From a virus: DNA of 27,163 nt. The stretch spans positions 1 to 27,163 of the IMG/VR virus record IMGVR_UViG_3300035201_000073. The stretch is one strand, 5' to 3'. Position numbers and translations under genes: made by a program. Positions within the stretch are counted from its first letter, which is position 1. The number at the start of each line of letters is the position of its first letter. Shown piece after piece: positions 1 through 27,163 of the stretch. The notes below the pieces were generated by a model. That model did no database searches. It saw only the letters and a list, made by a program, of their open reading frames with translations, and had not been told where the DNA came from.

Positions 1-440
1 TTCCAAGGCAAAAGCTTGGAACTCACATTGAAGAACGCTTTACCTTCAGGGAACTTCCCCAAGGGTGCGTCTTCTTTATTAATGATATTCATCATGTCTC
101 TGTATTTAAGTTCCGCAAAATTCTCTCTGGTCGAAGACCAGATCCATAACCATACATCAATTCCAGATGCATCCCACCACTGTAACGCAGCAAGTTTCTC
201 CAGCTTGATCTTTAACGGAGTTCTACCCATACCCATAACCTCCACAAGACGCACAGGGTCACCCTGCAAGTAGTCGGGGGTGTATCGAATGTGGTGTGGA
301 AGTCTATGGACTTGGAAATCGGGACGGTTCAGACCGTACCTGACCCAAGCTGTGTTGTTCTTCTCGAAATGGCTTTCAGCCTCATCGCCCATCTGCGTGT
401 AACGCTGCTGATAGGACCCTTGATGGAAGGGCTGGTTCAT
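1..440 (-). CDS. Putative PD-(D/E)XK-like nuclease, partial at left edge
   Basis: An open frame of 146 codons starts at ATG 440-438 and runs off the left edge without a stop. The start overlaps the RusA stop as ATGA, which suggests coupled translation. Residues about 50-72 read as an acidic PDYL strand, a short turn and then LVEVMG, followed by a basic helix and a tryptophan-rich strand (WLWIW). This resembles the D...ExK core of small Holliday-junction-resolvase or VRR-NUC type nucleases, but the usual lysine is methionine here. It is the last gene of the leftward DNA-processing cluster. The nuclease call is an inference from motif layout; the C-terminus is not visible. Confidence 0.6.
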   Translation of the reverse strand, partial: MNQPFHQGSYQQRYTQMGDEAESHFEKNNTAWVRYGLNRPDFQVHRLPHHIRYTPDYLQGDPVRLVEVMGMGRTPLKIKLEKLAALQWWDASGIDVWLWIWSSTRENFAELKYRDMMNIINKEDAPLGKFPEGKAFFNVSSKLLPW

Positions 441-781
441 TTCTTTTCCCCGATGATCCGATATATCTGTAAGTCATCGTCGTAGGCGACACCGTTGAGA
501 GCGTCTTCTACTGCTTTCAGATAGTTCGTTGCGTCACCACGCAACGGACATTTCTCTGCTTCTAATGAAGTAATCGTAACGACTGTCTCTGTTCCAGTTA
601 GCAGGCAATGCAGTTCTACTGGTCCTTCAAATTTAGGACCTTCGTAGAGACTCTTTATGTGGTCCTCCCGTTCTCTGGTGTTCTTAGGTGTATAGGTACG
701 ACCGCTCTTGGTGAAGCGAGGCCGTCCCTTCACTTTAGGCTTGCCAGGAATGGTGAACGTATAAGAGTCAGGTGGTTGCAT
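437..781 (-). CDS. rusA: RusA-family Holliday junction resolvase
   Basis: This 114-aa protein matches the RusA endodeoxyribonuclease family in length and motif order. It has an N-terminal strand with IPGKPKVKGRPRF, the basic and aromatic signature of RusA, and a C-terminal half with GDATNYLKAVEDALNG followed by the acidic YDDD segment, which supply the conserved metal-binding aspartates. RusA dimers cut four-way junctions symmetrically and in phages resolve recombination or replication intermediates before packaging. The start at 781 overlaps the primase gene end by 14 bases, so it probably depends on coupled translation; only a weak ribosome site is visible. It sits next to primase and helicase genes. 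Confidence 0.93.
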   Translation of the reverse strand: MQPPDSYTFTIPGKPKVKGRPRFTKSGRTYTPKNTREREDHIKSLYEGPKFEGPVELHCLLTGTETVVTITSLEAEKCPLRGDATNYLKAVEDALNGVAYDDDLQIYRIIGEKK

Positions 782-1682
782 CAGCAGCTTTCTGCACTAG
801 GTTCCGTATCTGGGCATCTTGATCGTTACGTTCAGAGAACTTGCCGAGTCGTTGGTCCAGTCGTCGCACCCAATCCACGGTAGCGTCAAACGAATAGCCT
901 TGCCACAATAGGCTAGAAGCAAAGGCATACATCGTTGCTGATCTGTCTTGTGTGTTGAGGTCTTCCCATATCTTTTGGGCTGTCCCTTTGAACCCATCCT
1001 TGGGGCTGAAATCTTTAGATGGTTGTTTCAGCTTAGGTTTGGTTGCTTCGTACAGAGGGAGGAGGGATCTAATTCGCTGAACAGGCGTTCGGGCGTTCCA
1101 TGCTTGCTCCGTGAATGTCGTCACGTTGAGCATTCCTTCTGTATCAGGATCAAAGACTTCGTGTCTGCCTGTGTTCCTTTCGTGTGGGTAGGGGAGTCGT
1201 AAGCAGTTGCCTATTCTGTTGCTTTCAAGGAGTACCTGTTTCGGGTAGACCTCTCTTACGGGTACCTCTACAACCCTGCAAGCTCCGATCATGGCGTTGC
1301 GCCCTATCGAAGCTGAGATTGGTTCTTGGAGGTATACCCATACGTGGTAGCCCTTGCTCTTGGATGTTTCTTTCCAAGCCATAATGTTCTTGGCTTTCAG
1401 CAACCCAATGAGGTTGTCTGCGTGGATGCTGGAGATTTCTCCATCATCCAAGTCCACGGCTAACCAGTTGACGAGCCACACTCCGCTCTTTCTCCAGAGG
1501 GGGTAAACGCCAAGGGCTGGTCCGTCCCCTGTGAGGTGATCGGAGATACGTTCTTCCGTCACTGGACTGTATTCACCATCCTCCTCTAGGAGAGGAACAA
1601 CCCCATTGGATACATTGGCGAGGTGTCCCCCTCCATGGAGGGTGGCAAATTTTTCTTTGGTTACTTTAGTTATTCGACCCAT
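768..1682 (-). CDS. Archaeo-eukaryotic-type primase (TOTE-like AEP domain)
   Basis: This 304-aa protein has the order of motifs of archaeo-eukaryotic primases of the TOTE type: HLTGDG and GVYPL near residues 49-61, the metal-binding DxD of AVDLDDG at D77/D79, KSKGYHVWVYL with the nucleotide-binding His113, and VYPKQ followed by IGNCLRLPYPHE, the counterpart of the family's FPKQ...GNLIALP segment. About 100 residues follow as a C-terminal helical part (DRSATMYAFASSLLWQGYS), comparable to primase C-terminal domains. It likely makes primers or acts as a primase-polymerase for phage DNA. The gene overlaps the helicase gene by 13 bases, giving a primase-helicase pair. No polymerase gene is visible in the window. 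Confidence 0.85.
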   Translation of the reverse strand: MGRITKVTKEKFATLHGGGHLANVSNGVVPLLEEDGEYSPVTEERISDHLTGDGPALGVYPLWRKSGVWLVNWLAVDLDDGEISSIHADNLIGLLKAKNIMAWKETSKSKGYHVWVYLQEPISASIGRNAMIGACRVVEVPVREVYPKQVLLESNRIGNCLRLPYPHERNTGRHEVFDPDTEGMLNVTTFTEQAWNARTPVQRIRSLLPLYEATKPKLKQPSKDFSPKDGFKGTAQKIWEDLNTQDRSATMYAFASSLLWQGYSFDATVDWVRRLDQRLGKFSERNDQDAQIRNLVQKAADATT

Positions 1683-2647
1683 CTGTCATCACCTGGAATG
1701 TCACTCTCGTAATACTCTCGGACCAATCCGCATTGGGGGTCCATGAAGTAGTCGATGGGTGGGTTGGTTACGTGGCATGGTGGCCTCTTATTCTTGCAGA
1801 GATCCAACGATACCGATACGGAATGAACCCGTCGTTCGGCATCAGATAGTTTCGGGTTGTCTCGTTGACGGAATACGTTCAACTGCAGAATTGCGTACTC
1901 ATCTGCGTTGAATTTGCCGTCATCCATCCCTCTTGATTGGCCCCGAGTGGAGCCTTTCCCTGATTGATGGATGAGCGCTACTGGGAGATTCTCTGTTTCG
2001 GACCATTCCTTTAGCCCCTTAAGAACAGTGGATACTCCTTCGTATCCTGCTGCGCCTGGGAGTTGTTCAAGGAAATCGACCATAACGAATCTCGGTTTGA
2101 CCTGCCAGTAGTCCTCACATTCACGCATCGCTTCCGACATGTCGGGGAACGACAGTGCGTTAGGAAATATCTTAACCCTGTCAAGGAAGCCATCCTTGGC
2201 TTCTCGGATCTCATTAAGAACAATCTCATCTTCTGTGCGTAAGGCTTCTTCCACCTCGGCCAGATTCCGTTGGTAGAGAAGGGCATACAACTTGGAGACA
2301 ACAAGAATTTCTGGTTCATCTGGTGTGTAGATGACCCCATGAAAGTCTGGGTCCTCCAATAGGTTGCGTGCCATCGCTGAGAGGATGACAGCGGACTTGC
2401 CGCTGTGTGCTCTGCCTGTTACAACGAGTACGTCGCTGGGCCAAACCCCACGCATCTTCTTATCTATGTCGCTAAGACCTAGATAGAAGCAGTCGTGACT
2501 GCCTTTGGCATATTCAACCCATCGTTCTACTGCGTCGGATGTTGGTCTAAAGAATTTGTATTGGCTCTCTCCCTCAGGGAGATCGTGCCCTTCAAGAAGG
2601 GCGTCGATCTCCTCTGCGGTGAGGGCGACTGGTTCGCCCCCCTCCAT
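1670..2647 (-). CDS. DnaB/RecA-like replicative helicase ATPase
   Basis: This 325-aa protein carries a Walker A motif GRAHSGKS at residues 78-85, a Walker B strand RFVMVDFLEQL with Asp191, and a downstream LIHQSGKG segment near residue 226 that corresponds to the H3/sensor motif of DnaB and RecA folds. The layout fits the C-terminal motor domain of a hexameric DnaB-family helicase without the usual long N-terminal primase-binding domain. A short acidic N-terminus (residues 1-30) may be the partner-binding part. It precedes the primase gene and starts by TAATG overlap with the upstream gene, so both are probably made together as the replication motor. Confidence 0.85.
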   Translation of the reverse strand: MEGGEPVALTAEEIDALLEGHDLPEGESQYKFFRPTSDAVERWVEYAKGSHDCFYLGLSDIDKKMRGVWPSDVLVVTGRAHSGKSAVILSAMARNLLEDPDFHGVIYTPDEPEILVVSKLYALLYQRNLAEVEEALRTEDEIVLNEIREAKDGFLDRVKIFPNALSFPDMSEAMRECEDYWQVKPRFVMVDFLEQLPGAAGYEGVSTVLKGLKEWSETENLPVALIHQSGKGSTRGQSRGMDDGKFNADEYAILQLNVFRQRDNPKLSDAERRVHSVSVSLDLCKNKRPPCHVTNPPIDYFMDPQCGLVREYYESDIPGDDRWVE

Positions 2648-3405
2648 TAGTTGCCCTTATAGGCGAATGCTTGGAGTTCTTCTCGTCGGCCAAGCCAGTC
2701 CCATTCGATGGCGTCATCTTGGGTTTGTCCAGAAGCTTGATCCCAGACTTTGAGGGGGACATTGCTGTCTCCATCATTTACCCAGATGCCTACGTCACGG
2801 GCTACCTGCATACCGAGGCGAGCGAGAGCATCTTTAGATACTGAGAAGTTGGGGAAGTTCTTCCCTGTCTTCGTCAGGTCCGTAGAGCCATCTGCCTTTT
2901 CTTTCACTTCGTACACCTTGATTGTGCCGCCGTTCTCGTCGGCCCATTCGTTAGGTTGAAATGCTAGAAGGTTGAACGCTGTTTGGGTTTGCTCTGCGTT
3001 CTTCCCTAGACAGAAGTCAACTCGCTTATACACACGCCCAGTTACTCGTCCTCCTGCTGGTGCAGCTTGCGCTGGTGCAGGAGCGGCAGCTACTGATGTG
3101 GCTGTCGGGCCACTCGGAGCGGCCTGCGTGGGGGCGCTTGCTTGACTATTTGAAGACCTGGAAACGCCGCTTTTCAGGCGACGCATCACAACCCCATCAG
3201 GAGACAAATCTATTTCTTGTCCTGATTGGCGAAGGACTTCCGTCTTCACAGTTTCAAACAATGAGGTGGCTTCGGCAATAATGCCGTCGTCACCCATGGA
3301 CTCAGGGACACTCCGCTCTATAGATAGCGTGTAGTCCGCTGTTTCATATGGTGCTTCACTTACTTTCTGTGTGAAGCTGACTGTTAACTTTGCTGTATCA
3401 GTCAT
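2647..3405 (-). CDS. Unknown protein of replication cluster, possible ssDNA-binding protein
   Basis: The 252-aa product has two parts joined by an Ala/Pro-rich linker at about residues 84-119. The N-terminal part is beta-rich then helical (LSIERSV...TSLFETVKTEVLRQ). The C-terminal part begins TGRVYKRVDFCLGK and ends EWDWLGRREELQAFAYKGN. No family is recognised with certainty. Its place between a Cas4/RecB-like nuclease and the helicase is where phages often code a single-strand-binding or annealing protein, and the flexible linker would fit; this is context-based inference. ATG at 3405 is preceded by an AAGG ribosome site at 4-5 bases. Confidence 0.85.
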   Translation of the reverse strand: MTDTAKLTVSFTQKVSEAPYETADYTLSIERSVPESMGDDGIIAEATSLFETVKTEVLRQSGQEIDLSPDGVVMRRLKSGVSRSSNSQASAPTQAAPSGPTATSVAAAPAPAQAAPAGGRVTGRVYKRVDFCLGKNAEQTQTAFNLLAFQPNEWADENGGTIKVYEVKEKADGSTDLTKTGKNFPNFSVSKDALARLGMQVARDVGIWVNDGDSNVPLKVWDQASGQTQDDAIEWDWLGRREELQAFAYKGN

Positions 3406-3423
3406 ATTTACCTTTCTCCCTGA

Positions 3424-4194
3424 TTACCAAGGATTATCTCCGAGGTGTTCCCCTCGGCATTTGCCTGCCTGCCAGACAGGACACCATTTCGGGGAGCAGT
3501 GCCAGCCTCCCCAATTCATAGGCCATGGTACTTGATTTGAAGCAATCGTCGGCACCATGGACCAACATAATTCTATGAACGCATCCTTGTGTCCCTGTGT
3601 TCGTTCAATGGGGATGATCTGCACCTTCCCATTTACCAGTACACATAACACAAACTCCTCTGTGTCGAATGCGAGACAGTAAGCGTGACTTTGTATGTCC
3701 CAACGCTTCTTCTCCCAAGGTTCGTACTCTCTGCCAGGATTCTTCCAATCCCAGATGGCACCCGACTTGTCGATCCAGTCAGCGGTCCCCGTCAAGATCA
3801 GGTCCACATTGTTTCTTACCCCTAGAGATATCTCGAATGATTCTTCTATCCCCACGGGGTCAAGGTTGGGCATCACCTCTCTGTGCCATGCCTCAACATT
3901 CGCCATCACTGTGTCCACGGTCTTCTCGTAGCTGTGTCTCCACTCCTCTACCTTGGGTGCTTCGTTGACTAGATAGTCTTCCGCCACATTCAGTAACTCA
4001 TCTAAAGTCAACGGAGCTAAGGCGTGCATCATCCCCTCGCCATAAGTTTCTATGGCGTGGTGAACTGCGTTACCCCTAAGCAGATCTGATGTTTCTTTTT
4101 GTGGGCCTACAAGTTTGTATCGTTCTTGTCTTGCTTGCTCAGGGCATCGCAAGAAAGTGTTGATCCAACTTTGTCTTAGCCTGATTTCTATCAT
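3424..4194 (-). CDS. Cas4/RecB-like PD-(D/E)XK exonuclease with predicted Fe-S cluster
   Basis: This 256-aa protein shows the full RecB-family nuclease signature: His45/His46 in GNAVHHAIE, Asp139 in GTADWID, Asp149-x-Lys151 in WDWKN, and Gln168...Tyr172 in QSHAYCLA. Cys17 (RCPEQ) plus Cys233, Cys238 and Cys246 near the C-terminus form the split four-cysteine pattern that holds a 4Fe-4S cluster in Cas4 and AddB nucleases. It probably resects DNA ends in phage recombination or replication. The start has a GGGAG ribosome site and follows a terminator-like double hairpin, so it may begin its own transcription unit. Confidence 0.9.
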   Translation of the reverse strand: MIEIRLRQSWINTFLRCPEQARQERYKLVGPQKETSDLLRGNAVHHAIETYGEGMMHALAPLTLDELLNVAEDYLVNEAPKVEEWRHSYEKTVDTVMANVEAWHREVMPNLDPVGIEESFEISLGVRNNVDLILTGTADWIDKSGAIWDWKNPGREYEPWEKKRWDIQSHAYCLAFDTEEFVLCVLVNGKVQIIPIERTQGHKDAFIELCWSMVPTIASNQVPWPMNWGGWHCSPKWCPVWQAGKCRGEHLGDNPW

Positions 4195-4222
4195 GTTTCT
4201 CCCGTTCTCCCTTTATACCCAA

Positions 4223-4258
4223 GTGGGTGCCCAGTAGGGAGAGGAACTGGGCACCCAC
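4223..4258. repeat. 13-bp perfect inverted repeat (hairpin) upstream of the nuclease gene
   Basis: The arms GTGGGTGCCCAGT (4223-4235) and ACTGGGCACCCAC (4246-4258) are perfectly complementary with a 10-base loop. In leftward mRNA it lies in the leader of the Cas4-like nuclease, just after the hairpin at 4266-4301. It could be a second terminator, an attenuator or an mRNA stabiliser. Confidence 0.85.
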
Positions 4259-4265
4259 AAATAAT

Positions 4266-4301
4266 ATGGGGGGTGACCCCTTTGAGGGGGTCACCCCCCA
4301 T
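4266..4301 (-). terminator. Strong hairpin, likely leftward terminator after Endonuclease VII gene
   Basis: The arms 4266-4280 and 4287-4301 form a 15-bp perfect stem (ATGGGGGGTGACCCC and its complement) with a 6-base loop. On the leftward transcript the stem is followed by ATATTATTTGT, a moderately U-rich tract. It lies 22 bases past the Endonuclease VII stop, so partial termination between the two nuclease genes is likely. Confidence 0.75.
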
Positions 4302-4323
4302 TATACGGCTTACAAGGTTAGCG

Positions 4324-4749
4324 TCAAGCATCCGCATTTTCCAAGTACACCGCTGCGTTAAGAAGACGATCTGTTTCCTCCCTCATAAACCCGATACCAC
4401 GGTTGCAGGTGTTGCAAAGCAGTCCCCTTACTTTTCCAGTGAGATGGCAATGGTCCACCACCAATAGTTCGGTGATGGGATGCTCGCTGTCAGTGGACTG
4501 ACAGATAGCACACTTGCCTTCCTGCTCCTCAAACATGCGGCTGTAATCTTCGGGGGTGATCCCGTATCGGTGCAGAGTTTTCTTTCTGCGCCATTCAGGT
4601 CCCCGTTTACGTTCGTATTCACGCATGTCTTGGTTGTGGCAGGTCCGACATCGTGAACGTACGCCGAGTTTACCTGTTGATTGTTTATGAAAATTTGTGA
4701 GTGGCTGAGGGTTATCCTCAGGACAGTCAGAGTTGTAACAGGTTTTCAT
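4324..4749 (-). CDS. Recombination endonuclease VII (HNH/zinc fold)
   Basis: The 141-aa product matches the phage T4 Endonuclease VII family. It has an N-terminal cysteine-rich segment (CYNSDC...CRTCH), the helix GITPEDYSRMFEEQEGKCAICQ typical of the family, the catalytic DHCH motif, and the closing GLLCNTCNRGIGF zinc-binding pair. These enzymes cut branched DNA such as Holliday junctions and mismatches. A second junction resolvase (RusA) lies in the same leftward cluster, so there may be redundancy or division of labour. The start overlaps the upstream stop as ATGA and has a strong GGAGG site. Confidence 0.93.
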   Translation of the reverse strand: MKTCYNSDCPEDNPQPLTNFHKQSTGKLGVRSRCRTCHNQDMREYERKRGPEWRRKKTLHRYGITPEDYSRMFEEQEGKCAICQSTDSEHPITELLVVDHCHLTGKVRGLLCNTCNRGIGFMREETDRLLNAAVYLENADA

Positions 4750-5120
4750 CCGACCTCCGAATCCAACACAGATGCGGTATCCAAAGGACCGATCTTGTTT
4801 ACTCGTTCACGTTTAGCTCTGGTAGTCATGTCATGACTCCGCTGTTTGGACAGTCCGATGTACCTTCCACTTTCAGCAGAGTTGGATGTTTCCAGACTCA
4901 TATCCAGCAGTGCGTGTCTACGTTCGTAGCCTGCTATGTCTCTCCACATGGCTGTATGTCTAGCTGCGTAGTCATAGAAAGATAGACGGTCCTTCACCCT
5001 TCCCATCAAATGTGTTTCCGCACATTCACTTAACATCTGATGAAACTCCTCAGATGGCAGATCGAGTATCTCCTTGAAGATCTCGGATAGGTCAATTTCG
5101 GGTTGGTCATATGATTGCAT
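4746..5120 (-). CDS. Unknown 124-aa protein
   Basis: No family is recognised. The N-terminal half is acidic and helical (EIDLSEIFKEILDLPSEEF), followed by a helix rich in aromatic residues and histidine (FYDYAARHTAMWRDIAGYERRHALL), then a basic stretch (SKQRSHDMTTRAKRERVNK). The start at 5120 overlaps the preceding stop as TAATG behind a GGAGGAG ribosome site, and its end overlaps the Endonuclease VII start as ATGA, so it is translated in series with both neighbours. A role tied to Endonuclease VII is possible but not shown. Confidence 0.8.
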   Translation of the reverse strand: MQSYDQPEIDLSEIFKEILDLPSEEFHQMLSECAETHLMGRVKDRLSFYDYAARHTAMWRDIAGYERRHALLDMSLETSNSAESGRYIGLSKQRSHDMTTRAKRERVNKIGPLDTASVLDSEVG

Positions 5121-5290
5121 TATTCTTTCTCCTCCTGATCCCTAACAAGGGACTCGTAATAGTTCTTTGCTTCATACTTATCCACAAAGAAGTCCTTAAA
5201 TTGTCCGTCCTGTAGGACGAGCCAACCGTTTCGGTAACGGCCACTTCCCCCTGCAGGAAACGCATATTCTTTTATTTCGTAATCAAACAC
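5120..5290 (-). CDS. Unknown 56-aa protein starting at an internal GTG
   Basis: The frame is open upstream to 5509, but that part lies over another credible gene in a different frame. GTG at 5290-5288 is preceded by GGAGG with a 7-base gap and overlaps the neighbour's stop (GTGTTTGA), so it is the best start. The product begins MFDYEIKEY, contains GRYRNGWLVLQDGQFKDFF and ends with an acidic EEKE tail. It looks like a small beta-rich domain. No known family is recognised. Confidence 0.72.
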   Translation of the reverse strand: MFDYEIKEYAFPAGGSGRYRNGWLVLQDGQFKDFFVDKYEAKNYYESLVRDQEEKE

Positions 5291-5555
5291 CAGCTTGCCT
5301 CCGCTGTTTATCTGTCCAATCCAGATGAGGGTTAGCTCTAATAATATCCACCATGGAATAGGCATCGGAGAACACAAGGGGGTTGTCGCGCTTGCCAGAG
5401 GGTTTCTTCTTAGAAGGTTCCCCTCTGTGTTTGTTGGCACGCTCCCGTCGTTCTCTCTCGTAGGTCGATTTGACAGACTTACAGAGGTCACATCGACAGC
5501 CTCTCCCATAGTTGGTTATTGAGGGTTCCCCCTCACATGAATGACGTTTAGTCAT
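5283..5555 (-). CDS. Small basic protein with cysteine cluster
   Basis: ATG at 5555 has an AAGGAG site at good spacing and gives 90 aa; a start further upstream at 5603 lacks such a site and would run through the neighbour. The product has Cys7, Cys20, Cys22 and Cys25 in the arrangement C...GRGCRCDLCK, followed by a strongly basic helix (YERERRERANKHR). This pattern occurs in small phage and actinobacterial proteins that probably bind zinc and nucleic acid. The 8-base overlap with the upstream gene and the overlap with the downstream one fit a coupled run of tiny genes. Confidence 0.78.
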   Translation of the reverse strand: MTKRHSCEGEPSITNYGRGCRCDLCKSVKSTYERERRERANKHRGEPSKKKPSGKRDNPLVFSDAYSMVDIIRANPHLDWTDKQRRQAGV

Positions 5556-5757
5556 CGAGTTCTCCTTGTGGGAACGGGATGACGTTATCCATGTCTGGGT
5601 CAATAGGTTCTAGGGGATCAGGGTCAAGGATTTTGAGTGCCTTGTACAGATCCTCCTCCATTCGGGATGACATATGGTTCAGCACGTGCATGGCATCGTG
5701 AACTGTGTCGAACAACGCAAGCAATATGTTGTTCTGTTCGTCGGTTAGGTCACTCAC
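5548..5757 (-). CDS. Unknown 69-aa acidic helical protein
   Basis: The product starts at GTG 5757, behind a GGGGG ribosome site four bases away and directly after the previous stop. It has a long amphipathic helix (residues about 5-45, EQNNILLALFDTVHDAMHVLNHM) and an acidic, proline-rich tail (DPDPLEPIDPDMD). No family is recognised. Overlap with the next gene suggests coupled translation. Confidence 0.72.
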   Translation of the reverse strand: MSDLTDEQNNILLALFDTVHDAMHVLNHMSSRMEEDLYKALKILDPDPLEPIDPDMDNVIPFPQGELDD

Positions 5758-5940
5758 TTAGCCCCCTATATGTTTGTTTACTTCAGACCACACCTTTAAG
5801 CGGTCATCGATCCTGCGATCCAATAGCTCATTGAACCATTCGTTATCGTCATCGATAAGTCTGTCCACATGATAAATAATGGCATCCTCTATCGCTTTCA
5901 TTAAGCGACCAGTAATCGTGTTGTCTTCCCAATCACTCAT
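5758..5940 (-). CDS. Unknown 60-aa acidic protein
   Basis: ATG at 5940 follows a strong GGAGG site at 6 bases and overlaps the upstream gene by 8 bases. The product is short and charged, with a predicted helical body (GRLMKAIEDAIIYHVDRLIDDDNEWFNELLDRRIDD). No family is recognised. Its tight packing and good ribosome site are the evidence for coding. Confidence 0.7.
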   Translation of the reverse strand: MSDWEDNTITGRLMKAIEDAIIYHVDRLIDDDNEWFNELLDRRIDDRLKVWSEVNKHIGG

Positions 5941-6217
5941 AGTATTCCTCCATGTCAGTCATGCTCCGATCCCAACAAGGTGGACACAGGTAGTGCGGCC
6001 CAGGAAATGGTCTGCCCAATAGCTCCGAGAATTGAGAGTTCATAACGATCTCCCTGTCCTGAGGACTCTTGTCAGGCCATACCCGTTGAACCATGTCACC
6101 CCCCACCCATTGCTTGATCTCTTTGATATTTACTTTGGTTGTTCCAATGCCTTGACATACTTCACAAACGGCATGAGCCAACACTTCATCAGCGTTAATA
6201 ATCACAGGTTTCTCCAA
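5933..6217 (-). CDS. Small CxxC protein, zinc-ribbon-like
   Basis: The 94-aa product has two CxxC pairs, Cys18/Cys21 (AVCEVCQG) and a late pair in YLCPPCWD, which would make a zinc-ribbon-like site around a charged helical middle. The apparent start is TTG at 6217, inside the end of the previous gene, with only a weak ribosome site, so the true start is uncertain. The next gene upstream also has a two-pair cysteine layout. A DNA- or RNA-binding role is an inference. Confidence 0.7.
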   Translation of the reverse strand: MEKPVIINADEVLAHAVCEVCQGIGTTKVNIKEIKQWVGGDMVQRVWPDKSPQDREIVMNSQFSELLGRPFPGPHYLCPPCWDRSMTDMEEYYE

Positions 6218-6414
6218 TCCATTAGCTCACGGGTGATAGGCCAAGGTGCGACCTGACCAACCCCTGCATAATCCAATATCGCTTCATCTTCACCGCATGG
6301 GGAACACACATAAGTGCGGTTATTCATGCGAGATAAAGCATTTATCTCCTCGGGATACAGCATCTCATTGCGTCTGCATCGTGGACACACGTTGTATGTA
6401 CGCATGTTAATCAT
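6202..6414 (-). CDS. Small zinc-ribbon-like protein
   Basis: The 70-aa product starts at ATG 6414 by TAATG overlap, behind GGAG. It has CPRC at residues 10-13 and CSPC about 25 residues later, the four-cysteine pattern of a zinc ribbon, followed by a short acidic and aromatic tail. Such miniature proteins often bind nucleic acid or host polymerase, but nothing here shows a partner. Confidence 0.75.
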   Translation of the reverse strand: MINMRTYNVCPRCRRNEMLYPEEINALSRMNNRTYVCSPCGEDEAILDYAGVGQVAPWPITRELMDWRNL

Positions 6415-6632
6415 TACTCATCTCCTAGTTCGCTGAAGTCAACTTCAGGATCTTCTACAAACATCTGCAGTTTGATCTTGTCTGCATATGTTTCTATGTG
6501 TTCGAGGTCAGCCAGAAGTTGATCGATTCTGGCTCCCTCCTGTTTGTTTAATTGTTTCTTTAACTTCTCCACCTTTCTCAAGGTGAAGACAATGAACGCA
6601 TAAATGCGTCTTTCTAATTCGGTAAAGGCCAT
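6414..6632 (-). CDS. Unknown 72-aa coiled-coil-like protein
   Basis: ATG at 6632 is preceded by an AGGGGGG ribosome site. The product is nearly all helix, with a hydrophobic start (RRIYAFIVFTLRKVEKLKKQL), a heptad-like middle and an acidic end (EVDFSELGDE). It may oligomerise. No family is recognised. It follows the Gp88-family gene by 10 bases. Confidence 0.72.
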   Translation of the reverse strand: MAFTELERRIYAFIVFTLRKVEKLKKQLNKQEGARIDQLLADLEHIETYADKIKLQMFVEDPEVDFSELGDE

Positions 6633-6642
6633 AGCCCCCCCT

Positions 6643-7398
6643 TCACTTGGAGGCTGAGAAACGCACGTTGTTGACGCCCGTTATACACAGCCCACATTCG
6701 AGACAGGCTCCTCGGCCTGTCCGATCTTTATTCCATTTAACCAACGGGACCTTGCCTGTCAGTTCGGGACAGCGTGGCCCTCGCCTCTGGTCAGGGAACG
6801 TCCGAGCCAAAGCTTCGGTCGCTGCCCAACTCTCAGCGGTAAAGGCCAGCTTCACCCATGGGTAAGTCTTACTTGTACGGCGTGCCTGCTTCACGTTGTC
6901 TTTATCTACCGATAGGTAGACGACAAGGTTGTCAGCTTGCAGTCGCCTGATTGCATTGAATGTTCTGGTGTACAACCAGAACTTGACTTGTGGGAATCGT
7001 TGACAGACTCGCCTGACGGCAGTCGCAAACTCAGGTGTCGGGATGTCTCCATCCCAGAACCACCTGAACACCCAGTCCTCTGGCTCACTCCATTTCTGCA
7101 TGTACTTGAACGATTGCTCAACTACGGCATACAAGAGTTCTTCCAGCTTGTCTGGATCGTGCAGGTGAGGCTTGACTAGCTGCCAGTTTCTTTCCAACGC
7201 ATTGCTCATATTTGTGAATATGTTCTCCAACTTGAGTGCATAACACATAGCCTCACAAGTTGGAGTGGACCCCCAGCATGACTTAATTGCTGGGAGTCCA
7301 AACGCATTTGGAACCCTGACATAAGCCTCATTGCCCGTTTCGTATTTGCGCTGCAACACAGGTGCAGTCTTACGATCCGTGCTTAAGTGTAGGTTCAA
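6643..7398 (-). CDS. Mycobacteriophage Gp88-family protein
   Basis: The 251-aa protein matches the phage Gp88 family (named after mycobacteriophage L5 gp88). It shows an N-terminal cysteine group in SCWGSTPTCEAMCYA near residues 40-54, a central FRWFWDGDIPTPEFA segment, the VKFWLYTRT strand typical of the family, and a C-terminal cysteine group with CLECGLC. The cysteine layout suggests a metal or Fe-S centre, but the biochemical role is not established. TTG at 7398 is chosen because a GGGAG site lies six bases upstream. The family is common in actinobacteriophages, which gives a weak host clue. Confidence 0.88.
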   Translation of the reverse strand: MNLHLSTDRKTAPVLQRKYETGNEAYVRVPNAFGLPAIKSCWGSTPTCEAMCYALKLENIFTNMSNALERNWQLVKPHLHDPDKLEELLYAVVEQSFKYMQKWSEPEDWVFRWFWDGDIPTPEFATAVRRVCQRFPQVKFWLYTRTFNAIRRLQADNLVVYLSVDKDNVKQARRTSKTYPWVKLAFTAESWAATEALARTFPDQRRGPRCPELTGKVPLVKWNKDRTGRGACLECGLCITGVNNVRFSASK

Positions 7399-7401
7399 TG
7401 T

Positions 7402-7854
7402 TTACTCCCTTTCTGCAGTATCAAGTTCGATTTTGATAGTTGCATTCCTGAAATGATTGACAAGCTCCTGTCGCATGTCGACCTTCTCAAAGTTCGCTAC
7501 CTTCTGGACTGCCTCGATAAAGGCTTCACCAGTGCTGCAAACATTGTCTCGTGAGATGCGATTGAAGTCCTGCAACAGATGCCTTACGGCTTCAGTCACT
7601 TCGTCCCCCATGTCGCCACTCGCCACAAAGTTCATGCCGTTCACAATGTCATGTACCTGATCGTGGATATCCAGGTCATCGTTGACTATCTCGCTGATGG
7701 TATTGCTGTGATCCCGAAAGAGGTCATACCAGTCGAAGTCGTCAAAGTATCGCGTGACTTCTTCGCTGACAATATTCTCTATGGCTGATCTCAGATCAAC
7801 CTCAAGGGTCAGATATGGACTATTAACTATTTGTACTTCGAGTTCCTCACCCAT
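7402..7854 (-). CDS. Unknown 150-aa acidic helical protein
   Basis: ATG at 7854 is chosen over an upstream start at 7893 because GGGAGAG lies 7 bases before it. The product begins MGEELEVQIVNSPYLTLEVDLRS, then is strongly helical and acidic (FDDFDWYDLF, VNDDLDIHDQVHDIV) with one central cysteine. No family is recognised. A 19-bp palindrome lies 62 bases upstream of the start, so it probably belongs to the same regulon as the four other genes preceded by this site. Confidence 0.8.
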   Translation of the reverse strand: MGEELEVQIVNSPYLTLEVDLRSAIENIVSEEVTRYFDDFDWYDLFRDHSNTISEIVNDDLDIHDQVHDIVNGMNFVASGDMGDEVTEAVRHLLQDFNRISRDNVCSTGEAFIEAVQKVANFEKVDMRQELVNHFRNATIKIELDTAERE

Positions 7855-7911
7855 GGTGATTCTCTCCCTTAATTTGTGATGTTGGCTAGACATCTGAATA
7901 AGCCATGAGGA

Positions 7912-7938
7912 GGTTCGTTACTAAATTAGTAACGAACC
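7912..7938. promoter_or_regulatory. Palindromic operator-like site, copy 1 (27-bp extended palindrome)
   Basis: The 19-bp core CGTTACTAAATTAGTAACG (7916-7934) is extended in this copy to 13+1+13 bases by flanking GGTT and AACC. It lies between the DUF932 stop and the 150-aa gene start. Seven near-identical copies occur in the window. Here the longer stem could also act as a weak terminator. Confidence 0.85.
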
Positions 7939-7947
7939 CCCCGAGTC

Positions 7948-8973
7948 TCATTCAGTAAAGATTCCTACTGGAAGTTCCTCGGCTGCTGGTCCGCTAAGAA
8001 CCAGTTGACGTGCAGCCCTATCGGTAAGTGGCATTGTTCCAAAGAGCAGACGATCAAGGTGCCGTCCTTCTTTAGATCCACCACGCACCTGTTGGACGTG
8101 CTGCTCATATCCCTGTATGGCCATGAGCGCACCCCATTTGGTTTCCCTAACACCGCCATCGAGATCATCGTGGAAGTAGCGAGCAGTGATTGCGTCAAAC
8201 GTCTTGTCATAAGATGTTTGACTCCTGCCCTCATCCTCTGGACGTTCACCCAGAAGACCTCTAGTCAGATCACTAAAGTTACCGACGGTGTAGCTCTCAT
8301 TAATGAGGCGCTCAACTTGTTTATCGAGATGTTGTTGCAGCTTGGCTGCCTCAACAAACGAGTCGATAGCCCATTGCAGATAGCTAGTGGCATGACGAGT
8401 GTGCTTGATAGACCATGAAGCCTTCACACCTAGCACGTAGGCAGAGAATGTGTTTGCACACACCACCACCCCAATGGTTGGACGACCTGAAGCGGCAATC
8501 GTTCCATCATGTGCATCAGTCAACGTGAAGTATTTATGGATATCGCTATAGCCCTCAATCTTGAGAGGCTCACCCATCTCCAGTGTCACGTATGCCTTGC
8601 GACCGTGATTCAGGGTGCCCTTAGACGCAACTCCAGCCGAGAAACCGTGATCTAAAAGTTTCTCTACAGCGGCATCCATCTCATCATATTGAGTGATCCC
8701 CCTGCCTTCTGTTACACCCACATTTAGTGGGAACCCATTGTCGTCACGACGAATGACGAAGCTATTATTTACGTCCCATTCGGAAACAGGTGTGTAGATA
8801 ATCTCCCCGTCAATCATGTCTTGGACATACAGTTCTTGGCGGTTGGCTTGGAATTGCCATGGGTTCTCTGCGTACTCCTCTGCGGAGAGCAGGTGACCAT
8901 AGGTGATCCCTTTACCGTGCCAAGCTGTCTTGGCGTAGACCGCTAGGTCATCGCCATATATTTCAGCAGACAT
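7948..8973 (-). CDS. DUF932 phage/plasmid-like protein
   Basis: ATG at 8973 follows AAAGGAG at five bases and gives 341 aa; an upstream start at 9003 has no such site. The protein matches the DUF932 family (TIGR03299-like), with AWHGKG near residue 18, a long central mixed domain with GVVVCANTFSAY, and the helical SIKHTRHATSYLQWA segment. DUF932 proteins are common in phages and plasmids; their function is not established. The gene is led by a near-consensus promoter (9082-9110) and a palindromic operator-like site (9015-9033), making it the first gene of a regulated unit. Confidence 0.9.
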   Translation of the reverse strand: MSAEIYGDDLAVYAKTAWHGKGITYGHLLSAEEYAENPWQFQANRQELYVQDMIDGEIIYTPVSEWDVNNSFVIRRDDNGFPLNVGVTEGRGITQYDEMDAAVEKLLDHGFSAGVASKGTLNHGRKAYVTLEMGEPLKIEGYSDIHKYFTLTDAHDGTIAASGRPTIGVVVCANTFSAYVLGVKASWSIKHTRHATSYLQWAIDSFVEAAKLQQHLDKQVERLINESYTVGNFSDLTRGLLGERPEDEGRSQTSYDKTFDAITARYFHDDLDGGVRETKWGALMAIQGYEQHVQQVRGGSKEGRHLDRLLFGTMPLTDRAARQLVLSGPAAEELPVGIFTE

Positions 8974-9014
8974 GCTGACTCCTTTTATGTTGTCAATGTG
9001 CATTTGATGCGTCC

Positions 9015-9033
9015 CGTTACTAAATTAGTAACG
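9015..9033. promoter_or_regulatory. Palindromic operator-like site, copy 2
   Basis: Exact 19-bp copy of CGTTACTAAATTAGTAACG, located 42 bases upstream of the DUF932 start and about 40 bases downstream of the start point predicted from the promoter at 9082-9110. A protein bound here could block elongation or initiation of leftward transcription. Confidence 0.85.
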
Positions 9034-9043
9034 AGGCGAATCG

Positions 9044-9095
9044 TGGGATGAAGGGGTATCGAACCCCTCATCAGTAGAACCATTCTATCATCCCA
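9044..9095 (-). other. tRNA-like acceptor/T-arm structure without an anticodon arm
   Basis: Read on the minus strand, an 8-bp stem (TGGGATGA with TCATCCCA) encloses a 19-base insert and a T-arm-like hairpin, AGGGG-TTCGATA-CCCCT, joined directly to the 3' strand as in a real tRNA. The 19-base insert contains TAGAA-TGG-TTCTA and has no room for an anticodon arm. It overlaps the promoter. It could be a tRNA 3'-end mimic, an att core or chance. Confidence 0.45.
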
Positions 9096-9110
9096 TATGG
9101 GTAATGTCAA
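9082..9110 (-). promoter_or_regulatory. Near-consensus sigma-70 promoter for DUF932 unit
   Basis: On the minus strand there is TTGACA (9110-9105), a 17-base gap and TAGAAT (9087-9082). Transcription would start near 9075 and run left into the DUF932 gene. The 11 bases GGGTCCTTGAC around the -35 box recur at the promoter at 11539-11567. Confidence 0.78.
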
Positions 9111-9130
9111 GGACCCACATACCTCATTTG

Positions 9131-9454
9131 TCAACGGCCACAGGACCAGAGGTCCCAGCCCCCTGCTTTCCATATCCGATGAGCCATAGAGGTTGACCCA
9201 TCCACCGTGTACCTACGTGACCACGCACGCTCACCCACAACTTCACGCCACCAATACTCATTCACTTGAAACAAGCCGTGGTCATATCCGTTGTATGCCC
9301 TGGGATTATGCAATGACTCACACCAAGCTATGCCCAAGGCTTCCCCACAGTCCCAGTCGTACATGCATACGACGGGAGCAATCTCTGGGTTGGGTGGCTC
9401 ATGGTTGATCCCTGCGAAGTCAAGGATTGTCCATATGGCTATCCAAAGATTCAT
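9131..9454 (-). CDS. Lysozyme-like transglycosylase, probable endolysin
   Basis: The 107-aa protein has the minimal fold of SLT/goose-type lysozymes: the catalytic Glu46 in ALGIAWCESLHNP, the YDHGLFQVN motif at residues 57-65, and the closing AHRIWKAGGWDLWSCGR segment, which matches the family's AxxIxxxxGWxxWS ending. A hydrophobic N-terminus (LWIAIWTILDFAGI) may help it reach the membrane, though a clear cleavage site is not seen. It likely cuts peptidoglycan at lysis. It is coded in the leftward region rather than with late structural genes; its start overlaps the upstream gene as ATGA. Confidence 0.86.
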   Translation of the reverse strand: MNLWIAIWTILDFAGINHEPPNPEIAPVVCMYDWDCGEALGIAWCESLHNPRAYNGYDHGLFQVNEYWWREVVGERAWSRRYTVDGSTSMAHRIWKAGGWDLWSCGR

Positions 9455-9684
9455 CCACCCGCCCTTTGAACAATGACATCACCATTAGTCAATACAGATA
9501 CTCTTACCTTGATCCCTCTCCTTCTCGCTGCTGCATAAAAAGCTTGACGGAGACTGGATGGTTGACATTCAAAGTCAAAGCCCTTTGTCAGTTTCCATAT
9601 CTGTCCATCAAACCAACTGTCATATGGATAGGTAGGTCCCCTACCCACTGATCTAAAGTTGTAGCTCTCCAATATTTCACTCAT
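9451..9684 (-). CDS. Unknown 77-aa protein
   Basis: The product reads MSEILESYNFRSVGRGP, then FDGQIWKLTKGFDF and a basic helix AFYAAARRRGIKVRV ending in a beta strand (TNGDVIVQRAGG). It resembles short phage proteins of unknown function that pair a beta hairpin with a basic helix. Both ends overlap neighbours as ATGA, so it is translated in series just before the endolysin. Confidence 0.8.
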   Translation of the reverse strand: MSEILESYNFRSVGRGPTYPYDSWFDGQIWKLTKGFDFECQPSSLRQAFYAAARRRGIKVRVSVLTNGDVIVQRAGG

Positions 9685-9926
9685 TCATCCTCCTGTCTTT
9701 GGATCTTGGCATCTAAGCGATGCATCTGTGCTGTCCAAGCCCACGGTCCACAACCCAAGTGTGGAAACGATAAGAGGGCTTGACGTTTAGCGGTCGACTC
9801 AAGGTCCATCCGCCTACGCCGATACATCAGCACCTCACGTCGCCAATGCGATATGTCGGGATTAAGCACGTCAGATATCGACGGCTTCCGATACAGGTCA
9901 AAGCCATCTTTGAGTCTGAATCTCAT
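9681..9926 (-). CDS. Unknown 81-aa basic protein
   Basis: ATG at 9926 is chosen because it overlaps the upstream stop as ATGA; a longer frame from 9968 would sit inside that gene. The product is basic and arginine-rich in the middle (HWRREVLMYRRRRMDLESTAKRQAL) and ends in a charged helix (MHRLDAKIQRQEDE). Nucleic-acid binding is possible. No family is recognised. Confidence 0.75.
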   Translation of the reverse strand: MRFRLKDGFDLYRKPSISDVLNPDISHWRREVLMYRRRRMDLESTAKRQALLSFPHLGCGPWAWTAQMHRLDAKIQRQEDE

Positions 9927-10201
9927 CGTAAAGGGTGATCCTCTCTGTCTGCCCCATACAACATCCACACTGCCTGCGGCAGCTTCAAGTCATATGACAA
10001 GGCATGACACCAGCCGTCATACCCATAGTTGTTGAAGTCCTTGACGGCAACAACGTACGGTGCATTGGGAAACGCACACATATCAGGTGGGCGTTTCACC
10101 AAGATCCTGTACAACCCATCGAAAGGGTCCTCAGGATACATTTTGTCCCTCTCAATGATTGGATAACCATTGGAGGTGATTGGCTTATCGTGTTCCAACA
10201 C
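9923..10201 (-). CDS. Unknown 92-aa protein
   Basis: GTG at 10201 follows a GGGAGAG site and lies inside the last 17 bases of the upstream gene. The product contains YPIIERDKMYPEDPFDGLYRILVKRPP and a central YGYDGWCHALSYDLKLPQAVWMLYG segment, a compact aromatic-rich domain. No family is recognised. Confidence 0.75.
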   Translation of the reverse strand: MLEHDKPITSNGYPIIERDKMYPEDPFDGLYRILVKRPPDMCAFPNAPYVVAVKDFNNYGYDGWCHALSYDLKLPQAVWMLYGADREDHPLR

Positions 10202-10346
10202 AGTCTCTCTCCCATTCTCCAGTGTTTGGATTTATTACTTGCGTGATCCAACCAGTTTTGGTCCGATTGTCACGCTTGGTTACTCGCTGCCATTGGTGGC
10301 GGCGATGTTTCCGCAATTTCTTGCGATTCTGAGCAGTCTTAGACAT
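10185..10346 (-). CDS. Small basic 53-aa protein
   Basis: ATG at 10346 follows a GGGGAGAG site and overlaps the upstream gene by 8 bases. The product is strongly basic (MSKTAQNRKKLRKHRRHQW, then RVTKRDNRTKTG) and ends ERDCVGTR. Tight packing and a good ribosome site support coding. The charge suggests nucleic-acid binding; no family is recognised. Confidence 0.72.
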   Translation of the reverse strand: MSKTAQNRKKLRKHRRHQWQRVTKRDNRTKTGWITQVINPNTGEWERDCVGTR

Positions 10347-10581
10347 TGCTCTCCCCTTCCCTTAAAAGGTCTTGTTCAGCTTCTTTGGACCAGTCGTACG
10401 GTTTCCCGAACTCCGTGCCCATGTACATGACATCCAACATTTCCTGAGTGCGACGCACCCAGTATTCGTGATCTGCCATCTCTTTCTTGTGAGCTTTGTA
10501 TGCCCACATCCCAACGAATACACAAACACACAGAAGTATGAATGCAGCACCCATCGGTGTTATCAAAGGCCATGTATTCAT
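10339..10581 (-). CDS. Single-pass membrane protein, unknown (lysis candidate)
   Basis: ATG at 10581 follows GGAGAGGAGAG. The 80-aa product has one transmembrane segment at about residues 8-28 (TPMGAAFILLCVCVFVGMWAY), followed by a basic KAHKKE and a charged helical tail that ends acidic. One N-terminal membrane segment with a soluble tail is seen in small holin-like or spanin-like proteins, and the endolysin lies about 0.9 kb downstream on the same strand. That link is inference; there is no family match. Confidence 0.78.
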   Translation of the reverse strand: MNTWPLITPMGAAFILLCVCVFVGMWAYKAHKKEMADHEYWVRRTQEMLDVMYMGTEFGKPYDWSKEAEQDLLREGESNV

Positions 10582-10607
10582 GGCTCTCCTCTCCCTAACC
10601 TAGTTAT

Positions 10608-10769
10608 CTAGGCAAGTTCTAATTGGCGGTTCATTTCTCCAAAATGATTATCAAGTTCAGTCAGATACATTTGAGCATCTGCAGGACTCAGGACATCATT
10701 TGCAACTGTACAAATTGCATCGATGATTCCTTTAATGGCATCATCTAATTGCTTTTGAGTTACTTCCAT
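10608..10769 (-). CDS. Unknown 53-aa protein
   Basis: ATG at 10769 is preceded by a near-perfect AAGGAGGT site at six bases. The product is MEVTQKQLDDAIKGIID, then ICTVANDVLSPADAQMYLTELDNHF and a short tail; it is helical and acidic. No family is recognised. It fills what would otherwise be a gap of about 230 bases between the membrane protein and the next gene. Confidence 0.72.
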   Translation of the reverse strand: MEVTQKQLDDAIKGIIDAICTVANDVLSPADAQMYLTELDNHFGEMNRQLELA

Positions 10770-10807
10770 TTTGCGACCTCCTTCCCAAGATCGTCGGATA
10801 GAAATAG

Positions 10808-11059
10808 TTACCAGCCAGACATATGGCCAAACTGTTCGTCAGACCATGCAATGGCATCATTGAATGTTTCAATCTTCTGGATCTTTAACTCATCCATCAG
10901 ATCCGTAGCTCTGACCGCTGCGATACATGATCCATGACGAACCTTGATCGCAACCGTCAGCCCCGAGTAGAACGCTGCACGTTCATTCGGGGTGGCGTTG
11001 GGATTGTCTCTCAAGTCTTGCAACTGGAAACAACCATTCACAAACCAGAACTTCTGCAC
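10808..11059 (-). CDS. Unknown 83-aa protein
   Basis: An AGGGAGGTGAT ribosome site lies six bases before GTG 11059, so this start is preferred to the GTG at 11068, which lies inside the site. The product begins MQKFWFVNGCFQLQDL and continues with a helical domain (ERAAFYSGLTVAIKVRHGSCIAAVRATDLMDEL). No family is recognised. A palindromic operator-like site (11082-11100) lies 23 bases upstream. Confidence 0.78.
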   Translation of the reverse strand: MQKFWFVNGCFQLQDLRDNPNATPNERAAFYSGLTVAIKVRHGSCIAAVRATDLMDELKIQKIETFNDAIAWSDEQFGHMSGW

Positions 11060-11081
11060 TCTAATCACCTCCCTAGTTGTT

Positions 11082-11100
11082 GGTTACTAAATTAGTAACG
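11082..11100. promoter_or_regulatory. Palindromic operator-like site, copy 3
   Basis: The 17-bp core GTTACTAAATTAGTAAC is exact; the first outer base is G instead of C. It lies in the 42-base gap between the 118-aa and 83-aa genes, just before the ribosome site of the latter. Confidence 0.85.
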
Positions 11101-11101
11101 A

Positions 11102-11458
11102 CTACTTTGAGCCAGCCATCAACATGTCTCGCCTAGCCTGCGTCATCTCAGCACTCGTGCAAGGATTGCCAACCGAGTAGAGTTCGACATAGCCCTCGTC
11201 GCTCGTCGCAAGTTCCACGAAGTAGAAACCGTGAAACTCGTCAACAAGCTCGCGGCGAGTCACAAACTTGTATGGCTCAAATTTCCCTGAGTTGAGCGGA
11301 TTACCATTTCCTCTCGCTTCAGGATGAACGATAAAGAATCGTTCATTAGTCTCGAACAGAGTTTGGATTAACTCCCAGTCGCCTTCTGGAAACCTCCAGC
11401 AAGCGAGTGAAAGAATCTCAAGCCCTTCAGAGTTCGAGTTGTTGCTGTAGGGCAACAT
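11102..11458 (-). CDS. Unknown 118-aa protein
   Basis: ATG at 11458 follows GGGGAGAG at four bases. The product contains a run with GLEILSLACWRFPEGDWELI, FFIVHPEARGNGN and FHGFYFVELATSDEGYVELYSVGNPC, giving a mixed alpha-beta fold with a helical basic end (TQARRDMLMAGSK). No family is recognised. It is the first gene after the promoter at 11539-11567 and has the operator-like site at 11479-11497 in its leader. Confidence 0.8.
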   Translation of the reverse strand: MLPYSNNSNSEGLEILSLACWRFPEGDWELIQTLFETNERFFIVHPEARGNGNPLNSGKFEPYKFVTRRELVDEFHGFYFVELATSDEGYVELYSVGNPCTSAEMTQARRDMLMAGSK

Positions 11459-11478
11459 TGCACTCTCCCCTCTCCGCT

Positions 11479-11497
11479 CGTTACTAAATTAGTAACG
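11479..11497. promoter_or_regulatory. Palindromic operator-like site, copy 4
   Basis: Exact copy of CGTTACTAAATTAGTAACG, flanked by CCGC and GCGG. It lies 21 bases before the 118-aa gene and about 35 bases downstream of the predicted transcription start from the promoter at 11539-11567. Confidence 0.85.
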
Positions 11498-11538
11498 AAG
11501 CGGCGACCCGTGAATAGGTCCTCTATCCACTAGTAACC

Positions 11539-11567
11539 ATATTAGCACAGACAGCCCCATAAGTCAA
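11539..11567 (-). promoter_or_regulatory. Strong sigma-70-type leftward promoter
   Basis: On the minus strand there is TTGACT (11567-11562), a 17-base gap and TAATAT (11544-11539). The -35 region lies in an inverted repeat, GTCAAGG-ACC-CCTTGAC (11563-11579), and shares GGGTCCTTGAC with the promoter at 9082-9110. Confidence 0.75.
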
Positions 11568-11612
11568 GGACCCCTTGACCCAACGAACAGCGGCGACGAA
11601 CCACCCACGGCT

Positions 11613-11631
11613 CGTTACTAAATTAGTAACA
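11613..11631. promoter_or_regulatory. Palindromic operator-like site, copy 5
   Basis: The 17-bp core is exact; the last outer base is A instead of G. It lies upstream of the promoter at 11539-11567, not directly before a gene. Confidence 0.83.
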
Positions 11632-11634
11632 GCC

Positions 11635-11727
11635 CATTACTAATCACTATCAGAAAAAGCACACGCCAAACACCACAACACACCCCACGGCAACGCCCCA
11701 CCATTCATTACTAATTCACTATCAGAA
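11635..11727. repeat. Pair of direct repeats with operator half-site
   Basis: CATTACTAATCACTATCAGAA (11635-11655) and the same sequence with one extra T (11706-11727) are two near-identical repeats 71 bases apart. Each begins with TTACTAA, one arm of the 19-bp palindrome, so they may be degenerate sites for the same protein. Confidence 0.7.
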
Positions 11728-11747
11728 TTCGGCACACGAATTCTGAT
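11721..11747. repeat. 10-bp perfect inverted repeat
   Basis: ATCAGAATTC and GAATTCTGAT are separated by the 7-base loop GGCACAC. The left arm overlaps the second direct repeat. It could be a protein site or an origin-type hairpin. Confidence 0.7.
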
Positions 11748-11756
11748 CGCCTACCT

Positions 11757-11775
11757 CGTTACTAAATTAGTAACG
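11757..11775. promoter_or_regulatory. Palindromic operator-like site, copy 6
   Basis: Exact copy of CGTTACTAAATTAGTAACG, 20 bases from the A-run of the terminator of the 240-aa gene. Confidence 0.85.
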
Positions 11776-11794
11776 AGGACCAGCACCAAAAGAT

Positions 11795-11833
11795 AAAAAA
11801 AAATGGGGAGTGAATCTTTCGATCCACTCCCCA
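11795..11833 (-). terminator. Rho-independent terminator of the 240-aa gene
   Basis: On the leftward transcript a 13-bp stem (one G-U pair; arms 11833-11821 and 11816-11804) with a GAAA loop is followed by nine U. It lies about 20 bases after the gene's stop, making that gene a separate transcription unit. Confidence 0.92.
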
Positions 11834-11852
11834 AATTTCAATCAACTACGAC

Positions 11853-12575
11853 CTAGGCCGTAGCCTCAGCAGCTTCCGCCATTGCTACAGCTTCAGCAGC
11901 AGTTTGCGTTGCCCATATCAAATTATGATGGACAGCATCAATACGCTCTGCCAGTTCGTTGACCGCTGCAGGATCAGTAGTAGATCCTTCAACAAGTAGG
12001 CCACAGCTAGTTTCTAGCTGAGATACAGCAGCTTCAAGATCGACGACCGTAGTCGCTGATGCGTTGCCATCAGTAGCACCAGAGCCGCGGCCATTCTTAT
12101 TGCCCCGTGTCTCGTCGGCTTTCTTGAATTGCTGACGTATCTCCTCAGCACGCTCCACAGTTAACCAGAGGGTATTGTCTGCCCGTTTGCGATCCTTCTT
12201 CAGGATCTCAATCACCTCAGCAGTGTTCGACTTCAGAACACCAGAGATAGCGACTAGCGCTCCCTCCGCTTCAGTGATCGGACGTTCCGACAATTTCTCA
12301 CGGTCCAAGAATCCAGACTGGACAAGAATCGCTACGGTCTTACCAGCGGACAAGATCTTGTCTGCTCTGGACTTGGATGGAACATAGACCTTCATTGCTT
12401 CAATGAATGACTGTCTAAATGCACCTTTAGCCTTACGGCCGACAATGCTGTTGTATGTCTCTCCTACTTCAAGGTAGAAGTCGTGCATAAGTCCAGCCAC
12501 GGACTTAGTAGTTGCGTTGTAAGCCTTGGCCAATGACTTACATATTGATGAATAGGTGGAGGACAATCTGCCCAC
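11853..12575 (-). CDS. Unknown 240-aa protein, single-gene unit (regulator candidate)
   Basis: The product has an N-terminal globular part (residues about 1-145, with FRQSFIEAMKVYVPSKSRADKIL and TEAEGALVAISGVLKSNTAEVIEILKKDRKRAD), a Gly/Asn/Ser-rich linker near residues 153-173, and an acidic alanine-rich helical end (AATQTAAEAVAMAEA-type repeats). No family is recognised. It is transcribed alone, stops at a strong terminator and has a palindromic site nine bases before its GTG start, so it may control its own expression and be the protein that binds the palindromes. That is inference from position. A TTG start at 12566 is also possible. Confidence 0.82.
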   Translation of the reverse strand: MGRLSSTYSSICKSLAKAYNATTKSVAGLMHDFYLEVGETYNSIVGRKAKGAFRQSFIEAMKVYVPSKSRADKILSAGKTVAILVQSGFLDREKLSERPITEAEGALVAISGVLKSNTAEVIEILKKDRKRADNTLWLTVERAEEIRQQFKKADETRGNKNGRGSGATDGNASATTVVDLEAAVSQLETSCGLLVEGSTTDPAAVNELAERIDAVHHNLIWATQTAAEAVAMAEAAEATA

Positions 12576-12583
12576 ACTCCCTC

Positions 12584-12602
12584 TGTTACTAAATTAGTCA
12601 CG
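12584..12602. promoter_or_regulatory. Palindromic operator-like site, copy 7 (imperfect)
   Basis: TGTTACTAAATTAGTCACG differs from the 19-bp consensus at two positions. It lies nine bases upstream of the 240-aa gene start, so a bound protein would cover its ribosome site or promoter exit. Confidence 0.8.
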
Positions 12603-12697
12603 AACGGGATTGCTCGTCACTAGGTGGCTTCTGCCACTGCTATCCAAGTTATGGATATAGGGACAGTACGCAAGTCACAGACTAAAGCCTGAGTACA

Positions 12698-12715
12698 TAG
12701 GGTTTCATGACCCTA
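12698..12715. repeat. 6-bp inverted repeat
   Basis: TAGGGT and ACCCTA are separated by TTCATG. This is a short, weak hairpin in the non-coding region; its role is unknown. Confidence 0.5.
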
Positions 12716-12937
12716 GTTCCAGCCCTACTACCCCCACGACAGCCCCTAGGCATAGGCTCTGCAGGGTATGGGCTAGGCGTTCTAGCGGTATTTGACCCCT
12801 ATACGACGACGGAGCGACCCCGAGGGTACCCCATGGGGGGGTGCCGATAGTGATCCCCTGAATGTATAGATATCAGTATCCAGTGCGTTCTGTTTTTGAA
12901 ACTTGGACGGGGGGAGAGAGTTTCTTTTTTGTTCTTT

Positions 12938-12980
12938 CCATGTATGCCTGTTACTGGAGATGCGTTAGAGGCATACAAGG
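12938..12980. repeat. Interrupted inverted repeat in late leader
   Basis: The perfect arms TGTATGCCT (12941-12949) and AGGCATACA (12969-12977) extend to 12 bases each with one A-A mismatch, across a 19-base gap. This may be a regulator site or an RNA stem in the late leader. Confidence 0.75.
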
Positions 12981-12992
12981 TAGGGAAAGGGT

Positions 12993-13035
12993 GGGGGGGA
13001 TGGGGAAACCCTTGGGGGGTTTCCCCATCCCCCCC
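12993..13035. repeat. 19-bp perfect G/C-rich hairpin before the late genes
   Basis: The arms 12993-13011 (seven G, AT, four G, AAACCC) and 13017-13035 are fully complementary with a TTGGG loop. No U-run follows on either strand. It sits 70 bases before the small terminase gene, where it could block read-through in either direction, shape the late mRNA leader or belong to a packaging site. Confidence 0.88.
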
Positions 13036-13105
13036 CCAACACTAAACCCATGTTGTCCCACATTCCCACACGGGACAACTAAACTTTCCATATAGGAGGA
13101 TTAAT

Positions 13106-13558
13106 ATGCCACAAAACGGTGGAGGCCGAGGATGGTCCACAGACCCAGACACAGGTGAACAAGTCATGCCCAACCAATGGGCAGAATTTCTGGATTGGCT
13201 GTTGTCGGATGAGCGTACTCCGTCTTCTGCTAGGGAGTGGTGTGCCGAGCGTGACTTGAATGAGCGTACGGTTCGGAGGTGGAAGTCTGATCCTCGGTTT
13301 GTTCGTGAGTGGGACCGCAGGGCTGCTGAATTGAACGTCCACCCCGAGCGTACCCAGTCAGTAGTTGACGCTCTGTACAAGCAGGCTGCGCAGGGTGATG
13401 TTAAGGCGGCTTCTTTGTACTTACAGTACATAGAACGGTTCACTCCGAAGCGGAGAGTGGTGGTTGATGATGAGCGTGAGACATCTGGTATGTCTGATGC
13501 GGAGTTGGCTGCAGAACTGGATGGTCTTATTGCTGGATTAAGGAGCGAGGATGCCTAA
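13106..13558 (+). CDS. terS: Terminase small subunit
   Basis: The 150-aa protein has a helix-turn-helix region (SAREWCAERDLNERTVRRWKSDPRF, about residues 45-70) and the segment ALYKQAAQGDVKAASLYLQYIERF near residues 94-112, which is typical of small terminase subunits related to the phBC6A51 type. It recognises phage DNA and loads the packaging motor. The acidic C-terminus (MSDAELAAELDGLIAGLRSEDA) may bind the large subunit. The ATG has a perfect AGGAGG site. It is the first rightward gene, next to the non-coding region where a packaging site is likely. Confidence 0.88.
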   Translation: MPQNGGGRGWSTDPDTGEQVMPNQWAEFLDWLLSDERTPSSAREWCAERDLNERTVRRWKSDPRFVREWDRRAAELNVHPERTQSVVDALYKQAAQGDVKAASLYLQYIERFTPKRRVVVDDERETSGMSDAELAAELDGLIAGLRSEDA

Positions 13559-13646
13559 GAAATACGGTTATTCGGCTAAAGGCCGAATGAAGTCTGCTAA
13601 GGCTTCCGCTAAGAAGGTGCGTGCTAGCAAGTCTAAAAGGCGATGA
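13551..13646 (+). CDS. 31-aa highly basic protein
   Basis: ATG at 13551 follows AGGAG and overlaps the small terminase stop. The product MPKKYGYSAKGRMKSAKASA continues with KKVRASKSKRR, so nearly half its residues are Lys or Arg. Coupled start, good ribosome site and overlap with the next gene support coding. The composition suggests DNA binding during packaging, but no family is recognised. Confidence 0.7.
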   Translation: MPKKYGYSAKGRMKSAKASAKKVRASKSKRR

Positions 13647-13807
13647 GGGTGTCGGGGGCTACTTCGCAGGATTTGCATGATGATGGGATGTGGATGCAGT
13701 TGGAAGACATGGGGGAGCGTCCCGATCTGTTACTTGATCCGTTTTTGGATGATGAACCTATTGAGTGTTCGTTGGATGAGGTCGATATTTGTGAAAGTTG
13801 TCAGTGA
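13643..13807 (+). CDS. 54-aa acidic protein
   Basis: The ATG overlaps the basic gene's stop as ATGA. The product is rich in Asp and Glu (LLLDPFLDDEPIECSLDEVDICESCQ) and ends in a CxxC-like CESC. It lies between two strongly basic mini-proteins, so charge pairing is conceivable. No family is recognised. Confidence 0.68.
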   Translation: MRVSGATSQDLHDDGMWMQLEDMGERPDLLLDPFLDDEPIECSLDEVDICESCQ

Positions 13808-14055
13808 TGGTCAGTAAATCGACTGCGTATTATCGTGCGAATCCTGATGCGAAAGCTAAGAAGGATGCATACAACACGGAATACCATGCGACTCCTGCTC
13901 GTAAGAAATATCGTTCGGATTTAGACAAGGAGAGAAGGGCGAGGAAGAGGGCTGGTCAGAATTTGACTGGTAAGGATGTCTCGCACACTAAGGGGGGTGG
14001 CACGACGGTGGAGGATAGCTCCACGAATCGTGCTCGTAATAGAGGGAAAAAATAA
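13807..14055 (+). CDS. Small basic protein of a type common in marine phages
   Basis: ATG at 13807 overlaps the previous stop by one base and gives 82 aa. The product begins MVSKSTAYYRANPDAKAKKD, then AYNTEYHATPARKKYRSDLDKERRARKRAG and KDVSHTKGG. Similar short proteins with YYRxNPxAxAKKDAYN are frequent in marine T4-like and other aquatic phages, where their function is unknown. The lysine- and arginine-rich helix suggests nucleic-acid binding. Confidence 0.78.
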   Translation: MVSKSTAYYRANPDAKAKKDAYNTEYHATPARKKYRSDLDKERRARKRAGQNLTGKDVSHTKGGGTTVEDSSTNRARNRGKK

Positions 14056-14070
14056 CTATGTGGGGGTTAT

Positions 14071-14352
14071 GTGTCGATAGAAGATGTAGCAGAACGGGCT
14101 GATGTTTGGTCTGAGGCTATTAAAAAGATTGTTAAGGCCATTACAGCGGCTGGCGTTGCGTTGGCGGCAGCGATTGGTGGATTACTTATGTGGTGGCCCT
14201 TTGGCGTGAGTGAGCCTGAGGAGCCGATTGGGTTGATTGATGGTGCAGGTTATGGGGCGCAATGCAGTCAGTTGTATAGCGCTATAGATATCACTTGGAC
14301 GGAGCAACAGTGGTCTGTTTGGGAGCAGTTGAAGAAAGATATGGGTTGCTAA
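14071..14352 (+). CDS. Single-pass membrane protein, unknown
   Basis: GTG at 14071 follows a GGGGG site. The 93-aa product has an acidic amphipathic N-terminus, one transmembrane segment at residues about 22-44 (KAITAAGVALAAAIGGLLMWWPF), then a short acidic linker and a C-terminal domain with two cysteines (AQCSQLYSAIDITWTEQQW and the terminal Cys). A holin-like role is possible but untested. Its stop overlaps the oxygenase stop on the other strand by four bases. Confidence 0.78.
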   Translation: MSIEDVAERADVWSEAIKKIVKAITAAGVALAAAIGGLLMWWPFGVSEPEEPIGLIDGAGYGAQCSQLYSAIDITWTEQQWSVWEQLKKDMGC

Positions 14353-14963
14353 CGGAAGGGGTACCCGTTGTACCACATGACTGCGCTGTGGCGTTCACCA
14401 CTGGTAACTGGTGTTACTCTGTGGTCCATGAAACTTGGGAATACTGCTATTGATCCTCGTTCTGCGTCGTTGAAACGATGAAGTTTGTCGTAGCAGCGAA
14501 TCTGGAATTCGCCGCCTTCGTAGTCGGAAGAATGCGAAAGGTTGACTGTTGCTGAGAGTTTACGCACGGTTCCCTGTAGCTCTGGGAACGGGGTCAGGTT
14601 CAGGGGAATCGGGTCAGGGATCTGACTGGAAGGAAGAAGTCTGCGAGCAGCGTGGTTGTCGGAGTTGCCGTCAATGTGCCAGTCGTAGTATCCGTCTACG
14701 CTGTAGCGTGTATATTGGAGAGCTTCTGGTTTATGTAAGTCAAACGACCAGCCTGCTTCTTTGTTTGCTTGCCGAATCCAGGCTGAAACTAGATCGTTTA
14801 TTTTTTCGTTATAGATCCAAGAAATTTGGGATTTCCGATGTTCTTCGGATTGTCCGAAATGGATTCCTTCAATTTGTTGTTCCAAGGCCGCGGCGTGTTG
14901 AATCTCGTCGCATTGCTGTGGGGTTAAAGCCTCTGGAATCCACCAGTAATGATTGGTAAGCAC
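14349..14963 (-). CDS. 2OG-Fe(II) oxygenase, prolyl-hydroxylase-like
   Basis: The 204-aa protein has the full iron and 2-oxoglutarate site: His96-x-Asp98 in YYDWHIDGN, His181 in SFMDHRVTPV and Arg191 in GERHSAVMWYNG, in a double-stranded beta-helix context with LSATVNLSHSSDYEGGEF. It resembles the PKHD-type hydroxylases found in many marine phages. The substrate is unknown; a protein or a nucleic acid base is possible. It is the only minus-strand gene inside the rightward late block, and its GTG start abuts the terminase start, so it probably has its own regulation and behaves like an added moron gene. Confidence 0.9.
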   Translation of the reverse strand: MLTNHYWWIPEALTPQQCDEIQHAAALEQQIEGIHFGQSEEHRKSQISWIYNEKINDLVSAWIRQANKEAGWSFDLHKPEALQYTRYSVDGYYDWHIDGNSDNHAARRLLPSSQIPDPIPLNLTPFPELQGTVRKLSATVNLSHSSDYEGGEFQIRCYDKLHRFNDAERGSIAVFPSFMDHRVTPVTSGERHSAVMWYNGYPFR

Positions 14964-14964
14964 T

Positions 14965-15849
14965 ATGTCTAGGCTAGCAGAACTACGTCAGGAAGCTGAA
15001 TGGAGAAAGTGTGTACGGGATGAAAAACATTTTTTACAAAACTATTGGTACATTGCTCACCCTGCTCACGGTCGTATTCTTTTTGCTTTACGTGAGGCTC
15101 AGGCGGAAGCTATCGACCATTGGGAAAAGAATAGATATTCGCTTACCTTAAAGGCACGCCAGATTGGGTGGAGCACCCTAGTGGCTGCTCACCAGTTTTG
15201 GTTAGCATTTTTTCATCCAGATCAGAACATCATTGATTTGAGTCGTACAGAACGAGAAGCTGTGTTGTTGCTGCGTAAAACCAAGTACGGATTTCAGCAT
15301 TTACCGAAATGGATGATAGAGCGTGGACCTAAGTCTTTGGTTGAGCATCAACAACGAATGGGATTCGACAACGGAAGCCAGGTTACGTCGATGCCTTCTG
15401 CTTCAGATCCTGCCCGTGGCGAATCAGCGACACTTATCGTGGTTGACGAGTGGGCATTCTTACCGAATGCGGAAGAAGCATGGGCGAGTATCGAACCTGT
15501 AGCTGACGTAGGTGGCCGAATTATCGGCCTTTCTACTGCTAATGGTTCAGGGAACTTTTATCACCAGTTGTGGGTTGGGGCTACTACAGGGTCAAATAAG
15601 TTTGAGCCTATGTTTTATCCGTGGTCTGCTACCGAAGATAGGGGGGAGTCATGGTACATGGAGAAAGTGGAATCCATGTTGCCTTGGCAGCTTGCACAGG
15701 AGTATCCGACTACGCCTGAAGAGGCTTTCGTTAAGTCAGGTAACCCTGTGTTTGATTTAGATATTCTTGATGCCATGGAACGTACGGTAACTCACGGCGA
15801 AGTTGGCTACATGTTTAAGGGACCTGGGATTTTGGAGTTTCGTTCGTAA
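14965..15849 (+). CDS. terL: Terminase large subunit, ATPase part (separate gene)
   Basis: This 294-aa protein is the N-terminal motor of the packaging terminase. It shows a Walker A-like KARQIGWST at residues 63-71, a Walker B LIVVDE at 157-162 with the following WAFLPNAEEAW, and the coupling motif region GLSTANGSG. It ends at a TAA just after ILEFRS, where homologues continue straight into the nuclease domain. ATG 14965 is preferred to an in-frame TTG at 14953, which would overlap the oxygenase gene. The next gene starts on this stop (TAATG) in the -1 frame. Confidence 0.9.
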   Translation: MSRLAELRQEAEWRKCVRDEKHFLQNYWYIAHPAHGRILFALREAQAEAIDHWEKNRYSLTLKARQIGWSTLVAAHQFWLAFFHPDQNIIDLSRTEREAVLLLRKTKYGFQHLPKWMIERGPKSLVEHQQRMGFDNGSQVTSMPSASDPARGESATLIVVDEWAFLPNAEEAWASIEPVADVGGRIIGLSTANGSGNFYHQLWVGATTGSNKFEPMFYPWSATEDRGESWYMEKVESMLPWQLAQEYPTTPEEAFVKSGNPVFDLDILDAMERTVTHGEVGYMFKGPGILEFRS

Positions 15850-16520
15850 TGGCTTTAGAAGTTTGGGAACGACCAGGACCTCGTAGTGCCTATGTGATGG
15901 GTGTTGATACGGCTGAGGGGTTGAAACATGGGGATTACAGTGTTATTCAGGTGTTAAATGTGGGTTCAGGGAATCAGGCAGCTATTTGGCATGGGCACAT
16001 CGCACCTGATTTGTTGGCTGATGAGGTAGATAACATTGGCCGTTGGTTTAACCAAGCTTTGTGTTGTGTGGAATCAAATAACCATGGGCTTACAACGATC
16101 ACCGAGTTGCGGCATTTGGGATATCCGACATTGTTTCGTAAGCGTTCTTTGAACAATGTGAATAACAGGATCGGGCAAGAGTATGGTTGGAAGACTACTC
16201 GTACGTCTAAACCTTTGATGATTGATGATCTGAGTTCGGCTTTACGGAACGAGGAGTTGATTATTCGGGATCGCCATACTTTAGCGGAATTGCGAACTTA
16301 TGTTCGTAACGACAGGGGCAGTATGGGTGGTTCTCCGTACGATGACCGTGTGATGGCGTTAGCTTTGGCTAATCAGATGCGTAAATATGCTCACGAACCT
16401 GAATACAAAGTAGAAATTAACGACTATTGGACAGTTGACTGGTTTGCTCGGATGATAACTAATCAACCTGAAGGTTCGTCAACTCGGATAGGTTCTACTA
16501 CTGTTCGTGGGACACACTAA
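15849..16520 (+). CDS. terL: Terminase large subunit, nuclease part (separate gene)
   Basis: The 223-aa product is the RNase H-like nuclease half of a large terminase. Acidic catalytic residues are at Asp20 (GVDTAEG), Glu75 (CVESNNHG) and Asp165/Asp166 (YDDRVMALALA). It begins MALEVWERPGPRSAYV, the segment that joins ATPase and nuclease in single-chain relatives. The start codon shares bases with the ATPase stop and has a distant GGAG. Together the two products total 517 aa, a normal large terminase length, so no residues appear lost. Confidence 0.88.
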   Translation: MALEVWERPGPRSAYVMGVDTAEGLKHGDYSVIQVLNVGSGNQAAIWHGHIAPDLLADEVDNIGRWFNQALCCVESNNHGLTTITELRHLGYPTLFRKRSLNNVNNRIGQEYGWKTTRTSKPLMIDDLSSALRNEELIIRDRHTLAELRTYVRNDRGSMGGSPYDDRVMALALANQMRKYAHEPEYKVEINDYWTVDWFARMITNQPEGSSTRIGSTTVRGTH

Positions 16521-16559
16521 CCTTTCTATAGACATGTCATTTATTGGAGGATAACGACG

Positions 16560-16844
16560 ATGGGAAGAAACATCGCTCATACACCTGGCGGTACCGTTGA
16601 CGGTACTAAAGGTGCCAACAACAAAATGGAGCGTGGCGGATCTGTTTCCGCTAACCCAATTTGGACGCCTGGCGGACCTCAATCACCTAAACAGCGCATG
16701 GATGCTGGCAGGTATGCAGGCCAAGACGGTGATTACGGAAAATCGGTGAGTCAGCGAATGACCCCGAAAAACCAACATGGCACAAGTGGCCCAGTGGAGC
16801 ACGTAGCCAAACAGCCCAACCTTCGCGGCTCAAACGCTGGTTAG
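16560..16844 (+). CDS. Unknown 94-aa Gly/Asn-rich protein
   Basis: ATG at 16560 follows a perfect GGAGG at nine bases. The product is polar and low in hydrophobic residues (HTPGGTVDGTKGANNKM, GGPQSPKQRMDAGRYAGQDGDYG), probably disordered. It lies between terminase and portal. No family is recognised. Confidence 0.78.
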   Translation: MGRNIAHTPGGTVDGTKGANNKMERGGSVSANPIWTPGGPQSPKQRMDAGRYAGQDGDYGKSVSQRMTPKNQHGTSGPVEHVAKQPNLRGSNAG

Positions 16845-16846
16845 AT

Positions 16847-17116
16847 ATGGCTGTCCTCCCAGATGGGGCCAGCTTTGAAGAGTTCGCTGATTATGTTTTG
16901 GCACGGCGAGATGTGCCTTTGCCAGAGCTAAAGGAACTCTATGAACGTCGCTTACGTCTAAAATCAGTTACTGTTTCCACGGGGCAAGGGTTTCAATCTA
17001 CCCTTCCCCGTGACGAGCAGGGCTTAACTAATCGTGAACGTGAAGCGAAGGTGTTCGCAGAGGCTAAGTCTCAAGGACGTAACATAGAGAAGCTCCCAGA
17101 GAAAGCTCAGTTCTGA
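16847..17116 (+). CDS. Unknown 89-aa protein before portal
   Basis: The product has an acidic helical N-terminal half (FEEFADYVLARRDVPLPELKELYERRLRL) and a charged C-terminal helix (NREREAKVFAEAKSQGRNIEKL). Its stop overlaps the portal start as TGATG. No family is recognised; the position before the portal is conserved for small head-assembly genes in many phages but no role is shown. Confidence 0.76.
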   Translation: MAVLPDGASFEEFADYVLARRDVPLPELKELYERRLRLKSVTVSTGQGFQSTLPRDEQGLTNREREAKVFAEAKSQGRNIEKLPEKAQF

Positions 17117-18987
17117 TGCCTAAAAAGTCTCGCCAAGAACTCTTGTCCGAATACATAGATCATGTTGAAAAGTGTTCCAAATGGCGTGACCAACAAGGCT
17201 ACGAATACACTTGGCGTCGCCTAATCGATTTGTATAAAGGCAAACACTGGCCTTCAACAACTTCTAATGAGCAAGACCTCATAGCTGTCAATTTAGCGTT
17301 TTCGACAGTCAATGTTATAGCTCCAAGCGTTGCAGTGAACTACCCGAAAATCGTTGTTCAAGCAACCAAAGAAGAAAATGTTGACAGAGCAGTATTCGTT
17401 GAAGCGATCATTAACTACATGTGGAAACATCACAATTTCCGCGATCCTTTCCGTACCGCAGTTAAAGACTTCCTCATATTTGGTCACGGATGGCTAAAAG
17501 TAGGTTGGAAGTTTTTAGAACAGCCACAACTAGTTAGCGAAATAGAGCGAGAATCCCTAATAGACCAAGCTTTTCAAGAAGTTGCCGATTTCGCAGCAGA
17601 TAGTCCTGAGCTAGCTGCGGACCTTCCCACAGACGAAGATATTTACGCCAATGTTCCTCAAACAATTATGAGGGTAGTGGAAGATCAGCCGTTCGTGGAA
17701 AGGATCTCTCCCTTCGATGTCTACGTTGATCCGCAAGCAACAACGCTTGAAGAAGCGTCATGGATTGCTCAACGTCTTGTAAGACCTCTCGAAGAAGCCA
17801 AAAACGATAACCGTTATAAGCCTTCTGCAAGAAAACGGTTATCGAACAACTATGTCCCAGACATAGACAAAGAAGAAATAAACGACAAAGCCCAATATCT
17901 CCCAGAACAAGTAGTTCTCTGGGAATACTACGACATGAAAGCGAACACGCTTTCTGTCTATGCCGATGGGGCAGACGAATTCCTGATTGACCCTGTTTCA
18001 ATGCCATACGCATACGGGCAACCGTTTGTAATGGTCAGGAACTACGACGTTCCAGACCAGTTCTATCCAATAGGTGACTTGGAAAGCATCGAAAGCCTTC
18101 AACTAGAGCTTGACAAAACTCGTAGCCAGTTGATGAATGACAGGAAACGGTACGCACGTAAATGGTTGTACCATGAGCGTTCGTTCGGCCCTGAAGGCCG
18201 AGAAGCTCTCGAATCAGAAGACGACGGGCGAATGGTTCCTGTCGTGGACGAGAACAAACCACTATCAGAAGTGGTTGTTCCAATGCCTCAAATACCGATG
18301 AGTGCCGATATGTACAACTATTCGGCAATTATCGAAGACGATATCAACACAGTTTCAGGTATTTCTGAGTATGCACGGGGCGCAATGCCCGAAATACGAC
18401 GCACAGCTACTGAAGCGAGCATTGTCGCTGATGCACAGAATGCTCGTTCGGCAGACAAGTTAGCTATTGTAGAGATTTGTATTTCTCATGTAGCTAGACG
18501 AGTCATACAACTGATGCAACAGTTTATGACGGGGGACCAAATAGCTAGAGTTACGAGTGTTGGTGGCGAAGATATGTTCGTCAATTATGCCCGAGAAGAC
18601 ATTACTGGTGAATACGATTTCTCTGTTCAGGCTGGTTCTACTCAGCCGATGAACGATACGATTCGCAAGCAACAAGCCATTTCGCTTATGAATGCTGTGG
18701 CTCCGCTTGTTGGTACTGTTATTGACCCTGCTGCTTTAGCGATGCATGTGTTGGAGAATGGTTTTGGTATCAAAGATCCAGCGAAGTTTATTGTGCAGGC
18801 CCAACCAGCGCCACAAGAGGCAGAAGAAGCCCCTGGCGAAGAACAAATGGTTCCACCGCCGCCAGATTTAGGTGGCGTACCTATGCCAGAAGGCCAAGAT
18901 GGTGCGTTTGCACCTACTGGCGGAGTGCCTCCAGAGCTTCTTTTGCAACTTCAGAATCAGATGGGACTTGAGCTTCCTTCCCTGTAA
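17116..18987 (+). CDS. Portal protein
   Basis: The 623-aa protein has the typical portal layout: an N-terminal YTWRRLIDLYKGKHWP segment, a wing region with FLIFGHGWLKVGWKF, the long stem and crown helices around DLESIESLQLELDKTRSQL and a helical domain with TATEASIVADAQNARSADKLA. The last ~60 residues are Pro/Gly/Glu-rich and probably disordered (PAPQEAEEAPGEEQMVPPPP). The portal forms the dodecameric ring that passes DNA into the capsid. Its place after terminase and before scaffold and capsid genes supports the call. Confidence 0.93.
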   Translation: MPKKSRQELLSEYIDHVEKCSKWRDQQGYEYTWRRLIDLYKGKHWPSTTSNEQDLIAVNLAFSTVNVIAPSVAVNYPKIVVQATKEENVDRAVFVEAIINYMWKHHNFRDPFRTAVKDFLIFGHGWLKVGWKFLEQPQLVSEIERESLIDQAFQEVADFAADSPELAADLPTDEDIYANVPQTIMRVVEDQPFVERISPFDVYVDPQATTLEEASWIAQRLVRPLEEAKNDNRYKPSARKRLSNNYVPDIDKEEINDKAQYLPEQVVLWEYYDMKANTLSVYADGADEFLIDPVSMPYAYGQPFVMVRNYDVPDQFYPIGDLESIESLQLELDKTRSQLMNDRKRYARKWLYHERSFGPEGREALESEDDGRMVPVVDENKPLSEVVVPMPQIPMSADMYNYSAIIEDDINTVSGISEYARGAMPEIRRTATEASIVADAQNARSADKLAIVEICISHVARRVIQLMQQFMTGDQIARVTSVGGEDMFVNYAREDITGEYDFSVQAGSTQPMNDTIRKQQAISLMNAVAPLVGTVIDPAALAMHVLENGFGIKDPAKFIVQAQPAPQEAEEAPGEEQMVPPPPDLGGVPMPEGQDGAFAPTGGVPPELLLQLQNQMGLELPSL

Positions 18988-19047
18988 TGGGACACTCCCC
19001 TATAGTTATTAGGAACAATCTCGCAGAGAACTCCTTAGGAGGGGCTA

Positions 19048-19782
19048 GTGCCCGAAGAAAATGAAATTGATATGGATTCCGCTTATGTGGAAGACCCTGA
19101 CTCATTGATAGATGAAGTTCCACAGGAACCTAGCGAAATCTACACCATCAAAGTTGACGGTGTAGAGGAGCAGGTCAGTCTCGAAGAACTCCAAAACGGT
19201 TACCAGAGGCATTCGGATTACACCCGAAAGACTCAAGAGGTAGCTGCTGAACGTGAGCGATTGCGTCAGGCTGAACAAATAGTGTCTGCTTTGGAAAGTA
19301 ATCCAGAGGAGACACTCAGAACTTTAGCTCAATCTTTCGAGTTAGAGCTTGGAGGACAACCTTCTTCTTCCAGTGACGGATATAGCGACTGGGATGATGA
19401 AGACCCTACACAGCAAAAGATTGCAGCTTTGGAGAGAAGACTTGAACAGTCTGAAGCGAAGCAACGTCAGGAAGCCATAGAGCGACAAGTATCGGAGCTA
19501 CAGGAAGCATACGGAGAATTTGATAGCCGCGAATTGATGAACCATGCGTTAAAGCACAAGATTCCTAATCTTGAAGCTGCTTATACACATTGGAGATTCA
19601 ACGAGGTTAAAAGTACTGCTGACAAACTATCTAAGGAACAAGAAATTGTTACTAAGAAACGGGAAGCAGCCGTGGTAGAGCCAGGTGGGTCAACCCAAAC
19701 AGGAACCGACAGCAAGGCACCTACAATTCCTACAAGTATTCGAGAAGCATTCGCTCAGGCAAAGGAACAATTAAGCACTTAA
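19048..19782 (+). CDS. Capsid scaffolding protein
   Basis: GTG at 19048 follows AGGAGGGG. The 244-aa product is acidic at the N-terminus, then has a short beta part (YTIKVDGVEEQVSLEELQNGYQRHSDYTRK), and long charged helices with coiled-coil character (AAERERLRQAEQIVSALE, KIAALERRLEQSEAKQRQEAIERQ), ending in a basic-polar tail. This is the usual make-up of scaffolding proteins, and the gene lies directly between portal and major capsid protein. It should guide procapsid assembly and then leave the head. Confidence 0.88.
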   Translation: MPEENEIDMDSAYVEDPDSLIDEVPQEPSEIYTIKVDGVEEQVSLEELQNGYQRHSDYTRKTQEVAAERERLRQAEQIVSALESNPEETLRTLAQSFELELGGQPSSSSDGYSDWDDEDPTQQKIAALERRLEQSEAKQRQEAIERQVSELQEAYGEFDSRELMNHALKHKIPNLEAAYTHWRFNEVKSTADKLSKEQEIVTKKREAAVVEPGGSTQTGTDSKAPTIPTSIREAFAQAKEQLST

Positions 19783-19799
19783 CCTTTTAGGAGCAAATT

Positions 19800-20780
19800 A
19801 TGGCTGGAAACGCCAACTTCGATGAGATACTCTCAACGACGCTAAAAAATTATATTCCCCGACTGACGGATAATATCTTCAGCGCACGCCCACTTTTTTA
19901 TGCTTTGACCAACGGTCAAACCATGAGAACAGTGTCTGGTGGCGCAAAGATTGTTGTACCGATCATTTACGGGGCAAACGGCACTGCTGACCACTATGCA
20001 GGCTCTGAAACTATTGATACGACCGCTCAAGCAGGTATTTCGGCTGCTGAGTACTCGTGGGGACAGTACGCTGCAACGGTAACCATTAATGGTCTTGAAG
20101 AAGCCCAAAACAATGGTGAAGCACAGATCATTGACCTTCTTGAAGGCAAGATCTTCCAGACACAGGAAACCATTATTGAGAACATGAACACCATGTTCTA
20201 CTCTACTGGTCCTGGCGCTGGTGCTGCGGCTACTCAGTGGAACGGTCTGGAACAAATTGTTGACGGATCAGTCCTTACGGCCAACACCCTTGCAGGAATT
20301 GACCCATCAGTTACAGATAACGACTTTTGGGCTTCGCAAGAAGCCACTGGAACTGGTGTCGCTAACTTAACAGTTGCGGATATGGCAACGATGTACAACG
20401 ACTGCTCGAATGGTAACGACCAGCCGACAATCATCATTACCTCACAACAGGGCTATGAGAAATACGAAAGCCTTCTGACATCAAATATCCGTTACACGGA
20501 TACAGACATGGCAGATGCAGGTTTCCAAAACCTCATGTTCAAGGGTGCGCCCATCACATTTGATGGAGCAATCTCAACGGGAACAGTGGCCGCAGGCTCA
20601 CAACCCATGTACTTCCTTAACACGAAGTACCTTCAGCTTGTACGACACAGCGATGTGTGGTTCAAAGCGACTCCGTTTGTACGACCAATAGACAAAGACG
20701 CAGTATTCTCGCAAATACTTGCGTACGGTCAGTTGACTTGTTCAAACAGGGCACGCCAAGGCGTAATTACAAGCCTTTAG
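19800..20780 (+). CDS. Major capsid protein (HK97-like fold)
   Basis: The 326-aa protein follows the scaffold by 17 bases with an AGGAG site. Features typical of HK97-fold coat proteins are the N-terminal helical arm (FDEILSTTLKNYIPRL), a beta-rich E-loop-like region (GGAKIVVPIIYGANGTADHYAG), a central NGLEEAQNNGEAQIIDLLEGKI spine helix, and C-terminal strands (NLMFKGAPITFDGAI, YFLNTKYLQLVRHSDVWF). It makes the capsid shell. A UUCG hairpin after the gene fits the high expression expected of coat genes. Confidence 0.92.
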   Translation: MAGNANFDEILSTTLKNYIPRLTDNIFSARPLFYALTNGQTMRTVSGGAKIVVPIIYGANGTADHYAGSETIDTTAQAGISAAEYSWGQYAATVTINGLEEAQNNGEAQIIDLLEGKIFQTQETIIENMNTMFYSTGPGAGAAATQWNGLEQIVDGSVLTANTLAGIDPSVTDNDFWASQEATGTGVANLTVADMATMYNDCSNGNDQPTIIITSQQGYEKYESLLTSNIRYTDTDMADAGFQNLMFKGAPITFDGAISTGTVAAGSQPMYFLNTKYLQLVRHSDVWFKATPFVRPIDKDAVFSQILAYGQLTCSNRARQGVITSL

Positions 20781-20794
20781 GCCCATAAGATGAT

Positions 20795-20816
20795 GTGGGG
20801 GGCTTCGGCCCCCCAC
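20795..20816 (+). terminator. UUCG-tetraloop hairpin after the capsid gene
   Basis: GTGGGGGGC-TTCG-GCCCCCCAC is a 9-bp perfect stem closed by C(UUCG)G, the most stable RNA tetraloop. No U-run follows, so it is more likely a partial terminator or mRNA stabiliser that sets capsid expression above that of downstream genes. Confidence 0.8.
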
Positions 20817-20839
20817 GGATTCACAACATTTGAGGATTT

Positions 20840-21109
20840 ATGCGAAACGTCGGCACTGTAAACGCTTCTAACCAGATCAGTTATTCTAAAGATTCGAGAT
20901 TAGCTGGAGATCCTGGTGGTAACACAAAAGTTATTGCTGCACGAACTTCGCAACAACTGGGAAACCGCAACATTCGTCAAGTCGAAGAAGACTACAGCGC
21001 TGGTGTCCAGCCGATAGATGGGTCTTGTTTATCAGTAACAAAATCTGGGAACCCTTGCAAAGCTCGTCCTGCTGAGGGAGAAAGCTTCTGTACTTTCCAT
21101 AAGGAGTAG
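20840..21109 (+). CDS. Small protein with C-terminal CCCH motif (DUF5763-like)
   Basis: ATG at 20840 follows GAGG. The 89-aa product is polar at the N-terminus and ends in a likely zinc site: Cys63, Cys73, Cys84 and His87 in SCLSVTKSGNPCKA...FCTFHKE. This CxxxTxxGxxCxxxxxxxxxxCxxH layout is known from small proteins of the DUF5763 type. Coding between capsid and adaptor genes is unusual; capsid decoration or DNA binding are open possibilities. The next gene starts 3 bases after its stop. Confidence 0.82.
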   Translation: MRNVGTVNASNQISYSKDSRLAGDPGGNTKVIAARTSQQLGNRNIRQVEEDYSAGVQPIDGSCLSVTKSGNPCKARPAEGESFCTFHKE

Positions 21110-21111
21110 GC

Positions 21112-21843
21112 GTGAACATTGAGGACATGAGGTCATACATTCGATCTGTTGTCGAAATTGATAGCAGCGATATTTCGGATGCGACTTTGAACCGTTTCCT
21201 TGGTGAGGGCTACGATCAAGTTGTTTACAGCGAGAAGCGTTGGCCTTGGTACGAGGCAGAAACAACATTTACTACGGTTGCAGGGACTAAGGATTACACG
21301 TTAGCCACTGTTGGGGCTAGCGTGCAGAACGCTGCTTCTCCTCCTGCCAATGTGGGGTTGAAAGAAATTCAGGCTCTGCGAACTGATGACCAAATTCTTC
21401 AGTTGCTGGGTCGAGATGAAGCAGACGCGATGTATCCGCTAAATACCTCTACTAGCGGTACGCCTTATTATTGGAGTTATTGGGCTGACACGGTGCGGAT
21501 GTACCCGACTCCTACGGGTGGGGAAACTATTTATGTGCGTGGGTACAGAAACCCTACGCACTTTGGGGTAAATACTGTCGATGGGCTTGGTCCTGTTGAT
21601 TTCCCTGAACCGTTTCATGTTGTTATGGCTACATATGGGATTAGTCGTGCATACGACCAGCAAGAAGATCCCGATATGGCTGCTAACTACTTCAATACGT
21701 TTATCAGAGAACTTGATAATCTCCGAGCTAGATATCTTGATGCCCCTGCCCCACAGCCAATGGTGATGAACTCACGTTCTTCTTCTTCTCGATGGCTGCG
21801 AAACACTTATTTACCTAACCGTCTTCGGTATTCCTGGGAGTAA
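21112..21843 (+). CDS. Head-tail adaptor (connector) protein
   Basis: GTG at 21112 follows AAGGAG. The 243-aa protein starts with a short helical bundle (EDMRSYIRSVVEIDSSDISDATLNRFLGEGYDQV) as in gp6/gp4-type adaptors, then a beta-rich middle (ADTVRMYPTPTGGETIYVRGYRN), and a C-terminal helix (PDMAANYFNTFIRELDNLRARYLDAP). It should bind the portal and join it to the tail. The position between capsid and beta-propeller tail genes agrees. Confidence 0.85.
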   Translation: MNIEDMRSYIRSVVEIDSSDISDATLNRFLGEGYDQVVYSEKRWPWYEAETTFTTVAGTKDYTLATVGASVQNAASPPANVGLKEIQALRTDDQILQLLGRDEADAMYPLNTSTSGTPYYWSYWADTVRMYPTPTGGETIYVRGYRNPTHFGVNTVDGLGPVDFPEPFHVVMATYGISRAYDQQEDPDMAANYFNTFIRELDNLRARYLDAPAPQPMVMNSRSSSSRWLRNTYLPNRLRYSWE

Positions 21844-21846
21844 TAA

Positions 21847-23424
21847 GTGGCACGTCCTGGGTTTAAGCTGGAAATGCTTCAAGATTTTAGTGGTGGTCTG
21901 AATTTGCGTTCGGACCAGTTTAATCTTGCGCCTTCGGAGAGTCCTGCGATGTTGAATGTGGATGTGGACCCTCGGGGTGGCATCAAAATGCGTCTTGGTG
22001 TAAACGTGCGTAATGGAACGGCGTTGAATGAAGATGTTACTGGGTTGGAGCAGTTCACTCCCGATGGGGGTACTGCCCAAGTTATTTGTTCGCATGGCAC
22101 TACTGTCGCTTCGTCTGCTTCAGGTGATTTCACTGCGCTTTCGGGTGTGTCGGTAACAAACGGTGATCGTTTGTATGGGCAAACAACTAATAACAAGTTT
22201 TATGGAGTTTCGGGAGATGCTGCGTCGTTTGTTTACGATGGAACAACTGCTTCAAACCTTGCGTCGAATGTCAACGGTTCAGCAGGAAATTACCCTATAG
22301 CGAGGTATACCTGTCATTGGAATAACTTTGCTTGGGTCGGTCACACCAAAGAAGGTGGCACTGCTTACCCTAACCGTATTCGTTGGTCTAAGTTGGATGA
22401 CCCAGAGACATGGTTTGAATACGACTACATTGACGTAAACGTGGGTGAACGAGGGGACGAAGTGTCTGCTGTTCTTCCGTTTGCAGACAGACTTTTAGTA
22501 TTTAAGACGAACAGCATTCATGCTTTGTACGGCAATAGCGCTCAATCATTCCAAGTGAATCCTTTGACTCAAGATGTTGGTTCGGTGTCAACGTCATCCC
22601 CAGTTTCTAGCCCATATGGGGTTTTCTTCTGGTACGACCGTCAAGGCGTATGGATGTACAACGGGGAACAGTTTCTTTGGGTGTTTGAAAAGCTAATGCC
22701 AGCCATCGATGATGGCAGGCTGCAGTTTGATAACCCACCGCAGCTTGCTTGGTTTAAGAATCGTTTATATGTTGCTGTTGACTGGGATGAGACAAGTGGC
22801 AATAACCCTAAACGTCGGGTGTTGATTTATGATCCGACGTTAGGTACTACTGGTGCTTGGACGATGACTGACATTGATGCAAATGTTTTGTTGACGTTCG
22901 CTCCGCCAAATGCTGAACAAGCGCTTTTGGCAGGATGCGAAGAGAACACAGGTCGTGTTATCCATTTGGAACAAAACTTAGAAACAGACTTTTATGGAGC
23001 GACTTCTTCACACATCACTAGTTCTTACACGTCGAGTTGGCTTGTGGGAGGCAACCCGATTGTTAGGAAACGCTGGGGGAAACCTCGTATTGTTGTGAGT
23101 TCAGACAATACGGTTGCTTTGACAGCAAAGTTGTATGTCGATTACAACAGTTCTGACTATACGAAACAAATGCCTTTTGGTGTTCAAACGGAAGCATCTA
23201 CGGGGGCTGCTTGGAATACGAGCACATGGGCAGGGACTCCACCACCTGCTACGGCTGCTACATGGGCTGGAGAACCGAACACTAGCGTCACAAACATTGA
23301 ACGCTTACCAACACTTGGGACAGCCAAAGCTATACAAGTGAAGATTGATGGTCCCACTACCAACGATGAGGCTTGGGAAGTGAATGCTATGGCGTTTACA
23401 TATCTACAAAGAAGGTTACGTTAA
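21847..23424 (+). CDS. Beta-propeller tail protein (nozzle / P22 gp10-like stabiliser)
   Basis: The 525-aa protein starts at GTG 21847. It has an N-terminal GFKLEMLQDFSGGLNLRSDQFNLAPSESPAMLNVDVDPRG segment of the type that opens podovirus stabilisation or nozzle proteins, then repeated beta-blade sequences (RLYGQTTNNKFYGVSGDA, RIRWSKLDDPETWFEYDYI, RLLVFKTNSIHALYG, GVWMYNGEQF) that suggest a propeller. In P22 and T7-like phages such proteins form the short tail tube below the adaptor. No tape measure gene is visible, which supports a short tail. Confidence 0.85.
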   Translation: MARPGFKLEMLQDFSGGLNLRSDQFNLAPSESPAMLNVDVDPRGGIKMRLGVNVRNGTALNEDVTGLEQFTPDGGTAQVICSHGTTVASSASGDFTALSGVSVTNGDRLYGQTTNNKFYGVSGDAASFVYDGTTASNLASNVNGSAGNYPIARYTCHWNNFAWVGHTKEGGTAYPNRIRWSKLDDPETWFEYDYIDVNVGERGDEVSAVLPFADRLLVFKTNSIHALYGNSAQSFQVNPLTQDVGSVSTSSPVSSPYGVFFWYDRQGVWMYNGEQFLWVFEKLMPAIDDGRLQFDNPPQLAWFKNRLYVAVDWDETSGNNPKRRVLIYDPTLGTTGAWTMTDIDANVLLTFAPPNAEQALLAGCEENTGRVIHLEQNLETDFYGATSSHITSSYTSSWLVGGNPIVRKRWGKPRIVVSSDNTVALTAKLYVDYNSSDYTKQMPFGVQTEASTGAAWNTSTWAGTPPPATAATWAGEPNTSVTNIERLPTLGTAKAIQVKIDGPTTNDEAWEVNAMAFTYLQRRLR

Positions 23425-24734
23425 TGGTTGATTTCGATTATCCGCATTTGGCTGAGTCAGGTCAAGCTATCGAAGCTTCAAAGCACAACGATAACTGGAA
23501 CAAAGTAAAGAACTTCATTAATGGGGATGTATCTAACCCTGCTAATTATCCAGGGTTGTTGAGGGCGGTTGATCCTAGTGCTACGGGGACGTTGACTGCT
23601 ACAGGAACTGTTTCTCTTGGTGGTTCTGATGCTTTGTATTTGAACACTTCCCAGAATGACGTTATTGGTTTAGCTACTGGAACTGATATCAATGGTCAAG
23701 CTACTGGACAATTTCTTAAAGATCTAGAATATCGAGCAAACTGGACAAGCACTGGTCCTGGCACTAACACTGCCCAGCTTTCTTATGGTTCGGATATAGC
23801 TACTGGCGTTTATGCTGGAAACTATCTATCCGAGAGTCACCGTTATTCGGTGTACACCCGCCGTGCTGGCGAAGGATACCAAGGTCCTTACGACGGTCGT
23901 CCTGCCGCCGAATACCGTCTAGTTATCAACGGATCAATGGCGATCCGTGGTGACATTATCGGCTACACAAGCAAAAACGAAAGCGACCCTGGAACATCAA
24001 CTGATTACCTAGACGGTGAAGGTACCCGTATTGACTGCCAGTGGTTGAATGTTGGAGCGAACGTCGATATTGCTGGTGAGCTTCGTGTGCAAACAGCATA
24101 CGACTTTGCAAAAATTTATTTAGGAAACGATTACTCGCTTCAAGATTACATTGAATGGCACGACAATCTAGACGGACTTGGCAACGCTGGTTTAGCGTTC
24201 GGTCACAACGATCTTCGCCATATCCAATTTATACGTTCGGGTACCAACTTGGACATGAGAACAGTTATCGCCCCAACTGGGGACCCTGCCGTATACCCTA
24301 ACACGACACAGCCCAACGCTAATGGTTATGATGGGTGGCCGACTCTAAGTGGCACTCAAGCGGTTATCGCAACAGGTCAAGCAGGCGCAAGTCCTAACAC
24401 GGTGCATTCCCAACAGTTAGGGATTTCGTCTTCTTCGATACGTTTCAAAGAAGACGTTCAAGACATAGACGTTGAAGAAAACTGGGCAAAGCTACGAGCT
24501 TTGAAGCCTCGTACGTTCCGATGGAATGAAGAAGTATCAACAAATTCTGGAATGGACTACGAGACACAAACTCCAGAGCCAGGATTCATTGCTGAAGAAG
24601 TACATGAAGCTGCACCAGACACAACTTTGTATGACCCTCATGGTGATCCGATTGTTTACAAAGAAAAGTCGATGCTTGCGATGCTAGTTAAAGCAGTGCA
24701 AGACATCGACAATCGGTTAGGGGCGCTTGAATAA
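23424..24734 (+). CDS. Tail fibre with self-cleaving S74 intramolecular chaperone
   Basis: ATG at 23424 overlaps the previous stop as TAATG and gives 436 aa; an in-frame start at 23373 lies inside the previous gene. The last 100 residues are a peptidase S74 chaperone: the cleavage serine at residue 337 and lysine five residues later in [39 protein letters not shown] and a C-terminal helix. In this family the chaperone trimerises the fibre and then cuts itself off. The body is Gly/Thr/Ser-rich beta structure. It probably attaches the phage to its host. Confidence 0.9.
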
Positions 24735-25381
24735 TGCCCACAGGTACGACATACACACAGGACGTAGGTGGGGGAACAAACCTCATTTCCTATGCTGACG
24801 GTTTCCGTTATCAGGGAACGTGGTCTTCTGGTGTGTCGTATTCAGTTGGGGACGTTGTTGAATACAGCAACGGCTCCTATGTGTGTAGATCAGCTAACCA
24901 AAACAATACTCCTGCTACTGGTAGCGCTTACTGGCAGGTAGTTTCCAATGCTGGTACTGCTGGTGGCCCTGGCCCTGCAGGAGCCGCTGGACCACAAGGA
25001 CCATCTGGGCCAACGGGGCCAGCAGGTTCAACAATTCTGTACGGTATCGGTGATCCACAAGGGGTGACTGGTAGTGATGGGGACTATTACTTAAATACGA
25101 ACAGCAACTATTTCTTTGGACCTAAAGCTAGTGGTGTGTGGCCTCCAGGTTTCAGTATTGTTGGTCCTCTTGGGCCTAGCGGTCCAACTGGGCCGACGGG
25201 GCCGATAGGACCGACGGGTGATCCTGGCGGACCCCCTGGACCTACAGGCCCGCAGGGGCCGCAAGGAGTTGTTGGTCCTGCAGGTGACGCAGCAGGAGTC
25301 ATCAATGGCGGTATCCCTGCTTCAAGTTCTAATGGCGACTACGGCGGGGTCACGCCGATAGACGCAGGAGGGGTTACATAA
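24734..25381 (+). CDS. Collagen-like tail fibre with carbohydrate-binding segment
   Basis: The 215-aa product starts by TAATG overlap. Residues about 26-70 ([20 protein letters not shown], then GSYVCRS...YWQVV) match the small aromatic carbohydrate-binding fold of CBM5/12-type modules. Two Gly-X-Y tracts at residues 78-99 and 144-188 are collagen-like, giving a rod that trimerises. Between them lies a short beta segment. It likely acts with the neighbouring fibre genes in host-surface binding. Repeated GGNCCN codons could make this region prone to length change. Confidence 0.88.
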
Positions 25382-25684
25382 ATGCCAATTCAGATTCAAT
25401 TCCGCCGAGGAACATACGCCGAATGGGTTGCTGCTGACCCGACAATGGCTGCTGGAGAGTTCGCTCTCCAAACAGATGCTGGCGGTGGACAGATCGCAGG
25501 CCAGTTTAAGATTGGTGATGGTACTACGGCTTGGAGTTCACTCGCTTACGGCGGTGTAACAGGTCCAACTGGACCGACTGGTCCTCATGGAACTTCTGTC
25601 AATAATCTTGACGGGGGCGAAGCGGCAACTAACTATGGAGGCATCGGAGCTACGGCTACTGGTGGGAACGCACAAGGAATATAA
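25382..25684 (+). CDS. Short Mtd_N-like fibre protein with collagen-like end
   Basis: The 100-aa product opens IQIQFRRGTYAEWVAADPTMAAGEFALQTD, continues FKIGDGTTAWSSLAYGG, and then has [10 protein letters not shown]. The first part matches the N-terminal domain of major tropism determinants and similar fibres, which folds as a small beta trimer and anchors the protein. The next gene has a second copy of this domain, so the two probably arose by duplication. ATG at 25382 follows GGAGGGG. Confidence 0.85.
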   Translation: MPIQIQFRRGTYAEWVAADPTMAAGEFALQTDAGGGQIAGQFKIGDGTTAWSSLAYGGVTGPTGPTGPHGTSVNNLDGGEAATNYGGIGATATGGNAQGI

Positions 25685-26164
25685 ATGGCTGTACAAATAC
25701 AACTTCGACGAGACACCGCTGCCAACTGGACTAGCGCCAACCCGACTCTCGCTTTGGGCGAGTTCGGGATGGAAACCGACACGATGCTTTACAAGATCGG
25801 TGACGGCACTACTGCGTGGAACTCGCAGAGCTACGCAGAGCTTGCTGGTACAGACAAGTTCACGATTAATGAAGTGTCAACTGCGACTTATACGTTGGTT
25901 GCTGCGGATGCTGGCAAACTTTTGAAGTTTACGAATGGAACGGCGAACACCTTGACGGTGCCGCCTAACTCCAGTGTCGCTTTCGATATTGGAGTAACGA
26001 TCAATGTTGTCCAATACAGCACAGGTCAAGTGACTTTGACTCCTGGCGCTGGCGTAACCATTTATTCGTACAATAGTGCGTTGGGTATCACGGGCCAGTA
26101 CGGTCAAGCTGTTCTCACCAAGTGTGACACTGATCTTTGGATTGCGGCAGGACTTCTTAGCTAA
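25685..26164 (+). CDS. Mtd_N-like fibre or baseplate protein
   Basis: The 159-aa product opens VQIQLRRDTAANWTSANPTLALGEF, followed by YKIGDGTTAWNSQSYAE, a second copy of the domain in the preceding gene. A beta-rich segment follows (FTINEVSTATYTLVAADAGKLLKFTNGTANTLTVPP...GAGVTIYSYNSALG), typical of phage fibre head domains. It probably forms part of the receptor-binding apparatus. Start by AAGGA site at 25685. Confidence 0.83.
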   Translation: MAVQIQLRRDTAANWTSANPTLALGEFGMETDTMLYKIGDGTTAWNSQSYAELAGTDKFTINEVSTATYTLVAADAGKLLKFTNGTANTLTVPPNSSVAFDIGVTINVVQYSTGQVTLTPGAGVTIYSYNSALGITGQYGQAVLTKCDTDLWIAAGLLS

Positions 26165-26739
26165 TGGCTGGTGTAACGACTGCTTCTAGGGCTGGTTGGG
26201 GAATTATTGCTTCTTCCGAGGCGATGAACCCAAAGGTGGGCCAAGGTTCCGACATGAGCTATAGCCCTGGTCTTGGTGGCAACTTCTACATAAGTAACAT
26301 TCCTACTGACCGATGGAAAGATTTAGAAATTTGGATTCACATAAACCAGCAGTCCACTTGGGCTGGTGAAGGCTATTTCGCTTTCGGAAACTCAGCGACA
26401 CCCAATAGAGGTTGCTACAACTATTGGGGTTGGTCTACGGGACAAAGTTACGGAGGAAATTCACAGACGAATCAGTATGTTTACCCTCAGTCGTACAGCA
26501 ATATGGCAGGTTGTCTGCACATTTATCTCGCCAATGCTTTCACAAATCAAAACACTAAAGCATGGTATTACGAAGCGTATAATTCCAGCGGCAACCAGAC
26601 AAGTTATGCCACGGTTCAGGCTGGGGCAGGGGTTTACGAAACTACAACTCCAGTTGACCAAATGTACATTTACACTCCTTGGGGTAACGGTTCTTCCTCT
26701 TACCAAGGTTGGCAGATAATTGGAAGGAATCCACAGTAA
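26164..26739 (+). CDS. Unknown tail/fibre protein
   Basis: The 191-aa product starts by TAATG overlap. It is rich in Trp, Tyr, Gly and Asn (WKDLEIWIHINQQSTWAGEGYFAFGN, YNYWGWSTGQSYGGN, YIYTPWGNGSSSYQGWQIIG), like lectin-type beta-jelly-roll domains of fibre tips. It has no match recognised here. Its place in the fibre cassette points to surface binding. The next gene is similar in style, so the two may have arisen by duplication. Confidence 0.8.
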   Translation: MAGVTTASRAGWGIIASSEAMNPKVGQGSDMSYSPGLGGNFYISNIPTDRWKDLEIWIHINQQSTWAGEGYFAFGNSATPNRGCYNYWGWSTGQSYGGNSQTNQYVYPQSYSNMAGCLHIYLANAFTNQNTKAWYYEAYNSSGNQTSYATVQAGAGVYETTTPVDQMYIYTPWGNGSSSYQGWQIIGRNPQ

Positions 26740-27163
26740 TGGGCGGCGTAGACGCATGGGGTACTCGGACACAACATTTTCATCTGCTTGGTACGGTCGA
26801 ATGCACAAATAATACGACACAGTATTTAGAGTTGACTGGCCTCTCCACTAGTTATGCGGCGATGGAGTTTGTGTTTACTGGTTGGATTGACCATTCGGGG
26901 GGCGGTGGCACAAACATCGGTTCGGGCCAGTTCACTGATGGGCCATCTATCCAGATGCAGGGCGCTTGGCCTGGAGGCCCAGATTCTGGCGCTTGTTTTT
27001 ACCGTTCGGTCAACGGAGTCCAGTACGACTCTACCTACGCTATTAACACTCAGATGGGTGACGGTATTAACAGCAGTAGCTATATGTTATCTCCGAATTG
27101 GGGCAGAATAGGGAAGCTCTATTATCTGTCGAGTGGTACCGCTCAGGAGCAACGGTTCACGAT
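26739..27163 (+). CDS. Unknown tail/fibre protein, cut by window end
   Basis: An open frame of 141 codons begins at ATG 26739 on the previous stop (TAATG) and continues past the right edge. It reads MGGVDAWGTRTQHFHLLG, then YLELTGLSTSYAAMEFVFTGWIDHSGGGGTN, GGPDSGACFYRSVNG and MLSPNWGRIGKLYYLSSG, with the same aromatic, glycine-rich beta style as the gene before it. Function is unknown; the full length is not visible. Confidence 0.8.
   Translation, partial: MGGVDAWGTRTQHFHLLGTVECTNNTTQYLELTGLSTSYAAMEFVFTGWIDHSGGGGTNIGSGQFTDGPSIQMQGAWPGGPDSGACFYRSVNGVQYDSTYAINTQMGDGINSSSYMLSPNWGRIGKLYYLSSGTAQEQRFT

Follow-up and report, generated by a model that had tools for sequence, protein, structure and literature searches.

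Dispersed palindromes in the early region of an uncultured podovirus-like phage and a candidate regulator gene that co-varies with them

What purpose does a short palindrome serve when it recurs through the early region of a phage, and which phage protein might recognise it? The locus that raises this question lies in a 27-kb IMG/VR virus contig (record IMGVR_UViG_3300035201_000073), analysed here over its whole stretch of 27,163 nucleotides (the window). Copies of the palindrome CGTTACTAAATTAGTAACG start at positions 7916, 9015, 11082, 11479, 11613, 11757, and 12584, with 0, 0, 1, 0, 1, 0, and 2 mismatches, respectively, confirming the initial annotation both in the seven positions and in its count of four exact copies and three with one or two changes. 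In 100 dinucleotide shuffles of the window there was no match to CGTTACTAAATTAGTAACG at three or fewer mismatches. Each palindrome consists of two 8-bp arms around an asymmetric AAT center, all seven copies share the same orientation, and the 17-mer GTTACTAAATTAGTAAC is exact in six of them, the seventh (12584) having one change. Together they span 7916 to 12602, the leftward early region, and, as initially described, the window's replication module and late genes contain none. A scan of IMG/VR with the exact 17-mer GTTACTAAATTAGTAAC returned 24 stretches. Of 10 such contigs checked, nine held a single copy and look like chance matches; several copies were present only in G001, a close relative.

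The five copies that precede gene starts and the two in noncoding DNA (11.5 to 11.85 kb) were divided in this way from the outset, and the distances required small corrections. Copy 1 (7916 to 7934) lies between the stop codon of a DUF932 gene (7948 to 9003, leftward) and the start of the next gene, a leftward 163-aa open reading frame (7402 to 7893) with a conserved start at about 7854. Copy 2 (9015 to 9033) lies on the other side of the DUF932 gene, whose conserved start in comparison with relatives, MSAEIY, is at about 8973; the palindrome is therefore about 42 bp upstream of the start, not 12 bp as first given. It is also about 49 bp downstream of the −10 box of a sigma-70-like promoter for the DUF932 transcript (TTGACA-17-TAGAAT; 9082 to 9110, leftward). 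This promoter is conserved in relatives, in which the palindrome lies some 30 to 50 bp downstream of the −10 box; in G037, a comparable promoter lies upstream of the palindrome and the intervening sequence is different. Promoter-like matches in the window are no commoner than in shuffles, and only the one at 9082 to 9110 is supported, by its conservation; a weaker match of this kind (TTGACT-17-TAATAT; 11539 to 11567, leftward) lies upstream of copy 4. Copy 3 (11082 to 11100) is 14 bp upstream of an 86-aa gene (10808 to 11068), and copy 4 (11479 to 11497) is 21 bp upstream of a 118-aa gene (11102 to 11458), both leftward. In the noncoding region, copy 5 (11613 to 11631) lies between the 118-aa gene and an intrinsic terminator (11804 to 11833, leftward; a 13-bp stem followed by nine T residues), and copy 6 (11757 to 11775) is directly past this terminator. 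The terminator follows the leftward gene at 11853 to 12575, which is thus probably its own transcription unit, and copy 7 (12584 to 12602), presumed to be an autoregulatory operator, lies upstream of that gene. Positions after a promoter, between operon genes, and beside a regulator gene are those expected for operators and roadblock sites.

The portal, capsid, and helicase proteins of the window resemble those of hardly any cultured phage; they are 42%, 35%, and 27% identical, respectively, to those of an uncultured podovirus from Manatee Spring (MW202803). Direct searching of IMG/VR with the 240-aa product of the gene at 11853 to 12575 found no relatives, and relatives were therefore reached via the DUF932 and portal proteins. 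Portal relatives are encoded in about 200 IMG/VR stretches, and the close relatives, gathered via the DUF932 search, have conserved backbone proteins that are mostly 75 to 96% identical. Repeat searches showed that each relative carries a repeated palindrome of its own, with at least six types overall. The types of the close relatives share a common build, with 7- to 8-bp arms and a 3- to 4-bp center, and the type is changed at every site of a genome. The window type, GTTACTA-AAT-TAGTAAC, occurs in the window, G001, and L160, and at one site in G039; ACTTACTG-GAA-CAGTAAGT (type B) occurs in G011 and G036, CGACCTAG-N4-CTAGGTCG in G035 and G015, GAAATATA-N3-TATATTTC in G037, and TTTCTAAC-N3-GTTAGAAA in G038. 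Among more distant relatives, L078, L079, and L159 carry ACGCA-N4-TGCGT and G021 carries GGTGGTAAACGTTTACCACC.

The DUF932 gene has palindromes on both sides in seven genomes (the window, G001, G011, G036, G035, G015, and G037) with alignable surroundings, and at both of its ends the place of the site is kept within a stretch that is 81.5% identical while the palindrome itself differs. Loss of the sites from close relatives, which had been anticipated as evidence against a regulon, is thus not what the comparison revealed: the sites remain in place and their sequence is replaced in concert. On a smaller scale, L159 has an identical symmetric C-to-T change at all three of its sites, and its regulator is 84% identical to that of L078. 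Replacement in concert calls for either a trans-acting factor or homogenization of the repeats, and with palindromes at gene starts a trans-acting factor is the more natural of the two. A REP-like hairpin repeat, mobile or selfish and multiplying inside each genome, would also yield many near-identical copies per genome that are turned over between relatives. We consider this scarcely credible, since homologous places hold different palindromes in different relatives, implying that the places are old; moreover, no transposase was recognized among the genes examined, and the centers vary around unvarying arms.

If a trans-acting factor reads the palindromes, its gene should be sought among those that change with palindrome type. 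Each window gene was compared across the close relatives, grouped by type. The 240-aa gene at 11853 to 12575 shows 82% identity (window and L160) and 76% identity (G011 and G036) within a type and 22 to 27% between types, in a comparison that covers few genomes and in which type could be tracked through shared ancestry of the segment; the gene is absent from the contigs of G001, G015, G037, and G039. Its neighbor, TerS, is 91 to 98% identical throughout. Among the window genes with several same-type pairs, complete separation of the types is seen only for this gene and for a leftward 72-aa gene at 6414 to 6632. The latter is 92 to 97% identical within types and at most 85% between them, a less steep difference, and it is alike in G037 and G038 although their palindromes differ. 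That the 72-aa gene tracks type as well is a point against the operator reading as it stands; its product would be a second candidate, or may be a partner or antagonist of the regulator. We also considered the HTH-like 124-aa gene at 4746 to 5120 as the source of the cognate protein and rejected it: its putative recognition segment is nearly identical across types, and the gene is only 56% identical between G035 and G015, which share a type, and near-identical between G035 and G036, which do not. The 240-aa protein had been named as the first candidate, and the joint change of gene and palindrome type across relatives bears this out.

The candidate regulator is 240 aa long from a GTG codon and probably 237 aa long from a TTG at 12566, the likelier start because the GTG is out of frame in L160. 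Homology between the window and G011 versions is still detectable (BLASTP E value of about 1e-5). At the regulator position, G035 and G038 have open reading frames of 250 and 244 aa with no detectable similarity to the window protein, and no relation was detected when the regulator families of the window and L078 were compared as profiles. The versions nevertheless look alike in layout: they have N- and C-terminal parts, separated in several versions by a Gly/Lys/Asn-rich linker, and the C-terminal part often ends in ATA. Regulators of all types gave no match to an HTH or other DNA-binding family in Pfam, PHROGs, or NCBIfam, and nothing usable among PDB sequences. An AlphaFold model of the window protein is all-helical with a pLDDT of 62, a confidence that neither justifies claiming a new fold nor excludes an HTH, and it found no fold match in the PDB; the model of the L078 regulator (pLDDT of 43) is too poor for use. 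The missing family match and a weak model that matches nothing in the PDB count against the operator reading.

Centromere-like partition sites are dispersed in the phage-plasmid N15, and equal palindromes clustered around one gene for a helical protein might likewise serve a phage-plasmid whose ParB-like protein binds them. An ORF list of the 38-kb relative G015, in which no integrase-like frame was noticed, would suit such a lifestyle. The family searches of the regulators gave no ParB match, however, no ParA-like gene was recognized among the genes examined, and the sites are associated with gene starts and with a promoter, all of which make partition very improbable.

An operator reading is favored by the position of the palindrome relative to the candidate gene. 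Of 11 loci, 10 have a palindrome immediately before the regulator gene (the window, L160, G011, G036, G035, G038, G021, L078, L079, and L159), L060 being the sole exception. An exchange between two phages links site and gene further. L160 (PAYF01000019.1), a contig assigned by binning to a Euryarchaeota MAG, is 95.4% identical to the type B phage G011 over 12,067 bp, starting from G011 position 7984, just 4 bp past the operator at 7962 to 7980. Beyond this junction, the L160 regulator is 81 to 82% identical to that of the window, and the L160 palindromes, at 112 and 928, are both of the window type. Here the regulator match came first and the palindromes were looked for afterwards. Sites adjoining the regulator would be swapped along with it anyway, and the contig ends nearby, so the exchange speaks for these two near sites and not for distal ones.

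Whether the sites act as DNA or as RNA is a harder question. Pairing of the flanks beyond the arms is stronger than expected, with a mean extension of −9.5 kcal/mol versus −6.2 kcal/mol with permuted flanks (reached in 0 of 5,000 permutations), and this complementarity, which persists when the DUF932-end site is left out, is something that a plain DNA operator does not need. It is unevenly distributed. The copies at 7916, 11479, and 11757 form the tips of long hairpins, copy 1 within a 16-bp stem whose outer sequence differs in each relative, and some of the L078 and L079 copies sit at the tips of terminators that have a U-tract. Together with the Shine-Dalgarno sequences directly downstream of several copies, these features would suit an RNA element, in which hairpins in the leftward transcripts are the target of a co-varying phage protein, in the manner of N/nut antitermination, or control translation or RNA ends. 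Against this stands a clear second class of sites that have no flank pairing, namely, 11082, 12584, and arrays in L078 and L079 of three operator-like copies 67 to 70 bp apart between the regulator gene and TerS; the window copy upstream of the regulator folds poorly. In addition, the stem is constant, whereas the segment that would form the loop varies and is present in either orientation (G011, G036, and G037), opposite to what RNA-protein recognition usually shows, and arm changes on one side only exceed paired ones by 11 to 5. No RNA family from Rfam matched at the sites, and weak miRNA matches at 12.99 kb were dismissed as chance on a GC hairpin. A purely RNA-level role therefore seems unlikely to us. 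Constant arms, a variable and flipping center, and triple arrays that lack flank pairing fit a DNA-binding dimer, and we read the sites as DNA operators, some of them apparently built into terminator-like hairpins. The dispersed operators proposed initially are thus the reading best supported by the relatives, with the amendment that several copies are tips of longer, site-specific hairpins, so that an RNA or terminator role may coexist.

Our preferred interpretation, to which we assign a probability of roughly 0.68 on sequence comparisons, is a multisite operator regulon with a co-varying, probably autoregulated, candidate DNA-binding protein of no recognized family. The regulon is real, and it is of an ordinary kind with unusual detail. 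A bolder version, in which one palindrome sequence would stop RNA polymerase both as bound DNA and as folded RNA, with a regulator of unknown fold and all sites recoded in step as a new immunity-like switch, strikes us as possible but doubtful.

Text searches of an open-access library found no description of this palindrome system, and known systems resemble it in part. In lambdoid immunity regions, palindromic operators lie beside an autoregulated, exchangeable regulator gene (cI/Cro). Palindromic sites beside a regulator gene whose type is exchanged are also found here, but these sites are scattered among operon genes across 4.7 kb, every one of them switches type with the others, and no cI/Cro-like protein was recognized. 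A palindromic operator with an autoregulated regulator, taken as a general kind, would have a site immediately before the regulator gene, as nearly all loci do here. The initial annotation had likened the sites in concept to mycobacteriophage stoperators while noting their different, symmetric sequence, and the comparison upholds both halves. In the L5 type (cluster A mycobacteriophages), repressor sequence and site consensus vary together between subclusters, leading to heteroimmunity (PMC6550527), and the monomeric repressor, with an HTH and a stoperator domain, binds an asymmetric site (PMC9283540). The system described here shares two features with the L5 type, namely, a large number of identical sites within one phage, placed in short gaps between genes, and a consensus that co-varies with the regulator. 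The L5 sites, however, are asymmetric 13-bp sequences numbering 20 to 30 through the genome, whereas here inverted repeats with 7- to 8-bp arms number about 4 to 11 per phage (seven in the 27-kb, possibly incomplete contig) and are confined to the early region. Site orientation follows transcription in L5; here it is uniform in the window, and the center flips in G011, G036, and G037. The L5 repressor has an N-terminal HTH, while here there is no HTH match and a model too weak to exclude one, and these podovirus-like phages are known from contigs of uncultured viruses. Since symmetry, orientation, and number differ, we do not file the system under the L5 type, although it appears to work in a similar way. 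In cluster K, SAS and ESAS repeats lie directly upstream of a subset of gene starts; the SAS is asymmetric, 13 bp long, and located at the translation start, with no known cognate gene, and the ESAS inverted repeats, with 17-bp arms, differ between subclusters (PMC3203893). The likeness to our palindromes is limited to position near gene starts, the SAS being a GGGATAGGAGCCC-type repeat at the translation start, whereas the palindromes have another sequence and symmetry and lie 9 to 62 bp upstream, outside the Shine-Dalgarno sequence.

From these comparisons, we infer that the product of 11853 to 12575 most likely binds the palindromes as a dimer in which each subunit contacts one arm. At 12584, the bound protein would repress its own gene and perhaps also the late side that diverges from it; at the remaining sites, which lie a short way past early promoters or separate genes within the leftward operon, it would block initiation or stall RNA polymerase, much as the bound L5-type repressor blocks elongation. 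With regulator and site sequence evolving together, closely similar phages would end up with mutually foreign pairs, much like immunity groups. The relatives described here are closely similar phages set apart by one regulator and the sites that go with it, so that type switching can be followed between genomes. They make two questions testable: by what route a regulator and all of its scattered sites acquire a new specificity without passing through a nonfunctional state, and whether immunity groups exist among uncultured phages of this kind. They also offer a regulator family that has no recognized domain and whose recognition sequences can be deduced from genome sequence.

Two copies of CATTACTAAT(T)CACTATCAGAA lie in the non-coding region of the window (11634-11655 and 11703-11727), and these repeats look like half-sites of the 19-bp palindrome. 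One of the two is also present in the relative L160. Nearer the DUF932 gene, a tRNA-like element without an anticodon arm was found on the minus strand (9042-9098), consisting of an acceptor-like stem of 7 bp and a canonical T-arm with a TTCGATA loop, followed by A-CGA. ARAGORN called no tRNA for this element, which overlaps the DUF932 promoter at its -10 box. Five relatives carry it too and, within this small number of sequences, 97% of cells are paired and two-sided changes occur at three pairs; it is absent from the related contig G037.

Two minus-strand genes in the left part of the window also deserve mention. The product of 768-1682, which matches PF22548 at E = 3e-17, is a primase of the archaeo-eukaryotic type, and specifically of the type found in TOTE conflict systems. 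The gene at 4746-5120 encodes a 124-aa protein with an HTH-like segment; at E = 0.014, which falls below the cut-off, the protein weakly resembles the PhyR sigma-like domain. In two relatives, G037 and G038, its homologue adjoins a palindrome copy. As to the host, the close relative L160 (PAYF01000019.1; 95% for the portal) lies in a Euryarchaeota MAG bin, which could be a host hint or could reflect misbinning.

On the late side, the large terminase appears to occupy two plus-strand ORFs (14953-15849 and 15849-16520). Sequencing error is an unlikely cause, because relatives G015 and G021 show the same split, and G011 and L160 have conserved versions of both halves. A leftward gene (14349-14963, minus strand), surrounded by rightward late genes, is 66-90% conserved among relatives and, judged by eye from its sequence, its putative product looks like a 2OG-Fe(II) oxygenase. 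Approximately 70-100 bp upstream of TerS, the gene neighboring the candidate regulator, lies a strong, GC-rich, perfectly paired hairpin (12990-13040). Hairpins that differ from it in sequence and have a similar loop (TTGGGG/TGGGG) are found at -93 to -103 in G011, L060, L078, and L079, and L160 likewise has one at a comparable place, again with a different sequence and a similar loop. The hairpin is possibly a packaging or late-control site.

Follow-up and report, generated by a model that had tools for sequence, protein, structure and literature searches.

The large terminase (TerL) gp17 of phage T4 and the other fused gp17-like TerL proteins (Terminase_6N/6C) are single chains. According to reviews of T4, when gp17 is cut at the linker, the ATPase and nuclease activities are kept and translocation is lost (PMC3012670, PMC9958956); therefore, reassembly of two separate chains into a working motor is not to be assumed. 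ATPase and nuclease are encoded separately in Arthrobacter cluster AY and Gordonia phages (PMC11920828), and the records of BillyTP and Isolde (Arthrobacter AY) and of Nyceirae and Dogfish (Gordonia) show a split TerL, with no inserted gene between the halves in the AY and Gordonia records examined. In Streptomyces phage Kromp, which is related to these phages, TerL is fused. In the Jug phages and vibriophage ICP1, the terL ORF also appears in pieces, being interrupted by group I introns, and RNA splicing yields one chain (PMC12363816, PMC10448857). The initial annotation of the DNA described here took single-chain terminases to be the norm, which is correct; yet, with those of actinobacteriophages already annotated, the split TerL is a known kind and not unprecedented.

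The DNA analysed, hereafter the window, is the whole stretch of 27,163 nt of IMG/VR virus record IMGVR_UViG_3300035201_000073, and its terminase features are collected in Table 1. Unlike T4 gp17 and its fused relatives, the window has two genes whose stop and start codons overlap: the ATPase gene ends with TAA at 15847-15849, the ATG of the nuclease gene begins at 15849, one base is shared, and the nuclease ORF lies in the -1 frame relative to the ATPase ORF, exactly as the initial annotation had placed them. One-base stop/start overlaps are common in this genome and are likewise found at 17116, 24734 and 26164. The flanking small terminase and portal genes are the same neighbours as those of fused gp17-like relatives, and the scaffold and major head protein genes lie farther along the window, past the portal gene. 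A gene for a 204-aa 2OG-Fe(II) oxygenase (phrog_61, E 1e-34) is located antisense between the small terminase and ATPase genes (14349-14963, minus strand).

Table 1. Features of the two-gene large terminase locus in the window
Feature	Position	Strand	Basis
Large terminase ATPase chain, 294 aa	14965..15849	+	ORF; Pfam PF03237; T4 gp17 profile match
Large terminase nuclease chain, 223 aa, RNase H-like	15849..16520	+	ORF; AlphaFold model match to T4 gp17
TAATG stop/start overlap of ATPase and nuclease genes	15847..15851	+	Same TAATG in independent contig L082
GGAG, Shine-Dalgarno-like, 11 nt 5' of nuclease ATG	15834..15837	+	Enrichment of SD-like motifs here among relatives
Deviant Walker A KARQIGWST, ATPase K63-T71	15151..15177	+	Lys, Arg and Gly positions invariant in 178 distinct relatives
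Walker B and catalytic Glu, IVVDEW (VVDE, residues 159-162)	15436..15453	+	D and E invariant in 178 relatives
Probable small terminase	13106..13558	+	phrog_24579 terminase small subunit, E 8e-7
Portal protein gene, downstream of terminase	17116..18987	+	phrog_156, E 8e-24

Both chains resemble T4 gp17 in domains, domain order and catalytic residues. The ATPase chain matches Terminase_6N (PF03237) above the cut-off (E 5e-9; 36.5 bits against 22), and its profile match covers T4 gp17 residues 108-321 (E 5e-34). It carries Walker A and B motifs with the catalytic Glu, as well as a STANG motif at residues 190-194. Its Walker A is deviant and invariant in the family: the motif opens with Lys, and Trp takes the place of the Lys that is customary there and present in T4. 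The nuclease chain falls just below the cut-off for Terminase_6C (PF17289; E 7e-4; 20 bits against 22.6). It has an RNase H-like fold with an Asp/Glu/Asp site (D20, E75 and D165/D166), and its AlphaFold model (pLDDT 78) matches T4 gp17 (3cpe) at E 9e-13 and also the RB49 and G20c nucleases. The AlphaFold model of the ATPase chain is poor (pLDDT 57). Across 178 distinct complete ATPase-nuclease pairs the charged catalytic residues show no variation, apart from one row with an ambiguous base at K63, which agrees with the earlier reading that both halves keep their motifs. The median dN/dS against the window is 0.08 for the ATPase gene and 0.18 for the nuclease gene; judged by these values, purifying selection acts on both.

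Comparison with homologues, which the initial annotation had proposed as a check, was carried out by scans of IMG/VR and one scan of GTDB genomes, from each of which the best 80 loci were taken; the frequencies given here are those of this sample, in which redundancy differs between loci. The scans yielded at least 420 loci with both domains, at least 221 of them distinct. Among the matches listed, all 204 distinct junctions whose ATPase has at least 60% identity to a family query have the terminase split into two ORFs that lie in different frames, with strict synteny of the two genes throughout, a recurrence well beyond what chance would give; in the 17 other, more distant loci it is always fused. 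The split junctions come from many metagenomes, and contig L082, from another metagenome than the window, shares the window's TAATG, in surroundings about 91% identical at the DNA level. Fused in addition to these 17 are the L142 group, in which ten loci were confirmed, and the nearest annotated fused relative, MW202803.1 (Manatee Spring), a single 560-aa ORF about 54% (ATPase) and 44% (nuclease) identical to the window chains. Among the matches listed, none was transitional in the identity range from about 54% to 75%.

A maximum-likelihood phylogeny with 33 split and 18 fused terminases, rooted by midpoint, requires one change of state; the split terminases occupy one side of a single branch (support 100/99), with fused MW202803 and L142 as a sister pair to the split clade. 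Because the fused state is found on every outer branch, a single fission in the clade ancestor, from a fused T4-gp17-like TerL, appears the simpler reading, despite the midpoint root and the length of many fused branches. The SGNP motif and the first catalytic Asp are 57 residues apart in the window (both chains counted) and 60 in fused MW202803, and by this measure the cut removed nothing from the terminase. No second TerL was found in 13 family records, most of them of 36-40 kb, each of which has one ATPase and one nuclease locus. One family member (L244) lies in a contig of 93,140 bases, against 36-40 kb for the other near-complete members, and represents either a larger genome or a chimera. 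The two close matches in genome bins, one in a Euryarchaeota MAG and one in an Acidimicrobiaceae MAG, give host signals that disagree and are probably binned virus contigs. The window phage is a member of a marine podovirus lineage with a two-gene large terminase, and the comparisons indicate that the split is old and common to hundreds of relatives in a large marine phage group.

The window shares with the AY and Gordonia phages the arrangement of ATPase and nuclease as two consecutive genes between small terminase and portal. The TerL of those phages, however, belongs to another family (PF20441 TerL_nuclease), and BLASTP of the window ATPase and nuclease chains against it gave no significant similarity; the window chains are therefore not assigned to that family, and the fission in the window clade is taken to be independent. 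The window also differs from Jug and ICP1 terL, since there is not a single intervening base between its two pieces and each piece has its own start, and the inserts found in its relatives are complete ORFs, which argues against an intron- or intein-split gene.

To locate the cut, the profile alignment was used, in which ATPase residue 226 corresponds to gp17 residue 321 and nuclease residue 6 to gp17 residue 387; the nuclease Met1 therefore lies near gp17 residue 382. The usual domain boundary of T4 gp17, which we take to be at about residue 360, is about 20 residues short of this start. The ATPase chain would therefore keep the hinge region and about 20 residues that T4 assigns to the C-domain. 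The claim that the join falls in the interdomain linker thus stands insofar as the split is between the domains, but not as to mid-linker: by this alignment the cut sits at the edge of the nuclease fold. The last segment of the ATPase chain has a conserved (V/L/I)EFR, kept at the protein level, as this Arg is encoded by six different codons. The nuclease starts with a conserved (S/T)L(E/T)VW..P, and residues 2-5 of the nuclease chain form a confident strand in the AlphaFold model. The segments that align with these two in fused relatives are continuous, with a short turn-like link between them (VQLV-DGGN-FHIW; NLVE-SPRG-ELAVW). The EFR and LxVW segments may be adjacent beta-strands; the further idea that strand pairing across the cut replaces the covalent hinge is speculative, the hairpin being drawn from the alignment only.

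The lengths of the gene overlap vary among the junctions listed (20 nt in 98, 4 nt in 87, 7 nt in 4 and 1 nt in 4), and the nuclease start codon is ATG, GTG or TTG. A Shine-Dalgarno-like motif 5' of the nuclease start was found in 121 of 170 junctions, against 38.1 +/- 4.9 expected when the last 15 ATPase codons are swapped for synonyms at family frequencies; the spacing in the window is long. The proposal of the initial annotation that two proteins are made by termination-reinitiation is upheld by this enrichment, the varying overlaps, the conserved split and the intervening genes described below. Ribosomes would end the ATPase at its stop and restart at the overlapping nuclease start codon, aided by the GGAG that lies within the last part of the ATPase gene, and both chains would be made together as separate proteins. 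Coupled production of two separate proteins is strongly supported by these sequence features.

In nine distinct loci among those listed, a complete gene was found between the ATPase and nuclease genes, with stop/start overlaps at both ends. Four have an ORF of about 280 aa resembling PAPS reductase (L053, 2626-3459; L057; L066; L067, 6870-7706), with a sub-threshold match to Pfam PAPS_reduct; L078 (1112-1393), L173, L175 and L176 have a Fer4_15 ferredoxin gene of about 90 aa; and the ninth, L198 (about 3885-4019), has a 44-aa cysteine-rich ORF, possibly a zinc-ribbon, with GTGA overlaps on both sides, an ORF also seen at this seam in L205. The ATPase DNA of L067 is 96% identical to that of L068; the seam of the former is filled, with about 830 nt inserted precisely at this point, and that of the latter is empty. 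Given these contents, a homing endonuclease or intein at the seam was considered and rejected. Another family genome has a PAPS-reductase-like copy, 35% identical, immediately upstream of its terminase. In the open-access literature, where intron-split terL and the actinophage split TerL were the only precedents found, we met no description of gene insertions at the TerL seam.

Taken together, we consider it probable that the window encodes a two-gene T4-gp17-like large terminase that arose by a single ancestral fission and is produced by coupled termination-reinitiation, the separate chains coming together again on the portal. The first gene would supply the ATPase motor chain and the second the RNase H-like nuclease/translocation chain, and on the portal the two would most likely form a TerL-like unit again. 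A bolder form of this reading, which we offer only tentatively and rather doubt, is a T4-type motor, widespread in a marine phage clade, free of a covalent link between the ATPase and the translocation/nuclease domain, in which strand pairing keeps the cut hairpin together and a non-covalent hinge passes on the force; the space between the two genes would have come to serve regularly as an insertion site for metabolic cargo genes.

Alternatively, the chains may work apart, with the ATPase alone translocating DNA and the nuclease a free enzyme for the initiation and headful cuts only. The separation of the genes and the room for extra genes between them fit such a division of labour, and motors of the phi29 type translocate DNA although their nuclease domain is vestigial (PMC7672431). 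However, the two genes are strictly syntenic and coupled at each of the 204 junctions listed, the linker residues are kept in collinear order, the EFR and LxVW segments at the cut are conserved, and in T4 the translocation groove is on the C-domain (PMC3012670). All of this speaks against the alternative, and we regard it as unlikely.

Programmed -1 frameshifting, by which the two frames would be joined into a 517-aa fusion, is highly improbable. In its favour, the frame offset is constant where the genes adjoin and the window has 31 nt open in both frames; but a canonical -1 slippery heptamer occurs in only 3 of 195 junctions and not at the window junction, and among the junctions listed the dual-open stretch does not exceed 12 nt in 37 and is absent in 10, so that a conserved heptamer in a shared open stretch is not a feature of the family. 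The SD-like motifs, moreover, are under selection, and the whole genes between the halves in nine loci refute frameshifting for the family, since no fusion is needed in such phages. Where the genes adjoin, a low level of frameshifted fusion product may still be made. Least probable of all is the idea that the window contig was missequenced or misassembled, or was recently disabled by mutation; it has nothing but the rarity of the arrangement in its favour and is refuted by the recurrence of the split across 204 distinct sequences drawn from many metagenomes, the TAATG in L082, the low dN/dS of both genes and the near-complete relatives without another TerL. Frameshift, programmed or by sequencing error, which the initial annotation had kept as the alternative, is therefore refuted as a general explanation by the conservation of the split, the intervening genes and the near-absence of heptamers.

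Within the open-access literature, what is new is the independent fission in the T4-like family, its wide spread and the seam as an insertion site. In T4, a linker cut abolishes translocation, and present models of force transmission give the flexible hinge a central part; a clade in nature that has retained the cut from one ancestor onward would offer a direct test of what the hinge is for. A motor in two pieces would also leave engine and cutter open to separate study and dosing. For annotation the finding is a warning, as automated searches for a full-length TerL will call these phages truncated or broken.
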